A stretch of DNA of 64,000 nt from Rhodoferax sp. OV413. GTDB taxonomy: Bacteria > Pseudomonadota > Gammaproteobacteria > Burkholderiales > Burkholderiaceae_C. The translations under genes were made by a program, and so were the position numbers. Shown piece by piece: positions 1-64,000 of the stretch. The notes beneath the pieces were generated by a model. The model was not told the DNA's origin. It worked only from the letters and a program-made list of their open reading frames with translations, and ran no database searches. Location: NCBI RefSeq assembly GCF_900104385.1, contig NZ_FNJA01000001.1, positions 904,386-968,385 on the forward strand. Reading direction: 5' to 3'. The first letter of the stretch is position 1; each line of letters opens with the position of its first letter.

Positions 1-1038
1 CAGCGGCCGAACGAAGGCCTGCGGATTGCCGAAGAGCGGCTGCTGCCCGGCGAGGAAGAATGCGTGGATTCGATCATCCGCAGCTTCAACCTGCAGATGC
101 GCGCGCTGTGGAAGCCCGGCGGCTTCGAGCGGGGTGGCAACACCAAGACCCAGGGCATCGTGCGCGCCGAGTTCATCGTCCACGACAACCTGCCCCCAGC
201 GCTGCGCCGCGGCATCTATGCACAGCCACGCAGCTACCCGGCCTGGGTACGCTTTTCCGGCCCCGGCCCGTATGTCACGCCGGACATTGACGACGTGGGC
301 TTCATGAGCATCAGCGTCAAGCTGATGGACGTGCCCGGCCCCAAGCTGATGGACGAAGAAAAATTTACGCAAGACATGTTCGGCGTATCGCCGCCCACCT
401 TTGTCACGCCGGACGTGATCGCCAACGCCCAGCTGCAGCTGGAGAGCCTGAAGAACGCGCAGATCTTCTACTTCTTCAACCTGCACCGCCCGCATGTGCT
501 GGACGCCATCATGCAAGGCCTGTGGACCAAGACCCAGAGCAGCCCGCTGGAGGCGCCCTACTTCAGCTGCGTACCCTACTTGCTGGGCGAGGGCCAGGCC
601 ATGCAGTATTCGTTCTGGCCCAAGAGCAAAAAGCGCACGCCGATTCCGCGCCTGCCGCTGCGCCCGCCCGACGACTACCTGCGCCAAGCCATGGTCCAGT
701 CTTTGGCGGACGGCGATGTAGAGCTGGACGTGCGCCTGCAGCTGCAGACCGACGCGCACCTGATGCCCATAGAGAACGCCAGCGTGCTCTGGCCCGAACG
801 CCTGTCGCCCCGCATCTCGGCCGCCACCCTGCGCATTCCGCGCCAGCAGTTCGACTCGCCCGCGCAGATGGAATTCGCCAAGCGCCTGTCCTACAACCCC
901 TGGCACAGCATTACCGAGCACCGGCCGCTGGGCAACCAGAGCCGGGCCCGCAAACGCATGTACTACGAGCTGTCGCAGCTGCGGCACCAGATGAACGCCG
1001 TGCCGCACTTCGAGCCCACGGGGGACGAGTTGTTCTGA
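1..1038 (+). CDS. Catalase-family heme protein, 5' end outside window
   Basis: The frame is open from base 1, so the gene starts upstream; an internal GTG at 64 is not a convincing start. The C-terminal part carries the signature of the catalase-related superfamily: an RxxFxxP-like segment near WVRFSGPGP and, close to the end, NPWHSITEHRPLGNQSRARK followed by a tyrosine-rich helix (MYYELS), which resembles the proximal heme-ligand region of small catalase-like proteins. Family members bind heme and act as peroxidases or on organic hydroperoxides; true catalase activity cannot be claimed without the N-terminal distal histidine, which is not in the window. It ends 5 bases before a palindromic repeat that probably terminates the transcript. 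Confidence 0.8.
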   Translation, partial: QRPNEGLRIAEERLLPGEEECVDSIIRSFNLQMRALWKPGGFERGGNTKTQGIVRAEFIVHDNLPPALRRGIYAQPRSYPAWVRFSGPGPYVTPDIDDVGFMSISVKLMDVPGPKLMDEEKFTQDMFGVSPPTFVTPDVIANAQLQLESLKNAQIFYFFNLHRPHVLDAIMQGLWTKTQSSPLEAPYFSCVPYLLGEGQAMQYSFWPKSKKRTPIPRLPLRPPDDYLRQAMVQSLADGDVELDVRLQLQTDAHLMPIENASVLWPERLSPRISAATLRIPRQQFDSPAQMEFAKRLSYNPWHSITEHRPLGNQSRARKRMYYELSQLRHQMNAVPHFEPTGDELF

Positions 1039-1042
1039 CCCG

Positions 1043-1111
1043 TTTTTATGTGAAAAACAAGCCGCTGGTGCAATCAGCACCTGCGGCAGCCGCTACTCTT
1101 TAGATAGCAAA
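1043..1111 (-). repeat. Palindromic intergenic repeat, copy 1
   Basis: Reverse-orientation copy: AAAACAAGC arm, degenerate GC-rich stem (CTGGTGC / GCACCTG type), then TAGATAGCAAA. It lies between the convergent catalase-like gene and the small membrane-protein gene, the position expected of a bidirectional terminator. Confidence 0.75.
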
Positions 1112-1124
1112 CGGCAGCGCAGGC

Positions 1125-1472
1125 CTAGGCATCTTCCACGCCCAGGGCCGCCAGTCCCAAAGGCAACAGCAGGATGAAGCTGGCGCAGGCTGCGGCCATG
1201 CTGCCGAACAATATGCCGGACGCAATCACCAGGCCGCTGACCGCCAGGCTGCCGGCGACCCGCTCCAGCGGAGTCGGCCGCAACAGCCCCAGCGACACAT
1301 AAAAGCAGCCCAGCACCAGGCCCGCACCCAGCATCCAGCCCAGAGACCACAGCAAGCCGATCAGCAGCGACATCAGCAGCGCCGTGGCAATTGCGATGGC
1401 GGGCGGCGTATATGCCTGCTCCATCAACAAGGTTGTGCGCGACAGCAAGATGGAGCGGGCAAATAAGGGCAT
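1125..1472 (-). CDS. Small hypothetical membrane protein
   Basis: A 115-residue protein composed almost wholly of hydrophobic segments: roughly residues 22-46, 47-65, 72-92 and 93-110 look like transmembrane helices, with a short polar N-terminus. I recognise no family. The start at 1472 is the first ATG of the frame; a second ATG 16 codons later (LLMEQAYTPP) is an equally good candidate because the first 15 residues are not hydrophobic enough to be a signal. It converges with the catalase-like gene. Function unknown; the call rests on frame length and its membrane-protein composition. Confidence 0.5.
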   Translation of the reverse strand: MPLFARSILLSRTTLLMEQAYTPPAIAIATALLMSLLIGLLWSLGWMLGAGLVLGCFYVSLGLLRPTPLERVAGSLAVSGLVIASGILFGSMAAACASFILLLPLGLAALGVEDA

Positions 1473-1681
1473 GGAATTTTCTCCAGAACGGAGCCTGGAT
1501 GATCGGTTGGGTGCCAGCGCCGGGCCGTCAGCCGCCTGGGCCTCTTGCTGTAGGACGCCATCCTGCCTGGCGTCAAGCCCGGCATTTGTGGTCCGGGCCA
1601 GCCGCCCTGCACGGCCTTGTCCTACAGCCAGACCACGGGCGATCGCATTGAATGAAGCTGTACCCTCGGAAAGTCGCCCCC

Positions 1682-2008
1682 ATGACCTTGTATTTTTTGA
1701 AAGAGCTGTATCGCAAAACAGGCGACACCTATGTCACCGACCCGGTAGAAATTACCTGGGTACAGCAGTTGAAGCAGCGTGGCTTGGTCGACGCCGAGAT
1801 CGGCCCACCGGTGCTCACCCAGTACCCGACCAAGCCCGCGCGCTATGCCATCGTGCGCGGCCTGACCGACGCCGGGCAATCAGCGCTGGGCATACCGGCG
1901 TTCCAGCGCCTCTCGTTCTGGCGCCAGATATTCGGCCTGAAACCCACGCCGCTGCCAGGAAATCAACCTAACGGCACGGCGGTAACGGGAAAAAACGCCA
2001 ACCGCTAG
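1682..2008 (+). CDS. Hypothetical protein, about 108 residues
   Basis: The frame opens at an ATG at 1652, but the ATG at 1682 is preceded by GGAAAG at 1668-1673 with 8-base spacing, so I prefer it. The product begins MTLYFLKELYRKTGDTYV and looks like a small winged-helix-like fold (helix, short strand, then a segment rich in turns around RYAIVRGLTDAG), followed by a low-complexity tail rich in N, G and T. I cannot assign a family. It stands alone between the membrane protein and the ParB-like gene. Confidence 0.5.
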   Translation: MTLYFLKELYRKTGDTYVTDPVEITWVQQLKQRGLVDAEIGPPVLTQYPTKPARYAIVRGLTDAGQSALGIPAFQRLSFWRQIFGLKPTPLPGNQPNGTAVTGKNANR

Positions 2009-2159
2009 CCGCCTGCACACGGAGCAGCTGTTCATGCTGGGCATGGCTGGCTGTGCAACGCTGGATGCCCGGCCGGAGCCGCCGCTAGCCAGCCTGTCGG
2101 CCGAAGTGGTCGGGGCTTTTACAATCGCGCCCCGCTTACTGCCCACTCCGCTCCCCAAA

Positions 2160-2939
2160 ATGAATATCACGGTCAACGAAGAATTGCTTGCCTACATCGA
2201 TCCACTGACCCCGGACGAACACGCTGCGCTGGAGCGCAGCATCCTGGCCGAGGGCTGCCGCGACGCCCTGGTGTTGTGGGGCGATGTGCTGGTAGACGGC
2301 CACAACCGCTACGGCATCTGCCAAAAGCACAGCCTGCCCTTCAACACCGTGCAGAACGCCAGCTTCAAGTCGATGGACGACGTGCACCTCTGGATGATCG
2401 ACCAGCACCTGGGCCGCCGCAGCGTGTCCGACTTCCAGCGCGGCGTGCTGGCCCTGCGCAAGAAAGACATCCTGGCCGGCCGCGACCAGCCGGCCAAAGT
2501 CGAAGCCCCCGCCGACACCAGCGGCCCCGCGCCCTGGGAGGAATCCGCTGCCCCCCCCCCGGCCCCCGCCGCCGAACCGGCGCTGACCCGCGAAGCCCTG
2601 GCCAAAGCCGCGCGCATCAGCAGCGCCACCATCAGCCAGATCGAGAAGATCCAGAAGACCGCCACGCCCGAGCTGGTGGCCGCGGTGAAGTCCGGCACCA
2701 TCTCCATCAGCACCGCCGCCACCGTGGCCACGCTGCCCGCCGAGGAACAGCTGGCCGCGGCCGCCGGCGGCAAGAAAGAGCTGCAGCAAGCCGCCCGCCA
2801 GGTGCGCAACGCCAAGGCCGTGGAGCGCACCGAACCCGAGTCGCCCGAAGGCATCATCGCCCGGCTGAAGCAGACCGTGGCCGAGCTGACCGCCGAGAAC
2901 GCGGCACTGCGCGCCCAGCTGGCCGAGCAGATGGCTTGA
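2160..2939 (+). CDS. ParB/Srx-fold domain protein
   Basis: 259 residues from the ATG at 2160; the same frame is open upstream to 2034 but those residues do not resemble the family. Residues about 1-100 match the ParB-like/sulfiredoxin fold: ITVNEELLAYIDPL, then an ALERSILAEG helix, LVLWGDVLVDGHNRY (the DGHNR motif is typical) and a helix containing VSDFQRG. A proline/alanine linker follows, then a helix-turn-helix-like part (LAKAARISSATISQIEKI) and a C-terminal coiled coil ending in AENAALRAQLAEQ. Related proteins are annotated as replication/partition-related in Comamonadaceae, but no ParA or parS is seen, so a chromosomal regulator is more likely than a partition factor. Confidence 0.75.
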   Translation: MNITVNEELLAYIDPLTPDEHAALERSILAEGCRDALVLWGDVLVDGHNRYGICQKHSLPFNTVQNASFKSMDDVHLWMIDQHLGRRSVSDFQRGVLALRKKDILAGRDQPAKVEAPADTSGPAPWEESAAPPPAPAAEPALTREALAKAARISSATISQIEKIQKTATPELVAAVKSGTISISTAATVATLPAEEQLAAAAGGKKELQQAARQVRNAKAVERTEPESPEGIIARLKQTVAELTAENAALRAQLAEQMA

Positions 2940-2944
2940 TGCGA

Positions 2945-3009
2945 ATTTAAGTAAAAACAGGCTCTGGAGCAGGCAGCACCTGCGGCATCAGCTATCAACT
3001 AGATAGCAA
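2945..3009 (-). repeat. Palindromic intergenic repeat, copy 2
   Basis: Reverse orientation: GTAAAAACAGGCTCTGGAGC, stem CAGGCAGCACCTG, then AGCTATCAACTAGATAGCAA. It fills the gap between the convergent parB-like and LysR genes. Confidence 0.85.
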
Positions 3010-3933
3010 CTAGTCCGAACGCCCGGTTTGTCGAAACTGCTGCAGTTGGGCCGATGCCTGCTGCAGCTCCGCCTGCAGCCAGGCCCTGAATGTCTGCAGC
3101 GGCGGCCAGTCGCGGTGCTCTGGGGGGTGGACCAGCCAATAGGCGTCATACGCCTCGGTGCCCAGCGCCAGCGGCGATAGCTGCACCAGGCGGCCGGCGC
3201 GCAGGGCGTCGGCGGCCACCAGCTCGCGGCCCAGGGCGATGCCCAGGCCCTGCTCCGTGGCCTGCAGCATCAGGCCCATGTCGTTGAACACCGCAATCGG
3301 CTGGATGCGCACCCGGTGCCCGGCCAGCGCAAACCAGGCCTCCCAGCATTCGCTGGTTCCCAGCAACGACTCCTGCAACCAACTGACCGGGTCGTTGCCC
3401 GCCAGGCGCTGGGCAATCGCCGGGCAGGCCAGCACCACCTGCTGCGAGTCGATCAGGCACTCGCCCTCCAGCCCACGCCACGGGCCCTTGCCCTGGCGCA
3501 CCGCCGCGTGGAAACCCTCGCGGCCCAGGTCCACCGCCGTTTGCGAGGTGTGCAACTCTACCGATATGCCGGGCTGCAGCGCCCGCCATGCGGCCATGCG
3601 TGGCATCAGCCAGTGCTGGGCAAACGACGGCGACACGGTGATCCGCAGGTGCTGCTGCGCACCCCGCACCGCCAGCGCGCCGGCCCGCGCGCCTTCGTCG
3701 ATCTGCGCCAGCGCCGGCTCCACCGCCCGCAGCAGCGCCGCGCCGGCCGCGTTCAGCACCACCCGCCGGCCGGGCCGGTCAAACACGGCATAGCCGAGCT
3801 GCTGTTCCAGCAGGCGGATCTGCTGGCTGATGGCGCTGTGCGTCAGGTGCAGCTGCTCGCCGGCCGCGCGCAGGTTGCCCAGCGCGGCTACGGCCACAAA
3901 GGTGGGCAAGGTTTGCAAGGGGATACGGGCCAT
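3010..3933 (-). CDS. LysR-family transcriptional regulator (GcvA-like)
   Basis: 307 residues when started at the ATG at 3933 (MARIPLQTLPTFVAVAALGN); the frame is open further upstream to 3996 but the extra 21 residues do not fit the family. Residues 5-65 form the usual winged HTH (NLRAAGEQLHLTHSAISQQI) and the rest is the periplasmic-binding-like effector domain. The ISQQI helix and the FDRPGRRVVLNAAG wing resemble GcvA-type regulators. It is transcribed divergently from a small DUF1127-like gene at 4031, so that gene or itself is the likely target. The effector is unknown. Confidence 0.9.
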   Translation of the reverse strand: MARIPLQTLPTFVAVAALGNLRAAGEQLHLTHSAISQQIRLLEQQLGYAVFDRPGRRVVLNAAGAALLRAVEPALAQIDEGARAGALAVRGAQQHLRITVSPSFAQHWLMPRMAAWRALQPGISVELHTSQTAVDLGREGFHAAVRQGKGPWRGLEGECLIDSQQVVLACPAIAQRLAGNDPVSWLQESLLGTSECWEAWFALAGHRVRIQPIAVFNDMGLMLQATEQGLGIALGRELVAADALRAGRLVQLSPLALGTEAYDAYWLVHPPEHRDWPPLQTFRAWLQAELQQASAQLQQFRQTGRSD

Positions 3934-4030
3934 GCTGGTAAGTATAAGCAACCAACCTTGGCAGAAATGAGCGCTTTTATCGGCTGTGGTGGACACCTAT
4001 GCTTACCAAAACCGCTACCGAGTACCCACT

Positions 4031-4273
4031 ATGGACTACGCCAACGCTTCCGCTCCCACCCAAAACCGCCCGTTCCCCAGCCTGCGCCAGGCTCTGCTGC
4101 AAGCCTGGCGCAGCGCGACCGCCTGGCGGCGCCCCGCCGAGCCGGCGCCGCTGGGCGAACTCGGCGCCCATCTGCTGCGCGACATCGATGTGCCCGGGCG
4201 CATCCCCGGCAAGCTGCGCGAGCAGGTTGAACTGGCCCGCTACGACCGCCGCCAGCAGCACGATAAATATTGA
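4031..4273 (+). CDS. Small DUF1127-like protein
   Basis: 80 residues from ATG 4031; an in-frame GTG at 3986 would add 15 residues. The core WRSATAWRRPAEPAPLGELG followed by HLLRDIDVPGRI resembles DUF1127 proteins, which are short, arginine-rich and have a conserved L..L.dhlLrDIG segment; some family members bind RNA or regulate metabolism. It is divergent from the LysR regulator at 3933. The stop codon lies at the edge of a palindromic repeat. Short length makes the assignment tentative. Confidence 0.6.
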   Translation: MDYANASAPTQNRPFPSLRQALLQAWRSATAWRRPAEPAPLGELGAHLLRDIDVPGRIPGKLREQVELARYDRRQQHDKY

Positions 4274-4328
4274 TAAAACAAGCTCTGGCGCAGGCAGAAC
4301 CTGCGCGAGATGCTACCAAGACAATAGC
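4268..4328 (-). repeat. Palindromic intergenic repeat, copy 3
   Basis: Reverse orientation: GATAAAACAAGCTCTGGCGC, stem GCGCAGG/CCTGCGC with loop CAGAA, then GATGCTACCAAGACAATAGC. It includes the stop codon of the preceding small gene and separates it from the SOS operon. Confidence 0.85.
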
Positions 4329-4372
4329 GCGCTGTGCTCCGGGGTCTATCTGGTCATTTCTTGTGCCATGGC

Positions 4373-4402
4373 TTGCATTACTGTATATTTAAACAGTAAT
4401 TT
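4373..4402 (+). promoter_or_regulatory. Candidate sigma70 promoter overlapping the LexA box
   Basis: TTGCAT at 4373-4378 and TAATTT at 4397-4402 are separated by 18 bases. The LexA-like operator occupies most of the spacer, the classical arrangement for direct repression. The elements are inferred by eye and are weaker evidence than the operator itself. Confidence 0.5.
4381..4396. promoter_or_regulatory. LexA-binding SOS box
   Basis: CTGTATATTTAAACAG matches the CTGT-N8-ACAG consensus of gamma/betaproteobacterial SOS boxes with an AT-rich centre and perfect outer half-sites. It ends 17 bases before the ATG of the radical-SAM gene at 4414, so LexA binding should block transcription of the downstream operon. 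Established knowledge: LexA of beta- and gammaproteobacteria recognises this motif. Inference: the operon is DNA-damage inducible. Confidence 0.85.
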
Positions 4403-4413
4403 TAAAGCACCCC

Positions 4414-5691
4414 ATGGACCTCAATCGCAAGCTCGCCATCCTCGCCGACGCCGCCAAGTACGACGCGTCCTGCGCGTCCAGCGGCACGCTGAAACGCGAC
4501 TCGGTCGGCGGGCGCGGCATAGGCTCGACCGAGGGCGCGGGCATCTGCCACAGCTACGCGCCCGACGGCCGCTGCATCTCGCTGCTGAAGATTTTGCTGA
4601 CCAACTACTGCGTCTACGACTGCCTGTACTGCATCAACCGCGTCAGCAGCAATGTGGACCGGGCGCGCTTTCGCATCGACGAGGTGGTGCAGCTGACGCT
4701 GGACTTCTACCGCCGCAACTGCATCGAAGGCCTGTTCCTCAGCTCCGGCATCATCCGCAGCCCCGATTACACGATGGAGCGCGTGGTCGAAGTGGCCCGC
4801 GTGCTGCGCGAGGAGCACGACTTCCGCGGCTACATCCACCTGAAAACCATCCCCGAAGCCAGCGAAGAGCTGCTGGCCCGCGCCGGCCGCTATGCCGACC
4901 GTCTCAGCATCAATGTCGAGCTGCCGACCAGCGAAAGCCTGCTGGTGCTGGCGCCCGAGAAAGACGGCCAGGCGATCCGCCGCTCCATGGCGCGGCTGCG
5001 CATCCACATCGACGACGCCAAGGCCGGCGCCACACCGCCGCCCGCCACCTCGCAGCCGCGCGTGGCGCCCAAGCGCGCCCGGGCGCCGCGCTTCGCCCCG
5101 GCCGGGCAGAGCACGCAGATGATCGTCGGTGCCGACGCATCCGACGACCGCAGCATCCTGACCACCAGCGCCACGCTGTACGGCGCCTACCAGCTCAAAC
5201 GCGTCTACTACTCGGCCTTCAGCCCGATTCCCGATGCCGCCCGCGGCCTGCCACTGGCCGCGCCGCCGCTGGTGCGCGAGCACCGCCTGTACCAGGCCGA
5301 CTGGCTGATGCGCTTCTACGGCTTTGCCCACGACGAGATCGTCGGCGCCAGCGACGGCATGCTGGCACTCGACATCGACCCCAAGCTGGCCTGGGCGCTG
5401 GCGCACCGCGAACGCTTCCCGGTGGATCTGAACCGTGCACCGCGCGAAATGCTGCTGCGCGTGCCCGGCCTGGGCGTGACCTCGGTGAAGCGCCTGCTCG
5501 CCGCCCGCCGCACCCGCACGCTGCGGGTGGACGACCTGTCGCGGCTGAAGGTGCCGCTGAAGAATGTGCTGCCCTTTATTACCGTGCCCGGTGCCGCGCG
5601 CAATGGGCTGGACGACGCCGATCTGGCGGCCCGGCTGCGGCCGCAACCGCAGCAGCGCTCGTTGTTCGACACGCCGCTGCTCCATGGCTGA
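4414..5691 (+). CDS. DNA modification/repair radical-SAM protein (UDG-linked)
   Basis: 425 residues. The radical-SAM cluster motif CxxxCxxC is at Cys66, Cys70 and Cys73 (CVYDCLYC), followed by the usual barrel elements (GLFLSSGI near 107, YIHLKTIPEAS near 144). A proline/arginine-rich insertion lies at about 203-230, and the C-terminus has a helix-hairpin-helix DNA-binding motif around 350 (VPGLGVTSVKRLLAARR). This matches the uncharacterised family found paired with uracil-DNA-glycosylase-like proteins. The reaction is unknown; the HhH motif and partner point to DNA as substrate. The stop overlaps the next start by 8 bases (ATGGCTGA), so the two are coupled. A LexA box precedes it. Confidence 0.9.
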   Translation: MDLNRKLAILADAAKYDASCASSGTLKRDSVGGRGIGSTEGAGICHSYAPDGRCISLLKILLTNYCVYDCLYCINRVSSNVDRARFRIDEVVQLTLDFYRRNCIEGLFLSSGIIRSPDYTMERVVEVARVLREEHDFRGYIHLKTIPEASEELLARAGRYADRLSINVELPTSESLLVLAPEKDGQAIRRSMARLRIHIDDAKAGATPPPATSQPRVAPKRARAPRFAPAGQSTQMIVGADASDDRSILTTSATLYGAYQLKRVYYSAFSPIPDAARGLPLAAPPLVREHRLYQADWLMRFYGFAHDEIVGASDGMLALDIDPKLAWALAHRERFPVDLNRAPREMLLRVPGLGVTSVKRLLAARRTRTLRVDDLSRLKVPLKNVLPFITVPGAARNGLDDADLAARLRPQPQQRSLFDTPLLHG

Positions 5692-7180
5692 CAGCAGCGC
5701 GCGCACAGTGCAGCTGGTCGGCGAAGACGATGTGCCGGGTTTTCGGGCAGCGGCGCGGCGCTTGCTGGCGCAGGGCGTGGAGCCCGGCCGCATCAGCTGG
5801 CATGTGGCCGGCGCAGCCGAGGGGGATTTGTTTGCGCACAGCCCGGCGGAAGAACCGCCGCCCGATGCAGCAAACAGCGCGGTGCTGAAGCTGCCAGCCT
5901 TCTTCGTCTCGCTGTGCAACCGCACGGCGCTGCATGCCGACCCGTCCCGCTTCGGCCTGCTGTACCGGCTGGCATGGCGCCTGCTGCGCGAGCCGGGCCT
6001 GCGCCACGACCCGCTGGACCCCGACAGGATGCAGGCCGAGCAGATGGCCCGCGTGGTGCGGCGCGACATGCACAAGATGACGGCGTTTGTGCGCTTCCGG
6101 CCGCTGGCCGCACCCACCGACGACGGCTGGGGTGTGACCCACGTGGCCTGGTTCGAGCCCGGGCACCACATCGTCGAGGCCACCGCGCCGTTCTTTGCAC
6201 GGCGCTTTGCGCAGATGCCCTGGGCGATCTTGACGCCCGAGCGCAGCGCGCGCTGGAACGGCCAGCAGCTGGCCTTCGGCCCCGGCGCGCAGAAGTCCGA
6301 TGCGCCGCCGGCCGATGCGAATGAACGCCTGTGGCTCACCTACTATGAAAACATCTTCAACCCGGCGCGGCTCAAGCTGGCGATGATGCACAAGGAGATG
6401 CCGCGCCGCTACTGGAAGAACCTGCCCGAGGCGGTATTGATCCAGCCGCTGACGGCACTCTCGGCCCAGCGCAGCGGCCAGATGGTCGAGCAAGGCGCCA
6501 GCGAGCCAGCCCACCGCCGCCCTGCTGCGTCGATAGCGCTGCGGCTGGACCAGCGGCCGGAAGTGGTGGAAGCCCCGGGCACCCTGGCCGCGCTGCGCCA
6601 GGCCACCGAACGCTGCCGCGCCTGCCCCATCGGCCAGTTTGCCACCCAGGCGGTGCACGGCGAAGGCCCGGTGGACGCGCAGCTGATGCTGGTCGGCGAG
6701 CAGCCGGGCGACCAAGAAGACCTGCGCGGCCGACCCTTCATCGGCCCGGCCGGCCAACTGCTGGACCGCGCGCTGGCCCAGCTGGGCCTGCCGCGGGCGG
6801 CGCTGTACCTGACGAATGCGGTCAAGCATTTCAAGTTCGAGCCGCGCGGCAAGCGGCGCATCCACAAAACCGCGGCGCAGCAAGAGGCCGCCGCCTGCCT
6901 GGACTGGCTGGACCACGAGATCGCCTTGGTGCGGCCGGCCGCGGCCGTGGCCCTCGGCAGCACCGCCGCGCGCGCCCTGCTGGGCCGGCCGGTGGCCGTG
7001 GCCAGCGAACGCGGCCAGTGGCTGATGCGCGACGACGGCCTGCGCGTGCTGGTCACCCTGCACCCGGCCGCGCTGCTGCGCATGGACAGCCGCGACTTCG
7101 ACGCCGCGTTTTCTGCCTGGCTGGACGACCTGGGCAAGGCAGCAAATTTCAACATCAGCCCTGCAGCGCAGGATTTATAA
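5684..7180 (+). CDS. udgX: UdgX-family uracil-DNA binding protein fused to radical-SAM-partner domain
   Basis: 498 residues from ATG 5684 (the frame is open upstream inside the radical-SAM gene). Residues about 1-270 match the 'probable DNA metabolism' domain that accompanies the radical-SAM partner (LYRLAWRLLREPGLRHDPLD, then a WFEPGHHIVEATAPFFARRF segment). Residues about 305-490 are a family-4-like uracil-DNA glycosylase with GEQPGDQED near 339, and the KRRIH loop at 390-394. In mycobacterial UdgX the histidine of that loop forms a covalent bond with the abasic sugar after uracil excision; His394 is the equivalent here. Cysteines of the CRACPIG segment near 310 fit the 4Fe-4S site. The stop codon TAA lies inside a palindromic repeat. 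Confidence 0.9.
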   Translation: MADSSARTVQLVGEDDVPGFRAAARRLLAQGVEPGRISWHVAGAAEGDLFAHSPAEEPPPDAANSAVLKLPAFFVSLCNRTALHADPSRFGLLYRLAWRLLREPGLRHDPLDPDRMQAEQMARVVRRDMHKMTAFVRFRPLAAPTDDGWGVTHVAWFEPGHHIVEATAPFFARRFAQMPWAILTPERSARWNGQQLAFGPGAQKSDAPPADANERLWLTYYENIFNPARLKLAMMHKEMPRRYWKNLPEAVLIQPLTALSAQRSGQMVEQGASEPAHRRPAASIALRLDQRPEVVEAPGTLAALRQATERCRACPIGQFATQAVHGEGPVDAQLMLVGEQPGDQEDLRGRPFIGPAGQLLDRALAQLGLPRAALYLTNAVKHFKFEPRGKRRIHKTAAQQEAAACLDWLDHEIALVRPAAAVALGSTAARALLGRPVAVASERGQWLMRDDGLRVLVTLHPAALLRMDSRDFDAAFSAWLDDLGKAANFNISPAAQDL

Positions 7181-7238
7181 AAAACAGGCCTCCAGCGCAG
7201 GCAGCACCTGCACTAGAAGCTATTGATTCAATAGCAAA
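7174..7238 (-). repeat. Palindromic intergenic repeat, copy 4
   Basis: Reverse orientation: TTTATAAAAAACAGGCCTCC, stem GCGCAGG..CCTGCAC, then AGAAGCTATTGATTCAATAGCAAA. It contains the udgX stop codon and ends 4 bases before the convergent dehydrogenase stop. Confidence 0.9.
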
Positions 7239-7242
7239 TCAT

Positions 7243-8169
7243 CTAAGGCTTGTCGGCAACCACTTGCGGCGCCAGATCCACGCCGCTGAGCTTGCCGATG
7301 ATCTCGGGCAGCATGGGCACATACGACTGCCCACCACCGCCGCCCACGGCCAGCGCAAACGAGTTCTTTACCGCATTGCCCATCGGGTTCGCCACGCCAG
7401 TAGCGTCGGCCATCGATTCCAGGTAGCGCAAATCCTTGAAGGCGTTTTGCAGCGTGAACTTGTGCGCTTCCTTGTTGCCATCGAGCACATAGCCCATGAA
7501 GGTCTGGTAGAAGCCGCAGTCCATACGGCCGCCGCGGATCACCGAGTCCACGCGCTGCGGCGTGATGCCGACCGACTGCGCCACGGCCATCGCCTCCGAA
7601 TACAGCGCCGCGTAGCCCAGCGAGATGAAGTTGTTCACCAGCTTCATCCGGTGCCCGTCGCCCGGGCCGCCGATGTGCACCACCTTGCCGGCCCAGGTCG
7701 CCAGAATCAGCTGGATGCGGTCAAAGGTGGCCTGGTCGGCCCCCACCATGGTGTCCAGCGTGCCGGCCCAGGCTTCCTTCGGCGTGCGGCTCAGCGGCGC
7801 GTCCACCAGCGTGATGCCCAGCGGCGCCAGCTCGGCGGCCAAGGCCATGGTGGATGTCGGGTCGGCGGTCGAGCAGTCGACCAGCACCGAGCCCGGACGC
7901 AGGCTCTGCCCCAGGCCGTTCGGGCCGCGGATGAGGTCTTCCACGTCTTTGGAGCCGGTCACGCACAAAAACACCACCGTGGCCTGGGCCGCCAGTGCCT
8001 GCAGCGAATCGGCCTGCTGGGCGCCGCGCTGCAGCAAGTCGTCCACCGCGGCCGAGGGCTTGCGCGCATAGATCGTCAAGGGGTAACCCTTGTCCACGAT
8101 GTTCTTGGCCATGCCGTGGCCCATCAAGCCCAGGCCGATAAAGCCGATTTGTTCACGCGTCTGTTCCAT
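7243..8169 (-). CDS. NAD(P)-dependent 3-hydroxyisobutyrate/tartronate-semialdehyde-type dehydrogenase
   Basis: 308 residues from ATG 8169. The Rossmann motif IGFIGLGLMGHGMAKN is at residues 8-23. The family's substrate motif (D.PLSRTPKEAWAGTL near 120) and the catalytic-lysine region (GDGHRMKLVNNFIS near 170) are visible, where the lysine of KLVNN is the catalytic residue. Members oxidise beta-hydroxy acids such as 3-hydroxyisobutyrate or reduce tartronate semialdehyde. The usual proline-rich DAPVSGG motif is altered to DAPLSRTPKEA, so substrate is uncertain. A glycine run (VGGGGGQ) near 280 is unusual. Divergent from the GGDEF-EAL gene. Confidence 0.85.
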   Translation of the reverse strand: MEQTREQIGFIGLGLMGHGMAKNIVDKGYPLTIYARKPSAAVDDLLQRGAQQADSLQALAAQATVVFLCVTGSKDVEDLIRGPNGLGQSLRPGSVLVDCSTADPTSTMALAAELAPLGITLVDAPLSRTPKEAWAGTLDTMVGADQATFDRIQLILATWAGKVVHIGGPGDGHRMKLVNNFISLGYAALYSEAMAVAQSVGITPQRVDSVIRGGRMDCGFYQTFMGYVLDGNKEAHKFTLQNAFKDLRYLESMADATGVANPMGNAVKNSFALAVGGGGGQSYVPMLPEIIGKLSGVDLAPQVVADKP

Positions 8170-8304
8170 GTCTGCCTTTGTTGTGGGTGTTGGAGCTGAT
8201 TTGTACCCGATACAGGGCCTTGGCAGCGGCGCACGCTGCCACAATGTTCACAGGCGTAAAAATTTACAAACCATTGACGCGCGACCGCAGGCGCAGCCCA
8301 ACCG

Positions 8305-10689
8305 ATGGTAAGCACGACTGAACCCACTACCCCTGGCTTGCTCGCCCGCATGCGCCGGTCCCTGGCTCCGTACGAAGCGGATGAGCCCTTGGCGGCCAGT
8401 TTCCGGGCCAAGCAGCTGCAGGCCATGCTGCGGCTCACGCCGCTGTCCATGCTGGTCAATTTGTTCAACGCCGGCTTCCTGGTGTACCGCCTGGCCGCCC
8501 AGTCCGTGTGGCTCTGGGGTTGGCTGCTGGTGCTGCTGTTCATGGCCTACCAGGGCTTGGCCGCCTGGTACCGGGCCCAGCACCGCAACACGCGGCAAAC
8601 CGCGTCGCGCAAAGCCATGCGGCGGGCCTTCCGGCATGCGCTGAGCCTGGGCGCGCTATGGGGGGCGCTGCCGGCGCTGTTGCTGTCCAGCGTGGAGGTG
8701 CAAGACCAGCAGATGCTGATCATCATCAGCTGCGGCATGATTTGCGCGGGCGGCTTTGCGCTGGTGACGGTGCCGGCGGCGGCCATTGCCTATGTGCTGG
8801 TCATGACGGCCGGCTCCATGGTCGGGCTGCTGCGCACCAGCCTGCCGGGTGCCGAGATTTTGTTTTGCCTGTTGGTGGCCTACAGCTTGATTGTGGTGGC
8901 GTCGGTGCAGGTGATGGCCAAGTCCTATGGCTCGCGGCTGGTGGCCGAGGCCGATGCCGCGCACAAGCAGCAGATCGTTGGCCTGCTGCTGCGCGACTTT
9001 GAAGAAAACTCCAGCGACTTCCTGTGGGAGCTGGCCCCCAGCGGCCAGTTGGGCCACGCCTCCGGCCGGCTCAACCGGGCCCTGCAGTTCGACCCGCAGC
9101 AGTATGCGGCCTTCAGCCTGGTGGCGCTGATTGCGCGCACCCACCTGCAGCAGCCGTCGCGGGTGCCGGCCGACGCCGGCCACTACCTCGGCCAGCTGCA
9201 AGCCGCCTTGTCCACGCCCCTGCCGTTCCGCGACCTGCTGGTGCCGGTGGTGATTGGCGACGCGCTGCGCTGGTGGGCACTGACGGCCAAACCGGTGTGG
9301 CCCGGCAGTCCGGGCGCGCAGGGCACACCGGTAGCGCCGGGCTGGCGCGGTGTGGGCGCCGACGTCACCGACCGCAAGCATGCCGAAGACGCAATGCACC
9401 GCCTGGCCCACTTCGACGCACTGACCGGCCTGGCCAACCGCCGCCACTTCCAGCACCGCCTGCAGCAGCTGTGCGGCCACGACGGCAGCACGCCGGGCAG
9501 CGCTGCGCTGCTGTGCATCGACATGGACAACTTCAAGCGGGTCAACGACGCCTACGGCCATGCCAACGGCGACCTGCTGCTGAAAGCCGTGGCCCAGCGC
9601 ATGACCAGCACCATCCGCGGCCGCGACCTGGTGGCCCGGCTCGGCGGCGACGAGTTCGCCATCCTGCTCGACGGCGTGACCGAGGTGGACGAAGCCCGCT
9701 GCTTTGCCACCCGGCTGATGCAGGCCATCGAGCAGCCCTGCGACCTGTCGGGCATCAGCTTCACGCCGCATACCAGCATGGGCATCGCCTTCTTGCCGCG
9801 TGACGGCCAGCAGCCCGACGAGATCCTGCACCATGCCGACCTGGCGCTGTACGAAGCCAAGGCGCGGGGCCGCCGGCAGGCGCAGTTTTTCTCCATGGCG
9901 ATGGACGAAAAAGCCCAGCGCCGCATCGCGCTGGAAGACGGCTTGCGCCAGGCCCTAGCCCAGCACGCCATGCACCTGGTCTATCAGCCGCAGATCTCGC
10001 TGCGCACGCACCAGATCACCGGGGTCGAGGCCTTGCTGCGCTGGTCCAGCCCGCGCTTCGGCAATGTGTCGCCGGCCGAATTCATCCCGGTGGCCGAAGA
10101 AGCCGGCTTGATCCGCGACATCGGCCTATGGGTGCTGGAAACCGCCTGCACCGCCGCCCACCAGCTACCGGCCGGGCTGCTGGTGGCCGTCAATCTGTCG
10201 GCCTGCCAGTTCGACGACGAGCTGCTGGTCGACAAGATCCTGGAGGTGGTGGCACGCAGCGGCCTGCCGGCCGAGCGGCTGGAGCTGGAGATTACCGAAT
10301 CGGTGTTCCTGAAGGACACCGAAGACGTGCTGACCGCCCTGCACCGCCTGCGCGCAGCCGGCATCCGCATTGCGCTGGACGACTTTGGCGTCGGCTATTC
10401 GTCGCTGGCCTATCTGCGCAGCTTTCCATTCGACAAGCTGAAGATCGACCGCTCGTTCGTGATGGCCATCCTGCAAAGCGCCGAGTCGCAAGCCATCGTG
10501 CGCTCGGTGATCGACCTGGCCAGCGCGCTGCACATGGAAACCACGGCCGAAGGCATTGAGACCGCCGAGCAGGCCGCCCTGCTGACCCAGCTGGCCTGCA
10601 CCACCGGCCAGGGCTTCCACTTTGCGCGCCCGCTGCCGTTGGAGGCCGCCACGGCCTTTGCCGCAACCCACCTGGCGCCCGGCGCCTAA
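8305..10689 (+). CDS. Membrane GGDEF-EAL cyclic-di-GMP protein
   Basis: 794 residues. The N-terminal 210 residues contain about five hydrophobic segments (for example near 46-62, 68-86, 113-130, 136-150, 154-200) and look like a membrane sensor module. A short PAS-like region follows, then a GGDEF domain with an intact GGDEF motif near 447 (RLGGDEFAILL) and the DALTGLANRR start near 370. The EAL domain has GVEALLRW near 575, DDFGVGYSSLAYL and KIDRSFV, all hallmarks of an active phosphodiesterase. Both halves look catalytically competent, so net activity cannot be told from sequence. It starts just downstream of the divergent dehydrogenase promoter and is probably monocistronic. Confidence 0.93.
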   Translation: MVSTTEPTTPGLLARMRRSLAPYEADEPLAASFRAKQLQAMLRLTPLSMLVNLFNAGFLVYRLAAQSVWLWGWLLVLLFMAYQGLAAWYRAQHRNTRQTASRKAMRRAFRHALSLGALWGALPALLLSSVEVQDQQMLIIISCGMICAGGFALVTVPAAAIAYVLVMTAGSMVGLLRTSLPGAEILFCLLVAYSLIVVASVQVMAKSYGSRLVAEADAAHKQQIVGLLLRDFEENSSDFLWELAPSGQLGHASGRLNRALQFDPQQYAAFSLVALIARTHLQQPSRVPADAGHYLGQLQAALSTPLPFRDLLVPVVIGDALRWWALTAKPVWPGSPGAQGTPVAPGWRGVGADVTDRKHAEDAMHRLAHFDALTGLANRRHFQHRLQQLCGHDGSTPGSAALLCIDMDNFKRVNDAYGHANGDLLLKAVAQRMTSTIRGRDLVARLGGDEFAILLDGVTEVDEARCFATRLMQAIEQPCDLSGISFTPHTSMGIAFLPRDGQQPDEILHHADLALYEAKARGRRQAQFFSMAMDEKAQRRIALEDGLRQALAQHAMHLVYQPQISLRTHQITGVEALLRWSSPRFGNVSPAEFIPVAEEAGLIRDIGLWVLETACTAAHQLPAGLLVAVNLSACQFDDELLVDKILEVVARSGLPAERLELEITESVFLKDTEDVLTALHRLRAAGIRIALDDFGVGYSSLAYLRSFPFDKLKIDRSFVMAILQSAESQAIVRSVIDLASALHMETTAEGIETAEQAALLTQLACTTGQGFHFARPLPLEAATAFAATHLAPGA

Positions 10690-10702
10690 ACCTGCAAAGC
10701 GT

Positions 10703-11686
10703 TTACCAGCGCTGGTGCACCAGCGGCTTGGCGTAGCGGGCGTAGACGTCGGCCAGCGCCTGCATCGTCGCGTCGCCCAGCGGCGGCAAGTCGGCCGCGG
10801 CCACGTTGTCGGCCACCTGCGATGCACGCTTGCCGCCGGGAATCGAGCAGGTGACGGCCGGGTGCATCTGGATCCAGCGCAGCGCCATCTGCGCCATGCT
10901 CTGGCCTGCCGGCACCAGCGGCCGCATGGCGTCTACCGCCTGCAGGCCTACGCTGTAGTCCAGGCCGGAGAAGGTTTCGCCCTTGTCAAAAGCCGCGCCT
11001 TCGCGGTTGAACTGGCGGTGGTCGTCCGGGGCAAAGCTGCTGTCGGCCGTCATCTTGCCGCTGAGCAGGCCGCTGGACAGCGGCAGCCGCGCCAGCACGC
11101 CCACGCCGCGCTTCTGCGTCTGCTCGAACAGCAGCTCGGCCGGGCGTTGGCGGAACAGGTTGTAGATGATCTGCACCGACTGCACGCCAGGGTATTCGAT
11201 GGCCTTCAGCGCCTCTTCGACCTTCTCCACGCTCACGCCGTAGTGGCGCAGCTTGCCGGCTTTTTGCAGATCGTCGAGCACGCCAAACACCTCGGGCATG
11301 TAGAACACCTCGGTCGGCGGACAGTGCAGCTGCAGCAAGTCGAGTGCATCGGTATGCAGGTTCACCAGGCTGCGTTCGACGAAGGCGGTGATGTTTTCGC
11401 GGTTGTAGCCGCCAGCCACGTGCGGGCTCAGGCGGCGCCCGGCCTTGGTGGCGATGTAGAAGGGCTCGCTGCGTTCGCGCCGCAGCTGGGCCAGCAGGCG
11501 CTCGCTGCGGCCGTCGCCGTACACGTCGGCGCTGTCAAAGAAGTTCACGCCCAGGTCTAGCGCGCGGTGCAGCGCACCCATGGACTCAGCGTCATCGGTC
11601 TCGCCCCAGGTGCCACCAATGGCCCAGGCGCCGAAGCTGACGGTCGAGATATTCCAGCCAGTGCGGCCAAGCGGGCGGTATTGCAA
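10703..11686 (-). CDS. Aldo/keto reductase
   Basis: 327 residues. The best start is TTG at 11686 (LQYRPLGRTGWNISTVSFGA), preceded by AGGAG at 11694-11698 with 7-base spacing; the frame is open to 11785 but that part is not family-like. Family features: FGAWAIGG, FDSADVYGDGRSERLL (catalytic Asp and Tyr), ATKAGRR (Lys), LLQLHCPP (His) and VGVLARLPLSSGLLSGK. It would reduce aldehydes or ketones with NADPH; related proteins are often annotated as L-fucose/D-arabinose dehydrogenase-like, but the substrate is not evident. It converges with the GGDEF-EAL gene, leaving only 13 bases between stops. Confidence 0.88.
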   Translation of the reverse strand: MQYRPLGRTGWNISTVSFGAWAIGGTWGETDDAESMGALHRALDLGVNFFDSADVYGDGRSERLLAQLRRERSEPFYIATKAGRRLSPHVAGGYNRENITAFVERSLVNLHTDALDLLQLHCPPTEVFYMPEVFGVLDDLQKAGKLRHYGVSVEKVEEALKAIEYPGVQSVQIIYNLFRQRPAELLFEQTQKRGVGVLARLPLSSGLLSGKMTADSSFAPDDHRQFNREGAAFDKGETFSGLDYSVGLQAVDAMRPLVPAGQSMAQMALRWIQMHPAVTCSIPGGKRASQVADNVAAADLPPLGDATMQALADVYARYAKPLVHQRW

Positions 11687-11756
11687 AGCAGGTCTCCTAT
11701 GGTTTTTGGAGCGGCAAGTATCGCACCGCTGGCGATTTAGTGCATCGCACCAACAA

Positions 11757-11821
11757 TCTAAATAAAACATGGCCACAGCGCACATTCCACCTGCGCAAGC
11801 AGCTATTTATTCAATAGCAAG
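11757..11821 (-). repeat. Palindromic intergenic repeat, copy 5
   Basis: Reverse orientation: AATAAAACATGGCCACAGCG, stem GCGCA..TGCGC, then AAGCAGCTATTTATTCAATAGCAA with a perfect GCTATTTATTCAATAGC arm. It lies between two divergently transcribed units, so here it is not at a gene end. Confidence 0.88.
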
Positions 11822-11963
11822 TAAAGCCACAAAGCTGTGTGCGTTAGCGCACAGACCGGCGCGCGGCGGCAAATCTACATTGGATTTACAGCCCCCCGCA
11901 TCGGCGGTGCAAGCACGATGAACCGGCAGGCCCAGCCCCCGCTGCACGGCACAAGGAAACGGT

Positions 11964-12674
11964 ATGAAGACCATTGGAATCTCACCCTCGCGGCGCAGTT
12001 TTTTGCGCAGCGCCGGCAAGACGGCACCGGCCGTCATCGCCATTGGTGCCACCCTCGGCGGCGCGGTCGGGCTGGCGGTGTCGCAGACCTCCGGCGGCAG
12101 TGCCGACAGCTACACGCCCAGCTATTTCGACGCGCAGGAATGGACGCTGCTGTCGGCCCTGGTGCAGCGGCTGATTCCACCCGGCAGCGACGGCCCCAGC
12201 GCAGTAGAAGCCGGCGTGCCCGAGTTCATCGACAGGCAGATGGGCCAGCCCTACGGCCACGGTGCACTGTGGTTCATGCAGGCGCCGTTTGTGCCTACGG
12301 CTGCCGAAGAGTTTGGCTACCAGCTGGTGCAAAGCCCACGCGCGCTGTACCGCCAGGCATTGGCGGCGCTGGCACAAGCCGTGCAGCAACAGCACGGCAA
12401 GCCCTTCACCGAGTTGGCCCCGGCGGATCAGGACGCGGTGCTCACCGCGCTGGAAGCCGGCAAGCTGGCCATAGGCACGGTGCCGCCCAAGGCCTTCTTC
12501 TCGCAGCTGCTGACCAACACCCGCGAAGGCTACTTCTGCGATCCCAAGCATGGCGGCAACAAGGACATGGCGGCCTGGAAGATGATCGGCTTTCCAGGGG
12601 CCCGTGGCGACTACATCGACTGGGTCGACCAGTACGCCACCAAGTACCCGCTGCCACCGGTGTCCAGTTCGTAA
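11964..12674 (+). CDS. TAT-exported gluconate 2-dehydrogenase subunit 3-like protein
   Basis: 236 residues. The N-terminus has a twin-arginine signal (SRRSFLRS near 9-16) and a hydrophobic stretch ending around residue 40 (AVGLAVSQT), so it is carried folded to the periplasm, presumably hitch-hiking the flavin subunit, which has no signal of its own. The middle part (WTLLSALVQRLIPPGSDGPS and AGVPEFIDRQM) is the signature of the small subunit of membrane-bound FAD dehydrogenases. It contributes to maturation and stability of the catalytic subunit. The gene is 3 bases upstream of the GMC gene and heads the operon; AAGGAAA is a plausible ribosome site. Confidence 0.9.
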   Translation: MKTIGISPSRRSFLRSAGKTAPAVIAIGATLGGAVGLAVSQTSGGSADSYTPSYFDAQEWTLLSALVQRLIPPGSDGPSAVEAGVPEFIDRQMGQPYGHGALWFMQAPFVPTAAEEFGYQLVQSPRALYRQALAALAQAVQQQHGKPFTELAPADQDAVLTALEAGKLAIGTVPPKAFFSQLLTNTREGYFCDPKHGGNKDMAAWKMIGFPGARGDYIDWVDQYATKYPLPPVSSS

Positions 12675-12677
12675 GCC

Positions 12678-14459
12678 ATGAGCGATACCGTCAAGAAACC
12701 CGCGGTCGATGTCGTCATCGTCGGCTTTGGCTGGACCGGCGCCATCATGGCCAAAGAACTCACCGAGGCCGGCCTGAAAGTCGTGGCCCTGGAGCGCGGC
12801 CCGTACCGCGACACCTACCCCGACGGCATCTACCCCACCACGCTGGACGAGCTGACTTTTGTGCAGCGCGGCAAGCTGTTCCAGAACATGGCGAAGAGCT
12901 CGTTCACCTTTCGCCACGGCGTGGCCGATGTGGCCGTGCCGTACCGGCAGATCGGCGCCTTCAAACCCGGCGAAGGCGTGGGCGGCGCCGGCCTGCACTG
13001 GTCGGGCCAGCACTGGCGCGTCACGCCCGAAGAGCTGCAACTGAAGACCCATTACACCCAGCGCTACGGCAAGAACTTCATCCCTGACGGCATGACGATC
13101 CAGGACTTCGGCGTCAGCTACGCCGAGCTGGAGCCGCACTTCGACTTTGTCGAGAAAGTCTTTGGCACATCCGGCCGCGCCTACAAGGTCAAGGGCCAGG
13201 TGGTCGGCGATGGCAATGTGTTCGAGGCCGACCGCTCGGACCACTTCCCGCTGCCGCCGCAAAAAGTGCCGTACACCGCCAGCCTGTTCATGAAGGCGGC
13301 CAAAGAGGTGGGCCTGCACCCCTTCATCGGCGCCTCGTCGAACGCCTCCGGCCCGTACACGAATCCCTACGGCTGCCAGATGGGGCCGTGCAATTTCTGC
13401 GGCTTCTGCTCGGGCTTTGCCTGCTACAACTATTCCAAGGCCTCGCCGAATGTGAACATCATGCCGGCGCTGCGGCAGGTGGCGAACTTTGAGCTGCGCG
13501 CCGACGCGAATGTGCTGCGCATCAACCTGGATGCCGGCGGCAAGCGCGCCACCGGCGTCACCTATGTGGACAGCGCCGGCAAGAGCTTCGAGCAGCCGGC
13601 CGACCTGGTGATCGCCAGCACCTTTGCCTACAACAACGCCCGGCTGTTTTTGCTGTCCGGCATCGGCAAGCCTTACGACCCGGTGAGCGGCGAAGGCGTG
13701 GTGGGCCGCAACATCGCCTACCAAATGATGTCCACGGTGCAGATGTTCTTCCCGCCCGGCACCAACACCAACCCCTTCATCGGCGCCGGCGGCACCGGCG
13801 TGGCGGTGGACGACTACAACGCCGACAACTTCGACCACGGCCCGCTGGGCTTTGTCGGCGGCGCGCCCGCCTGGTGCAACCCGGCCGGGGTGAAGCCCAT
13901 CGGCGGCATACCGGTACCCACCGGCACGCCGAACTGGGGTGCCGACTGGAAGAAAGCGGTGAAAGACAACTACCTGAACACCGTGTCCTTCGACGTGCAC
14001 GGCGCCAACATGGTCTACCGCGACTGCTATGTCGATCTGGACCCGACCTACACCGACCACTACGGCCAGGCGCTGATGCGCTTCACCTTCGACTGGAAGG
14101 ACAACGACATCAAGATGAGCCGCTACGTTACCGGCGAGATGTTGAAGGTGGCCAAGGCCATGAACCCGCAGTCCATCAAGGTTAGCCAGAAGAACTTTGG
14201 CGACCACCTGGACCTGCGCGCCTACCAGACCACCCACTGGGCCGGCGGCGTCGCCATGGGCGAAGACCGCAGCACCAGCGTGCTGAACCGCTATCTGCAA
14301 AGCTGGGACGTGCCGAATGTGTTTGCCGTCGGCTCCGGCGTGTTCCCGGTCGGCATAGGCTACAACCCGACCGGCCTGGCCACCGCGCTGACCTACTGGG
14401 CCGCGAAAGCGATCCGCGAGCAGTACCTGAAAGACCCCCGCCCGCTGGTGGACGCATGA
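12678..14459 (+). CDS. GMC-family flavoprotein dehydrogenase, catalytic subunit
   Basis: 593 residues. The FAD-binding motif (VIVGFGWTGAIMAKEL) lies at about 12-27 and the C-terminal GMC signature (WDVPNVFAVGSGVFPVG, then YNPTGLATALTYWAAKAI) closes the protein. His in THWAGGVAMG and Asn in YNPTG are candidate catalytic residues. A cysteine cluster at 233, 238, 241, 244 and 249 resembles the 3Fe-4S ligand region of FAD-dependent glucose dehydrogenases, giving an electron route to the cytochrome. Gene order with the subunit-3 and cytochrome genes matches gluconate/2-keto-gluconate/sorbitol dehydrogenase complexes. The sugar or alcohol substrate cannot be read from sequence. Confidence 0.92.
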   Translation: MSDTVKKPAVDVVIVGFGWTGAIMAKELTEAGLKVVALERGPYRDTYPDGIYPTTLDELTFVQRGKLFQNMAKSSFTFRHGVADVAVPYRQIGAFKPGEGVGGAGLHWSGQHWRVTPEELQLKTHYTQRYGKNFIPDGMTIQDFGVSYAELEPHFDFVEKVFGTSGRAYKVKGQVVGDGNVFEADRSDHFPLPPQKVPYTASLFMKAAKEVGLHPFIGASSNASGPYTNPYGCQMGPCNFCGFCSGFACYNYSKASPNVNIMPALRQVANFELRADANVLRINLDAGGKRATGVTYVDSAGKSFEQPADLVIASTFAYNNARLFLLSGIGKPYDPVSGEGVVGRNIAYQMMSTVQMFFPPGTNTNPFIGAGGTGVAVDDYNADNFDHGPLGFVGGAPAWCNPAGVKPIGGIPVPTGTPNWGADWKKAVKDNYLNTVSFDVHGANMVYRDCYVDLDPTYTDHYGQALMRFTFDWKDNDIKMSRYVTGEMLKVAKAMNPQSIKVSQKNFGDHLDLRAYQTTHWAGGVAMGEDRSTSVLNRYLQSWDVPNVFAVGSGVFPVGIGYNPTGLATALTYWAAKAIREQYLKDPRPLVDA

Positions 14460-15844
14460 TGGCCCGCCCCACCCTGCTTATTGCCGCCGCGCTGGCCTTG
14501 GCATGCATTGCCGGCGGTGCGCTGGCCGACGGTCCCGCCGCGGCCCCGGTCGATGCCCAACTGGTCGCCAAGGGCGCCTACCTGGCCCGCGCCGGCGACT
14601 GCGTGGCCTGCCATACGGCGCCCCAGGGCAAGCCCTTCGCCGGCGGCCTGCCCATGGCCACGCCGGTTGGCGCCGTCTACTCCACCAATATCACGCCGGA
14701 CAAGGGGGCCGGCATCGGCGACTGGAGTTTTGAGGACTTCGCCAAGCTGATGCGCACCGGCGTCACGAAGGCCGGCTACACCGTGTACCCGGCCATGCCC
14801 TACCCCTCGTTCTCGCGCCTGGGCGAAGACGACCTGCAGGCGCTGTATGCGTACTTCATGCAAGGCGTGCCGCCCGACCCCACGCCGAACAAAAAGGCCG
14901 ACATCCCCTGGCCGCTATCGATGCGCTTCCCGTTGGCGCTGTGGCGCATGGTGTTTGGGCCTGCACCGCTGCCCATGGCCGTGCCGGCCGACGCCCAGCC
15001 CACGCTGCTGCGCGGCGCCTACCTGGTGCAAGGCCTGGGCCATTGCGGCGCCTGCCACACGCCGCGTGGCGTGGCGTTCCAGGAGAAAGCCCTGACCGCC
15101 ACCAACAACAGCGTGTACCTGGCCGGCGGCGGCAGCATCGACGGCTGGACCGTGCCCTCACTGCGCAACACCCACGGCGGCGGCCTCGCGCAGTGGAGCA
15201 AGGAAGACATCGTGGAATTCCTGCAGACTGGGCGCAACCAGCGCAGCGCGTCCTTTGGCGGCATGAGCGATGTGGTCGCGCATTCCACCCAGTACCTGAC
15301 CGCGACCGACCTGGGCAGCATCGCCCTGTTCCTGAAGTCGCTGCCCGACGGCGCCAAGGTGCCGCCACCCTACATGCCCGACCCCAAGGTCGGCCAGGCG
15401 CTGCGCGCCGGCGTGGTCAACAGCCGCGGCGCCCAGGTGTATCTGGACCGCTGCGCCGGCTGCCACCGCTCCGACGGCCAGGGCAATGGCAAGGCCTTCC
15501 CGGCCCTGGCCGGCAACGCCGTGCTGCAAACCAGCGACCCCACATCGGGCATCAAGATCGTGCTGTCCGGCAGCGCTGTGCCCAGCACGATGAAGGCACC
15601 GTCATCACTGACCATGGCGCCTTACGCCAGCCTGCTGAGTGATGCCGACATTGCGGAAGTCGTCAGCTTCATCCAGACCAGTTGGGGCAACCAGGGCGGA
15701 ACCGCCACCGCCAGCCAGGTGGCGAAATTGCGCAAGAGTTCGCCAGCGGTGCAGCCTATGACGGCGGCAGCGTTTGCGGCGGGGCGGGTGGTGGCTAGTC
15801 CGTTGGCGCCGATGCCGGGGGCGAGTGCGGCGGGGAAGCCTTAG
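14456..15844 (+). CDS. Triheme cytochrome c subunit of the GMC dehydrogenase
   Basis: 462 residues with a signal peptide (cleavage near AGGALA, residue 23). Three CxxCH heme sites are present: CVACH at 49, CGACH at 197 and CAGCH at 333, the pattern of the cytochrome subunit of membrane alcohol and gluconate dehydrogenases. It accepts electrons from the flavin subunit and passes them to quinone or the respiratory chain. The ATG overlaps the preceding stop by 4 bases. The C-terminus has an Ala/Gly/Pro-rich tail instead of an obvious amphipathic helix. The downstream repeat at 15852 probably ends the operon. Confidence 0.93.
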   Translation: MMARPTLLIAAALALACIAGGALADGPAAAPVDAQLVAKGAYLARAGDCVACHTAPQGKPFAGGLPMATPVGAVYSTNITPDKGAGIGDWSFEDFAKLMRTGVTKAGYTVYPAMPYPSFSRLGEDDLQALYAYFMQGVPPDPTPNKKADIPWPLSMRFPLALWRMVFGPAPLPMAVPADAQPTLLRGAYLVQGLGHCGACHTPRGVAFQEKALTATNNSVYLAGGGSIDGWTVPSLRNTHGGGLAQWSKEDIVEFLQTGRNQRSASFGGMSDVVAHSTQYLTATDLGSIALFLKSLPDGAKVPPPYMPDPKVGQALRAGVVNSRGAQVYLDRCAGCHRSDGQGNGKAFPALAGNAVLQTSDPTSGIKIVLSGSAVPSTMKAPSSLTMAPYASLLSDADIAEVVSFIQTSWGNQGGTATASQVAKLRKSSPAVQPMTAAAFAAGRVVASPLAPMPGASAAGKP

Positions 15845-15851
15845 GGGTTTG

Positions 15852-15911
15852 AGGAAACTGAGCTCTAGCCTATGTTGTTCTTGCGGCAGTAGCTATATAT
15901 TGAATAGCAGA
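15852..15911 (-). repeat. Palindromic intergenic repeat, copy 6 (diverged)
   Basis: Reverse orientation: GAAACTGAGCTCTAGCC, weak stem, then GCAGTAGCTATATATTGAATAGCAG. The inner stem is poorly conserved; the GCTATATATTGAATAGC arm is clear. Confidence 0.75.
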
Positions 15912-15972
15912 ACACTGTTTGACAAGGCAGCGGGACGGGTATTTTCTCCGTCGGGTGTCGAACCTCTTAGAG

Positions 15973-15997
15973 TTAGAGCAGCGGACTCTTAATCCGC
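15973..15997 (+). pseudogene. tRNA-Lys(CTT)-like fragment
   Basis: Bases 15973-15997 reproduce the D-arm 3' side and a perfect anticodon arm: GCGGA, loop CTCTTAA, TCCGC, which would place CTT in the anticodon. The flanks do not form an acceptor stem, and no GGTTCGAATCC-type T-arm follows, so no complete tRNA can be folded. I read it as a remnant of a tRNA-Lys gene next to a foreign-looking gene. It could also be chance similarity. Confidence 0.45.
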
Positions 15998-16088
15998 AAC
16001 TTTATGACTAACGTCCAACTCCAATAGAGCATAAAAACTCATTGAAAAATTCTCATCGATACACTTCATCGCATTCCAAGGAGAAGTG

Positions 16089-17027
16089 ATGAATCAGTTG
16101 GATGGAGGTGCCGAAGAGTGCGTAGTCCATACCCACCCTATTGATCCCGAACAACTTGCACGCTATAGCGTGGAACGTGATCCCTTTTCCGAGCAGGACA
16201 TAGCAAACTACGTCCATGGCCAGGCACGTGACGAGATCGTAAAGCACGTGGAGCAGATCAAGCAGGAAATTGTGTTGGGCGATGTGTACGAAATATGGGA
16301 TGTCACGACGGACAAAGACAGATGGTGGGTTATTACTAATCCCACTAACCTCTACTCACAACGCCACTTTCCTAGCCTCGACTACACGCTCTCATTCCAT
16401 ATTGGTTTGATGATGCGCATGCGCAGCCGACCAGTTCAGATAGATGGAAACGATCCAACTCCATTCGACGAAGTATTTCGGCGTCATCAGCAGGCCCAAG
16501 CGCGCCATGAAGGCGCGGTGGAAGCCGAAGACTACCAGGCAGTTGGAATGCTTTTACGCGAAGGATTGATCTCGCTAATCGGTGCTCTTCGCCGCAGAAC
16601 AGAAATTCCCGGAGATTTAGAACGACCACAGGATGCCAATTTCCTAGGTTGGACCGAAGTATTAATGAACCAACTGTGCGGTGGCGGTAGCAACAAAGAG
16701 CTTCGCCAACATCTCAAAAACACCGCTAAAGAGACTTGGCAGCTTGCAAACTGGCTCACTCATACACGTAGTGCAGATCGAACCGCTTCGTCCATCGCTA
16801 TTCAATCTTGCGATACTGTCACAGGCCACTTCATCAGCCTACTCGAACGTCAGCGTACCGGGGGCGCTCAAGAATGCCCTGCGTGCAAATCACGCAACAT
16901 ACGGTCTCACTTCGACATCGATATTGAACCGGATGGAGACTACTTTCTCAGTTGTGGCGTCTGCGATTGGACCAACCATCCTGGTCTGATTGAGCAAGTC
17001 GAAGCGCCTCCTGGCACCGCAATCTAG
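16089..17027 (+). CDS. Unrecognised protein with C-terminal zinc ribbon, probably transferred
   Basis: 312 residues from ATG 16089, preceded by AAGGAGAAG. I do not recognise the family. The N-terminal half is acidic and contains a WDVTTDKDRWWVITNPTNLY segment and a FPSLDYTLSFHIGLM strand-helix. The middle is helical and polar (about 130-250). The C-terminus has CPAC and CGVC pairs about 24 residues apart (near 274 and 298), a typical single zinc ribbon. Base composition is visibly lower in GC than every neighbour, and AT-ending codons are common. It stands alone beside a tRNA-like fragment, so acquisition by horizontal transfer is likely. A role in defence is possible but nothing in the sequence shows it. 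Confidence 0.75.
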   Translation: MNQLDGGAEECVVHTHPIDPEQLARYSVERDPFSEQDIANYVHGQARDEIVKHVEQIKQEIVLGDVYEIWDVTTDKDRWWVITNPTNLYSQRHFPSLDYTLSFHIGLMMRMRSRPVQIDGNDPTPFDEVFRRHQQAQARHEGAVEAEDYQAVGMLLREGLISLIGALRRRTEIPGDLERPQDANFLGWTEVLMNQLCGGGSNKELRQHLKNTAKETWQLANWLTHTRSADRTASSIAIQSCDTVTGHFISLLERQRTGGAQECPACKSRNIRSHFDIDIEPDGDYFLSCGVCDWTNHPGLIEQVEAPPGTAI

Positions 17028-17108
17028 AACGTCATGGGAGGTATTAATCGCCGGACCAAGTCCAATTTCTTCGGCAGCGCAACCGATTCGCACACCCAAA
17101 CCTAACCC

Positions 17109-18062
17109 TTAGCCAGCAAACGCAAATCTCCCCCGCACATTCTGCTGCACCGACTCCGTCAGCAACTCCGCTAGCCGCTGCACCGACGGCTCGGGCTCGC
17201 TGCTGGCTCGGCGCAGGGCCAAGGTAATCTGTGGCAGTGCCGGCAGCACGGTGCCGGCGCGCTCAATGGTGCGCACATGGGCCGGCAGGCCGAACGGCGT
17301 GCGCACGCACAGGCCCAGGCCGGCCGAGGTGGCGGCCCATAGCGCGGCCAGGCTGGAGCTGGTGAACACATAACGCCACGGCATGCCGGCGCGCTCCAGC
17401 GTGGTGGTGACGATCTCGCGCAGCGGGCATGGGGCATCGACGACGACCAGCGGTATAGGTTCTTGCAAGCCGCCCTGCGCGCCCCGCCCCACCTTCTGTA
17501 GCTGCTGCCACCAGGGCGCGTCCAGGGCATCTAGATCGGCCGGGCCTATCCACTGCAGCGGCAGGCGCAGCACGCTGGCGGTATGTTGGTCGGTGGCGCC
17601 CAGGCCCACGTCCCAGAACATCGCCAGGTCCAACTGGCCCAGCGCCAAGCGCTCACGCAACACCGCGCTGGTCGCTACACAGGCCTCGATGCGCACCTTG
17701 GGGTGGGCGCGGGCGAAGCGGCCCAGCGCCTCGGGCAGCACGGCTTCGCCCAGGTCTTCCTGCAGGCCCAGGCGCACCCGGCCCTGCAGGTCGGTGCCGC
17801 GCACCGCGGCCACGGCTTCATCGTTCAACGCCAGCAGGCGGTGCGCGTAGGCCAGCAGGGTTTCGCCAGCATCGGTCAGCTCCAGCCCGCGGCCGGACTT
17901 GCGCAGCAAGGGTGTGCCGGACTGCGATTCCAGCTTCTTCAGCTGGGCGCTGACGGCCGAGGTGGAGCGGCCCAGCCGGTCGGCCGCGCGGGCGTAGCTG
18001 CCGAGCGCAATGCCGGTGGAGAAGCTGCGCAGCATGTCAATGTCGTAGGTGATCTGGCCCAT
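17109..18062 (-). CDS. LysR-family transcriptional regulator
   Basis: 317 residues from ATG 18062 (MGQITYDIDMLRSFSTGIAL); ATG 18071 would add three residues. The N-terminal HTH (SYARAADRLGRSTSAVSAQL) and wing (LLRKSGRGLELTDAGETLL) are clear, and the remaining part is the effector domain. It is divergent from the MFS gene at 18144 with an 81-base shared region holding two copies of ATTTTCAAAA, the likely operator. The natural reading is a regulator controlling export or import by that transporter. The effector is unknown. Confidence 0.9.
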   Translation of the reverse strand: MGQITYDIDMLRSFSTGIALGSYARAADRLGRSTSAVSAQLKKLESQSGTPLLRKSGRGLELTDAGETLLAYAHRLLALNDEAVAAVRGTDLQGRVRLGLQEDLGEAVLPEALGRFARAHPKVRIEACVATSAVLRERLALGQLDLAMFWDVGLGATDQHTASVLRLPLQWIGPADLDALDAPWWQQLQKVGRGAQGGLQEPIPLVVVDAPCPLREIVTTTLERAGMPWRYVFTSSSLAALWAATSAGLGLCVRTPFGLPAHVRTIERAGTVLPALPQITLALRRASSEPEPSVQRLAELLTESVQQNVRGRFAFAG

Positions 18063-18072
18063 GGCAATCATC

Positions 18073-18117
18073 CCGATTTTCAAAATTATCAGTCTACTAT
18101 TTTCTGATTTTCAAAAC
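18073..18117. promoter_or_regulatory. Direct repeat in LysR/MFS divergent promoter
   Basis: GATTTTCAAAA occurs twice, at about 18075-18085 and 18105-18115, about 30 bases apart, in an otherwise AT-rich strip between the divergent LysR and MFS genes. Spacing of about three helical turns fits a LysR tetramer contacting two sites on one face. Seen directly; the binding role is inferred. Confidence 0.5.
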
Positions 18118-18143
18118 AGTCTGCGCGACCCACAATCCGCCGC

Positions 18144-19433
18144 ATGACACACCAAGCGACTCTCTCCAACCCCCTGGTTACCTGCCCGCCGCCGCGCCAC
18201 CGCTGGAAGGTGCTGGCCGCCGGCGTGGCCGCGAATGCGGCGTTTTCCGTGGCTTTCAGCGGCATCCCGATGACCGCGGTGCTGATGCGCGACGGCTACC
18301 GGCTCGACAACGCCACGCTGGGCCTGGTGCTCGGCCTGATGGGCCTGGGTATTGCCATCAGCGAGCTGCCCTGGGGCCTGCTGACCGACCGCTGGGGCGA
18401 CCGCCCGGTGCTGCTGACCGGCCTGGTCAGCACCGCCCTGGCGCTTGCAGCGATGGCGCTGTGGGCGGCGCCCTCGCATGGGCAGATTCCGCCGCTGGGT
18501 CTACTGGCCGGCGGCCTGGTGCTGGTCGGCCTGCTGGGCGGCAGCGTGAACGGTGCCAGCGGCCGGGCGGTGATGCTGTGGTTTGCCGACGGCGAGCGCG
18601 GCCTGGCGATGAGCATCCGCCAGACCGCCGTGCCGCTGGGCGGCGGCATCGGCGCGCTGTTGTTGCCGGCCGTGGCACTGCAGCACGGCTTTGCCGCGAT
18701 CTACAGCCTGCTGGCCGTGCTGTGCCTGCTGGCCGCGCTGCTGACCTGGGCCTGGGTGCACGAGCCGGCGCTGACCACGCACAGCAAACCCACCACCGCT
18801 GCGGGCAGCGGCCCACTAAATGACCCGTTACGCGACCCGCGCATCTGGCGCACCGTGGCCGGCATCGGCATTCTGTGTGCACCGCAGTTTGCCGTGCTGT
18901 CCTTCGGCACGGTGTTCCTGCACGACTACGGCCATGCAGGCCTGGCCACCATCACGGTGGCGATGGCGCTGGTGCAGGTCGGCGCAATGGTGATGCGCGT
19001 CTGGAGCGGCCGCTGGACCGACCAGCGGCGGAATCGCCCGGCCTATCTGCGGGCCTGCAGCGGGCTCAGCGCAGCGCTGTTTGCCGGGCTGGCAATCTTC
19101 AGCGCGCTGGCCGACGGCGGGCAACTGCTGGCCTCGCCGCTGCTGCGTGGCGGCTTGCTGGTACTGCTGGCGCTGTGCGGCATTTGCGTATCGGCCTGGC
19201 ATGGCGTGGCCTATGTGCAGCTGGCCAGCTGCGCCGGTGCGCAGCGCTCCGGCACGGCGCTGGCGATGGCGAATACCTGCGTGTTCAGCGTCTGTTTTGT
19301 GACGCCGCTGGCCTTGCCGCATCTGCTGGCGCTGCAGGGTTGGCCGCTGGTCTGGCTGCTGGCCAGCGGCTGTGCGCTGCTGGCGCGGCCTTTACTCAGT
19401 GGGCGCAGAGTGCAGCCGATTAAAAATGCATGA
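18144..19433 (+). CDS. Major facilitator superfamily transporter
   Basis: 429 residues with about twelve hydrophobic segments. The MFS loop 2-3 signature is present near 75-90 (ELPWGLLTDRWGDRPVLL), and a second copy in the C-terminal half reads WSGRWTDQRRNRPAYL. It probably works as a proton-coupled exporter or solute importer in the inner membrane. Divergent from a LysR regulator, its likely controller. The last codons and the stop (IKNA) run into a palindromic repeat. Substrate unknown. Confidence 0.9.
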   Translation: MTHQATLSNPLVTCPPPRHRWKVLAAGVAANAAFSVAFSGIPMTAVLMRDGYRLDNATLGLVLGLMGLGIAISELPWGLLTDRWGDRPVLLTGLVSTALALAAMALWAAPSHGQIPPLGLLAGGLVLVGLLGGSVNGASGRAVMLWFADGERGLAMSIRQTAVPLGGGIGALLLPAVALQHGFAAIYSLLAVLCLLAALLTWAWVHEPALTTHSKPTTAAGSGPLNDPLRDPRIWRTVAGIGILCAPQFAVLSFGTVFLHDYGHAGLATITVAMALVQVGAMVMRVWSGRWTDQRRNRPAYLRACSGLSAALFAGLAIFSALADGGQLLASPLLRGGLLVLLALCGICVSAWHGVAYVQLASCAGAQRSGTALAMANTCVFSVCFVTPLALPHLLALQGWPLVWLLASGCALLARPLLSGRRVQPIKNA

Positions 19434-19487
19434 AATCAGCCTCTAGCGCATATAAAAACTGCGCTAGCAGCTCTTTATTCAATAGCA
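19422..19487 (-). repeat. Palindromic intergenic repeat, copy 7
   Basis: Reverse orientation: AAAATGCATGAAATCAGCC, stem CTAGCGCA..TGCGCTAG with loop TATAAAAAC, then CAGCTCTTTATTCAATAGCA. It overlaps the MFS stop codon and is one of the best-preserved stems in the window. Confidence 0.92.
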
Positions 19488-19641
19488 CTGACGCCTAGGC
19501 GACACCCCATCCCGCCATGGCATGGAACCTGCTGATAATCACGTCGGCAGACGCTGGGGTATGTACCGATCCCCGTGCCGCACCAAACGAGCACCATCGA
19601 GGTGCACGTCTGCTATCGCGTTTTGACATATTTGGAGCAAC

Positions 19642-21234
19642 ATGAAAAATCTGAGCAAACTGGTTATGGCCTTGGGCCTGACCGTCGCCGCCATGGCAAC
19701 CCACGCCGCAGGCACCCTGGTCTATTGTTCCGAAGCCAGCCCCGAAGGCTTTGACACCGCCCAATACACCGGCGGCCAAACCTTTGACGCCGCCGGCATG
19801 GCCATCTTCAACCGCCTGGTCGAGTTTGAACGCGGCACCACCAAGGTTGTGCCCGCACTGGCCGAGTCGTATGACACCGCTCCCGACGGCCTGACCTACA
19901 CCTTCCATCTGCGCAAGGGCGTCAAGTTCCATACCACCGAGAACTTCACCCCCAGCCGCACCTTCAATGCCGATGACGTGGTGTTCACGTTCATGCGCAT
20001 GTTCGACAAGAGCAATGCCTTCGCCAAGGCCTACACCGTGCAGTACCCGTATGCGGGCGACACCGGCCTGGACAGCAACGTCGCCTCGGTGCGCAAGACC
20101 GACGACTACACCGTGGTCTTCTTGCTGAAGAAGCCCGACCCCGATCTGCTGCCCAAGATCGCCATGCCAGTGTTCTCGATCCTGTCGGCCGAACACGCCA
20201 ACAAGCTGTTGACCGCCGGCACGCCCGCGCTGATCAACCAGCAGCCCGTGGGCACTGGCCCCTACATTCTGAAGCGCTACCAAAAAGATTCGCAGATCCG
20301 CTACGCCGGCAACAAGGAATACTGGAACCCCAAGGACGTGAAGGTCGACAACCTGATCTTCGCCATCACCACCGACGGTGCAGTGCGCGCGCAAAAGATC
20401 AAGGCTGGCGAATGCCAGGCCATGTCCTACCCCAAGCCACAGGATCTGGACAGCCTGAAGGCCGACCCCAAGCTCAAGGTCATCAGTGCCCCCGGCTTCA
20501 ACATCGGCTACCTGGCCTACAACACCGAAAAGCCGATCACCGGCAAGCTCGAAGTGCGCCAGGCGCTGGACATGGCGATCAACCGCAAGGCCATCATCGA
20601 CGCGGTCTACCAAGGCCAGGGCCAGGAAGCCAGCAACCCGTTCCCATCGTCGCTGTGGTCGTATAACCCGGCGCTGAAGAACCCGCCCCTGGACATCGAA
20701 AAAGCCAAGGCGCTGCTGAAGAAAGCCGGCTACCCCGATGGCTTCGAGATCACGCTGTGGAGCATGCCGGTGGTGCGCCCCTACAACCCCAACGCCAAGC
20801 TGATGGCCGAAATGATCCAGAGCGACTGGGCCAAGATTGGCGTCAAGGCCAAGATCGTCAGCTACGAATGGGGTGAATACCTGAAGCGCATGAAAGCCGG
20901 CGAACAAGACGCGGGCCTGATCGGCTGGAGCGGCGACTACGCCAGCCCGGACAACTTCCTCGGCGTGCTGCTGACCTGCGAAGCCGTGGGCGGATCCAAC
21001 TATGCACGCTACTGCAGCAAGGAATTCGACGGCATGGTGCTCAAGGCCCGCAACAGCCTGGACCAGAAAGAGCGCACCGCGCTGTACATGAAGGCGCAAG
21101 AAGTCTTCAAGCGCGACATGCCCTGGTCGACCATCGCCCACTCCACGGTGAGCCTGCCCACCGCCAAGGGTGTCGAGGGTCTGAAGATCAGCCCATTTGC
21201 GGTGTTTGACTTCGCGGGCGTCAGCGTCAAGTAA
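19642..21234 (+). CDS. dppA: Dipeptide ABC transporter substrate-binding protein
   Basis: 530 residues with a Sec signal peptide (cleaved after THAA, residue 23). The mature start GTLVYCSEASPEGFDTAQYT and the later NFTPSRTFNADDVVFTFMRM are the hallmarks of DppA, the periplasmic dipeptide-binding protein. It delivers peptides to the DppBC channel and in some bacteria also heme or chemotaxis signals. The gene heads a five-gene operon; GGAG upstream of ATG 19642 is the ribosome site. A strong hairpin between dppA and dppB would raise dppA expression above the rest. Confidence 0.95.
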   Translation: MKNLSKLVMALGLTVAAMATHAAGTLVYCSEASPEGFDTAQYTGGQTFDAAGMAIFNRLVEFERGTTKVVPALAESYDTAPDGLTYTFHLRKGVKFHTTENFTPSRTFNADDVVFTFMRMFDKSNAFAKAYTVQYPYAGDTGLDSNVASVRKTDDYTVVFLLKKPDPDLLPKIAMPVFSILSAEHANKLLTAGTPALINQQPVGTGPYILKRYQKDSQIRYAGNKEYWNPKDVKVDNLIFAITTDGAVRAQKIKAGECQAMSYPKPQDLDSLKADPKLKVISAPGFNIGYLAYNTEKPITGKLEVRQALDMAINRKAIIDAVYQGQGQEASNPFPSSLWSYNPALKNPPLDIEKAKALLKKAGYPDGFEITLWSMPVVRPYNPNAKLMAEMIQSDWAKIGVKAKIVSYEWGEYLKRMKAGEQDAGLIGWSGDYASPDNFLGVLLTCEAVGGSNYARYCSKEFDGMVLKARNSLDQKERTALYMKAQEVFKRDMPWSTIAHSTVSLPTAKGVEGLKISPFAVFDFAGVSVK

Positions 21235-21252
21235 ACCCACTTCGTCAGAAGT

Positions 21253-21295
21253 AAAAGCAAGGTAACGGCTCGTTTCGTTACCTTGCTTTTTTGTT
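21253..21295 (+). terminator. Rho-independent terminator/attenuator between dppA and dppB
   Basis: Perfect 15-bp stem (21253-21267 with 21276-21290: AAAAGCAAGGTAACG / CGTTACCTTGCTTTT), 8-base loop and a T-rich tail. It sits 18 bases after the dppA stop and 11 bases before dppB. Partial termination here would explain excess binding protein over membrane subunits. Confidence 0.93.
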
Positions 21296-21305
21296 TTAAG
21301 CCACT

Positions 21306-22334
21306 ATGTTCTTCTACATCCTCAAACGCTTGGCGGTGGTGATTCCGACCTTTTTCGGTATCACCCTGCTGACCTTTTCGCTGATCCGCATGATCCCGGG
21401 CGACCCGATCGAAGTCATGCGCGGTGAGCGCTCCATCGACCCGGTCGCGCATGCCATCGCCCTCAAGCAGCTGGGCCTGGACCAGCCGCTGCCGGTGCAG
21501 TATGTGCAGTACCTGGGCAAGCTGATCCACGGCGACCTGGGCGCATCGCTCAAGACCCAGGCTCCTGTCTGGACCGAATTCAAAATCCTGTTCCCCGCCA
21601 CACTGGAACTGGCGCTGATGGCCCTGCTGTTCGCGCTGGTGTTCGGCATGGTGGCCGGCGTCACCGCGGCGGTGAAGCGCGGCTCGTTCCTCGACCACGG
21701 CGTGATGACTGTGGCGCTGACCGGCTATTCGATGCCGATCTTCTGGTGGGGCCTGGTGCTGATCATGATCTTCTCCAGCGGCCTGGGCTGGACACCGGTG
21801 TCCGGCCGCATCGACCTGATGTTCGACATTCCGCCCGACACCGGCTTTATGCTGATCGACGCCTGGCGCGCCGAACGGGCCGACCCAGGCCTGAACGCCG
21901 GCGCGCTTTGGGACGCGATCAAGCACCTGATCCTGCCGACCATCGTGCTCGGCACCATCCCGCTGGCGGTGATTGCCCGCATGACGCGCTCCAGCATGCT
22001 GGAAGTGCTGAAGGAAGACTATGTGCGCACCGCCCGCGCCAAAGGCCTGTCGCCCACCCGCGTGGTGTTTATCCACACGCTGCGCAATGCGCTGATCCCG
22101 GTGCTGACCGTGATCGGCCTGCAGATCGGCACGCTGATGGGCGGTGCGGTGCTGACCGAGACCATCTTCTCCTGGCCGGGCATCGGCAAATGGCTGATCG
22201 ACGCCATCAGCCGGCGCGACTACCCGGTGGTGCAAAGCGGCATTCTGCTGGTCGCCCTGCTGGTGATCACCACCAATTTTGTCGTTGACATCCTGTACGG
22301 CGTGGCCAACCCACGCATCCGACACCAGAAGTAA
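21306..22334 (+). CDS. dppB: Dipeptide ABC transporter permease DppB
   Basis: 342 residues. The N-terminus (MFFYILKRLAVVIPTFFGIT) and the sequence up to GDPIEVMRGERSID match DppB. The EAA loop reads RTARAKGLSPTRVVFIHTLR, where the conserved EAA is here R-A-K-G, typical of the family. Six transmembrane segments are visible. It forms the inner-membrane channel with DppC. A family-unusual internal loop (about 170-195, RIDLMFDIPPDTGFMLIDAW) is common in DppB of betaproteobacteria. Confidence 0.94.
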   Translation: MFFYILKRLAVVIPTFFGITLLTFSLIRMIPGDPIEVMRGERSIDPVAHAIALKQLGLDQPLPVQYVQYLGKLIHGDLGASLKTQAPVWTEFKILFPATLELALMALLFALVFGMVAGVTAAVKRGSFLDHGVMTVALTGYSMPIFWWGLVLIMIFSSGLGWTPVSGRIDLMFDIPPDTGFMLIDAWRAERADPGLNAGALWDAIKHLILPTIVLGTIPLAVIARMTRSSMLEVLKEDYVRTARAKGLSPTRVVFIHTLRNALIPVLTVIGLQIGTLMGGAVLTETIFSWPGIGKWLIDAISRRDYPVVQSGILLVALLVITTNFVVDILYGVANPRIRHQK

Positions 22335-22340
22335 AAAAAC

Positions 22341-23261
22341 ATGTCTACCCTACCCCTACCCGCCACCGACGAGCTGGAACTCGCACCCGGCACCCCTCCG
22401 TCCAGCTGGTCAGAATTCTGGCGCGGCTTTACCAAGAACAAGGGCGCGGTCGTTGGCCTGGTCTTCATGGTCCTGGTCTGCGTGGCCGCGCTGTTCGCCC
22501 CCTGGGTCGCGCCCTATGACCCGATCGAGCAGTTCCGAGACCACTTCCTCACCCCGCCCGCCTGGGTGGCCGGCGGCTCCAGCCAGTTCCTGCTGGGCAC
22601 CGACGAAGTCGGGCGCGACATCCTGTCGCGGCTGATCCACGGCGCGCGGCTGTCGCTGTTCGTCGGCTTTGTGTCGGTGGTGCTGGCGATGATTCCCGGC
22701 GTGGTGTTAGGCCTGTCGGCCGCCTTCTTCGGCAAGGCTTTGGACTCGGCCATCATGCGCTTCATGGACATCATGATGGCCCTGCCCGCGCTGCTGCTGG
22801 CCGTGGCCATCATGGCCATCCTTGGCCCCGGGCTGGGCAATGCCATGGTGGCCATCGCCGTGGTGTCGCTGCCCGCCTACGTGCGGCTGACCCGCGCTTC
22901 CGCCATGACCGAGCTGAACCGCGACTACGTGACCGCCGCCCGCCTGTCGGGCGCGGGCACGCTGCGCCTGATGTTCGTCACCGTGCTGCCCAACTGCATG
23001 GCGCCGCTGATCGTGCACGCCACCATGGGCTTCTCGGCCGCGATCCTGGAAATCTCGGCCCTGGGCTTCCTGGGTCTGGGCGTGCAGCCTCCCCTGCCTG
23101 AGTGGGGCACCATGCTGGCCTCGGCGCGCGACTACATCGAGCGTGCCTGGTGGGTCGTCACCCTACCCGGCCTGACGATTCTGTTCTCGGTGCTGGCCAT
23201 CAATCTGATGGGCGACGGGCTGCGCGATGCGCTAGACCCCAAGCTCAAAAGTGCTGCGTAG
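22341..23261 (+). CDS. dppC: Dipeptide ABC transporter permease DppC
   Basis: 306 residues. The N-terminal cytoplasmic part carries WRGFTKNKGAVVGLVFMV and the GTDEVGRDILSRLIHGARLS motif of OppC/DppC proteins. The EAA-type loop is VTAARLSGAGTLRLMFVTVL. Six membrane segments follow. It pairs with DppB; dppB and dppC are 6 bases apart. The 160 bases to dppD hold a different GC-rich repeat, which may lower transcription into the ATPase genes. Confidence 0.94.
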   Translation: MSTLPLPATDELELAPGTPPSSWSEFWRGFTKNKGAVVGLVFMVLVCVAALFAPWVAPYDPIEQFRDHFLTPPAWVAGGSSQFLLGTDEVGRDILSRLIHGARLSLFVGFVSVVLAMIPGVVLGLSAAFFGKALDSAIMRFMDIMMALPALLLAVAIMAILGPGLGNAMVAIAVVSLPAYVRLTRASAMTELNRDYVTAARLSGAGTLRLMFVTVLPNCMAPLIVHATMGFSAAILEISALGFLGLGVQPPLPEWGTMLASARDYIERAWWVVTLPGLTILFSVLAINLMGDGLRDALDPKLKSAA

Positions 23262-23297
23262 CTGTGGAACACCCCCAGGCTACACGCTGCGCGTTTT

Positions 23298-23360
23298 CGC
23301 CCCCCCTTGCAGGGGGCGATGCCAGTGGCCCGGCTGAGCCGGTTCCACGGCATCTCTGGA
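23298..23360 (+). repeat. GC-rich hairpin repeat of a second family
   Basis: CGCCCCC (23298-23304) pairs with GGGGGCG (23312-23318) around a short loop. The following GATGCCAGTGGCCCGGCTG and GAGCCGGTTCCACGGCATC segments look like a widespread Comamonadaceae intergenic repeat (from memory, not searched). Only one copy is seen here, inside the dpp operon between dppC and dppD. Confidence 0.6.
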
Positions 23361-23421
23361 AAAAAGCAGTAACGCTTATTTCGGCTGTGGGTTCTGCATA
23401 GTTTTTAAGAAAAGAAACACG

Positions 23422-24392
23422 ATGAGTTTGTTAAACATTAAAAATCTGTCCGTCGAGTTCGGCCCGCAAGGCCGGGCTTTCCGGGCTGTGGACGGGCTGG
23501 ACCTGTCCGTCTCGCAGGGCGAGATCGTCGGCATCGTTGGCGAATCTGGCTCCGGCAAATCGGTGACCATGATGGCCTTGATGGGCCTGCTCGACGGCCA
23601 GGGCCGCGTAACGGCAGACACGCTGAACTTCGACGGCCAGGACCTGCTGAAGATCACCCCGGCCCAGCGCCGCAAGCTGCTGGGCAAGGACATGGCGATG
23701 ATCTTCCAGGACCCCATGACCTCGCTGAACCCCAGCTTCACCGTAGGCTACCAGATCATCGAGGTGCTGAAGCAGCACCTGGGCCTGCGCGGCGCCGCGG
23801 CCACGGCCCGCGCGGTCGAGTTGATGGAGATGGTCGAAATCCCAGCCGCCAAAAGCCGGCTCGACGTGTACCCGCACCAGCTGTCGGGCGGCATGAGCCA
23901 GCGCGTGATGATCGCCATCGCCATCGCCTGCAACCCACGCCTGCTGATCGCCGACGAGCCCACCACCGCGCTGGACGTGACCATCCAGGCGCAGATCATG
24001 GACCTGCTGGTCAGCCTGCAAAAAGCCCACAACATGGCGCTGGTGATGATTACCCACGACCTGGCGGTGGTCGCCGAAGTGGCCCACCGCGTGGCCGTGA
24101 TGTACGCCGGCCAGGTGGTGGAAACCGGCCAGGTCGAACGCCTGTTCGACCACCCGGCGCACCCGTATACCGACGCGCTGCTGCAGGCCGTGCCCGAGCG
24201 CAGCCATGGCGCACGCCGCCTGAGCACCCTCAAAGGCATGGTCCCCGGCCAGTACGACCGGCCCAAAGGCTGCCTGCTGTCGCCGCGCTGCCCGCGCGTG
24301 CAAGACCGCTGCAAGGCCGAGCGCCCGGCGCTGACCAGCTTTGGCGGCGAGTCCGTGCGCTGCTTCTTCCCGATCTCCCATGGGGTGCTGGC

Positions 24393-24396
<4 letters not shown>
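23422..24396 (+). CDS. dppD: Dipeptide ABC transporter ATPase DppD
   Basis: 324 residues. Walker A GESGSGKS near 44, signature LSGGMSQRV near 154 and Walker [13 protein letters not shown] near 174. The C-terminal OppD/DppD extension has the four-cysteine element ([17 protein letters not shown], then RCFFP), which in relatives binds an iron-sulfur cluster. It powers transport with DppF. Its stop overlaps dppF by 4 bases. Confidence 0.95.
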
Positions 24397-25382
<986 letters not shown>

Positions 25383-25385
<3 letters not shown>

Positions 25386-25440
25386 ATTGGCCGCTAGCGC
25401 ATATTCTGCGTGCGCTAGCAGCTATTTATTTGGTAGCAAA
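25383..25440 (-). repeat. Palindromic intergenic repeat, copy 8
   Basis: ATAAATTGGCCGCTAGCGCA, loop, TGCGCTAGCAGCTATTTATT then TGGTAGCAAA. It fills the convergent gap and carries the stop codons of both dppF (TAA) and the paiB-like gene on the opposite strand (TAA at 25422-25424). Confidence 0.93.
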
Positions 25441-26075
25441 CTGGCCTGCTCCACCGCCTGGGCCATGGCTTCGGCCTCGGCGCCGCCCTGCCTGCGCAAG
25501 CCGTAGACCACGCCCTCCTGGTCGGGCCGGGTGCGGTTCTGGCTCAGCTTCAATTTGCCGCGCAGCGAGGTCAGCGTGATCTCGATGCCGACGATGGCGC
25601 GCAGCATCGCATTGATGTAGTCATCGGGCGCATCGCTGACGGCCCACGGCACCGGGCGCTCGGCTTCGTGGCGCTCGGTCAGGCGGGTGACGAAGGCACG
25701 CAGCCAGTCCGCATCGTCGATAGCGCGCAACTGGCCACGCGCCTGCACCATGCTGTAGTTCCAGGTCGGCACGACTTTGCCGGTGGCCGCCTTGCTGGGG
25801 TACATCGATGGCGAGATATAGGCCTGCGGCCCCTGGAACACCACCAAGGCATCCACATCGGTGCGGGATTCGCGCCACAGCGGGTTGGCGCGCGCCACAT
25901 GGCCGCGCAGTATGCCCGGGCCGCCCGCCGGGTCCGGGTCGAGTAAAAACGGCAGGCTGTTGGCCGCCAAGCCGCCCGCCTGGTCCTGGGTGACCAGCAG
26001 GCCCAGCGGGTGGGCGCTGAGCAGCGGCTGCAGCACCTCGGGGCGGGTTTCTTCAAAGTGGGCGGGCAGGTACAT
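25422..26075 (-). CDS. PaiB-like FMN-binding negative regulator family protein
   Basis: 217 residues. The family's conserved parts are MYLPAHFEE, a GLLVTQDQAGGLAANSLPFL strand pair, GHVARANP and YISPSMYPSK followed by VPTWNYSMVQARG. This is the FMN-binding split-barrel of PaiB, which in Bacillus represses degradative-enzyme and sporulation genes; in proteobacteria members are usually uncharacterised flavin-binding proteins. The last residues (LLPNK) and the stop are encoded by the palindromic repeat. Divergent from a MocR-type regulator at 26143, a frequent arrangement that suggests MocR control of this gene. Confidence 0.88.
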   Translation of the reverse strand: MYLPAHFEETRPEVLQPLLSAHPLGLLVTQDQAGGLAANSLPFLLDPDPAGGPGILRGHVARANPLWRESRTDVDALVVFQGPQAYISPSMYPSKAATGKVVPTWNYSMVQARGQLRAIDDADWLRAFVTRLTERHEAERPVPWAVSDAPDDYINAMLRAIVGIEITLTSLRGKLKLSQNRTRPDQEGVVYGLRRQGGAEAEAMAQAVEQASLLPNK

Positions 26076-26093
26076 GGGATCAGTGCTCCGTAG

Positions 26094-26140
26094 AATGGCC
26101 CTCCATACTAAGATTATTTAAATCAATCCAAGGGGCCATT
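26094..26140. promoter_or_regulatory. Inverted repeat between paiB-like and MocR-type genes
   Basis: AATGGCCCT (26094-26102) and AGGGGCCATT (26131-26140) are inverted with about 28 bases between them, flanking an AT-rich core that should hold the divergent promoters. The position fits an operator for the adjacent MocR-type regulator. Role is inferred. Confidence 0.5.
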
Positions 26141-26142
26141 TC

Positions 26143-27570
26143 TTGGCAAACCAAAGAGCCGTTCCGGGCCAGTTGCGCCAGCAGGTTTATCTGCGCCTGC
26201 GCGAGTCCATCGAGACCGGGGTGTTGGCGCCCGACAGCCGCCTGCCGGCCTCGCGCGAGCATGCGCGGGTGCTGGGCGTATCGCGCAACACGGTGCTGTG
26301 GGCAGTCGAACGCCTGCAGTCCGAGGGCTACCTGGTGGGCCGCGTCGGCGATGGCACCTACGTGGCGCAGCGCAATTCTCCCCTGCGCAGCGGCGCCCGC
26401 GCACCGCAGCTGGCCGCCCACCAGCTGCTGTCGCAGCGCGGCCGCCTGATAGCCGAGGCCGGCTCGCGCTGGATACCCGCCAGCAGCGACGCCCTGCCGT
26501 TTCGCATCGGCCGGCCGGCGCTGGAGGAGTTTCCGTTCGCGCTCTGGCAAAGGCTGGAGCGGCAAACGCCGACCGCCACGCGCGTCGCCAACGCCGGCTA
26601 TACCGATGCCGCAGGCCACCCGCCGCTGCGTGCCGCCATCGCCCAGTGGCTGCTGGTGTCGCGCGGCATCCGTTGCGACCCGGGGCAGGTGCTGATCACC
26701 GCCGGCTCGCAGCAGGCGCTGGACCTGGTGGCGCGGCTGCTGCTGGATGTGGGCGACGAGGTGCTGGTCGAAGACCCGGGCTACCACGGCATCCGCGCCA
26801 ACCTGGTGGCGCAGGGGGCGCTGGTGCGCTCGGTGCCGGTGGACGACCAAGGCCTGTGCATCGCCCAGGGTGCGGCCCTGTACCCACGGGCCAAGCTGGC
26901 GGTGGTCACGCCCACCCACCAGTTCCCGCTGGGCGTCAGCATGGGCCTGGCGCGCCGCGCGGCGCTGATTGCCTGGGCCCAGGCCAACCGCACCTGGATT
27001 GTGGAAGACGATTACGACGGCGAATTCCAGTACGGCCCGCAGCGGATTCCGGCCCTGTGCAGCATGGCGCACGACGCGCGGGTGCTGCATGTGGGCACCT
27101 TCTCCAAAACGCTGGGCGCGGGGCTGCGGCTGGGCTTTATCGTGCTGCCCGATGCGCTGGTCGACGCGTTTACCCAAGGGCGAGCGCTGAGCGACCGGCA
27201 ATCTCCGGCCGCAGTGCAGGAGGTGCTGGCCCGCTTCATTGCCGACGGCTACTTGCTGCGCCACCTTCGCCGCATGCGCGAGCTGTACCGCGAGCGCCAG
27301 GCCACCATGATCGACAGCTTGGCGCGCGCCAGCCACGGCGCGATCCGCCTGGCTCCGAGCCTGCAAGGCATGCATCTAGCGTTGGAGGTGGACGCGCAGA
27401 TCCACGACACCGAACTCAGCCAGCGCGCACACGCGGCCGGCGTGCAGCTGGCGCCGATTTCGCGCTACTGCATGGAGGCGAACCGCCGCGGCTGGCTGTT
27501 TGGCTACGCGGGCTATAGCGCGGCCGCGCTCGACCGCGCCGCACGGGCGCTGGGGCCGTTAGTGAATTAA
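26143..27570 (+). CDS. MocR/PdxR-type GntR-HTH aminotransferase-fold regulator
   Basis: 475 residues, with a TTG start at 26143 preceded by AAGGGG. The GntR winged HTH occupies about 5-75 (LRESIETGVLAPDSRLPASR and SRNTVLWAVERLQSEGYL). A linker follows, then a fold-type I aminotransferase domain (YTDAAGHPPLRAAIAQWL; DLVARLLLDVGDEVLVEDPG; VEDDYDGEFQYG; HVGTFSKTLGAGLRLGF), where Lys in TFSKTL is the PLP lysine. Family members sense PLP or its amino-acid adducts. Divergent from the paiB-like gene, its most likely target. Confidence 0.92.
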   Translation: MANQRAVPGQLRQQVYLRLRESIETGVLAPDSRLPASREHARVLGVSRNTVLWAVERLQSEGYLVGRVGDGTYVAQRNSPLRSGARAPQLAAHQLLSQRGRLIAEAGSRWIPASSDALPFRIGRPALEEFPFALWQRLERQTPTATRVANAGYTDAAGHPPLRAAIAQWLLVSRGIRCDPGQVLITAGSQQALDLVARLLLDVGDEVLVEDPGYHGIRANLVAQGALVRSVPVDDQGLCIAQGAALYPRAKLAVVTPTHQFPLGVSMGLARRAALIAWAQANRTWIVEDDYDGEFQYGPQRIPALCSMAHDARVLHVGTFSKTLGAGLRLGFIVLPDALVDAFTQGRALSDRQSPAAVQEVLARFIADGYLLRHLRRMRELYRERQATMIDSLARASHGAIRLAPSLQGMHLALEVDAQIHDTELSQRAHAAGVQLAPISRYCMEANRRGWLFGYAGYSAAALDRAARALGPLVN

Positions 27571-28322
27571 AGGATGCGCGCCAGCAGCTTGGGCACCGAG
27601 GCCACCAGCATCGCCAGGCCGGAGGCCGTCAGCAGCCCCAGCACGATCTTGCGGAACGCCGCCTCGCTGATGCCGATGTAGAGCCGCGCGCCCATAAGCG
27701 TGGGCACCAGCATGGCCACGGCCACCACGCCGAACATCGGCAGCATGCTGCGCGTGACGATGCCGCTGGCCAGGTAGGTGCCCATGGTCACCAGCAGCAT
27801 CGACAAATTGAAGTTCTGCACGATGGCGCGCTGCGCGTCTTTCTCCAGCCCGCGCAGCGTGCACCACAGCGTGGGCAGCGCGCCGGTGAAGCCGCCCAGC
27901 CCGCCCATCACGCCACCAGCCATGCCGACCACGCCATCGGCGATGCGGCCGCCGGCGGTGATCTTGGGCAGATGCTTGGCAAATAGCATGGCTGGGCACC
28001 AGACCACCAGCAGGCTGCCCAGCACCAGCCGGAACCAGTCCATGTCCATCCGCGGCAGCAAGGCCACGCCCAGCGGAATGCCGACCAGGCCGCCCATCAC
28101 GAAGGGCAGCAAGGCTTTCACATCAAAGCCGCGGCGCACCGTCACCGCGGCAATGATCTGCCCGGTCAGCGAGCCAAATACCGCCAGCGTGGCCGCCAGC
28201 CGCGGCTCCAGGGTCCAGGCCCAGAACGACATCGCCACCAGGCCGTAGGCAAAACCCGACAGGCCCTGCACAAACCCCGCCACCACCGCGCCCAGCGCCA
28301 CCACCATCACCAGCGAATCCAT
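27567..28322 (-). CDS. TauE/SafE-family sulfite exporter-like permease
   Basis: 251 residues from ATG 28322 (MDSLVMVVALGAVVAGFVQG); the frame is open to 28367. The family signature GFVQGLSGFAYGLVAM and a second-half counterpart (GMAGGVMGGLGGFTGALPTL) are present, with seven or eight hydrophobic helices. Members export sulfite, sulfoacetate or related organic anions. It converges with the MocR-type gene; the stops overlap by 4 bases, so no room exists for a terminator between them. No sulfur genes are adjacent, so the substrate is open. Confidence 0.87.
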   Translation of the reverse strand: MDSLVMVVALGAVVAGFVQGLSGFAYGLVAMSFWAWTLEPRLAATLAVFGSLTGQIIAAVTVRRGFDVKALLPFVMGGLVGIPLGVALLPRMDMDWFRLVLGSLLVVWCPAMLFAKHLPKITAGGRIADGVVGMAGGVMGGLGGFTGALPTLWCTLRGLEKDAQRAIVQNFNLSMLLVTMGTYLASGIVTRSMLPMFGVVAVAMLVPTLMGARLYIGISEAAFRKIVLGLLTASGLAMLVASVPKLLARIL

Positions 28323-28390
28323 TGCGTCTCCCGATAGTCCACACTGCGAAAGCCCTATTGTGAACAATCGGCGGGGTGGCCCGCAGACGC

Positions 28391-28449
28391 TCTATTTTTG
28401 ATAGCTAGAAGCGCATGTAGAAACTGCGCCAGAGCCGTATTCTTTGCAT
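28391..28449 (+). repeat. Palindromic intergenic repeat, copy 9
   Basis: Forward orientation: TCTATTTTTGATAGCTAGAA, stem GCGCA..TGCGC with loop TGTAGAAAC, then CAGAGCCGTATTCTTTGC. It lies between the divergent TauE/SafE and SRPBCC genes, in a promoter region rather than a gene end. Confidence 0.82.
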
Positions 28450-28514
28450 ATTCCCCAGCCCGGCAGAGTGCGCCGATGCGTGGCACACTGGAGCGCTTTG
28501 TGGGGGACATCACC

Positions 28515-29087
28515 ATGGTTTACAGGCTCTACTTCTGGCGCATGGCCTTCTGGGCGCTGGCGACCTGGATGCTGCCACTGCCCGCCGCCATGGCCGCCGA
28601 CGCGCCGCTGGTGGCCGAGAGAGATGTGCATGTGGAGCGGTCCGGCGGCACCTTCACCGTGGACCTGACCATGCATGCGCCGGTAGAGCCCGCGCAGGCC
28701 TGGGCGGTGCTGACCGACTTCGAGCACATGGCCGACTTCGTGCCCAACCTGAGCAGCAGCCAGGTGCTGGAGCGCAGCGACACCGTGCTCAAGGTGGCGC
28801 AAAAGGGGACCGCACGCTACGGCGTGTTCTCCACCCCGTTCGAGTCGGTGCGCGAGATCCACCTGAACCCGCCGCACGAGATCCGCGCCCATGGCCTGGG
28901 CGGCAATGTGCAGCGCATGGACAGCCTGATGCAGCTGGAGCCCGAAGGCACGGGCACCCGGCTCACCTACCACGCCGAGGTGCTGCCGGGCTTCTGGTTT
29001 CCGCCGCTGATCGGCCCGGCCCTGGTGCGGCACGAGACCGCCGAGCAGTTCTCGGCCATGCTGCACGAGATGCTGCGGCGCCATTAG
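28515..29087 (+). CDS. Exported SRPBCC (START-like) family protein
   Basis: 190 residues from ATG 28515, with GGGGGA upstream; the frame is open to 28398 and another ATG occurs at 28476. The N-terminus has a signal peptide (hydrophobic MAFWALATWMLPLPAAMAA, cut near AMA-ADA). The rest is a polyketide-cyclase/START-like fold (MHAPVEPAQAWAVLTDFEHM; SVREIHLNPPHEIRAH). Members bind lipophilic ligands. Its periplasmic location is inferred from the signal. Divergent from the permease; no further partners. Confidence 0.8.
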   Translation: MVYRLYFWRMAFWALATWMLPLPAAMAADAPLVAERDVHVERSGGTFTVDLTMHAPVEPAQAWAVLTDFEHMADFVPNLSSSQVLERSDTVLKVAQKGTARYGVFSTPFESVREIHLNPPHEIRAHGLGGNVQRMDSLMQLEPEGTGTRLTYHAEVLPGFWFPPLIGPALVRHETAEQFSAMLHEMLRRH

Positions 29088-29201
29088 GGCACAGCCGTTT
29101 TCGGTCGCGCTGAGAATAATTCTTATGTGCGATCACGCACAGACGTAGCCGGCCCGCGCGGCGAGCATGTCGCTTTGCACACCAACCGCAGAGGACACAC
29201 C

Positions 29202-29645
29202 ATGATCGAGAAAACCGCCCACGTACATTGGGAAGGCGCTGGCAAGAACGGCAAGGGCCAGATCAGCACCGAAACCGGCGCGCTGAAAGCCGTGCCCTAC
29301 GGCTTTGCGACCCGCTTCGAAGACGACCGCCGCGGCAGCAACCCCGAGGAAATCCTGGGCGCCGCGCATGCCGCCTGCTTCAGCATGGCGTTTTCCTTCG
29401 CCTGCGACAAGGCCGGCTTTGCCACCAGCACGGTCGACACCCAGGCCAAGGTCCGCCTGGCCAAGCAGGGCGAAGGCTTTGTGATCGACCGCATCGCCCT
29501 GGTCTTGCAGGCCACCGTGCCTGGCCTGGACGAAGCCAAATTCCAGGCACTGGCCCTGGCCGCCAAGCGTGATTGCCCGCTGTCCAAAGCCTTGGCCAGC
29601 GTGCCCGAAATCACCCTGCAAGCCAGCCTGGTGCCGGGTAGTTGA
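29202..29645 (+). CDS. osmC: OsmC-family peroxiredoxin
   Basis: 147 residues from ATG 29202. Conserved segments are GSNPEEILGAAHAACFSMAF (with the peroxidatic cysteine of AACF) and DCPLSKAL (the resolving cysteine). OsmC reduces organic hydroperoxides, often under osmotic or oxidative stress. Twenty-four bases downstream lies a DsbA-like gene, then a Rho_N-domain gene, in one direction, suggesting a stress operon. Confidence 0.93.
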   Translation: MIEKTAHVHWEGAGKNGKGQISTETGALKAVPYGFATRFEDDRRGSNPEEILGAAHAACFSMAFSFACDKAGFATSTVDTQAKVRLAKQGEGFVIDRIALVLQATVPGLDEAKFQALALAAKRDCPLSKALASVPEITLQASLVPGS

Positions 29646-29669
29646 GCCGCGCGGCAGAGGTGCAACCCC

Positions 29670-30218
29670 ATGCAAAACCTTGACACGACCGACACCACAG
29701 ATGCCGCCCTGGCCACCGCCGACCACATGCTGGGCGACGTCCACGCAAATCTGATCTTGGTGGAATATGGCGACTACGCCTGCCCCAGCTGCCAGCAGGC
29801 CGCGCCCCTGGTGCGCCACCTGGCCGAGACCGAAGGCCCGCGCCTGTGCATCGTCTACCGGCACTTCCCGATGATGGAAGTGCACCCGCAGGCCGAGCTG
29901 GCCGCCGAAGCGGCCGAAGCCGCTGCTGCCCAGGGCAAGTTCTGGCCCATGCACCACCTGCTGTTTGCCCAGCCGCAAGGCCTGGAGGCCGCCGCCCTGG
30001 CCGGCTACGCAGAAACCATCGGCCTGGACATGCACCGCTTCCAGGGGGCGATGGCCGGCCGCATCTACACCCAGCGGGTGCAGGAGCACCTGCGCGCCGG
30101 TGAACGCATCGGTGTGCGGGCCACGCCAAGCTTCTTCCTCAACGATGCGGTGATCGATGTGTCGTTTGGCTTCGGCACACTGAGCGCGACCGTGCATGCC
30201 GCGTTGAAAGGCCGCTGA
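29670..30218 (+). CDS. DsbA-family thioredoxin-fold protein (cytoplasmic type)
   Basis: 182 residues. The CPSC active site is at 38-41 (GDYACPSCQQAAPLV), and the insertion and cis-proline region (RATPSFFLNDAVID) match the DsbA/NhaA-type thioredoxin-like family. No signal peptide is visible, so it is probably cytoplasmic, unlike true DsbA. The family acts as disulfide oxidoreductase or glutathione-linked reductase. It follows osmC by 24 bases, pointing to a shared redox-stress role. Confidence 0.87.
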   Translation: MQNLDTTDTTDAALATADHMLGDVHANLILVEYGDYACPSCQQAAPLVRHLAETEGPRLCIVYRHFPMMEVHPQAELAAEAAEAAAAQGKFWPMHHLLFAQPQGLEAAALAGYAETIGLDMHRFQGAMAGRIYTQRVQEHLRAGERIGVRATPSFFLNDAVIDVSFGFGTLSATVHAALKGR

Positions 30219-30261
30219 ACCGCCGATTGCTCTGCATCGCCCCCACCCGAAAGGAGTTGAC

Positions 30262-30585
30262 ATGCCCAAAGCCTGGAGCGCCAAGCGCGAACGCCAGTAC
30301 GCGCACATCAAAGACAGCCTGCTGGAACGCGGCAAGCCCGAACCGCTGGCCGAAGAAATCGCCGCCCGCGTGGTCAACAAGGAACGCGCGCAGCACGGCG
30401 AATCCAAGGAGGCCAGCCCGTCCTCGCTCAACGACATGCCAGCCAGCCGGCGCGGCGGCCTGCGATCCCACAAGGGCGCGGGCGGCCGCACCCTGCTGCA
30501 GCTGCGCAACGAAGCGCGCCAGCGCGGCCTGAAGGGCCGGTCGAAGATGAACAAAGCCCAGCTGGAACAGGCTTTGCTACATTAA
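30262..30585 (+). CDS. Small basic protein with Rho_N-like C-terminus
   Basis: 107 residues, highly charged. The N-terminal MPKAWSAKRERQYAHIKDSL and VVNKERAQHGES match proteins annotated as 'plasmid stabilization' in proteobacteria. The C-terminal 40 residues (RTLLQLRNEARQRGLKGRSK) form a helix-extended-loop-helix like the Rho N-terminal RNA/DNA-binding fold. A nucleic-acid-binding role is likely. The final LLH residues and the stop are encoded by the arm of palindromic repeat copy 10. Confidence 0.78.
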   Translation: MPKAWSAKRERQYAHIKDSLLERGKPEPLAEEIAARVVNKERAQHGESKEASPSSLNDMPASRRGGLRSHKGAGGRTLLQLRNEARQRGLKGRSKMNKAQLEQALLH

Positions 30586-30638
30586 ACATAGCTTCTGGCG
30601 CAGGCACTACCTGCGCTAGCGGCCTGTTTCTAATAAAT
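30573..30638 (+). repeat. Palindromic intergenic repeat, copy 10
   Basis: Forward orientation: TTTGCTACATTAAACATAGC, then TTCTGGCGCAGG, CACTA, CCTGCGCTAGCGGCCTG and TTTCTAATAAAT. It overlaps the end of the Rho_N-like gene and abuts the convergent LysR stop, and has a strong GCGCAGG/CCTGCGC stem. Confidence 0.93.
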
Positions 30639-31570
30639 CACCCCTTGGCAAAGGTCTGGTCCAGCCCCTGGAACATGGCCGAAAAGTCGCAGCAGTCCTG
30701 CGCCAGCATCACGATGGACGCCACCAGCGCGCTGCGGTGCTCGCCCTTGTGCATGGCCACATAGGACATGGGCGGCAGGGCCGGCGCCACGTCTATCACG
30801 GTCAGCATGCCGGCGGCCACCAGCGGCGCCAGGCAGCGGTGCGGCAGGTAGCTGACGCCCAGGCCGGAGATCACCAGGCCCAGCATGGCCAGCAGATTGC
30901 TGACCACGATCACCTCGCCGGGGTCCGCGCCCTGCTGCTTCATCCACGCGTCATACACCCGGCCCGTGCCCGACTGCGTGCCCTGCACCAGCATGCGGTA
31001 CTGGGCGATCTCGTGCAGCCGCATGCGCTGGCCCGGCTGGCTGCCGGGCAGCAGGCCGGGCTTGCACATCCAGGCGTGCTCGACCTGGCCGACCTTGGTG
31101 CTGGCGATGCGGGTGTCGGCAAACGCATCGGGCACGAACACCAGGTCCAGCTCGTCGGCCAGCACCTTGTCGCGCAGCTGTGGGCTGCTGTCCACCGTGG
31201 GCTCGATGGTCACCTTGGGGTAGTGCTGCTGGATCAGCGCGATCAGCCGCGGCAGCCAGGTCATGGCGGTCAGCTCGGTGATGCCTATGCGCAGGCGCCG
31301 CTCCATCACCTCGGGCCGGCTGAACTGCTCGATGGCCGCGTCGCGCTGCGCCAGCAGCTTCTTGGCCAGCACGAACATCTCTTCGCCCTTTTCGGTCAGG
31401 CGCGCGCTGCGCTGGGCACGGTCGAACAACTCGGTTTCGAACAGCGCCTCCAGGTCGTGCACCCGCTTGGATACCGCCGACTGCGTGGTGTGCAGCTTGT
31501 TCGCCGCCTGCGAGAAGCCGCCCAGCTGGGCGATCCAGTACAGGGCTTCCAGTTGCTTGAAGGTGATCAT
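30638..31570 (-). CDS. LysR-family transcriptional regulator
   Basis: 310 residues from ATG 31570 (MITFKQLEALYWIAQLGGFS); the upstream frame to 31609 is unlikely to be translated. HTH: SQAANKLHTTQSAVSKRVHD. The effector domain follows. It is divergent from the rraA-like/aminotransferase/SBP cluster at 31727 and is probably its regulator. The intergenic gap (31571-31726) is AT-rich with several partial inverted repeats (AACGGATGAAATTTAATCG). Confidence 0.9.
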   Translation of the reverse strand: MITFKQLEALYWIAQLGGFSQAANKLHTTQSAVSKRVHDLEALFETELFDRAQRSARLTEKGEEMFVLAKKLLAQRDAAIEQFSRPEVMERRLRIGITELTAMTWLPRLIALIQQHYPKVTIEPTVDSSPQLRDKVLADELDLVFVPDAFADTRIASTKVGQVEHAWMCKPGLLPGSQPGQRMRLHEIAQYRMLVQGTQSGTGRVYDAWMKQQGADPGEVIVVSNLLAMLGLVISGLGVSYLPHRCLAPLVAAGMLTVIDVAPALPPMSYVAMHKGEHRSALVASIVMLAQDCCDFSAMFQGLDQTFAKG

Positions 31571-31726
31571 CTGCGCGCTCCTGCCATGGGCTTTTATCCA
31601 TCGGTTCATTCATCGTTTTATACGATGTTAACGGATGAAATTTAATCGCTTTTAGAAATTCATTCCGACTTCCACAATCCACGGCAATGCAGCACCTGGC
31701 GCTGTTTTTGACACAGGAAATCCACC

Positions 31727-32392
31727 GTGGCCCACCCCGTTTTCGAGATCAATCCCGCCCCGCCCGTGGCCAGCAGCGCGCTGCTGCAAGCCTTCCAGCA
31801 AGTGGTCACGCCGCACATCAGCGACAACCTGCAACGCCTGTCCGGCATCACCGGCTTGCGCCGCTTCCACCGCGGCCGCAAGCTGGTCGGCACGGCCTTC
31901 ACCGTCAAGGCCCGTCCCGGCGACAACCTGCTGGTCTACAAGGCACTGCAAGACCTGCAGCCCGGCCACGTGCTGGTGGTCGATGGCGCAGGCGACCCGA
32001 CCAATGCGCTGGTCGGCGAACTCATCATGCTCTACGCACAGCAGCGCGGCTGCGCGGGTTTTGTGCTGGACGCGGCGATCCGCGACACCGCGGCTTTCTA
32101 CGAGGCCGACTTCCCCTGCTACGCCCGCAGCGTCAGCCACCGCGGCCCGTACAAGCTGGGCCCGGGCGCGATCAACTGCGCGGTCACCGTGGGCGGCCAG
32201 GTGGTGCAGCCCGGCGACCTGGTGGTCGGCGACGAGGACGGCGTGGTGAGCTTTCCAGAGGCCGACGCGCAGCGCCTGCTGGCCGCGATCCGCAGCACTG
32301 AAAGCAACGAGAACGCCATCAAGGCCGAAATCGCCAACGGCCGCATTGAGCAACAGTGGCTGCGCAAGGTGCTGTCGGCCCACGGCCTCTGA
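31727..32392 (+). CDS. RraA-family protein (HMG/CHA aldolase-like)
   Basis: 221 residues with a GTG start at 31727 preceded by AGGAAA. The family core VVDGAGDPTNALVGELIMLY and VLDAAIRDTAAF (conserved Arg-Asp) match RraA-like proteins, of which some are 4-hydroxy-4-methyl-2-oxoglutarate/oxaloacetate aldolases and others regulate RNase E. The active-site Arg and Asp are present, so a catabolic aldolase or decarboxylase is favoured. The gene heads a cluster with an aminotransferase and an amino-acid binding protein. Confidence 0.87.
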   Translation: MAHPVFEINPAPPVASSALLQAFQQVVTPHISDNLQRLSGITGLRRFHRGRKLVGTAFTVKARPGDNLLVYKALQDLQPGHVLVVDGAGDPTNALVGELIMLYAQQRGCAGFVLDAAIRDTAAFYEADFPCYARSVSHRGPYKLGPGAINCAVTVGGQVVQPGDLVVGDEDGVVSFPEADAQRLLAAIRSTESNENAIKAEIANGRIEQQWLRKVLSAHGL

Positions 32393-32415
32393 ATCTTCCA
32401 CACCAAGAACTCTCC

Positions 32416-33624
32416 ATGAACACCCTGCTTTCCTCCCGCCTGGGCCAGGTCAAGCCCTCGCCCAGCATTGCCGCCAAGGCCCGCGTGGATGCGCTGCGCG
32501 CCGCCGGCCAAACCATCGTCGACTTCACTCTGGGCGAGCCCGACTTCGCCACGCCTGCGCACATCGTGCAGGCCGGCATCCAGGCCCTGGCCGACGGCCA
32601 TACCCGTTACACCGGCTCGGCCGGCACGCCAGCCCTGCGCGCCGCCATCGCGGCCAAGTTCCAGCGCGAGAACAACCTGGCGTTCCAGCCCGAGCAGATC
32701 ATCGTCGGCGTGGGCGCCAAGAGCCTGATCTTCAACGCCTTCAGCGCCACGCTGAACCCCGGCGACGAGGTGATCATCCCCGCACCGTTCTGGGTCTCCT
32801 ACCCGGACATGGTGCTGCTGAACGGCGGCACGCCGGTGGTCGCCCACAGTACCGAGGCCAGCGGCTTCAAGCTCACCCCCGAGGTGCTGCAGGCCGCCAT
32901 CACGCCGCGCACCCGCTGGCTGGTGCTGAACACGCCCAACAACCCCAGCGGCGCGGTCTATGCACGCGCCGAATTGGAGGCGATCTGCGCGGTGCTGCGT
33001 GACCACCCGCAGGTCTGGCTGATGACCGACGAGATCTACGAGCACTTTGTCTACGGTGATGCGCAGCACCTGTCGCCGCTGAACGTGGCGCCCGATTTGG
33101 CCGAGCGCACGCTGACCATCAACGGCCTGTCCAAAGCCTATGCGATGACCGGCTGGCGCATCGGCTATGCCGCCGGGCCGGCGCCGCTGGTCAAGGCGCT
33201 CAGCCTGCTGGCCTCCCAAACCACCACCTGCGCCAGCGCCATGGGCCAAGCCGCGGCCGTGGTCGCGCTGAACGGCCCGAAGGCCTGCGTGGCCGAGGCC
33301 CGCGCACTGTTCGAGGCGCGCCGCGACCGCATGGTGGAGCTGCTGAACACCCTACCGGGCATCCGCTGCGCCACACCCGAAGGCGCGTTCTACGTGTTCC
33401 CCAGCGTGGCCGGTTTGCTGGGCCAGCGCACGTCCGACGGCACGCGCTTGGCCACCGACCTGGACGTGATGCTGTTCCTGCTGAACCAGGCCGGCGTGGC
33501 CAGCGTGGACGGCAGCTCCTACGGCATGCCCGGCTATCTGCGCCTGTCGTTTGCCACCTCCATCGAGCAGATCGAAGCCGGCTGCCAGGCCATCCGCCAA
33601 GCCGTGCAGAGCCTGCGGCCATGA
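32416..33624 (+). CDS. Class I/II PLP aminotransferase (aspartate-aminotransferase type)
   Basis: 402 residues from ATG 32416. Features: LGEPDFATP near 40, NTPNNPSGAVY near 175, TDEIYEHFVYGD near 205, the PLP lysine in GLSKAY at Lys240, and WRIGYAAGP. It transfers an amino group between an amino acid and 2-oxo acid; aspartate-type enzymes share this form. It follows the rraA-like gene by 23 bases. With a 2-oxo-acid aldolase and an amino-acid binding protein beside it, a catabolic route for an unusual amino acid is a reasonable inference. Confidence 0.92.
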   Translation: MNTLLSSRLGQVKPSPSIAAKARVDALRAAGQTIVDFTLGEPDFATPAHIVQAGIQALADGHTRYTGSAGTPALRAAIAAKFQRENNLAFQPEQIIVGVGAKSLIFNAFSATLNPGDEVIIPAPFWVSYPDMVLLNGGTPVVAHSTEASGFKLTPEVLQAAITPRTRWLVLNTPNNPSGAVYARAELEAICAVLRDHPQVWLMTDEIYEHFVYGDAQHLSPLNVAPDLAERTLTINGLSKAYAMTGWRIGYAAGPAPLVKALSLLASQTTTCASAMGQAAAVVALNGPKACVAEARALFEARRDRMVELLNTLPGIRCATPEGAFYVFPSVAGLLGQRTSDGTRLATDLDVMLFLLNQAGVASVDGSSYGMPGYLRLSFATSIEQIEAGCQAIRQAVQSLRP

Positions 33625-33674
33625 GCACACCCTTTCCCCACCCCGCAAAATCACCCCACCCCAGAAAGTCCGCC

Positions 33675-34568
33675 ATGCCTATTCGACTCTCCCGCATCCT
33701 CGGCCTCGGCGCCGTGTTCCTGTGCTCTGCCGCACTGGCGCAGAGCGACACCCTCAGCAAAATCAAGCAAACCGGGGTCATCAAGATCGGCAGCCGCGAC
33801 AGCCAGGTGCCGTTCTCCTACCAGCCCACAGGCAGCGGCGAACCCACCGGCTACACCAACGACATCTGCCTGAAGATCGTCGACGCCGTCAAAGCCAAGC
33901 TGGGCCTGGCCAGCCTGGAGGTGCGCTACACCACGCTGACCTCGACCAACCGCATCCCCTTGCTGACCAATGGCACGGTGGACCTGGACTGCGCCACCAC
34001 CACCAATACCGTGCAGCGCCAGCAGCAGGTGGGCTTTGCGCCCAGCCACTTCGTGACCAATATCACCGCCGCGGTGAAGACCAAGTCGGGCATCAACACC
34101 ATTGCCGACCTCAGCGGCAAGACCGTCGCCACGGTATCGGGTAGCACCGCCATCCAGCTGCTGCGCAGCTACCGCAAGAGCGAAAACGTGGATGTGCAAG
34201 AGCTATCGGGCAAGGACACGGCGGACGCGTTTTTGCTGCTGGCCTCGGACCGCACCCAGGCTTACATCCTGGACGACGTGCAGCTGGCCGGGCTGATCGC
34301 CACTTCGCCCAAACCCAGCGACTACAAGATCCTGTCCAAGGAGTCGCTGCGCCAGGAGCCCTACGGCATCATGTACCGCAAGGACGACCCGGATTTCAAG
34401 GAGCTGGTCGACAAAACTGTGACCGAGCTGATGAAGTCTGGCGCCATCGAGCAGATCTACGCCAAGTGGTTTACCAAGCCGATTCCGCCGAACAACATCA
34501 ACCTGAACTTCCCGCTGTCGGACGCGGTGCGCGAGCTGTACAAGAACCCGAACAACAAGGGCGTATAA
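33675..34568 (+). CDS. Amino-acid ABC transporter substrate-binding protein
   Basis: 297 residues from ATG 33675 (54 bases inside a longer frame). The signal peptide (LGAVFLCSAALA, cut before QSD) is followed by a PBP type 2 fold: SQVPFSYQPTGSGEPTGYTN, TLTSTNRIPLLTNGTVDLDC and KDDPDFKELVDKT. The sequence is closest in style to GltI-type glutamate/aspartate binding proteins. No permease or ATPase follows, so it must use a transporter elsewhere. It ends at palindromic repeat 11. Confidence 0.9.
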   Translation: MPIRLSRILGLGAVFLCSAALAQSDTLSKIKQTGVIKIGSRDSQVPFSYQPTGSGEPTGYTNDICLKIVDAVKAKLGLASLEVRYTTLTSTNRIPLLTNGTVDLDCATTTNTVQRQQQVGFAPSHFVTNITAAVKTKSGINTIADLSGKTVATVSGSTAIQLLRSYRKSENVDVQELSGKDTADAFLLLASDRTQAYILDDVQLAGLIATSPKPSDYKILSKESLRQEPYGIMYRKDDPDFKELVDKTVTELMKSGAIEQIYAKWFTKPIPPNNINLNFPLSDAVRELYKNPNNKGV

Positions 34569-34574
34569 CGGGTT

Positions 34575-34640
34575 AATGCTACAGAGTTCATAGTTTCTGG
34601 CGCAGGAGGCACCTGCGCTAGAGGCACTTTTCTTATAAAT
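34575..34640 (+). repeat. Palindromic intergenic repeat, copy 11
   Basis: Forward orientation: AATGCTACAGAGTTCATAGT, then TTCTGGCGCAGGAGG, CACCTGCGCTAGAGG and CACTTTTCTTATAAAT. It lies in the convergent gap between the SBP gene and the SRPBCC gene. Confidence 0.92.
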
Positions 34641-34663
34641 TCCAGCAGCCGGAGCCCACGGGG

Positions 34664-35104
34664 TCAGGCGAAGAGCTTGGCCAGGCCGTCCAGCACGCTG
34701 GTCCAGTTCTTTTCATATTCGACCCGGTGCTGGATGTCGGCCGCGGTGGCGCCGCCGATCAGGTTGGACTGCGTGAGGGTGACCTGCGTATGCCGGCCCT
34801 GCGGACTCAGCTGGAAGCTGAGCACGTGGTAGTTTTCCGGCGCGTCCGCCTTGCCGGACATGGCGCTCCAGTGCGAGAAGCTCAGCCGCCGCCGGGGCTC
34901 GACCGCGATGATGCTGCCCTTGTCCGCGTACTTCTTGCCCTTGAATTCACCCTTCATCAGGATCGGATGGCCGACCTCCCAGTCGGACTCCACATCGGCG
35001 CCAAAGAAGAATTTTTTGAGAGTCACCGGCGTGGTCAGTGCGGCCCAGACTTTATGGTCCGAGGCGGGGATGGTCTTCTCGACCTGGGCCGTGGTTTCAT
35101 TCAT
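34664..35104 (-). CDS. SRPBCC/AHSA1-family protein
   Basis: 146 residues. AHSA1-type hydrophobic-ligand fold: IPASDHKVWAALTTPVTLKK, FFFGADVESDWEVGHPI and ENYHVLSFQLSPQG. Such proteins are small cytoplasmic ligand binders, sometimes stress linked. The start overlaps the stop of the upstream gene (35101-35661) by 4 bases, so the two are translationally coupled. Confidence 0.85.
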   Translation of the reverse strand: MNETTAQVEKTIPASDHKVWAALTTPVTLKKFFFGADVESDWEVGHPILMKGEFKGKKYADKGSIIAVEPRRRLSFSHWSAMSGKADAPENYHVLSFQLSPQGRHTQVTLTQSNLIGGATAADIQHRVEYEKNWTSVLDGLAKLFA

Positions 35105-35661
35105 GCTGTGCTCCTTGCCGTGCTTGCCGTGGCAAGCACGTCCTTGCAGTCGCCGACGGATGCCTCGATCAGCTGCCGCGCGGTCGCGGTTTGCGCGTCC
35201 GTATGGGTCGTGGCCACCAACACCACTTGCCCGGTGGCGATGGCATCGGTCACCAAGGCCGACAACCAGCCCTCTTCGCCCGCGGGTGCGGCTTTCTCCT
35301 TGGCGGTAGCGCCCACGGTGGCTCCCACCAAGGCGCCTACGCTCGCCCCCCAGCCCATCATCACCAAGGGGGCAAGCAAGGGGCTGGCGACAAACAAGCT
35401 CACGTTCGCGGCCACCAGCGCCACCTCGGCCAGCGCCCCGATGCCGGTGCCCACCACCGTGCCAATCGTGCCGTCTACAAACACCGCCTTCAGCACGGCA
35501 TTGCTGTCGCCCTTGGGCACGGGCGCCGAGGCGGGCGCATCGGTGGCGAACAGCTGCAGTTGGTCCGGGGGCAGGCCATGCGCCGCCAATGCGTTACGCA
35601 CCTCCAGGGCCGCTTCGCGGGTGGCAAAAAAGCCAGAAACATAGTGCTTGCGGTGGTCCAT
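35101..35661 (-). CDS. Stress-type (GSP17M-like) protein with glycine-rich membrane segments
   Basis: 186 residues from ATG 35661. The N-terminal HYVSGFFATREAALEVRNAL and LFATD resemble the general-stress-protein 17M fold. The middle (GTIGTVVGTGIGALAEVALV and SPLLAPLVMMGWGASVGALV) is glycine/alanine-rich and could insert into the membrane, as in similar 'DUF1269-like' proteins. The C-terminus (VLVATTHTDAQTATARQLI) resumes a soluble fold. Coupled to the AHSA1 gene by a 4-base overlap. Function unknown. Confidence 0.7.
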   Translation of the reverse strand: MDHRKHYVSGFFATREAALEVRNALAAHGLPPDQLQLFATDAPASAPVPKGDSNAVLKAVFVDGTIGTVVGTGIGALAEVALVAANVSLFVASPLLAPLVMMGWGASVGALVGATVGATAKEKAAPAGEEGWLSALVTDAIATGQVVLVATTHTDAQTATARQLIEASVGDCKDVLATASTARSTA

Positions 35662-35781
35662 GTGCGGATCCTCTGGTTGGCCGGGTTGCATAGAGAGCCG
35701 GTCCAGCTTGCGCCGCAAGCTGGGACAGGTCTGTGCGATGGCATACAGAGGTCGCCTGGTGCGGCGAACAGCTTCTAAGCC

Positions 35782-37326
35782 TTACGCCTCGTCGCGCTGC
35801 GCAGCCACCCGGGGCATCCTCAGCCGGAAGACGGTGCCCTGCCCGAGGCTGGACTCCACATCAACGGTGCCGCCTAGCAGTCCAGACAACAGGCTGAACA
35901 CAATGCTCAGCCCCAGGCCCGACCCGCCGGAGCCCATGCGGGTGGTGTAGAACGGGTCAAAAATCCGCGACAGGTTTTCGGGCGCAATACCGGCGCCGTC
36001 GTCCGACACGGTCAATACCACGTGCTCGCCGTCCAGCAGCGCGCTGATGCGTACCGTGCCGGCATGCTGCTCGGAGAACGCATGGACCACCGCGTTCTCG
36101 AACAGGTTGCTCACGATCTGCCCGATGGCGCCTGGATAGCTTTTCATCTCAATGCCGTCCGGCACATCCATGTGCAGCTTGGCCATCGCGTATTTGCGGA
36201 CCACCGACACCGAGGCCAGGGTTTCCCGGACCACCTGCTTCAAATCGAAACGCCTGCGGCGCAGACTGGTCTGGTCCACCGCGAACTGCTTGAAGTCCTG
36301 GATCAGATTCGCCGCCCGGTTCAGGCTGCTGGCGGTAATCTCGGCACCCTGCTCCACCTGGTCCAGGTACCCGTTGAGCTGGGTTTTGGTCAAGCCCTGG
36401 CCCATGCTGGCGCGAAACTCGTGGGTTTGGCCCAGCACCGTGCTGATGACCAGCAAGCCGTTGCCGATAGGGGTGTTCAGCTCATGGGCCACGCCGGCCA
36501 CCAGCGAGCCCAATGCCACCAGCTTCTCGGACTGGATCAAGCGGTCCTGGGCCTGCCGCAGATTCTGCAAAGCCTGCTCCAGATGGGTATTGGCCAGGCG
36601 TAGTTCGGTGGTGCGCGCCGTGACCCGCTCTTCCAGCACATCCACCGATTGCGCAAGGGCAATCCGCATGCAGTCCAGCTGTTGCCCCAACACACCGAAC
36701 TCGTCGTGGCGCAGCGCTGGTACCGCGGTTTTAAGGTCGCCGGTAGAAATCGACGCCGCACTGGAACGCAGCAGGTTCAGCGGCTTGTGGACCCGCTGAT
36801 TCAACCACATGCTCATCAGCAACAAGGACACCACAAACTGACAGCCCACCACGGCCGCCAGCAACCACGACGAACGGAGCGCATCGCTCTGGGCCGAGTC
36901 AGTGGCGTAGGCGAGACTGACCTCGCCCAGCGGTGTGCCCTCTTTGACAATCTGCCGGCTGACCCGGATGGTGCTGCTGAGCACATCCTCTGGCCGGTGG
37001 AACTCCAGCACCATTTCGCCGGTCGCGTCGCGCACCTCGACCCAGGCCACAGAGGGATCGGCGACCACGGCCTGCATCAAAGGCCGTGCGGTATCCAGGG
37101 CCACATTCCACAGCGGCAATACCAGGCCCGCTTGCAACAGGTCGGCAAACTGCTCGGCCTTGGCCCGCGCATCCACCTCGATGGTCTTCTGCCAATTGAG
37201 GGTCAACAAGATCAGAATCGCCAAAGCACCCGGAATCACCAGGGCCAGCATCAGGACGGAAAACAGATCGTGCCGAAGACTGCTGGTAGGTGTGGCATTG
37301 ACCACGGGCGATACTGCCGGCCGCAT
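35782..37326 (-). CDS. Orphan membrane sensor histidine kinase
   Basis: 514 residues. Two transmembrane helices (about 22-44 and 154-174) bracket a periplasmic domain of about 110 residues. A HAMP-like stretch follows, then a coiled coil (LEERVTARTTELRLANTHLE) and a HisKA-like domain with phospho-acceptor His281 in GVAHELNTPIG. The HATPase motifs are NLFENAVVHAF, DDGAGI, GSGGSGLGLSIV. No response regulator is adjacent. It is divergent from two solute-binding-protein genes at 37527 and 38314, which may be ligand-capture partners or targets. Confidence 0.92.
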   Translation of the reverse strand: MRPAVSPVVNATPTSSLRHDLFSVLMLALVIPGALAILILLTLNWQKTIEVDARAKAEQFADLLQAGLVLPLWNVALDTARPLMQAVVADPSVAWVEVRDATGEMVLEFHRPEDVLSSTIRVSRQIVKEGTPLGEVSLAYATDSAQSDALRSSWLLAAVVGCQFVVSLLLMSMWLNQRVHKPLNLLRSSAASISTGDLKTAVPALRHDEFGVLGQQLDCMRIALAQSVDVLEERVTARTTELRLANTHLEQALQNLRQAQDRLIQSEKLVALGSLVAGVAHELNTPIGNGLLVISTVLGQTHEFRASMGQGLTKTQLNGYLDQVEQGAEITASSLNRAANLIQDFKQFAVDQTSLRRRRFDLKQVVRETLASVSVVRKYAMAKLHMDVPDGIEMKSYPGAIGQIVSNLFENAVVHAFSEQHAGTVRISALLDGEHVVLTVSDDGAGIAPENLSRIFDPFYTTRMGSGGSGLGLSIVFSLLSGLLGGTVDVESSLGQGTVFRLRMPRVAAQRDEA

Positions 37327-37526
37327 GTCAGCAAAAGCCTTTGGCGCTGGTAGCAGTGGTTTGGATATTCGTCTGTGGAGGGTTCACGCGCATCGGCAAA
37401 TTGTCAGGCAGCGCACCCCTGGGGTCAATCTAGACTACTGGTTAATCCCGCCTTGCAAAAACACCCGCCCACGCGTTCAATGAAAAGCTTCTTCTTCCCG
37501 ATGCGCAGTTCTACCTGGATGGCGGC

Positions 37527-38282
37527 ATGAGCACCTACTGGAACCATCTTCTCTCCGTTGCGCTTCTGGCTACCAGTCTCGGGGCTGAGTGCGCTCCCTG
37601 GGTTTTGCGCACCGCCGCCCAGGAGGGCTCGGCGCCCAAGTTCAGCCAGTCCAACGGGGTGGTGGCAGGGCACTGCCCCGACATCCTGCATGCGATAGAG
37701 CTGGCCGACAAAGACCTGCGCTTTGCCATCGCCCCCATGTCCATGCCCATCCGGCGGATCGAAAAAGACATTCGCGCAGGCCATCTGGACATCATTTGTG
37801 CGCTGCTCGACTCGCCCATCCGCAACGAGATTGCCCAGCGGGTGTCCACACCCATTTACATGGTGCGTGAACGCCTGGTTGGCTTGCGCGGCGATGACCA
37901 AAACATCACCGGCTTTGAAGATCTGGCCCGCACCGGCGGCTTGGTGGCCACCCAGGCCGGCGCCAGCTACACCGAAAAACTGCGAGGCTACCAGGTCAAG
38001 GTGGACGAGACCAGCAGTTCCGTCGCCTTGCAAAATATCGTCAGGAAGCGGGTGCGCTACTTCTATACCAACGAACTCACTGCCGTCTACTACATCAAGG
38101 CCGAAGGCCTGGAAGACAAGCTGTATCTGCTGCCGGCCACCATGGGGCAAACGCCCAGCTACCTGTGGGTCGGCAAACAGGTGGCCCCCGAGGTATTGCC
38201 CCGGCTGGAAGTCGCACTGGCGAAGCTCAAAAAAGACGGCACGCTGGACCGCATCTACCGCAGTTACGGGGGCACCCCTTGA
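37527..38282 (+). CDS. Periplasmic solute-binding protein (PBP type 2)
   Basis: 251 residues from ATG 37527; the N-terminus (LLSVALLATSLGAECA) is a signal peptide with cleavage near residue 22. The mature protein has PBP-type 2 features: GHCPDILHAIELADKDLRFA and LDIICALLDSPIRNEIAQRV. It resembles the periplasmic amino-acid-binding fold used both by transporters and by sensor kinases. It is followed 31 bases later by a second binding-protein gene and is divergent from the histidine kinase, suggesting a sensory set. Confidence 0.85.
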   Translation: MSTYWNHLLSVALLATSLGAECAPWVLRTAAQEGSAPKFSQSNGVVAGHCPDILHAIELADKDLRFAIAPMSMPIRRIEKDIRAGHLDIICALLDSPIRNEIAQRVSTPIYMVRERLVGLRGDDQNITGFEDLARTGGLVATQAGASYTEKLRGYQVKVDETSSSVALQNIVRKRVRYFYTNELTAVYYIKAEGLEDKLYLLPATMGQTPSYLWVGKQVAPEVLPRLEVALAKLKKDGTLDRIYRSYGGTP

Positions 38283-38313
38283 CGCCCCGAGCGACACGGC
38301 GGAGGCCCTTGCA

Positions 38314-39105
38314 ATGAACAGCCTGTTGCCACGGCTGTACGGGCTGGGCCTGTGTGCGTTGCTGTGCGCCGCCCCTGCGCAAGCCGATTGCAGCAAGCTC
38401 GTCGTCACGGCCGATCCCGCCTACCCGCCCATGCATTGGTACGACGGCACCCAGCTGCAAGGCGCCAGCATCGAGATCGCCAAGCGGGTGCTGGGCGAAT
38501 TGAAGATACCGTATGAAGTGCGCTATGTCGGCCCCTTCGCCCGCGTCGTCAAACTCGCCGAACGTGGCGAGGTGGACATGATAGCCACCCTGAAGAAAAC
38601 ACCCGAGCGCGAGCAGTTTTTGCTGTACCCGCAATTGCCAGCCCTGTCCAATCCGGTAGCGGTATTCCAGGCCCGTGAGCGCCCTTTTCCCTTCCAGGGA
38701 CGGGCCGATCTGGTGGGCAAAAAAGGCGGCATCACCCGCGGCAATATGTTTGGCGACGATTTCGACCAGTTCCTGAAAACCGAGCTCAAGATCGAATCGG
38801 CAGACAACCCGGAAAGCAATTTCAACAAGCTGGCGCTGGGGCGCATCGACTACTTCATCACCGGCTACTACACGGGCATGGCCTACCTGCTGAAGCGCGG
38901 CGACGAGCAGCGCTTTGCGCCCATGTCCCCGTATCTGGTGGACGCGCCCAACTACCTGGTGCTCACCCAGAAAGGCCGTTGTGCTGACAAGCTGGAAGCC
39001 ATCGACGCCAAGCTCGCCCAGCTGAAGAAGGCCGGTGTCATTGACGAGCTGATCAAGCTCAGCTTTGCGAACTGGAAGGCCCATCCGCAGGTGGTTGAGA
39101 AATAA
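38314..39105 (+). CDS. Periplasmic solute-binding protein (PBP type 2)
   Basis: 263 residues from ATG 38314, preceded by GGAGG at 38301-38305; the frame is open to 37723 but that is a shadow of the previous gene. The signal peptide (LGLCALLCAAPAQA) is cut before DCSKL. PBP features: VVTADPAYPPMHWYDGTQLQ and GEVDMIATLKKTPEREQFLL. No permease or ATPase is present. Tandem soluble binding proteins with a kinase nearby are typical of sensing rather than uptake. Paralogous to the preceding gene in fold but clearly diverged. Confidence 0.87.
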   Translation: MNSLLPRLYGLGLCALLCAAPAQADCSKLVVTADPAYPPMHWYDGTQLQGASIEIAKRVLGELKIPYEVRYVGPFARVVKLAERGEVDMIATLKKTPEREQFLLYPQLPALSNPVAVFQARERPFPFQGRADLVGKKGGITRGNMFGDDFDQFLKTELKIESADNPESNFNKLALGRIDYFITGYYTGMAYLLKRGDEQRFAPMSPYLVDAPNYLVLTQKGRCADKLEAIDAKLAQLKKAGVIDELIKLSFANWKAHPQVVEK

Positions 39106-39123
39106 GGGCGCGGCAGCTAACGC

Positions 39124-39336
39124 TTAACTGCGCATGGTGATGGCATCGAAAGGGCAGCGCACCGCGCACTTCTTGCAACCGGTGCAGGCATCCAGGTCGC
39201 TGACCACCGAGAACTTCTTCCAGCCCTGGGCTTCCAGGGACAGCAGATGCAAATGGCAGGTCGGCACGCACCAACCGCAGCCGGTGCAGCGCGTGGTATC
39301 GATGTCCGGTTTGGGCACAGGGCGCGGGGTCGTCAT
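39124..39336 (-). CDS. 2[4Fe-4S] ferredoxin-like protein
   Basis: 70 residues from ATG 39336. Two cluster motifs are complete: Cys17, Cys20, Cys23, Cys27 (CTGCGWCVPTC) and Cys51, Cys54, Cys57, Cys61 (CTGCKKCAVRC). It is a small electron carrier. It converges with the second binding-protein gene; partners are not evident. Confidence 0.9.
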   Translation of the reverse strand: MTTPRPVPKPDIDTTRCTGCGWCVPTCHLHLLSLEAQGWKKFSVVSDLDACTGCKKCAVRCPFDAITMRS

Positions 39337-39387
39337 GGAACCGCGATCATAGGGGAGCAGGTGCGCCGGCGGCACCAGGCAAGTCGT

Positions 39388-39453
39388 TAAGCTACTTATT
39401 TGATAGCTGCTAGCGCTGGTACTGCCTGCGCTAGCGACCGATTTTCTTTAAAT
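39388..39453 (+). repeat. Palindromic intergenic repeat, copy 12
   Basis: Forward orientation: AAGCTACTTATTTGATAGCT, then GCTAGCGCTGGTACTGCCTG, CGCTAGCGACC and GATTTTCTTTAAAT. Between the ferredoxin gene start and the YghU-type GST stop, both transcribed leftward, so it should terminate the GST transcript. Confidence 0.92.
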
Positions 39454-39467
39454 TCCGGCAACTGCCC

Positions 39468-40310
39468 TCACTCCAAATCGCTGGCGGCATGGCGCTCGTG
39501 CAGTTGGTCGGCCGGCTCGCCCCAGGCGCGGTTGACCTTGCGGCCACGCTGCACTGCGGGGCGTGCCGCGATCTGCTGGGCCCAGCGCAGCACGTGGGTG
39601 TATTCGTGCACGCTCAGAAACTCGGCCGCGCCGTACAGCTGGCCCAACACCAGGCCTCCATACCAGGGCCACACGGCGATGTCGGCGATGGTGTAGTCCT
39701 CACCGGCCAGATAGGTGTGGTCGGCCAGACGGTGGTCCAGCACGTCCAGCTGCCGCTTGACCTCCATCGCATAGCGGTTGATCGGGTACTCGAGCTTGGC
39801 CGGCGCGTAGGCGTAGAAATGGCCAAAGCCGCCACCCAGAAACGGCGCGCTGCCCATCTGCCAGAACAGCCACGACAGGCACTCTGCCCGCGCCGCGCCG
39901 CTGGCGGGCAGAAACGCGCCGAACTTCTCCGCCAGGTACTGCAGGATGGCGCCCGACTCGAACACCCGCACCGGCTCGGCGCCACTGCGGTCCATCAGCG
40001 CAGGAATCTTGGAGTTGGGGTTGACCTCCACAAAGCCGCTGCCGAACTGGTCGCCGGTGTTGATGCGGATCAGCCAGGCGTCGTATTCGGCACCGGCGTG
40101 GCCCAGGGCCAGCAGTTCTTCCAGCATCACCGTGACCTTGATGCCATTCGGCGTGGCTAGCGAATACAGCTGCAGCGGATGCTTGCCGACCGGCAGCACC
40201 TTGTCATGCGTGGGGCCGGAGATCGGCCGGTTGATGCTGGCAAACTCGCCACCGTTTTCCTTGTCCCAGGTCCAGACTTTGGGTGGCGTGTAGGAATTGG
40301 TGTCGGTCAT
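39468..40310 (-). CDS. yghU: YghU-type glutathione S-transferase
   Basis: 280 residues from ATG 40310 (MTDTNSYTPPKVWTWDKENG); the frame is open to 40571. The conserved N-terminal INRPISGPTHDKVLPVGKHP, the thioredoxin-fold part (YSLATPNGIKVTVMLEELLA) and ESGAILQYLAEKFG match the Nu-class YghU proteins, which bind two glutathiones and reduce peroxides and disulfides. The C-terminal helical domain is complete. It is downstream of the CsgG-like lipoprotein on the same strand but 220 bases apart, so likely separate. Confidence 0.93.
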   Translation of the reverse strand: MTDTNSYTPPKVWTWDKENGGEFASINRPISGPTHDKVLPVGKHPLQLYSLATPNGIKVTVMLEELLALGHAGAEYDAWLIRINTGDQFGSGFVEVNPNSKIPALMDRSGAEPVRVFESGAILQYLAEKFGAFLPASGAARAECLSWLFWQMGSAPFLGGGFGHFYAYAPAKLEYPINRYAMEVKRQLDVLDHRLADHTYLAGEDYTIADIAVWPWYGGLVLGQLYGAAEFLSVHEYTHVLRWAQQIAARPAVQRGRKVNRAWGEPADQLHERHAASDLE

Positions 40311-40530
40311 GCGGTGGTTTCCTTGGAGTGGGGTGTGGGTCACAAACTGAATGGATGGCAGAGTAGCTGCAGTGCGATGACCCGTGGGCTTTAGGGTTTT
40401 GGTGGAAAGTGTTATGCGCGACCGCTTACGCCAAAGCACTTCAAGCCAGGGTCCTTCGCGTAGCGCAAACGGTGCGGCCTGCCCCGTCCTGACGGACAGG
40501 ATGGCCATCAATACAGCTAGCTGCGGCGGA

Positions 40531-41328
40531 TTATTTCTTTGTCGCCACGCGGTCGGGCATGGACTTGGCAACCAACTCCCGCACGTGGGGGATCATTTTG
40601 TTGACCGAATCCAGGAACGCTGCCGAAATCACTTTGCCTTCGTTGGTGTTGGTCCAACCGGCCACACCGCCACCACCCGCAGCGCCGATCATGAGGCCCG
40701 CAGTCCCCAAGTCAGTGGCACGCGCCGAACCCTCGGCGCTCACCAATTGCTCTGTGGTTTGCGTGTCGGTCAAGGTCAGCACTACCTGGGCCTCCTTAAA
40801 CTTCACCTTCTCCGCCAGGCCCGCGAACTGCCCTATGTAGGGAATGCGCGCCAGGATGCCTTCCAGCCCGCCGCCGGCGTTCTGCTCTGAAAACACCAGG
40901 GTGGGCGTCAGCACGTATTGGGCTTCCAGCACATGGCCACGCGGGTTCACGGTGCTGTCTTTGCGGGTCAGCCCCGACTCCTGCAAGTCCAACTCTTGCC
41001 GGGTGCCTTTGAGGCCCAAATTGCGGTCCACCACGCGAAAGCAGCCGCTTTGCTGCAGCATCAGCCGCACCAAAGGCACGGGGGAGTTGGGCAGCCCACC
41101 CGCACTGCTGGTGTAGGTATAGCCGTTGGGGTTTTCGATCACGCCCAGTGTGGCCAGCGGCGCATCGCACTTTTCAATCTTGCGTGTTTCAGCCGTGGAC
41201 TGCTTTTGCCCGGCTGCACCTGTCGCCAAGCCCCCGGCATTGCCGGTTTCAATACCCGAAGGCTTGCAAGCGGCAAGCAAAACCATGGCCACCGTGGCGG
41301 CGATAAGCGCGGGAGCAGAGCGGTTCAT
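40531..41328 (-). CDS. CsgG-like outer-membrane lipoprotein
   Basis: 265 residues from ATG 41328 (the frame also offers ATG 41355). The lipobox MVLLAAC places the lipidated cysteine at residue 21. The mature part has the CsgG/HfaB-type fold: SPVPLVRLMLQQSGCFRVVD, AQYVLTPTLVFSEQNAGGGL and VVLTLTDTQTTEQLVSAEGS, then a glycine-rich hydrophobic segment (GLMIGAAGGGGVAGW). CsgG proteins secrete curli-type amyloids; distant lipoproteins of this fold serve other functions. No csgA, csgB or csgE-like gene is nearby, so curli export is not supported. Confidence 0.8.
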   Translation of the reverse strand: MNRSAPALIAATVAMVLLAACKPSGIETGNAGGLATGAAGQKQSTAETRKIEKCDAPLATLGVIENPNGYTYTSSAGGLPNSPVPLVRLMLQQSGCFRVVDRNLGLKGTRQELDLQESGLTRKDSTVNPRGHVLEAQYVLTPTLVFSEQNAGGGLEGILARIPYIGQFAGLAEKVKFKEAQVVLTLTDTQTTEQLVSAEGSARATDLGTAGLMIGAAGGGGVAGWTNTNEGKVISAAFLDSVNKMIPHVRELVAKSMPDRVATKK

Positions 41329-41459
41329 AAGCAGGGACGGAGTAAAGATCGGCACGCATGGTACATGCAGCCTATGGCACTAAAAGCGCTACAGCCCCCT
41401 GCGCAGAACAATCGTTTGTTACAAATTGCGTCTATTGCGGGTCAGGGATACAGAGCCAC

Positions 41460-42371
41460 CTAAATTCTGCAAGCCGCAAACCCCGCCCCATCCGCCAGCA
41501 CGAAGTCCCGAAACGCGGCCCCCAGATCCGACGGCACGGCATCCCTGCGGTGCAGCAAACACCAGTCCAACATCTTCGGCATGTCCTGCAAATCCAGCAC
41601 CGCCAGCATGCCGGCGGCCAGCTCGACCTGGAACACGTGGGCCGACAGAAAGCTGATGCCCATGCCGACCATCACGGCCTGCTTGATGGTCTCGTTGCCG
41701 GACAGCTCCATCGACACATTCACCTGCAGCGACTGGGATTGCAGCAGGTGCTCCAGAAACTGCCGGGTGGCCGAGCCGGGCTCGCGGAAGATGAAGTCTT
41801 CGGTGCGCAGATCGGCCCAGGTCAGCTTGCGTTTGGCCGCCAGCGGGTGGTTCGGCGGAGCGACGATGCAGTGCGGATTGCGGGCGAAGGTTTCGGCCTC
41901 CACATCGGCCTCGCTGGGCGGGTAGCCGCCGATGGCTACGTCCAGCTGGTGGTCCTGCAGCATGGCCAGAATCTTCTCGCGCCGCTCCACCGTCAGCTTG
42001 AAACGGATGCCCGGGTGCCGCGCCTTGAAAGCCATGAGCAGCGCCGGCGCAAAGTAATGCGCCGTGGGCACCACGCCCAGGTGCAGCAAGCCACCTTCGC
42101 CGCTGCGGCTGGCGGCCATGGCCTCGTCTGCGATGCGTACCTGGTCGAGGATGCGGCGGGTATGGCGCAGCAGGGCTTCGCCGGGCGGGCTCAGCACCAG
42201 GCGCTTGCCGGTCTTGACGAACAGGGGCTGGCCCACATCCTCCTGCAGCTGGCTGATCTGCATGGACACGGCGGGCTGGGTCAAATGCAGTTGTTCGGCG
42301 GCGCGCGAGTAGCTGAGGCTGGTGGCCACGGCCTCAAAAATCCGCAGCTGGCGCAGGGTGGCGTTTTTCAT
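41460..42371 (-). CDS. LysR-family regulator (CbbR-like), likely rhamnose regulator
   Basis: 303 residues from ATG 42371 (MKNATLRQLRIFEAVATSLS). HTH: SRAAEQLHLTQPAVSMQISQ. The effector domain resembles the CbbR/RbcR branch (VVPTAHYFAPALLMAFKARH and FIFREPGSATRQFLEHLL). No Calvin-cycle genes are nearby. It is divergent from the rhamnose genes, with a GCAAA-AC-TTTGC palindrome at 42535 in the shared region, so it probably regulates rhamnose use. This would differ from the DeoR-type RhaR of rhizobia and the AraC-type RhaRS of enterobacteria. Confidence 0.88.
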   Translation of the reverse strand: MKNATLRQLRIFEAVATSLSYSRAAEQLHLTQPAVSMQISQLQEDVGQPLFVKTGKRLVLSPPGEALLRHTRRILDQVRIADEAMAASRSGEGGLLHLGVVPTAHYFAPALLMAFKARHPGIRFKLTVERREKILAMLQDHQLDVAIGGYPPSEADVEAETFARNPHCIVAPPNHPLAAKRKLTWADLRTEDFIFREPGSATRQFLEHLLQSQSLQVNVSMELSGNETIKQAVMVGMGISFLSAHVFQVELAAGMLAVLDLQDMPKMLDWCLLHRRDAVPSDLGAAFRDFVLADGAGFAACRI

Positions 42372-42534
42372 AGCAGGCAGTACAGGGTTTGACCCGGAAA
42401 ACAGGCCATTAAAGGATGGCAAAACAAGCTCGCCAGCAGAGGCCATCCGGGGAGTTTCCCTAAGCTGCAGCGCAGCATTTGGAACCCTATAGCGCCCCCT
42501 AGCAAACCCATGCCCTGGCAGGCCAAAAGTATAA

Positions 42535-42546
42535 GCAAAACTTTGC
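42535..42546. promoter_or_regulatory. Palindrome in LysR/rhaD divergent promoter
   Basis: GCAAAACTTTGC: 5-base half-sites (GCAAA/TTTGC) around AC, flanked by AT-rich DNA and T-N11-A-compatible ends. It is the best LysR-operator candidate between 41460-42371 and the rhamnose operon. Role is inferred. Confidence 0.45.
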
Positions 42547-42654
42547 CAAAACATAAAAACCTATGTGTTGTCTATATGCATGGCGCTACCTAGACTTCAG
42601 CCCATCGCAACCCCTTTGCCCTCTTCTGCCCTCCTGCCCACCAACTGCCTGCCC

Positions 42655-44757
42655 ATGTCCAACACCACCATCGCCCCCTTCCCCACCTGGAACGACGCCC
42701 ACGCCGCCACGCTGGATGCGTCCGGCCTGCTGCTGTACCGCTCCAACCTGCTGGGTTCCGACCTGCGCATCACCAACTACGGCGGCGGCAACACGTCGGC
42801 CAAGCTGGTGCAAAAAGACCCGCTGAGCGGCCAGGACACCACCGTGCTGTGGGTCAAGGGCTCGGGCGGCGACGTGGGTTCGATGAAGCTCGACGGCTTC
42901 AGCACCCTGTACATGGACAAGCTGAACGCTCTGCAAAAACTCTATCGCGGCCCGGAATTTGAAGACGAGATGGTCGGCTACCTGCCGCACTGCACCTTCA
43001 ACCTGAACCCGCGCGCCGCCAGCATCGACACACCCCTGCACGCCTACCTGCCGTTCGCCCATGTAGACCACATGCACCCCGACGCGGTGATTGCCATCGC
43101 CGCCATGGCCAACAGCGAAGCGCTGACGGCCAAGATTTTTGAAGGCACGGTGGGCTGGCTGCCCTGGCGCAAGCCCGGCTTCGAGCTCGGCCTGATGCTG
43201 CAACGCTACCAAGCGGCCCACCCTACCCAGCGCGGCCTGGTGCTGGCCGGCCACGGCCTGTTCACCTGGGGCGACACGGCCAAGAGCTGCTATGAAAATA
43301 CCGTGGGCGTGATCGCCCATGCGCAAAACTGGCTGGGTCGCGAACGCGTTGCCCGCAAAGCGGTGAGCTTTGGCGGCGTGGCACAAGAGTCTCTACCCAT
43401 CGCTGAGCAAGACGCCACCCTCGCCCGTGTGCTGCCCGTGCTGCGCGGCCTGACATCCAAGAGCGGCCACAAGCTGCTGCATGTGGACCGCCAGCCCACA
43501 GTGATGGAATTCGTCAACAGCCGCGACCTGGCGCCGCTGGCGGCGATGGGCACGTCCTGCCCGGACCACTTCCTGCGCACCAAGATCCGCCCGCTGATCC
43601 TGGAAGCATCTGTCTACCAACTCGAAGGCGCAGCCCTGGCCGCCGCGCTGGAAGAAAAGCTGGTCGCCTACCGCGCGGACTACGCCGCCTACTACGAGCG
43701 CTGCAAGCGCGCCGACAGCCCAGCCCTGCGCGACGCGAATCCGGTGATCATCCTGCTACCCGGCATCGGCATGGTGTCGATTGCCAAGGACAAGGCCACG
43801 GCGCGCATCGCCGGCGAGTTCTATGTGAACGCCATCAACGTGATGCGCGACGCCAACGCCATCGACACCTATGTGGGCCTGCCCGAGCAGGAAGCCTTTG
43901 ACATTGAATACTGGCTGCTCGAAGAAGCCAAGCTGCAACGCATGCCCAAGGCCAAGCCCTTGGTCGGCAAGGTGGCCGTGGTGACCGGCGGCGCCGGCGG
44001 GATTGGCCGGGCGATTGTGGAACGCTTTTTGAATGAAGGCGGCTGCGTGGCGCTGCTGGACATCGATGTGGAAGCGCTGGAATCCACCCGCGCCGAGCTG
44101 GCCAAACGCTTCGGCAAGGACGTGGTGCGCAGCATGGTGTGCGACGTAACTTCTGAGGACTCGGTGATCAACGCCTATGTGCAGGCCACGCTGGAATTCG
44201 GCGGCGTCGACATCCTGGTGTCCAACGCCGGCATCGCCTCGGCCGCACCGATCGAAGACACCAGCCTGGCGCTGTGGATGCGGAATCAGAACATTCTGGC
44301 CACCGGCTACTTCCTGGTGGGCCGCGAAGCCTTCCGCCTGATGAAGGCCCAGGCGATTGGCGGCGCCATGGTCTATATCGCCAGCAAGAACGGCATGGTG
44401 GCCAGCGCCCAGGCCAGCGCCTACTGCGCGGCCAAGGCGGCCGAGATCCAGCTGTCGCGCAGCTTTGCCTTGGAAGGCGCACCGCTGGGCATCCGTTCCA
44501 ACGTCGTGAATCCCGACGCGGTGATCCGCGGCAGCAAGATCTGGACGGGTGCCTGGAGCCAGGAACGCGCCGCCGCCAACAAAATCAGCGAAGAAGAACT
44601 GGAAGCCTTCTACCGCGACCGCTCGATGCTGAAGCGCAGCGTCTTCCCAGAAGACATTGCCGAAGCCACCTACTTCCTGGCCAGCGATCTGGCCGCCAAA
44701 TCGACCGGCAACATCATCAACGTGGATGCGGGTAATCTCGCAGCCTTCCCGCGTTAA
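42655..44757 (+). CDS. rhaD: Bifunctional rhamnulose-1-phosphate aldolase / short-chain dehydrogenase
   Basis: 700 residues from ATG 42655; the frame is open to 42565. Residues about 1-430 form a class II aldolase/adducin domain (NLLGSDLRITNYGGGNTSAK, HVDHMHPDAV with two metal histidines, GLVLAGHGLFTWGD). Residues about 437-700 form an SDR: GGAGGIGRA near 446, Tyr590-x3-Lys594 (YCAAK). The aldolase would split rhamnulose-1-phosphate into DHAP and L-lactaldehyde, and the SDR would oxidise the lactaldehyde. This fusion is common outside enterobacteria. It begins the rhamnose operon. Confidence 0.93.
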   Translation: MSNTTIAPFPTWNDAHAATLDASGLLLYRSNLLGSDLRITNYGGGNTSAKLVQKDPLSGQDTTVLWVKGSGGDVGSMKLDGFSTLYMDKLNALQKLYRGPEFEDEMVGYLPHCTFNLNPRAASIDTPLHAYLPFAHVDHMHPDAVIAIAAMANSEALTAKIFEGTVGWLPWRKPGFELGLMLQRYQAAHPTQRGLVLAGHGLFTWGDTAKSCYENTVGVIAHAQNWLGRERVARKAVSFGGVAQESLPIAEQDATLARVLPVLRGLTSKSGHKLLHVDRQPTVMEFVNSRDLAPLAAMGTSCPDHFLRTKIRPLILEASVYQLEGAALAAALEEKLVAYRADYAAYYERCKRADSPALRDANPVIILLPGIGMVSIAKDKATARIAGEFYVNAINVMRDANAIDTYVGLPEQEAFDIEYWLLEEAKLQRMPKAKPLVGKVAVVTGGAGGIGRAIVERFLNEGGCVALLDIDVEALESTRAELAKRFGKDVVRSMVCDVTSEDSVINAYVQATLEFGGVDILVSNAGIASAAPIEDTSLALWMRNQNILATGYFLVGREAFRLMKAQAIGGAMVYIASKNGMVASAQASAYCAAKAAEIQLSRSFALEGAPLGIRSNVVNPDAVIRGSKIWTGAWSQERAAANKISEEELEAFYRDRSMLKRSVFPEDIAEATYFLASDLAAKSTGNIINVDAGNLAAFPR

Positions 44758-44788
44758 TTCGACGGTTCAACAAATACAAGAGACAAAC

Positions 44789-46081
44789 ATGACCACGACA
44801 AAAATTGCTCCTGAATTAATAGCTGACCACGCACATAGCGCCAGCGCCAGAGTCGATTCTGACTACAAACATCTGGGCGAGCAGCTGGCCCGCCGCGGTG
44901 TCAACATCGACACGCTGAAGGCCGAGGTAGCGAAGTTTGCCGTGGCCGTACCCAGCTGGGGCGTGGGCACCGGCGGCACCCGCTTCGCCCGCTTCCCCGG
45001 CAAGGGCGAGCCCCGCAATGTGTTCGACAAGCTGCAGGACTGCGGCGTGATCCAGCAACTGGTGCGCTGCACACCCACGGTGTCGCCGCACTTCCCCTGG
45101 GACAAGGTCAGCGACTACAAAGAGCTGCGCCAGCATGCCGAGTCCTTCGGCCTGGGTTTTGACGCGGTGAACTCCAACACCTTCTCCGACCAGAAAGACC
45201 AGCCGCTGTCGTACAAATTCGGCAGCCTGACCCATGCCGACGCCGGCGTGCGCGCCCAGGCCGTGGCGCACAACCTGGAATGCATAGAGATCGGCAAACA
45301 GATCGGCAGCAAGGCGCTGACGGTATGGATCGGCGACGGCTCCAACTTCCCCGGCCAAAGCCATTTCCGCCGCCAGTTCGACCGCTACCTGGACAGCAAC
45401 CGCCAGATCTACGCGGCCCTGCCGGCCGACTGGAACATGTTCCTAGAACACAAGATGTTCGAACCGGCCTTCTACGCCACCGTGATCCAGGATTGGGGCT
45501 CCAGCCTGCTAGCTGCCCAAGCGCTGGGCGACAAAGCCCGTTGCCTGGTCGATCTGGGCCACCACGCACCGAACACCAATATCGAGATGATCGTGGCCCG
45601 CCTGGTGCATGCGCAAAAGCTGGCCGGCTTCCACTTCAACGACAGCAAGTACGGCGACGACGATCTGGACAGCGGCAGCATCAACCCGTTCCAGCTGTTC
45701 CTGGTGTTCAACGAACTGGTCGATGCCGCACAAAGCAAGGCGCCCAACTTCAACCCCGCTTACATGCTGGACCAGTCGCACAACGTGACCGATCCGATCG
45801 AGAGCCTGATGACCAGCGCCGTCACCGTGCAGCGCTGCTACGCCCAGGCCTTGCTGGTCGACCGCGTAGCCCTCACCGGCTACCAGGACAGCAACGACGT
45901 GCTGATGGCGGCGCAGACCTTGAAGACTGCGTTCCACACCGACGTGACGCCACTGCTGCAAAAGATCCGCATCGAAGCAGGCGGCGCGGTTGACCCGGTA
46001 GCCACCTACCGTGCCAGTGGCTACCGCGCTGGCGTAGCCGCCGTGCGGCCCGCCGCAGGACCTAGCAGCGGCATTGTTTAA
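44789..46081 (+). CDS. rhaI: L-rhamnose isomerase (RhaI type)
   Basis: 430 residues from ATG 44789; the frame is open to 44657 but the extra part is a shadow of rhaD. The family's core is clear: SWGVGTGGTRFARFPG, TPTVSPHFPWDKVSDY, WIGDGSNFPGQ, EHKMFEPAFYATVIQDWG, CLVDLGHHAPNTNIEMI and FHFNDSKYGDDDLDSGSI (metal ligands). It converts L-rhamnose to L-rhamnulose. Residues about 5-27 are encoded by a stretch closely resembling the palindromic repeat, with TTA-ATA codons rare elsewhere in the gene. Located 31 bases after rhaD. Confidence 0.93.
   Translation: MTTTKIAPELIADHAHSASARVDSDYKHLGEQLARRGVNIDTLKAEVAKFAVAVPSWGVGTGGTRFARFPGKGEPRNVFDKLQDCGVIQQLVRCTPTVSPHFPWDKVSDYKELRQHAESFGLGFDAVNSNTFSDQKDQPLSYKFGSLTHADAGVRAQAVAHNLECIEIGKQIGSKALTVWIGDGSNFPGQSHFRRQFDRYLDSNRQIYAALPADWNMFLEHKMFEPAFYATVIQDWGSSLLAAQALGDKARCLVDLGHHAPNTNIEMIVARLVHAQKLAGFHFNDSKYGDDDLDSGSINPFQLFLVFNELVDAAQSKAPNFNPAYMLDQSHNVTDPIESLMTSAVTVQRCYAQALLVDRVALTGYQDSNDVLMAAQTLKTAFHTDVTPLLQKIRIEAGGAVDPVATYRASGYRAGVAAVRPAAGPSSGIV
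44801..44869 (+). repeat. Palindromic repeat-like segment inside rhaI (copy 16)
   Basis: AAAATTGCTCCTGAATTAAT, then AGCTGACCACGCACATAGCG and CCAGAGTCGATTCTGACTAC follow the forward repeat order (arm, GCGCA-type stem, AGAGxC, T-rich tail, AAA). The stem is decayed. It shares CTGAATTAATAGC with the copy in gpsA. It encodes residues about 5-27 of RhaI in frame. Confidence 0.65.
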
Positions 46082-46204
46082 GCGCATTTGCTGAAGGCAA
46101 CGGCGCACCCATCGACACTGGCGGCAGCGTACTCACATGCCGCCAGTAGCGAGACCGACCCTCGGGTCACATTTCCATACCAACAACGACATCCAGGAGA
46201 CAAC

Positions 46205-47197
46205 ATGAAGAAACAACTCGCAACCCTGATCACCGTGGCGCTGGGCGCAGCTTTGGCCAGCCCGGCTTTTGCCGCAGACAAGATCGCCTTGGTGGTGAAG
46301 AGTCTGGGCAACGGCTTCTTTGACGCCGCCAACCAGGGTGCGCAGGAAGCGGCCAAAGAGCTGAAGAATGTGGAAATCATCTACACCGGCCCGGCCAAGG
46401 CGACGGCCGAAGGCCAGATCGAAATCGTCAACTCGCTGATCGCGCAGAAGGTCTCGGCCATCGTCATCTCGGCCAACGACCCCGACGCCCTGGCCCCGGT
46501 GCTGAAGCGCGCCATGGACCGCGGCATCAAAGTCATTTCGTTTGACTCCGGCGTACGCAAGGACGGCCGCCTGATGCACCTGAACCCCTCCAGCAACCCG
46601 CTGATCGGCGAGAAGCTGGTGAAGATGACGGCTGACGCGATTGGTGCCACCGGCGAAGTGGCCGTGCTGTCGGCTACCGCTCAGGCCACCAACCAGAACA
46701 TCTGGATCGACGAAGCCAAGAAAGTGCTGGCCCAGCCCGCCTACAAGGGCCTGAAGCTGGTCAGCGTGGTCTATGGTGACGACCAGACCGACAAGAGCTA
46801 CCGCGAAGCCCAAGGCCTGTTCAAGAGCTACCCCAATCTGAAGGCCATCATCGCCCCCACCACCGTGGGTGTGGCAGCCGCCGCCAAGGCCGTGCAGGAC
46901 GAAAAGAAGGTCGGCACCATCTTCGTGACGGGCCTGGGCCTGCCGTCGGAAATGGCTGGCCATGTGAAGAGCGGCGCGGTCAAGTCCTTCGCCATCTGGA
47001 ACCCGATTGACCTGGGCTACTCGTCCATCTACGCGGCCAGCCAGTTCATCTCGGGTAAGGTCACCGGCAAGGCGGGCGACAAGGTGTCTCTGGGCCGTGT
47101 CGGCACGGTGACCCTGGATGCGAACGGCGAAGCCGCGATGTCCGAGCCCTTCACCTACGACGCCACCAACGTAGAGAAGTTTGCAAAGTTCTTCTAA
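46205..47197 (+). CDS. rhaS: Rhamnose ABC transporter substrate-binding protein
   Basis: 330 residues from ATG 46205, with AGGAG at 46195-46199. Signal peptide MKKQLATLITVALGAALA ends at FAA. It is a PBP type 1 sugar-binding protein of the RhaS family: VVKSLGNGFFDAANQGAQEA, ISANDPDALAPVLKRAMDRG, FDSGVRKDGRLMHLNPSS. It captures rhamnose for RhaTPQ. It is 123 bases after rhaI and is followed by a terminator before rhaT. Confidence 0.93.
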   Translation: MKKQLATLITVALGAALASPAFAADKIALVVKSLGNGFFDAANQGAQEAAKELKNVEIIYTGPAKATAEGQIEIVNSLIAQKVSAIVISANDPDALAPVLKRAMDRGIKVISFDSGVRKDGRLMHLNPSSNPLIGEKLVKMTADAIGATGEVAVLSATAQATNQNIWIDEAKKVLAQPAYKGLKLVSVVYGDDQTDKSYREAQGLFKSYPNLKAIIAPTTVGVAAAAKAVQDEKKVGTIFVTGLGLPSEMAGHVKSGAVKSFAIWNPIDLGYSSIYAASQFISGKVTGKAGDKVSLGRVGTVTLDANGEAAMSEPFTYDATNVEKFAKFF

Positions 47198-47210
47198 AGC
47201 GGCAGGCCCG

Positions 47211-47277
47211 CTGGCATCTGTAGGTGCCAGCCAAAGAGTTTGTGGGGCATCTCTGTCAGGGTAGGTGCCCCTTTTTT
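47211..47277 (+). terminator. Two hairpins and T-run between rhaS and rhaT
   Basis: Hairpin 1: CTGGCA (47211-47216) with TGCCAG (47225-47230). Hairpin 2: GGGGCA (47244-47249) with TGCCCC (47266-47271), followed by six T residues (47272-47277). The second fits an intrinsic terminator and would favour binding-protein expression over the rest of the transporter, as also seen in the dpp operon. Confidence 0.75.
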
Positions 47278-47297
47278 ATGCGAAGCTGGATTTTTAA

Positions 47298-48863
47298 ATG
47301 ACCGATGTCTTACTGAGCCTGCAAGGTATCCACAAACGCTATGGCGCTACCTACGCGTTGCGCGGGGTGGACCTGGAACTGCGGGCCGGAGAAGTGCTGG
47401 CCCTGGTCGGCGAGAACGGTGCGGGCAAGTCCACGCTGGTCAAGCTGCTCACCGGTGTGGTGCCAGTGGACGAAGGCACGATCACGCTGAACGGCGAGGC
47501 CCACACCTTTGCCAACGCCCAGGCCTCGCAGGCCGCGGGCATCTTGGCGGTGCACCAGGAAACGGTGATGTTCGACGAACTCAGCGTGGCCGAGAACATT
47601 TACGTCGGGCGGCACCTGATGCGCGGCCCGTTCATCCACTGGGCGGAGATGAACACCCAGGCCCAGTTGGTGCTGGGGCAAATCGGCGCCCGCTTCAACG
47701 CCACCACGCTGGTCAAAGACCTGAGCCTGGCCGAGCGGCACCTGGTGGAGATTGCCCGGGCCTTGTCGCAAAAAGCCTCAGTGGTGATCCTGGACGAGCC
47801 CACCGCGGCCTTGTCGCAGGCCGAGATCCGCGACTTCTACGGCATCGTGCGCAAGCTGCGGGCGCAGGGCGTGGGCGTGATCTTCATCACCCACAAGTTC
47901 GACGAGATTTTTGCCGTGGCCGACCGCTATGTGGTGCTGCGCGACGGCACCACCGTGGGCAGCGGCGCGATTGCCGACGCCAGCGAACAGGAACTGATCA
48001 AGCTGATGGCCGGCCGCGCCATCGACCAGATCTACCCGCAGATCAACTCGCAACCCGGCGAGGTGGTGATGACGGTGCAAGCCCTGTCCCACCCCACCGA
48101 GTTCCACAACATCGGCTTTGAACTGCGCCGCGGCGAAATCCTCGGCTTTTACGGCCTGGTGGGCTCGGGCCGCAGCGAGGCCATGCTGGCCATCATGGGC
48201 CTGAACCCCGCCGCCCACGGCAACTTTGTGGTGAACGGCCAGAAGCTCAACGCCCGCCGCCCCGGCGACGCAATTGCGGCTGGCATCGCCTATGTGCCGG
48301 AAGAGCGCCAGCGCCAAGGCGGCATTCTGGACTTCTCGGTAGAACACAACATCAGCCTGGCCGGCCTGAGCCGCTTTTCGCGCGGCATCTGGCTGTCCAA
48401 GCTACGCGAGTCGACACTGTGCCAGCGCATGATCGAACGCCTGCGCATTAAAACCCATTCGCCCGACACCCTGCTGTCCGGCCTGTCGGGCGGCAACCAG
48501 CAAAAGGTGGTGATCGCCAAATGGCTGGGGCTGGACCCGCGCATCGTGATCCTGGACGAGCCCACCAAGGGCATCGACGTAGGCGCCAAGCAGGCGGTCT
48601 ACCAGCTGATTGCCGAGATGGTCGAGCAAGGCCTGGCAGTGATTCTGGTGTCGAGCGAATTGCCCGAAGTCATGCACCTCGCGCACCGCACCATCGTGAT
48701 GCGCCGCGGCGTGCAGGTGGCCGAATTTGAACGCGGCAGCGTGCCGGCCGAGCAGATCGTGTCCGCCGCCTCGGGTCTGGGCACTGCGCCCGCCGCCCCA
48801 CCCCATAACCCCATACCGGCCCCCAACGTACGGGCCGTGGTCCTGGAGAAACTAGCAGCATGA
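47298..48863 (+). CDS. rhaT: Rhamnose ABC transporter ATP-binding protein (two ABC domains)
   Basis: 521 residues with two ABC cassettes, as in sugar transporters of the RbsA/XylG class. First cassette: Walker A GENGAGKST near 38, signature LSLAERHLVEIARAL and Walker B VVILDEPTAALS near 160. Second cassette: GLVGSGRSEA near 285, LSGGNQQKVVIAKWL and IVILDEPTKGIDVGAKQ near 415. It hydrolyses ATP for rhamnose uptake. The stop overlaps rhaP by 4 bases. Confidence 0.93.
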   Translation: MTDVLLSLQGIHKRYGATYALRGVDLELRAGEVLALVGENGAGKSTLVKLLTGVVPVDEGTITLNGEAHTFANAQASQAAGILAVHQETVMFDELSVAENIYVGRHLMRGPFIHWAEMNTQAQLVLGQIGARFNATTLVKDLSLAERHLVEIARALSQKASVVILDEPTAALSQAEIRDFYGIVRKLRAQGVGVIFITHKFDEIFAVADRYVVLRDGTTVGSGAIADASEQELIKLMAGRAIDQIYPQINSQPGEVVMTVQALSHPTEFHNIGFELRRGEILGFYGLVGSGRSEAMLAIMGLNPAAHGNFVVNGQKLNARRPGDAIAAGIAYVPEERQRQGGILDFSVEHNISLAGLSRFSRGIWLSKLRESTLCQRMIERLRIKTHSPDTLLSGLSGGNQQKVVIAKWLGLDPRIVILDEPTKGIDVGAKQAVYQLIAEMVEQGLAVILVSSELPEVMHLAHRTIVMRRGVQVAEFERGSVPAEQIVSAASGLGTAPAAPPHNPIPAPNVRAVVLEKLAA

Positions 48864-49858
48864 AACACTGGACTTCTATCCGACGCGAATGGCTGCTCTT
48901 GGCCATCATCGTCGCCATCGCCCTGGCCGTGGGCGCGCGCGCCCCGGTGTTCCTGACCTGGCGCAACGGCATGGACATTGCCAACGACTCGGCCATTCTG
49001 GCCATCTTGGTGATGGGGCAGATGCTGGTGCTGCTGACCCGCGGCATCGATCTGTCGGTGGCCTCGAATCTGGCGCTGACCGGCATGGTCTGCGCGCTAA
49101 TCGGCAAGGCCTGGCCGGGTGCTTCGGTGCCAGTGCTGCTACTGGTGGCGCTGGCCGTAGGCGCACTGCTAGGTGCCGTCAACGGCTGGCTGGTGACCCG
49201 CTTTGATCTGCCACCGATTGTGGTGACGCTGGGCACCATGTCGGCCTACCGCGGCGCGATCTTTGTCGCCAGCAAGGGCGCCTGGGTGTCGGACCAGGAC
49301 ATCCACCCCGTCATCAAGGGCTTGCCGCGCGAGGTTTGGCTGGGACTGCCGGCGTTGGTATGGTTTGCCATCGCGGTGCTGGTGGCTGCAGCCGTCTTTT
49401 TGAAGCTGCGCCGCGAAGGCCGCGAGATCTACGCCCTGGGCGGCAACCCGCACGCCGCAGCCTACGTCGGCATCTCGGCACGCAAACGGTTGATGATGGT
49501 CTACACCTTGTCCGGCATGCTGGCCGGACTGGCCGGGCTGCTGTGGGTCGGGCGCTATTCGATTGCCTATACCGAACTCGCCGCGGGCTATGAGCTGACC
49601 GTGGTGGCGGCCTGCGTGATTGGCGGCGTCAGCATCGGTGGCGGCGTGGGCACGGTACTCGGCGCGGCGCTGGGCGTACTGTTCATCGGCGTAGTCAACG
49701 GCGCGCTGCCCGTGATCCAGGTGTCGCCGTTCTGGCAGCAGGCGATTGCCGGCGCAGTGATTTTGATCTCCGTCACGGTGAATGCGCGTTCCGAGCGCCG
49801 CGCCGGCCGCCAGATTCTGGAGAGCACAACAAGCACATTGAAAGGGGCCGCGGCATGA
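48860..49858 (+). CDS. rhaP: Rhamnose ABC transporter permease (RhaP)
   Basis: 332 residues, RbsC-type, about eight to ten membrane helices. Family signature segments: MGQMLVLLTRGIDLSVASNL, GALLGAVNGWLVTRFDLPPI and GREIYALGGNPHAAAYVGIS (the EAA-like cytoplasmic loop). It forms the channel with RhaQ. Overlaps both neighbours by 4 bases. Confidence 0.92.
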   Translation: MKHWTSIRREWLLLAIIVAIALAVGARAPVFLTWRNGMDIANDSAILAILVMGQMLVLLTRGIDLSVASNLALTGMVCALIGKAWPGASVPVLLLVALAVGALLGAVNGWLVTRFDLPPIVVTLGTMSAYRGAIFVASKGAWVSDQDIHPVIKGLPREVWLGLPALVWFAIAVLVAAAVFLKLRREGREIYALGGNPHAAAYVGISARKRLMMVYTLSGMLAGLAGLLWVGRYSIAYTELAAGYELTVVAACVIGGVSIGGGVGTVLGAALGVLFIGVVNGALPVIQVSPFWQQAIAGAVILISVTVNARSERRAGRQILESTTSTLKGAAA

Positions 49859-50817
49859 AAGCCTGGAACACATGGGAGCGCGTGCTGCTAGGCCTGCTGG
49901 TCTTGCTGCTGGTGGTATTCGGCTACACACAACCGGGCTTCATCTCCGCCGACGCCCTGGCCGACAGCACTTTCAACTTCAGCGAAAAAGGCATCTTGGC
50001 GCTGGCACTGGCCTTGCTCATCATCACCGGCGAGATCGATTTGTCGATTGCCGCCATCCTGGCCCTGAGTTCGCTGGCCATGGGCTATGCGATGAAGGCC
50101 GGTGCCGGCCCACTGGTCATGACCCTGGCGGCGTTTGCCACCGGCGGTATCGCCGGCGCGGTGAACGGCGTGCTGGTCACCCGCTATAAGCTGCCGTCCA
50201 TCGTAGTGACCATCGGCACCTTGTCGCTGTACCGCGGCCTGGCCATGGTGGCGCTGGGCGACCAGGCAATATCTGGCTACCCCGAGGTGTTCTCAACACT
50301 GGGCAACAGCTATCTGGGCGAGGTGGTCGGCGTGCGCTGGCTGATCATCCCTATCGAATTCGCCATTCTGCTGCTCGGCGCGGTGCTGGTCGGCGTAATG
50401 CTGCACCGCACGGTGCTGGGCCGCAAGCTGTACGCGATTGGCGCGAACCCTGTGGCCGCGCGCTTCTCGGGCATCGAGGCCGACCGCTACCGCATGGCGC
50501 TGTTTGTGTTCGCCGGCCTGATGGCCGCGCTGGCCGCCATCATGCTGACCGGGCGCATCGGCAGCACGCGGCCGAACATCGCCATGGGCTGGGAGCTGGA
50601 CGCCATCACCATGGTGATACTGGGCGGGGTAGCCATCCAGGGCGGGCGCGGCAGCATTGTGGGCACCATGCTGGCGGTACTGCTGCTGGGCCTGTTCACC
50701 TTTGCCATGGGCATGGCGAACGTCACCGGCATCGTGATGTCCATGGTGATCGGCGCGCTGCTGATCGTGTCCATGGTGCTGCCCAAATTGTTCAAGCGCC
50801 GGAGGGTGCTGGCATGA
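49855..50817 (+). CDS. rhaQ: Rhamnose ABC transporter permease (RhaQ)
   Basis: 320 residues, RbsC-type and paralogous to Rha[41 protein letters not shown] and [20 protein letters not shown] are visible. It completes the channel. The 4-base overlaps along rhaTPQM indicate translational coupling. Confidence 0.92.
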
Positions 50818-51134
50818 GCAGCGAAAAATTCGCCTTCCGCATGTTCCTGCATCCCGGCTGCGTAGCGGAGTACAAAAAACGCCATGACGAAATCTGGGGC
50901 GAGCTGGTGGACCTGCTGAAAGCAGCCGGCATCAGCGACTACAGCATCTATCTCGATGAAGAACACCACGTGCTGTTCGCCGTGTTGCGCCGCACACCCG
51001 GCCACACGATGGCCGACCTGCCCCAGCACCCGGTGATGCAGCGCTGGTGGGCCTATATGGGCGATTTGATGCGTACCCACCCCGATGGCAGCCCGGTGGC
51101 CGAGCCCCTGCCCTGCCTGTTCCACCTGGATTGA
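50814..51134 (+). CDS. rhaM: L-rhamnose mutarotase
   Basis: 106 residues of the ferredoxin-like RhaM/RhaU fold: [40 protein letters not shown] and [15 protein letters not shown]. It interconverts alpha- and beta-L-rhamnose to feed the isomerase. The start overlaps rhaQ by 4 bases and rhaK starts 5 bases later, so all are co-expressed. Confidence 0.93.
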
Positions 51135-51139
51135 ACGCG

Positions 51140-52552
51140 ATGCTGGATCTGACCCTGGTCATCGACATCGGCAAAAGCCACGCCAAGCTGCTGCTGGTAG
51201 ACGACAGCGGCGAAGTGCTGGAGCAGCACGGCCGCAAAAATGCGCCCGTCACCGCACCGCTGGGCTACAGCGCGCTCGATATTGGCGGCCTGACCGACTG
51301 GATCTGCAGCACCCTCGCAGCCTCCCGCCTGACCCGGCGCTGCGCCCGTGCCATCACCAGCACCCACGGCGCGGCCTTCGTCGCGCTGGATGGCCAAGGC
51401 CTGGCCTGGCCGCCGCTGGACTATGAATTCGACGGCTACGCCAGCCAGACCAGCGCGCTGCACCAGGCCTACCAGGCACAGCGCGATGGCTTCGACGCCA
51501 CCTTGTCGCCCGACCTGCCCATGGGACTGAACGCCGCACGCCAGCTGTACTGGCTGCAGCACACGCACCCGGAGGCCTGGGCACGCAGCCGCACCCTGCT
51601 GCCCTATCCGCAGTACTGGGCCTGGTGGCTCAGCGGCGTGGCGGCCAGCGAGGTTTCATCCCTAGGCTGCCATACCCAGCTGTGGCTGCCCGACGCGCAC
51701 GGCTATTCGCAGCTGGCCCAAACCCAGGGCTGGGCCGCGCTGTTCGCGCCGCTGGCACCCGCCTGGCAGGTGCTGGGCCCGGTACGACTCGAGCTGGCCG
51801 AAGCCCTGGGCTTGCCGAAGACCTGCGAAATCCATGTCGGCGTGCACGACAGCAATGCCTGTCTGGCGCGCTACCTGGCCAGCGACCAAGACCTGACCGT
51901 CGTGTCCTCTGGCACCTGGACCGTGCTGATGGCGCCCGACGCGCCTACCGCCACACTGGACGCCGAACGCGACATGCTGTGCAACGTCAACGTGCGCGGC
52001 CAGGCCACGCCCACCGCGCGCTTCATGGGCGGCCGCGAATTCGCGGCGCTGCTGGACGGCGCACCGGCCGACCTGGGCACGCCAGCAGATGTGACCGAAC
52101 TGCTGCACAGCCAAACCCTGGCCCTGCCCAGCTTTGCGCCCCAAGGCGGCCCGTTCATGCAGCACACAGGCCAGGTACTGCGCGCCGGCCAGCCTGTGGA
52201 CTTGCAAGCGCTGGCCCCGGCAGCACGCTCGGCACTGGCCGCGCTCTACTGCGCCCAAGTCACCGCCTGGCTGGTGGGCCAACTACGGCCCGGCAACCCC
52301 GCGTCCACCGTGGTCATAGAAGGCCCGCTGGCCCGCAACCCGCTGTACCTGGGCCTGTTGCAGGCGCTGCTGCCCGGCCACCACTGCTGCGCCAGCCTGG
52401 ACGCGATGGAAGGCACGGCGCGCGGCGCCTGGATACTGAGCCGCTGGACCCAGCCCTCGGCCGCCCAGCAGCTGCAAGCCGTACAGGGCCTGGATCTGCC
52501 CGATCTGCTGCCGTACCACGCCGACTGGTGCGCACACCTTCACACATTTTGA
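51140..52552 (+). CDS. rhaK: L-rhamnulose kinase (FGGY family, RhaK)
   Basis: 470 residues from ATG 51140. FGGY-kinase features: N-terminal phosphate motif LVIDIGKSHAKLLLVDD, ITSTHGAAFVALDGQGLAWP, HVGVHDSNACLARYL and VVSSGTWTVLM. It phosphorylates rhamnulose before the aldolase step. The form is of the rhizobial RhaK type rather than E. coli RhaB, inferred from operon context. Followed by palindromic repeat 13. Confidence 0.9.
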   Translation: MLDLTLVIDIGKSHAKLLLVDDSGEVLEQHGRKNAPVTAPLGYSALDIGGLTDWICSTLAASRLTRRCARAITSTHGAAFVALDGQGLAWPPLDYEFDGYASQTSALHQAYQAQRDGFDATLSPDLPMGLNAARQLYWLQHTHPEAWARSRTLLPYPQYWAWWLSGVAASEVSSLGCHTQLWLPDAHGYSQLAQTQGWAALFAPLAPAWQVLGPVRLELAEALGLPKTCEIHVGVHDSNACLARYLASDQDLTVVSSGTWTVLMAPDAPTATLDAERDMLCNVNVRGQATPTARFMGGREFAALLDGAPADLGTPADVTELLHSQTLALPSFAPQGGPFMQHTGQVLRAGQPVDLQALAPAARSALAALYCAQVTAWLVGQLRPGNPASTVVIEGPLARNPLYLGLLQALLPGHHCCASLDAMEGTARGAWILSRWTQPSAAQQLQAVQGLDLPDLLPYHADWCAHLHTF

Positions 52553-52558
52553 AACACA

Positions 52559-52625
52559 TTTTGCTATTGAATAAATAGCTACTTGCGCCGGTGGAATATG
52601 CGCTAGCAGCGTATTTTCCTTAGAA
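52559..52625 (+). repeat. Palindromic intergenic repeat, copy 13
   Basis: Forward orientation: TTTTGCTATTGAATAAATAGC, stem GCGCCGGTGG..ATGCGC, then AGCAGCGTATTTTCCTTAG. It begins 6 bases after the rhaK stop and is the likely end of the rhamnose transcript. Confidence 0.93.
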
Positions 52626-52679
52626 CCTGACCATCCCGTTTAACCGGCTTGTCAACGCAAACCTCTATCATGTCGGCCA

Positions 52680-55600
52680 ATGACTGCGCCGCGCCTGCAC
52701 ATCCATTCCCTGCTCGATGCCACCACGGTGGGCGCCCAAGAGGACATGGGGCCGCCGCCCGCCTTTGCCGTGCCCGGCGGCAGTTTTGGCGCCTACACGG
52801 TGCTGGAGCTGGTGTACCAAGGCCGGCGCTCGGTGGTGGTGCGCTGCCTGCACGCGGGCGTTCCCACGGTGGTCAAGTTTCTGCGCCGGGCCCGGCTCGG
52901 GCCGGGCGACGTGGCGCGGTTTCGGCGTGAATACGAGCTGTCGCGCCGGGTCCAGCATGCCAACATCGTCAGCGCCGAAACCCTGGACAGCCACGGCGGC
53001 GTGCTGTTCCTGGCCATGCCCGACGACGGCGCCGCATCGGTACGTGCCCTGCTGCGCAACGGGCCACTGCCACTGGCCGACGCACTGCGCACCACCATTG
53101 CGGTGGTCGACGCGCTGCAGGCCATCCACGCCCAGGGCATCCTGCACAAGGACATCGCGCCGGGCAACATCATTGCCCATCTGGCTAAGGGCACGGTCAA
53201 GCTGATCGACTTCGGGATCGCCGCCGACATGTCGGTCGAGCGGCCACAGGCCACCAACCTGCGCGAGCTGGAAGGCACGCTGGCCTATATGGCGCCCGAG
53301 CAAACCGGCCGCATGAACCACGACCTGGACTACCGGGCCGACTTCTACGCGCTGGGCGCCACCCTGTTCGAGATGCTGACCGGCCGCCCGCCATTCGGCA
53401 ACCCCAGCGACCCGGTGGAGGCCGTGCACGCCCACCTGGCCATCGCCCCGCCGCCGCTGCTGCCGCTGCGCCCCGACGCGCCACCGGTGCTGGCCGCCCT
53501 ACTGGCGCGCCTGCTGGCCAAGGAGCCCGAGGCCCGCTACCAGAACCACCATGTGCTGCGGCGCGACCTACAGCAAATCCTGCAACAGCTGCAGCAGCCC
53601 GAGGCGCTGGCCGGCCTGGTGCTGGCCCAGGGCGATTTGTCCGAACGCTTCCAGGTGTCTGGCCGACTCTACGGCCGGGCCGAGGACATCCGCCACATGG
53701 TCGAGGTATTCGAGTCGGCCGCCCGCGGCACGGCACGCACTATCACCATCGCCGGGGTCTCCGGCATCGGCAAAACCGCGCTGGTCCACGAGGTGCAGCG
53801 CAGCCTGCTGGGCCACCGCGGCCAGATGGTCAGCGGCAAGTTCAACCAGTTCGGCCAGCACACGCCTTGTGCCGCGTTTTTGCAGGCCCTGGAGCAGCGC
53901 GCCCGCCAGGTGCTGGCCCTGCCGCCGGCCGAGCAGGCTGTGTGGCGCGAAGCGCTGCTGCAGCGGCTCGGCCCGAATGCGGCGATTGCCCAAGCCGCCC
54001 TGCCCGAGCTGGGCGTGCTGCTCGGTGACACGCTGCCGCCGGTGGTGGCGCTCGGCCCCACCGAGTCCGAAAACCGATTCTTGCGCAGCATGCAGCTGTG
54101 CTTTGCGGCGCTGGCCAGTGCCAGTACACCGCTGGTGGTCTTCATCGACGACCTGCAGTGGGCCGACCGCGTGTCGCGCCGCCTGCTGCGCGAGCTGGCG
54201 CTGGACGACGGCCTGCAGCACCTGCTGCTGATCGGTGCTTACCGCGCAGGCGAGGTGCCCCCCGAACACCCGCTGGCCCAGGACCTTGCCGCGCTGGCCG
54301 ATACCGGCGGCCGCTGCCTGGCGCTCAGTGTGGGCGCGCTGCAGCCCGATGCCGTGGCCCAGCTGCTGGCCGACAGCTTGCAGCAGCCGCTGGCCGAGGT
54401 ACAGGCCCTGGCCCAGCTGTGCGTTGAAAAAACCGGCGGCAACCCCTTCTTCCTAGGCCGCTTCCTGGAGGATTTGCACCGCCGCAACCTGATCTGGCTG
54501 GACCGTAGCCAGCCGCGCTGGTGCTGGTCCGAAGAGCGCATCCGCAGCGAGCGGATTGCCGACAACGTGGTGGCGCTGATGCTGGAGCAGCTGCGCCGCC
54601 TGCCGCCCGATACTGGCACCGTGCTTACCACCGCCGCCTGCCTGGGTAGCCGGTTCGCGCTGGCCGCCCTGGGCGTGGCCTGCCAGCGCCCCGATGCCGC
54701 CGTGCTGCAGGCACTGGGGCCGGCACTCGAAGCCGGCCTGCTGGTACCGCAAGACGCGCGCTACAAATGGATCTCCATGCTGGACGCGGTGGAAAGCCAG
54801 GGCCTGCGGGTTGAGTTCGCGTTCGTGCACGACCGGGTGCAGGAAGCCGCCTACCTGTTGGCCACGCCCGCGCAGCGCCCGGCCCTGCACCTGCGCATCG
54901 GCCGGCTGCTGCGCGACGGCAGCGCGCGCGGCACCCCGGATTTCGCCGTGGTCAACCACCTGAACCAGGGCCAGGCCCTGATGCTGGACGCCGAAGAGCG
55001 CGTACAGTTGGCCGGCTTCAACGCCCGCGCCAGTCGGCTGGCCAGCGACGCGGCCTCCTTCGACCTGGCCGCCGGCTATGCCACCCAGGCCATCGCCTTG
55101 TACGGTGATGCCCACTGGAGGCGCCAACCCGAAGCCGCGCTGGACCTGCATGTGCACGCCGCGCGCATGGCCGCGCTGAAGGGCGATAGCGCGGCCATGG
55201 ACGGCTTCATCGAAGCCGCCCTGCCGCATGTGGCCGAGCCCGCGGCCCGCGCCCGGCTGCTGGACGTGCGCATCGAATCCTTCTACGCATCTGGCCGGCT
55301 CGACGAAACCCTGGAGCTGGGGCTGGCCGTGCTGCGCCTGCTGGGCACGGCGCCGCCGGCCGCCGCCACGCCGGCCGAGGCCATGCAGCTGGTGGCAGCC
55401 ACCCGCGACGAGATCGAAGCCCTGGGTTTTGCCGCCCTGGCCGCCCGGCCCGCCATGACCGACCCGCTGTGCCTGCAGCAACTCAATGTGATCGCCAAGA
55501 TGACGGCCGCCGCCTACATCGCCCGGCCCGCGCTGCTGCCACTGCTGACCGTGCTGCAGGTACGGCTGATGGTGGCCCGCGGCCATGCGCCGGCAGCACT

Positions 55601-58151
55601 GTCGGCCTATTCGGTGATGGGTTTGATGGTGGCCGAATTCCTGCGCGACTACCGCTTTGGCTACCAGCTCGGCCGCATGTCCATGGAGCTGCTGGAGCGG
55701 CACAGCTGGCGCCATGTGCATGCCCATGCGGGGTTTTCGTTCAACGCTTTTTTGCGGCACTGGATCGAAGGCATCTCCAGCGGCCTGCCGGCGCTGATGC
55801 AGGTACACCACGACGGCCTGGAAACCGGCAGCCTGCGCCATGCAGGCCTGGGCCTGTATGTGCACGACTACCACGCCTTTCTGGCCGGCACACCGCTGGC
55901 CGAGCTGGAGGCATCGCTGGAACACCATGCCGCCACGCTGCGCCGCATCCGCCAGCCGGTAGCCCACGACTACCTGGCTGCGTTGCGCGAGACTGTCCGC
56001 GCGCTGCGCCAGCCGCGCTTTGCCGACCCACCGCTGGAGCATGCGCAGTTCTCGGCCCAGCAGCTGGCCCAGACCTATACCGCCCGCGCCGACCAGACCG
56101 GCGCCATGTTCCTGCACGCCTGGCGCTGCATGCTGCACACGCTGGCTGGTCAGCCCGAAGCCGCGGTGGCGGCGGGCGACGCCGCACAACAACTGTTCAC
56201 CGCCGGCCGCGGCATGGTGATGGTGCCGTTCTGTGTTTTCTTTACTGCCATGGCCGCGCTGGCCTGCAGCCACCAGGACGGCACGGCCCGCGAGCGCTGC
56301 ACCGCCGCACTGGAGCGCCTGACGCTCTGGGCCCAGACCTGCGCCGACGTGCGGCCGCTGCGCCATCTGCTGCGCGCCCGCATGCTGCTGGCCGGCCTGC
56401 TGCAGCAAGACAACGGCCCCGCCGATGGGCTGGCCGAGCTGGATACCGCCCAGGCTGCGGCGCAGCACACCGGCAACCTGCTGCTGCTCGGCCTGGTGCA
56501 CTGGCAGCGTAGCCAGGCCCTGGCGCACAGCGCGCCCGGCTCGGCCGCAGTGGCCGCGGAACGGGCCGAGGCCCGCACCATCTTCCTGCGCTGGGGCGGC
56601 CGCGCCCTGGTGGACAGCATGGACAGAATAGACCGGGAGGCCGAACAACCGGCCAACCCGTCCGCCCCCTTGCCCCCTCTGGCCGGCGACACCCTGCTGG
56701 CGGTGCCCGACAGCTCGCTGGACCTGGCCAGCCTGATGAAGAACGTGCAGGCCGTCACCGGCGAGATCGCGCTGGACATGCTGCTGGCCCGCCTGCTACA
56801 CGTGTTGCGCGAAAGCGCCGGTGCCAGCCGCGCGGCCATCGTGCTGCGCGACCACGGCCTGTGGGTGCTGCAGGCCGACAGTGGCGGCGCCAACGGCCCG
56901 CGGGTGCTGGAATGCCTGCCGCTGGAAGAAGCCGGCAGCCGGCTGCCGCTGGAAATCCTGCGCACCGTGCTCAGTACCGCGGCCCCGGTGCTGGTGCACG
57001 ACGCCGCACTCGACCCGGCCTGGCGGCGCCTGCCCTACTTCGGCGAACGCGCGGGCCGCTCGGTGCTGTGCATGCCGCTGGTGCGCCAGGGCCGGGTGGT
57101 GGGGGCGCTGTACCTGGAGAACCTGGCGGTCAGCGGCGCTTTTTCACCCGAGCGCATCCTGTTCCTGGAGTTGCTGTCGGGCAATGTGGTGAACGCCATC
57201 GACAACGCCCGCCTGGTGGCCGAGCTGCGCAGCCTGGCCGACACGCTGGAGCAGCGCGTGGCCGAACGCACCCGCGAGCTGCGCGAGAGCGAGGGCCGCA
57301 CCCTGGCGATCCTGCAGAACGCGCCGCTGCCGATGACCGTGACCCGCATCGCCGACAATGTTTTCGTCTACGCCAACGAGCGCGCCGCCGAACTGGCCGG
57401 CATGCCGGCCGCCGCCCTGCTGGGACGCGACCCGCGCAGCATGTACCGCACGCCCGAAGACCGCGACCGGATGATGGAACAGTACCGCCGCGAAGGCGTG
57501 CTGCGCGACTACGAAATGTGCCTGGTGGTCGGCAATGGGCGAACTGTCTGGGCGCTGATCTCCATGGTGCCCATCATTTACGACGGCCAGCCCTGCGCGC
57601 TGGCCACCGTCGTCGACATCACCGAGCGCAAATCCATAGAAACCGCGCTGCGCCAGGTGGCCAGCACCGACAGCCTGACCGGCATGGCCAGCCGCAGCCA
57701 CTTCATGGAGCGTGCCGAGACCGAGCTGGCCCGGGCCCGGCGCCACGGCCGGCCGCTGGCCATGGTGATGCTCGACGTGGACCACTTCAAGCAGATCAAC
57801 GACCGCTTTGGCCACGCCATGGGCGACGAGGTGCTGCGCATGCTGACCCGCACCTGCCGGCTGCTGGTGCGCCAGCAGGACGTGATGGGCCGGCTGGGCG
57901 GCGAGGAATTCAGCGTGCTGATGCCCGAAACCGACAGCGCAGAGGCGTTGGCGCTGGCCGAACGCCTGCGCACCGCGCTGGAAACCATGCCCATGGCCAG
58001 CGTGCGCGGCGAGGCGGTGTCGGTGACGGCCAGCTTCGGCATCAGCAGCCTGCGGCCCGACGATTCGCTGGACAGCCTGCTGGCCCGGGCGGACGCCGGG
58101 CTGTATCTGTCCAAGCACGCTGGCCGCAACCGCGTCAGCTGCGCGGACTAG
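52680..58151 (+). CDS. Giant multidomain signalling protein: Ser/Thr kinase-AAA ATPase-GAF-PAS-GGDEF
   Basis: 1823 residues in one frame from ATG 52680. The kinase domain (about 25-300) has VVKFL, HKDIAPGNI (catalytic loop), LIDFGIA and MAPEQTGR. The AAA-16/STAND ATPase (about 325-700) has Walker A GVSGIGKT near 360 and Walker B VVFIDDLQWAD near 485. A TPR-like helical region of about 600 residues follows, then a GAF domain (about 1345-1520), a coiled coil, a PAS domain (about 1540-1650) and a GGDEF domain near 1660-1823 with GGEEF at about 1739. The kinase and GGEEF motifs look intact. This resembles the kinase/ATPase/histidine-kinase trifunctional proteins, with diguanylate cyclase replacing the histidine kinase. 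Confidence 0.9.
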   Translation: MTAPRLHIHSLLDATTVGAQEDMGPPPAFAVPGGSFGAYTVLELVYQGRRSVVVRCLHAGVPTVVKFLRRARLGPGDVARFRREYELSRRVQHANIVSAETLDSHGGVLFLAMPDDGAASVRALLRNGPLPLADALRTTIAVVDALQAIHAQGILHKDIAPGNIIAHLAKGTVKLIDFGIAADMSVERPQATNLRELEGTLAYMAPEQTGRMNHDLDYRADFYALGATLFEMLTGRPPFGNPSDPVEAVHAHLAIAPPPLLPLRPDAPPVLAALLARLLAKEPEARYQNHHVLRRDLQQILQQLQQPEALAGLVLAQGDLSERFQVSGRLYGRAEDIRHMVEVFESAARGTARTITIAGVSGIGKTALVHEVQRSLLGHRGQMVSGKFNQFGQHTPCAAFLQALEQRARQVLALPPAEQAVWREALLQRLGPNAAIAQAALPELGVLLGDTLPPVVALGPTESENRFLRSMQLCFAALASASTPLVVFIDDLQWADRVSRRLLRELALDDGLQHLLLIGAYRAGEVPPEHPLAQDLAALADTGGRCLALSVGALQPDAVAQLLADSLQQPLAEVQALAQLCVEKTGGNPFFLGRFLEDLHRRNLIWLDRSQPRWCWSEERIRSERIADNVVALMLEQLRRLPPDTGTVLTTAACLGSRFALAALGVACQRPDAAVLQALGPALEAGLLVPQDARYKWISMLDAVESQGLRVEFAFVHDRVQEAAYLLATPAQRPALHLRIGRLLRDGSARGTPDFAVVNHLNQGQALMLDAEERVQLAGFNARASRLASDAASFDLAAGYATQAIALYGDAHWRRQPEAALDLHVHAARMAALKGDSAAMDGFIEAALPHVAEPAARARLLDVRIESFYASGRLDETLELGLAVLRLLGTAPPAAATPAEAMQLVAATRDEIEALGFAALAARPAMTDPLCLQQLNVIAKMTAAAYIARPALLPLLTVLQVRLMVARGHAPAALSAYSVMGLMVAEFLRDYRFGYQLGRMSMELLERHSWRHVHAHAGFSFNAFLRHWIEGISSGLPALMQVHHDGLETGSLRHAGLGLYVHDYHAFLAGTPLAELEASLEHHAATLRRIRQPVAHDYLAALRETVRALRQPRFADPPLEHAQFSAQQLAQTYTARADQTGAMFLHAWRCMLHTLAGQPEAAVAAGDAAQQLFTAGRGMVMVPFCVFFTAMAALACSHQDGTARERCTAALERLTLWAQTCADVRPLRHLLRARMLLAGLLQQDNGPADGLAELDTAQAAAQHTGNLLLLGLVHWQRSQALAHSAPGSAAVAAERAEARTIFLRWGGRALVDSMDRIDREAEQPANPSAPLPPLAGDTLLAVPDSSLDLASLMKNVQAVTGEIALDMLLARLLHVLRESAGASRAAIVLRDHGLWVLQADSGGANGPRVLECLPLEEAGSRLPLEILRTVLSTAAPVLVHDAALDPAWRRLPYFGERAGRSVLCMPLVRQGRVVGALYLENLAVSGAFSPERILFLELLSGNVVNAIDNARLVAELRSLADTLEQRVAERTRELRESEGRTLAILQNAPLPMTVTRIADNVFVYANERAAELAGMPAAALLGRDPRSMYRTPEDRDRMMEQYRREGVLRDYEMCLVVGNGRTVWALISMVPIIYDGQPCALATVVDITERKSIETALRQVASTDSLTGMASRSHFMERAETELARARRHGRPLAMVMLDVDHFKQINDRFGHAMGDEVLRMLTRTCRLLVRQQDVMGRLGGEEFSVLMPETDSAEALALAERLRTALETMPMASVRGEAVSVTASFGISSLRPDDSLDSLLARADAGLYLSKHAGRNRVSCAD

Positions 58152-58217
58152 TTGCTCCTGTTTTGATAGTGTCTCGCGCAGGTACTGGCTGCGCGCAAGC
58201 CTTGTTTTTCATATAAG
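58151..58217 (+). repeat. Palindromic intergenic repeat, copy 14
   Basis: Forward orientation: GTTGCTCCTGTTTTGATAGT, stem CGCGCAGG..GCGCGC, then AAGCCTTGTTTTTCATATAA. It begins at the stop codon of the 1823-residue protein and ends well before the FMN riboswitch. Confidence 0.92.
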
Positions 58218-58283
58218 CAGCTGCGAAAAAGGGATATCCGTCTGCATTTACACTAGCCGGGTGCGCACCAAAAGGTGTGCCAA

Positions 58284-58434
58284 GCGTTCTCAGGGCGGGG
58301 TGTAATTCCCCACCGGCGGTAATAACAGCAATGTTTAGCCCGCGAGCGCCTGCAGATGGTCAACCATCCGCAGGGTCAGCAGATTCCGGTGCGATTCCGG
58401 AGCCGACGGTGATAGTCCGGATGCAAGAGAACGC
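58284..58434 (+). ncRNA. FMN riboswitch (RFN element)
   Basis: The conserved RFN parts are all present: GTTCTCAGGGCGGGGTGTAA at the 5' side, TTCCCCACCGGCGGTAA, CCCGCGAGCGCC, GGTCAGCAGATTCCGGTG, TTCCGGAGCCGACGGT, ATAGTCCGGATG and the closing AAGAGAAC. P1 pairs GTTCTC with GAGAAC. The element lies about 90 bases upstream of ribH, so FMN should repress that gene. A GC-rich stretch and a T-run (58502-58507) follow, suiting a termination decision, though I cannot fold it. Confidence 0.97.
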
Positions 58435-58521
58435 GTCCCTTACAGCCCTTCGCCGTGCGCGGCGGTGGCTGCGCGGGTGCGCGTGCGTCCTGGGTTGGAA
58501 ACTTTTTTGTTTTGACACCCT

Positions 58522-58992
58522 ATGACTACGACTATCCAACTCTCCGCCCCCGTCCGTATCGCCTTTGTGCAAGCCAGCTGGCATGCCGACATCGTCAACC
58601 AGGCCCGCGACGGCTTTTTGAGCGAAGTGGCGCGCCACGGCATTCCGCGCGACGCGATCCAGATCTTTGAATTGCCCGGGGCTTTTGAGATTCCGCTGCA
58701 TGCCAAGAAGCTGGCCCAGTCCGGCCAGTTCGACGCCATCGTGGCTTGCGCCCTGGTGGTGGACGGCGGTATCTACCGCCACGAGTTCGTCGCCAACGCG
58801 GTGATCCAGGGGCTGATGACGGTGCAGCTGGATACCGGCGTGCCGGTGTTCTCTGCGGTGCTGACGCCGCACCACTTCCACAGCAGCGACGAGCACCAGC
58901 AGTTCTTCAGCCAGCACTTTGTGCACAAGGGCGCTGAAGTGGCCCAAGCCTGCTTGAAGACGGTTGCCAGCCTGCGCCAGCTACCCGCCTAA
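58522..58992 (+). CDS. ribH: 6,7-dimethyl-8-ribityllumazine synthase (RibH2-type)
   Basis: 156 residues. IAFVQASWHADIVNQARDGF and ELPGAFEIPLHAKKLAQSG, and the later VIQGLMTVQLDTGVPVFSAVLT and HHFHSSDEHQQFFSQHFVHK match lumazine synthase. The HHFHSSDEH stretch and Trp in SWH suggest the decameric RibH2-type paralogue known from Brucella and rhizobia rather than the housekeeping RibH. The gene makes the riboflavin precursor from 5-amino-6-ribitylaminouracil and DHBP. An FMN riboswitch precedes it. Convergent with flhC. Confidence 0.92.
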   Translation: MTTTIQLSAPVRIAFVQASWHADIVNQARDGFLSEVARHGIPRDAIQIFELPGAFEIPLHAKKLAQSGQFDAIVACALVVDGGIYRHEFVANAVIQGLMTVQLDTGVPVFSAVLTPHHFHSSDEHQQFFSQHFVHKGAEVAQACLKTVASLRQLPA

Positions 58993-58998
58993 TTTGCC

Positions 58999-59571
58999 TT
59001 AGTGCAGCATCAAGGTGCGTTCGCCTTTGCACTTGCCGGCGCGCGCCGGTGGGCTGCACAGGCCGCACACGTACTGGCGGGGGTTCTCGTACAGCTCGGT
59101 GACGAACTTGCCGCCGCAGCCGCTGCACTGGGTCATGTTGAGCATGTTGGCATCGACAAACTTAACCAGGCGCCAGGCGCGGGTGAAGGACAGCAGCGGG
59201 TCCACCTCGGCGGCCACGATCTGCTCGCTGTACAGGCGGTAGGCCTTGGTCAGGATGTCGATCGAGTCCATGTCCATGCTCTTGGACAGGTATTCGTAGA
59301 TGTTCAGGAACAGCGAGGAATGGATGTTCTCTTGCCATGACAGGAACCAGTCGGTGGAGAACGGCAGCTGGCCCTTGCTGGGTGATTTGCCCGACACCTC
59401 TTTGTACAGGCGCAGCAGGCGCTCGTAGGACAGATCGGTTTCCGACTCCAGCACCTGCATGCGGGCGCCCATGCGGATCAGCGCGGCGGCGCGCTCGATC
59501 TGCTGGGAGTCTTGCAAGACGCTCTTGGGGGCCTTGGCAGGGGCTTTTTCGACAGCTGCAGCGGTAGACAT
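58999..59571 (-). CDS. flhC: Flagellar master regulator FlhC
   Basis: 190 residues. Matches FlhC: IERAAALIRMGARMQVLESE, LSYERLLRLYKEVSGKSPSK, PFSTDWFLSWQENIHSSLFL and the zinc site MTQCSGCGGKFVTELYENP with CGLC. It forms the FlhD4C2 activator of class II flagellar genes. It is 10 bases after flhD. It converges with ribH with only 6 bases between stops. Confidence 0.95.
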   Translation of the reverse strand: MSTAAAVEKAPAKAPKSVLQDSQQIERAAALIRMGARMQVLESETDLSYERLLRLYKEVSGKSPSKGQLPFSTDWFLSWQENIHSSLFLNIYEYLSKSMDMDSIDILTKAYRLYSEQIVAAEVDPLLSFTRAWRLVKFVDANMLNMTQCSGCGGKFVTELYENPRQYVCGLCSPPARAGKCKGERTLMLH

Positions 59572-59581
59572 CGGGTGCTCC

Positions 59582-59908
59582 TTACAGAACTTCGGCCACG
59601 CGGCCAGCCATCAGGATGTTGGCATGCAAGGTGTTGGTGGCGGGGTTGCCCACCTTCTTGATGTCATGGTTGGTCAGCAGGCTCCAGACCAGGCTGTCTT
59701 CGACGCGGAAGTGGCACAGCAGCATATTGCCGGAGGCCAGTTTGAGGATCTGCGCGGCCGACAGCGCACCCAGGATGTCGGCAGCTTCTTCGTTGATGCC
59801 CAGGCGGAACAGAGCTTCGGCCTTGTCTTGCCGGATCAGGCTTTGCGCCAGCATGAGGTACGTCAGATTGGCCTCGCGGATTTCGGCAATGATCTGTTCG
59901 CTGTTCAT
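59582..59908 (-). CDS. flhD: Flagellar master regulator FlhD
   Basis: 108 residues. MNSEQIIAEIREANLTYLML and LIRQDKAEALFRLGINEEAA match FlhD. Partner of FlhC in the flagellar activator complex. The promoter region lies at 59909-60095; no class II or III flagellar genes are in the window. Confidence 0.94.
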   Translation of the reverse strand: MNSEQIIAEIREANLTYLMLAQSLIRQDKAEALFRLGINEEAADILGALSAAQILKLASGNMLLCHFRVEDSLVWSLLTNHDIKKVGNPATNTLHANILMAGRVAEVL

Positions 59909-60060
59909 GGTGATGTCCTTTGGGTCTTACCCGGTTCGGGCTGCATCGCGCTTATCGCAATGTGCTTTTTCCCGATCCGTTGAAATGGATTGTGAATACC
60001 CGCCAATCAAAAATTAAGTCGGGGGAGCGCCATACAGAAGGTCAGTTTTTTACCACCCCG

Positions 60061-60079
60061 TGTAAGGCTTTACCTTACA
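60061..60079. promoter_or_regulatory. Perfect palindrome upstream of flhD / downstream of gpsA
   Basis: TGTAAGG-CTTTA-CCTTACA, with a further partial half-site (CCTTACG) at 60094-60100 that overlaps the gpsA stop. It lies about 150 bases upstream of flhD. It could be an operator for flhDC or the stem of a gpsA terminator; the lack of an adjacent T-run on either strand makes a terminator less likely. Confidence 0.5.
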
Positions 60080-60095
60080 CAACAGACACAAAACC

Positions 60096-61130
60096 TTACG
60101 TCAGCTCGGGCACCGGGCCCCGCCCCATCAGAGACGCAACCGCGTCAGCCGGGCGGATGCGTCCGTCCAGCAAAGCCACCACACTGTGGGTGATGGGCAT
60201 GTCCACGCCCAGGCTGTGGGCGCGCTGCGCCACAGTGCGGGCGCTGTACACGCCCTCGGCCACGTGGCCCAAAGAAGACACCGCCTGCTGCAAGCTCTGG
60301 CCCTGGGCCAGCAGCAAACCTACCTGGCGGTTCCGGCTCAGGTCGCCGGTAGCGGTCAGCACCAGATCGCCCAGGCCTGACAAGCCCATGAAGGTCTCGG
60401 CCCGGGCCCCCAGAGCCAGGCCCAGGCGCGTCATCTCGGCCAGGCCACGGGTAACCAGCGCCGCCCGGGCGTTCAAGCCCAGGTGCAGGCCGTCACACAG
60501 GCCGGTGGCGATGGCCAGCACGTTCTTCACCGCACCGCCAACTTCGACCCCGGCGACGTCGTCGCTCGCATAGACCCGCAGGGACGGGCTGTGGAAAGCC
60601 GCCACCAGCGCATCGCGCACCTCGGCACGGGCACTGGCCGCCACCAGGGCGGTGGGCTGGCCGCGCGCCACTTCCTGGGCAAAGCTGGGGCCGCTGAGCA
60701 CGCCGTAGCCGGCGACTTCATTTGCTATTAATTCAGTAGCTAGCTGCGCACGTATTTCATGCGCTAGCAGCCCATAAGGCATGGAACTTGGAGGCTCGAA
60801 GCCCTTGCACAGCCAGGCCACCGGCGCGCTGCAGGCGGCGGTGTCGCGCAGCATCTGGCGCAGGCCGGACATGGGGGTGCCGATGATCACCAGGTCTTGC
60901 CCGGCCACCAGGTCGCCCAGGTCTGCTGGCGCATCGGCGCGCAGCAGCAATTCGGCGGGCAAGGGGATATCCGGCAGGTAGCGCTGGTTGCAGCGCTGGG
61001 CTTGCATGGCCGCGGCCTGCTCGACGCTGCGGGCCCACAGCGTCACCGTGTGGCGGGCCAGGGGGTTCTGGCAGGCGCTGATGGCCAGCGCAGTCCCCCA
61101 GGCGCCCGCGCCCAGCACAGCGATCTTCAT
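60096..61130 (-). CDS. gpsA: Glycerol-3-phosphate dehydrogenase [NAD(P)+]
   Basis: 344 residues from ATG 61130. Rossmann motif [13 protein letters not shown] at 4-16, [41 protein letters not shown] and [16 protein letters not shown], all typical. It makes sn-glycerol-3-phosphate for phospholipids. A stretch between KGFE and SGPSFA ([19 protein letters not shown]) is encoded by a palindromic-repeat copy at 60721-60778, making this loop longer than in the E. coli enzyme as I recall it. Located 25 bases after secB. Confidence 0.96.
60721..60778 (+). repeat. Palindromic repeat copy inside gpsA (copy 15)
   Basis: Forward orientation: TTTGCTATTAATTCAGTAGC, TAGCTGCGCACG, ATTTC, ATGCGCTAGCAGCCCATAAG. 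The arm (GCTATTAATTCAGTAGC) and GCGCA..TGCGC stem are well preserved. The copy is read in frame as part of GpsA on the opposite strand and contains no stop in that frame. Confidence 0.88.
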
Positions 61131-61155
61131 AGCAGGCCCGGCGCTCGCTGCAGGC

Positions 61156-61623
61156 TTACTGCAGGGTGGCGGTAGGCGCTTCGGCAGCCGCTGCAGCCGC
61201 GTTGGCTTGCTGCTGTTCGTACATCGCCTGGAAGTTGATTTCGGCCAGGTGCACTTGCGGGAAGCCGGCGCGCTGGACGATGTCGGCCACGTTGCTGCGC
61301 AGGTAGGGGTAGACGATTTGCGGGCAGGCGATGCCGATGATCGGGCCCATCTGCTCTTCCGACATGTTGCGGATTTCAAAAATGCCGGCTTGCTTGGCTT
61401 CGACCAGGAACACGGTTTTGTCGCCGATCTTGGTCTGCACGGTAGCCGTCACAGCCACTTCGAAAATGCCTTCGGCCACGGGGTTGGCTTCCACGCCGAG
61501 CTGGATTTCCACGCTGGGCTGGGCCGGGTCGAGCAAGATGCCGGGGGAATTGGGTTGCTCCAGCGAAGCCTCTTTCAGGTAGACGCGTTGGATCTGGAAT
61601 ACGGGATCTTGTTGGTCGGACAT
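61156..61623 (-). CDS. secB: Protein-export chaperone SecB
   Basis: 155 residues. [40 protein letters not shown] and [19 protein letters not shown] are diagnostic. SecB keeps preproteins unfolded and hands them to SecA. It heads the secB-gpsA pair, with a terminator 30 bases upstream of its start. Confidence 0.97.
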
Positions 61624-61652
61624 GGAATTCTTTCAGTTCGGATCAAAAACAA

Positions 61653-61678
61653 AGCCCGCCGAAACAGCTCGGCGGGCT
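61653..61678 (-). terminator. Strong intrinsic terminator between grxC and secB
   Basis: 10-bp perfect stem: AGCCCGCCGA (61653-61662) with TCGGCGGGCT (61669-61678), loop of six. On the minus strand it is followed by TTTGTTTTTGA; on the plus strand by AAAAAA. It should end the rhodanese-grxC transcript; secB starts only 30 bases downstream. Confidence 0.9.
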
Positions 61679-61716
61679 AAAAAAGCAGACGGATTATTGC
61701 CGATCGGCAAGACCGT

Positions 61717-61977
61717 TCAGGCGGCGTTCAAAAGCGGCAGCAAGCCACCCCGGCCGTCCAGCGCCACCAGGTCGTCGCAGCCGCCAACATGGGTGTCGCC
61801 GATGAAGATTTGCGGCACGGTGCGGCGGCCCGTCATTTCCATCATGGCCATGCGGGCCTCGGGCTGCTGGTCCACGCGGATCTCGTCGATCAGCTCGACG
61901 CCCTTGCTTTTGAGGATTTGCTTGGCCCGGATGCAATACGGGCAAACGGCGGTGGTGTACATCTTGACGGCTTGCAT
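61717..61977 (-). CDS. grxC: Glutaredoxin 3
   Basis: 86 residues with active site Cys12-Pro-Tyr-Cys15 (VCPYC), then RTVPQIFIGDTHVGGCDDLV with the cis-proline. Reduces disulfides with glutathione. 55 bases downstream of the rhodanese gene on the same strand; ends at a strong terminator. Confidence 0.96.
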   Translation of the reverse strand: MQAVKMYTTAVCPYCIRAKQILKSKGVELIDEIRVDQQPEARMAMMEMTGRRTVPQIFIGDTHVGGCDDLVALDGRGGLLPLLNAA

Positions 61978-62032
61978 GGACAGCTACTTTCAGCGGATAA
62001 AACGGGGGATGAAGTCTTTAGCTGAGGCTGGC

Positions 62033-62443
62033 TCAGGCTTTTTCAACCGGCAGATTGGCTTCTTTCCAGGCCTTCAGGCCGCCGCCCAGCACTTCAGCCT
62101 TTTCGTAGCCCAGCTTCTTGGCAATCGCCAAGGCCCGTTTAGCCCGCGCACCGCTGGCGCAAACCAGGATCAACGGCAGGGATTTGTTCTTCACGGTGGC
62201 CGCGAGCTTGTCTTCCAGCTGGCCCAAAGGCACATTCTTGGCGCCGCCCACGTGGCCGGCGGCAAACTCTTCAACCTCGCTCACGTCCACCACCACTGCT
62301 TTTTCACGGTTGATGCGTTGCACTGCGCCGTTCGGGCTCAGGGCTCCGGCATTGGCGCCGCCCACCAGCAGAGGCCAGAGCAACATCCCGCCAGAGGACA
62401 CCGCCACCGCTATCAACATCCAGTTGTCCAGTAAAAACTTCAC
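62033..62443 (-). CDS. Membrane-anchored rhodanese-like protein
   Basis: 136 residues. An N-terminal helix (about 8-30, MLIAVAVSSGGMLLWPLLVG) anchors a rhodanese domain with VVDVSEVEEFAAGHVGGAKN and catalytic-loop LVCASGARAKRA (Cys95). A likely sulfurtransferase at the inner membrane. The rhodanese-grxC-secB-gpsA order is common in betaproteobacteria. Divergent from gpmA. Confidence 0.92.
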   Translation of the reverse strand: MKFLLDNWMLIAVAVSSGGMLLWPLLVGGANAGALSPNGAVQRINREKAVVVDVSEVEEFAAGHVGGAKNVPLGQLEDKLAATVKNKSLPLILVCASGARAKRALAIAKKLGYEKAEVLGGGLKAWKEANLPVEKA

Positions 62444-62567
62444 TTTGCACCTTTATTTATGGGTTACCCGGGACTGTCCCGAAGCGGTAGATTTTAGAAT
62501 GGCAAGTTGCTAGCCTGTTCGAGGCTGCATTTTTGGCCTCTATTTATCCACTCTGCCCCTCTGCGCC

Positions 62568-63314
62568 ATGTACAAACTCGTTCTGATCCGCCACGGCGAA
62601 TCCACCTGGAATCTTGAAAACCGCTTCACCGGCTGGACCGATGTGCCCCTGACCGACACCGGCATCGCCCAGGCCCAGAACGCCGGCCGCCTGCTGAAGG
62701 CTGACGGCTACGAGTTCGACGTGGCCTACACCAGCGTGCTCAAGCGCGCCACCCACACCCTGTGGCACTGCCTGGACCAGATGGACCGCACCTGGCTGCC
62801 CGTGGTGCACAGCTGGCGCCTGAACGAACGCCATTACGGCGCGCTGCAAGGCCTGAACAAAGCCGAAACCGCCAAGCAGTATGGTGACGACCAGGTGCTG
62901 GTCTGGCGCCGCAGCTACGACACGCCGCCGCCGGCGCTGGAAGCCACCGACCCGCGCAGCGAGCGCAGCGACATCCGCTACGCCAAGCAGTCGCCCGAGC
63001 AGATTCCGCTGACCGAATGCCTGAAAGACACCGTGGACCGCGTGCTGCCGTTCTGGAACGAAGCCATGGCCCCGGCCATCAAGGCTGGCAAGCGCGTGGT
63101 ACTGGCCGCCCACGGCAATTCGATCCGCGCGCTGATCAAGTACCTGGACAAAATCTCCGACGACGACATCGTGGGTCTGAACATCCCCAACGGCATCCCG
63201 CTGGTGTACGAGCTGGACGCCAACCTGCAACCGATCCGCCATTACTACCTGGGCGACGCCGAAGCCGCTGCCCAGGCCGCCGCCGCCGTGGCCGCCCAAG
63301 GTCAAAAGAAATAA
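62568..63314 (+). CDS. gpmA: 2,3-bisphosphoglycerate-dependent phosphoglycerate mutase
   Basis: 248 residues. [10 protein letters not shown] with catalytic His9, then [37 protein letters not shown], and [17 protein letters not shown] with the second His. Interconverts 2- and 3-phosphoglycerate in glycolysis. Followed at 148 bases by the ctpA-type protease gene, a common neighbour in this group. Confidence 0.96.
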
Positions 63315-63378
63315 GCTTCAAAAAGGTTTACACGGAACGTATCCACCCGAATGGATATCAACGTGTATATTGATAAGG

Positions 63379-63434
63379 ACACCTGCTGTCCCCAAGTCCA
63401 GGGCGCAAACCCGGGATTTGGGAATGGCAGGTGT
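63379..63434 (+). promoter_or_regulatory. Long imperfect hairpin between gpmA and the C-terminal protease gene
   Basis: ACACCTGC (63379-63386) pairs with GCAGGTGT (63427-63434), and inside it CCCAAGTCC can pair with GGATTTGGG with minor mismatches. No T-run follows, so it is not a clear terminator; the 3' end is about 28 bases before the protease start. Confidence 0.5.
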
Positions 63435-63461
63435 TCTGTGACAGTGACTTGAAAGATGCTT

Positions 63462-64000
63462 ATGGGCCAGAAACTCAAAATTACCGGTTGGATTGCCGCC
63501 GGTGCCATTGCCGGGGCCTTGACGACGGTCTCGCTGCAAACCGTCGCACGCGGTGCGATGGCGCCCTTGCCGCTGGAGGAACTGCAGCAGCTTGCGGCCG
63601 TCTTTGGCATGGTCAAGACCGACTATGTCGAGCCGGTAGACGAGAAAAAGCTCATCAGCGACGCCATTTCCGGCATGGTGGCCAGCCTGGACCCCCATTC
63701 CCAGTACTTTGACAAGAAGTCGTTCAAGGAATTCCGCGAAGGCACGACGGGCCGTTTTGTCGGCGTAGGCATAGAAATCACCCAGGAAGACGGCTTGGTC
63801 AAGGTGGTTTCGCCCATCGAAGGCTCGCCCGCCTTCCGCGCCGGCCTCAAGCCCAACGACCTGATCACCAAGATCGACGATACGGCGGTCAAAGGCCTGG
63901 CACTGAACGATGCCGTGAAGAAAATGCGCGGCGAACCGAATACCAAGGTCAACCTGACCATCTTCCGCAAGGACGAGAACCGCAGCTTCCCCGTCACCAT
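63462..64000 (+). CDS. ctpA: C-terminal processing protease (S41), 3' end outside window
   Basis: At least 179 residues from ATG 63462 (MGQKLKITGW); an in-frame ATG at 63456 would add two residues. A signal-anchor helix (WIAAGAIAGALTTVSLQTVA) starts it. The PDZ domain (about 85-180: GRFVGVGIEITQEDGLVKVV, SPAFRAGLKPNDLITKID) is complete or nearly so; the Ser/Lys catalytic half lies beyond the window. Family members cleave C-termini of periplasmic proteins such as PBP3 or lipoproteins. Confidence 0.94.
   Translation, partial: MGQKLKITGWIAAGAIAGALTTVSLQTVARGAMAPLPLEELQQLAAVFGMVKTDYVEPVDEKKLISDAISGMVASLDPHSQYFDKKSFKEFREGTTGRFVGVGIEITQEDGLVKVVSPIEGSPAFRAGLKPNDLITKIDDTAVKGLALNDAVKKMRGEPNTKVNLTIFRKDENRSFPVT

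What the first reader, a model, noticed from the sequence alone, without database searches (positions are those of the whole stretch)
4381..7180. LexA-controlled radical-SAM/UdgX operon of unknown DNA chemistry
A CTGT-N8-ACAG LexA box sits 17 bases before the ATG of a radical-SAM protein with a C-terminal helix-hairpin-helix, coupled by an 8-base overlap to a UdgX fusion whose KRRIH loop keeps the histidine that in mycobacterial UdgX covalently traps the abasic site. The radical-SAM reaction has not been assigned to my knowledge. SOS control plus a DNA-binding motif argue that the pair repairs or modifies a damage-induced uracil or abasic lesion, perhaps by releasing or processing the UdgX crosslink.
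Basis: partly seen in the sequence, partly recalled or inferred. Interest (0 to 1): 0.85.

Follow-up and report, generated by a model that had tools for sequence, protein, structure and literature searches.

The report
SOS-induced radical-SAM/DUF4130/UdgX repair operon
This is a known but biochemically uncharacterised pair of bacterial DNA-damage genes, apparently switched on by the SOS alarm; the sequences suggest that its radical enzyme docks on the replication clamp and that its DNA-trapping UdgX part is an optional extra rather than the enzyme's target.

Summary
In detail: a LexA box (4381-4396) lies 17 bases before a radical-SAM gene (TIGR03916) that overlaps by 8 bases a DUF4130-UdgX fusion with the UdgX signature residues. 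SOS control is well supported by comparison: 29 of 30 same-family loci (window included) keep the box with 0-1 mismatch (1.9 expected), and 63 of 78 named loci have an exact beta/gamma- or alpha-type box (0.55 expected). It is not new: SOS control of the UDG-containing COG1573-COG4277 operon is in print. Releasing the UdgX crosslink is a disfavoured job: 10 of 39 radical-SAM genomes lack UdgX over cut-off, while 39 of 39 have DUF4130; fusion state changes at least 11 times. Not found described in my limited searches: the radical-SAM tail is a clamp-type motif (83 of 86), and three more invariant cysteines precede CxxxCxxC (86 of 86), as in enzymes with an open-site second cluster. Best reading: an SOS-induced, clamp-docked radical-SAM/DUF4130 lesion-processing module with UdgX as optional uracil/abasic-site trap.

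The parts
4379..4398 (.). LexA (SOS) box TACTGT-N8-ACAGTA, core 4381-4396
   Evidence: conserved upstream of orthologues
4414..5691 (+). radical-SAM protein, family TIGR03916 (rSAM_link_UDG), 425 aa
   Evidence: 560.3 bits, cut-off 343.5; PF04055
4471..4575 (+). span holding invariant C20, C45, H46 and C54, candidate ligands of a second [4Fe-4S] cluster
   Evidence: 86 of 86 aligned proteins keep all four; ligand role is inferred
4609..4632 (+). radical-SAM cluster motif CxxxCxxC (C66, C70, C73)
   Evidence: 86 of 86 conserved
5422..5514 (+). helix-hairpin-helix (HHH_3-like), presumed DNA-backbone binding
5653..5667 (+). C-terminal sliding-clamp-type motif QRSLF (residues 414-418)
   Evidence: consensus QL[S/D]LF from PMC3716654 (passages)
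5684..7180 (+). DUF4130-UdgX fusion protein, 498 aa; its ATG overlaps the radical-SAM stop by 8 bases
5720..6433 (+). TIGR03915/DUF4130 domain (residues 13-250)
   Evidence: 211 bits, cut-off 112.25
6437..7132 (+). UdgX domain TIGR03914 (residues 252-483)
   Evidence: 272.6 bits, cut-off 189.95; aligned to solved UdgX
6851..6865 (+). UdgX R-loop KRRIH; H394 corresponds to the crosslinking H109

Best explanation
The locus is an SOS-induced DNA-lesion-processing operon. LexA represses it through 4381-4396; damage relieves repression and both proteins are made together. The radical-SAM enzyme docks on the beta sliding clamp through its C-terminal QRSLF peptide and holds DNA through its helix-hairpin-helix. 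Its CxxxCxxC cluster cleaves SAM to a 5'-deoxyadenosyl radical that acts on a damaged base or sugar at a stalled fork or gap. A second cluster held by C20, C45 and C54 (and perhaps H46) would bind substrate or co-substrate, as in TYW1 or MoaA. DUF4130 is its constant partner. UdgX, fused to DUF4130 here, is an optional module that excises uracil and traps the abasic site through H394. Shown by sequence: gene and domain order, box conservation, residues, clamp-type motif, co-occurrence. Inferred: LexA binding, clamp binding, the second cluster, lesion chemistry. Not known: the substrate.
For: LexA box with 0-1 mismatch in 29 of 30 family loci, the window's own included (expected 0.06 + 1.8; coding control 0 of 30). 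Of the 80 named loci, 78 had enough upstream sequence; 63 of 78 have an exact CTGT-N8-ACAG or GTTC-N7-GTTC (either orientation) against 0.55 in shuffles. A Chthoniobacteraceae locus has TGTTC-N4-GAACA (the form of its phylum, recalled) and a Clostridia locus two GAAC-N4-GTTC. Own genome: one LexA hit with two one-mismatch boxes upstream; of six other genomic box loci looked at, three precede uvrB, radA and a PA0069-family radical-SAM gene, three had no gene that I could recognise as SOS. Clamp-type motif in 83 of 86 tails against a shuffled mean of 6.6 (largest of 1000: 16) and 23 of 1298 internal windows; commonest form QLSLF, 21 of 86 (the pattern was chosen after seeing tails). Six Cys and H46 invariant in 86 of 86. 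DUF4130 in 39 of 39 radical-SAM genomes. E52, Q53, N91, R107, H109, H178 and R184 equivalents in 49 of 49 aligned fused rows, the window plus 48 of 67 fused loci.
Against: No experiment. Short motifs do not prove LexA or clamp binding. No box was found in three Xanthomonadales loci (L122, L123, L150) with the patterns tried, nor in L019, and L110 has none near its start. Three of 86 tails miss the clamp pattern.
Confidence: 0.6

Rival explanations
1. The radical-SAM enzyme reverses or processes the UdgX-abasic-site crosslink.
For: Operon and fusion: UdgX was found fused to the neighbouring DUF4130 in 67 of 80 named loci. UdgX residues needed for crosslinking are intact in the 49 rows aligned.
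Against: 10 of 39 radical-SAM genomes have no UdgX over cut-off anywhere; 13 of 80 named loci have none within the fetched locus; Clostridia and Acinetobacter regions are annotated with radical-SAM plus a DUF4130 protein without UdgX; at least 11 changes of fusion state on the tree. 9 of 38 genomes with UdgX over cut-off have no radical-SAM hit over cut-off; in one of them (G397) the neighbouring DUF4130 hit starts 1,239 bases from a contig end, so a lost neighbour is possible. A secondary role where UdgX is present is not excluded.
Confidence: 0.08
2. A direct-reversal photoproduct enzyme working like spore photoproduct lyase (SplB): radical repair of a UV pyrimidine lesion at the clamp, without a catalytic second cluster.
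For: [quoted passage not shown]
Against: The protein matches TIGR03916 only in NCBIfam at E up to 0.001. Three extra invariant N-terminal cysteines are not part of spore photoproduct lyase as I recall it. No UV data here.
Confidence: 0.2
3. The pair makes a DNA modification or metabolises damaged nucleotides during SOS instead of repairing a lesion in place.
For: NCBIfam names the family 'putative DNA modification/repair radical SAM protein'; three-cysteine second clusters with a free site occur in modifying enzymes such as TYW1, MoaA and MiaB (PMC5352715, passages).
Against: SOS control and the clamp-type tail point to damaged or replicating DNA; no DNA-modification gene is annotated beside the pair in the four annotated regions read.
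Confidence: 0.12

Closest known systems
TIGR03916 / TIGR03915 / TIGR03914 (rSAM_link_UDG, DUF4130, UdgX family)
   Same: Window proteins pass all three curated cut-offs; radical-SAM gene beside a DUF4130 gene in 80 of 80 named loci.
   Different: No difference; this is a member. The model names give no reaction or substrate.
SOS-regulated COG1573-COG4277 operon (Bacteroidetes; reported before in Verrucomicrobia and Alphaproteobacteria, per PMC8565304)
   Same: Two-gene operon with a uracil-DNA glycosylase under predicted LexA control (passages). That COG4277 is this radical-SAM/HHH family is recalled, not tested.
   Different: Here a betaproteobacterium with CTGT-N8-ACAG; the passages that I read treat the operon as base excision repair and do not mention a clamp motif or extra cysteines.
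Mycobacterium smegmatis UdgX (PDB 6AIL and others)
   Same: E 2.7e-50; GEQPG, NAVKHFKF, KRRIH and motif-B H and R kept.
   Different: The solved chains are 205-229 aa; here UdgX is fused to DUF4130 and follows a radical-SAM gene. Motif B reads HPAALLR, so S180 is replaced by A.
Spore photoproduct lyase / SplB-like enzymes
   Same: Radical-SAM enzymes acting on DNA; SplB is SOS-regulated in several species (PMC8565304, passages).
   Different: Different NCBIfam family; HHH, clamp-type tail and three further invariant Cys here (absence of these from the lyase is recalled).
TYW1 (4-demethylwyosine synthase)
   Same: Three Cys N-terminal to CxxxCxxC; TYW1 spacing Cx12Cx12C (PMC5352715, passages), here Cx24Cx8C.
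   Different: Similarity is in cysteine arithmetic only; no profile match to TYW1 was shown (one search lists none). tRNA enzyme, not DNA.

Membership tests
TIGR03916 radical-SAM family | Score over the curated cut-off of 343.5 bits | tested here: met
   560.3 bits
Radical-SAM superfamily | CxxxCxxC cluster motif | tested here: met
   C66, C70, C73; 86 of 86 conserved
UdgX | Q53, R107 and H109 equivalents (R-loop signature, PMC10359453) | tested here: met
   Q340, R392, H394; also in the 48 other fused rows aligned. L142, not among them, shows GEAPG by pattern
UdgX | Covalent, SDS-stable adduct with uracil-DNA | not testable with these tools
   needs protein
LexA/SOS regulon | Conserved LexA box upstream of orthologous operons | tested here: met
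   29 of 30; 68 of 78 counting exact alpha type or CTGT-N8-ACAG with up to 1 mismatch, 4.6 expected
LexA/SOS regulon | LexA binding and damage induction | not testable with these tools
   needs gel shift and RNA-seq
Sliding-clamp clients | QL[S/D]LF-type peptide at a terminus | tested here: met
   QRSLF here, a looser form of the consensus; 83 of 86 tails match the looser patterns, 21 are exactly QLSLF
Sliding-clamp clients | Binding to DnaN | not testable with these tools
   needs protein
Spore photoproduct lyase | Match to a lyase family model | tested here: not met
   only TIGR03916 at E up to 0.001 in NCBIfam
Radical-SAM enzymes with a three-Cys second cluster | Three further invariant cysteines | tested here: met
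   C20, C45, C54 in 86 of 86
Radical-SAM enzymes with a three-Cys second cluster | The cysteines bind a second [4Fe-4S] cluster | not testable with these tools
Anti-phage defence systems | Match in PADLOC-DB | tested here: not met
   none at E up to 0.1

The most novel reading that the evidence does not exclude
An SOS-induced radical-SAM DNA-lesion enzyme that rides the replication clamp and uses a second, substrate-binding iron-sulfur cluster, with DUF4130 as obligate partner; its repair chemistry would differ from spore photoproduct lyase, and UdgX is an interchangeable trap that holds abasic sites for it in some lineages. The PA0069-family enzyme, also LexA-boxed and clamp-tailed, would be a second member of this class of clamp-docked SOS radical enzymes.
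Probability: 0.33. Interest if true: 0.85.

Novelty: new member of a known kind. Interest (0 to 1): 0.52.

Why it matters
The family is annotated 'putative DNA modification/repair' without a reaction. The sequences turn that into direct tests: clamp pull-down with and without the QxxLF tail, iron and cluster count in C20/C45/C54 mutants, and damage phenotypes of a two-gene deletion in a species without UdgX (which removes the UdgX question). If right, a radical enzyme would be placed at the replication clamp during SOS, beside the translesion polymerases.

Tried and rejected
Count-only significance of the LexA box: weak, so conservation was used instead. Orientation error: I read minus-strand loci unreversed, which made 13 of 30 look boxless; corrected. 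Phage origin: one viral contig (L186) and ten 'phage' records; of the two regions that I opened, the Acinetobacter one carries glyS/glyQ and looks like a chromosomal contig and the gut one (L193) has no annotation; no phage system is claimed. Defence system: no PADLOC match. DUF4130 fold: no convincing solved relative (three chains, E 0.64 or worse) and no Pfam match besides DUF4130 better than E 0.056. Other phyla: only single loci read; a phylum search centred on Verrucomicrobiota failed. Rows dropped: Gemmatirosa L191 (35% identity, lacks the three N-terminal cysteines), L186 and L192 are not in the 86-protein set, 49 of the 58 loci L018-L075 gave a readable radical-SAM ORF by my pattern and 9 were dropped, 20 of 30 PA0069 loci gave a readable frame and 10 were dropped; 2 of 80 named loci had under 200 bases upstream; 48 of 67 fused UdgX loci were put in the alignment.

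Literature: ten searches. Only searches put radical SAM together with clamp terms, and I saw 12 of 18 and 15 of 74 listed papers; no listed title or abstract reports a clamp motif in this family. Most subscription journals are not held, and the Verrucomicrobia (PMC4951493), Betaproteobacteria (PMC4507345) and Caulobacter (PMC2238201) SOS papers could not be read. For PMC8565304, PMC3765255, PMC10359453, PMC10776899, PMC5352715, PMC3716654, PMC7739468, PMC9578287, PMC9380542 and PMC1839093 I saw passages only; in PMC12700426 my terms had no occurrence; other papers were seen as search listings.
Full report
What is there. The window holds, on the + strand, a LexA-type box at 4381-4396, a radical-SAM gene at 4414-5691 and a second gene at 5684-7180 that overlaps it by 8 bases. 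NCBIfam names the first protein TIGR03916 (rSAM_link_UDG) and the second a fusion of TIGR03915 (DUF4130) and TIGR03914 (UdgX); all three pass their curated cut-offs (Pfam agrees for DUF4130 and UDG). A LysR-type gene lies upstream on the other strand, with a 95-aa ORF without family match between it and the operon, and an NAD-binding dehydrogenase lies downstream on the other strand. The nearest named rows of the radical-SAM protein on the tree come from Xylophilus, an unnamed Burkholderiales MAG, Acidovorax and Variovorax, so the host is probably a related betaproteobacterium (inference).

Is the box more than chance? By count, barely: 2 in the window against 0.70 expected, with 17 of 100 shuffles reaching 2; 28 against 15 in the genome; and the extended 20-mer is no commoner than its reversed control. 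By context, yes. I looked at six other box loci of this genome: three precede uvrB, radA (both recognised from their translations) and another radical-SAM gene; the other three showed no gene that I could recognise as SOS. The single LexA hit has two one-mismatch boxes upstream. In 30 radical-SAM loci from the same family, the window's own among them, 21 have the exact box and 8 have one mismatch within about 250 bases upstream, against 0.06 and 1.8 expected from Markov shuffles; no coding-region control window of 30 reached 0-1 mismatch; the one miss is L019. Those 30 were the loci returned for 39 genomes with a hit among 200.

Across lineages. Of the 78 with enough upstream sequence, 57 have the alphaproteobacterial direct repeat GTTC-N7-GTTC in either orientation (0.5 expected), 13 have CTGT-N8-ACAG with at most one mismatch (4.1 expected), 68 have one or the other (4.6 expected), and 63 have one of the two exactly (0.55 expected). 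The Caulobacter, Bacillus and E. coli box forms are listed in PMC9578287 (passages). Of the 10 without either, four (L118, L141, L166, L182) are one mismatch from the alpha form; the Chthoniobacteraceae locus L178 has TGTTC-N4-GAACA over its start (its phylum's motif as I recall it); the Rhodospirillales locus L125 has GAAC-N4-GTTC; the Xanthomonadales loci L122, L123 and L150 have nothing that I could recognise with the patterns tried, one of them a recalled Xanthomonas motif; and L110 has nothing near its start. In Clostridia (L188) two exact GAAC-N4-GTTC boxes precede the small gene upstream of the radical-SAM gene. So LexA-type boxes follow the operon through changes of the LexA motif.

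That control is not a discovery. [quoted passage not shown] That COG4277 is this radical-SAM family is from memory. PMC3765255 (passages) already ties DUF4130 to SplB-like radical-SAM proteins and uracil DNA glycosylases.

What is constant and what is optional. The same 249 genomes of the phylum were searched with the three models. Over cut-off: radical SAM 39, DUF4130 41, UdgX 38. All 39 radical-SAM genomes have DUF4130; the two extra DUF4130 genomes are G397, whose hit starts 1,239 bases from a contig end, and G413. Only 29 of 39 have a UdgX over cut-off (the other 10 have none or a weaker, below-cut-off UDG-family match), and 9 UdgX genomes have no radical-SAM protein over cut-off. In the 80 named loci, DUF4130 was found in 80, UdgX was fused to it in 67, and no UdgX was found in the locus for 13 (several loci are short or end near a contig end). 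On a quick maximum-likelihood tree of 86 radical-SAM proteins the fused/unfused state needs at least 11 changes (27 of 83 inner forks have support under 80, and the four non-proteobacterial or Acinetobacter rows have long branches). Clostridia and Acinetobacter relatives carry DUF4130 proteins of 285 and 265 aa without UdgX. UdgX therefore behaves as an add-on, and an enzyme whose purpose is to free UdgX from DNA should not persist without it so often.

The UdgX part looks active. It aligns with solved UdgX at E 2.7e-50. The residues that PMC10359453 calls crucial (E52, Q53, N91, H109, H178, R184) and the signature R107 are kept in 49 of 49 aligned fused rows, the window plus 48 of 67 fused loci; one fused locus outside that set, L142, shows GEAPG instead of GEQPG by pattern. 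Three cysteines that I take for cluster ligands (recalled) are each kept in 46 of 49. Motif B reads HPAALLR here. The same paper says the physiological role of UdgX is largely unknown and proposes that it protects abasic sites, with adducts resolved by RecA-dependent pathways or proteases (passage); an SOS-controlled fusion fits that idea.

Two features that I did not find described, within the limited searches told under Tried and rejected. First, the radical-SAM C-terminus: after a variable, gappy linker the proteins end in QxxLF or a related hexapeptide. In 86 proteins (the window, 80 named loci and L188, L189, L190, L193, L194) the pattern is in the last 25 residues of 83, against a shuffled mean of 6.6 (largest of 1000 shuffles: 16) and 23 of 1298 internal windows; the commonest form is QLSLF (21), and the window has QRSLF at residues 414-418. 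The pattern was written after seeing tails, and it is looser than the published clamp-binding consensus QL[S/D]LF (PMC3716654, passages). The tail is kept in Fusobacterium (QLKLF), Clostridia (QLSLF) and Acinetobacter (QLSLGF). Second, C20, C45, C54 and H46 are invariant in 86 of 86, before C66-x3-C70-x2-C73. [quoted passage not shown] A second cluster here is inference; the structure tool was off.

A parallel. The genome's PA0069-family radical-SAM protein (NF033668, 457.7 bits, cut-off 360) also has an exact LexA box and ends QSSLF. Of 30 loci fetched for 44 of 60 genomes with a match, 20 gave a readable frame, the own copy included; 20 of 20 end in a clamp-type motif and 17 of 20 have a box with at most one mismatch, against 1.7 expected. 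Clamp-docked SOS radical enzymes may be a wider theme.

Mechanism and verdict. Most likely LexA release gives co-expression; the radical-SAM protein joins the clamp and holds DNA by its HHH (profile matches to ComEA and RuvA HHH chains are weak, E 0.03-0.13; HHH_3 in 22 of 22 members at E up to 10, best 7.6e-6); with DUF4130 it converts a lesion by radical chemistry; where UdgX is fused, uracils or abasic sites are trapped beside it. I give this 0.6 as an architecture and make no claim about the substrate. The locus is a new member of a known kind; the clamp-type tail, the cysteine pattern and the dispensability of UdgX are what make the open question testable.

Noticed in passing
L002:335-1483 (-) = G000:C9:59876-60952 (-) and around: A PA0069-family radical-SAM gene in the same genome has an exact TACTGT-N8-ACAGTA box and ends in the clamp-type QSSLF; 20 of 20 readable loci (of 30 fetched, own copy included) share the tail and 17 of 20 have a box with at most one mismatch.
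   Followed up: partly
window 1706-1721: A second CTGT-N8-ACAG lies inside the ORF 1652-2008 and is probably chance.
   Followed up: no
window 58282-58436 (+): FMN riboswitch (RF00050, 113 bits), the only Rfam match at gathering threshold in the window.
   Followed up: no
L122, L123, L150: Xanthomonadales copies of the operon have no LexA box that I could recognise; their control may differ.
   Followed up: partly
L192 (CAKLQH020000003.1): A record filed as 'Acinetobacter phage MD-2021a' (240 kb) carries glyS/glyQ and other chromosome-like genes beside the radical-SAM/DUF4130 pair and looks like a misfiled bacterial contig.
   Followed up: partly
L191 (Gemmatirosa plasmid): A 35%-identical relative keeps CxxxCxxC and a QLSLW motif near its end but lacks the three N-terminal cysteines, and the next ORF read is not DUF4130; possibly a different function.
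   Followed up: no
L194 (Azospirillum sp. TSH100 plasmid p1): Beside this copy of the operon lie metK (SAM synthesis, divergent) and, further on, mtnA (methylthioadenosine salvage); possibly SAM supply for the radical enzyme, possibly chance.
   Followed up: no
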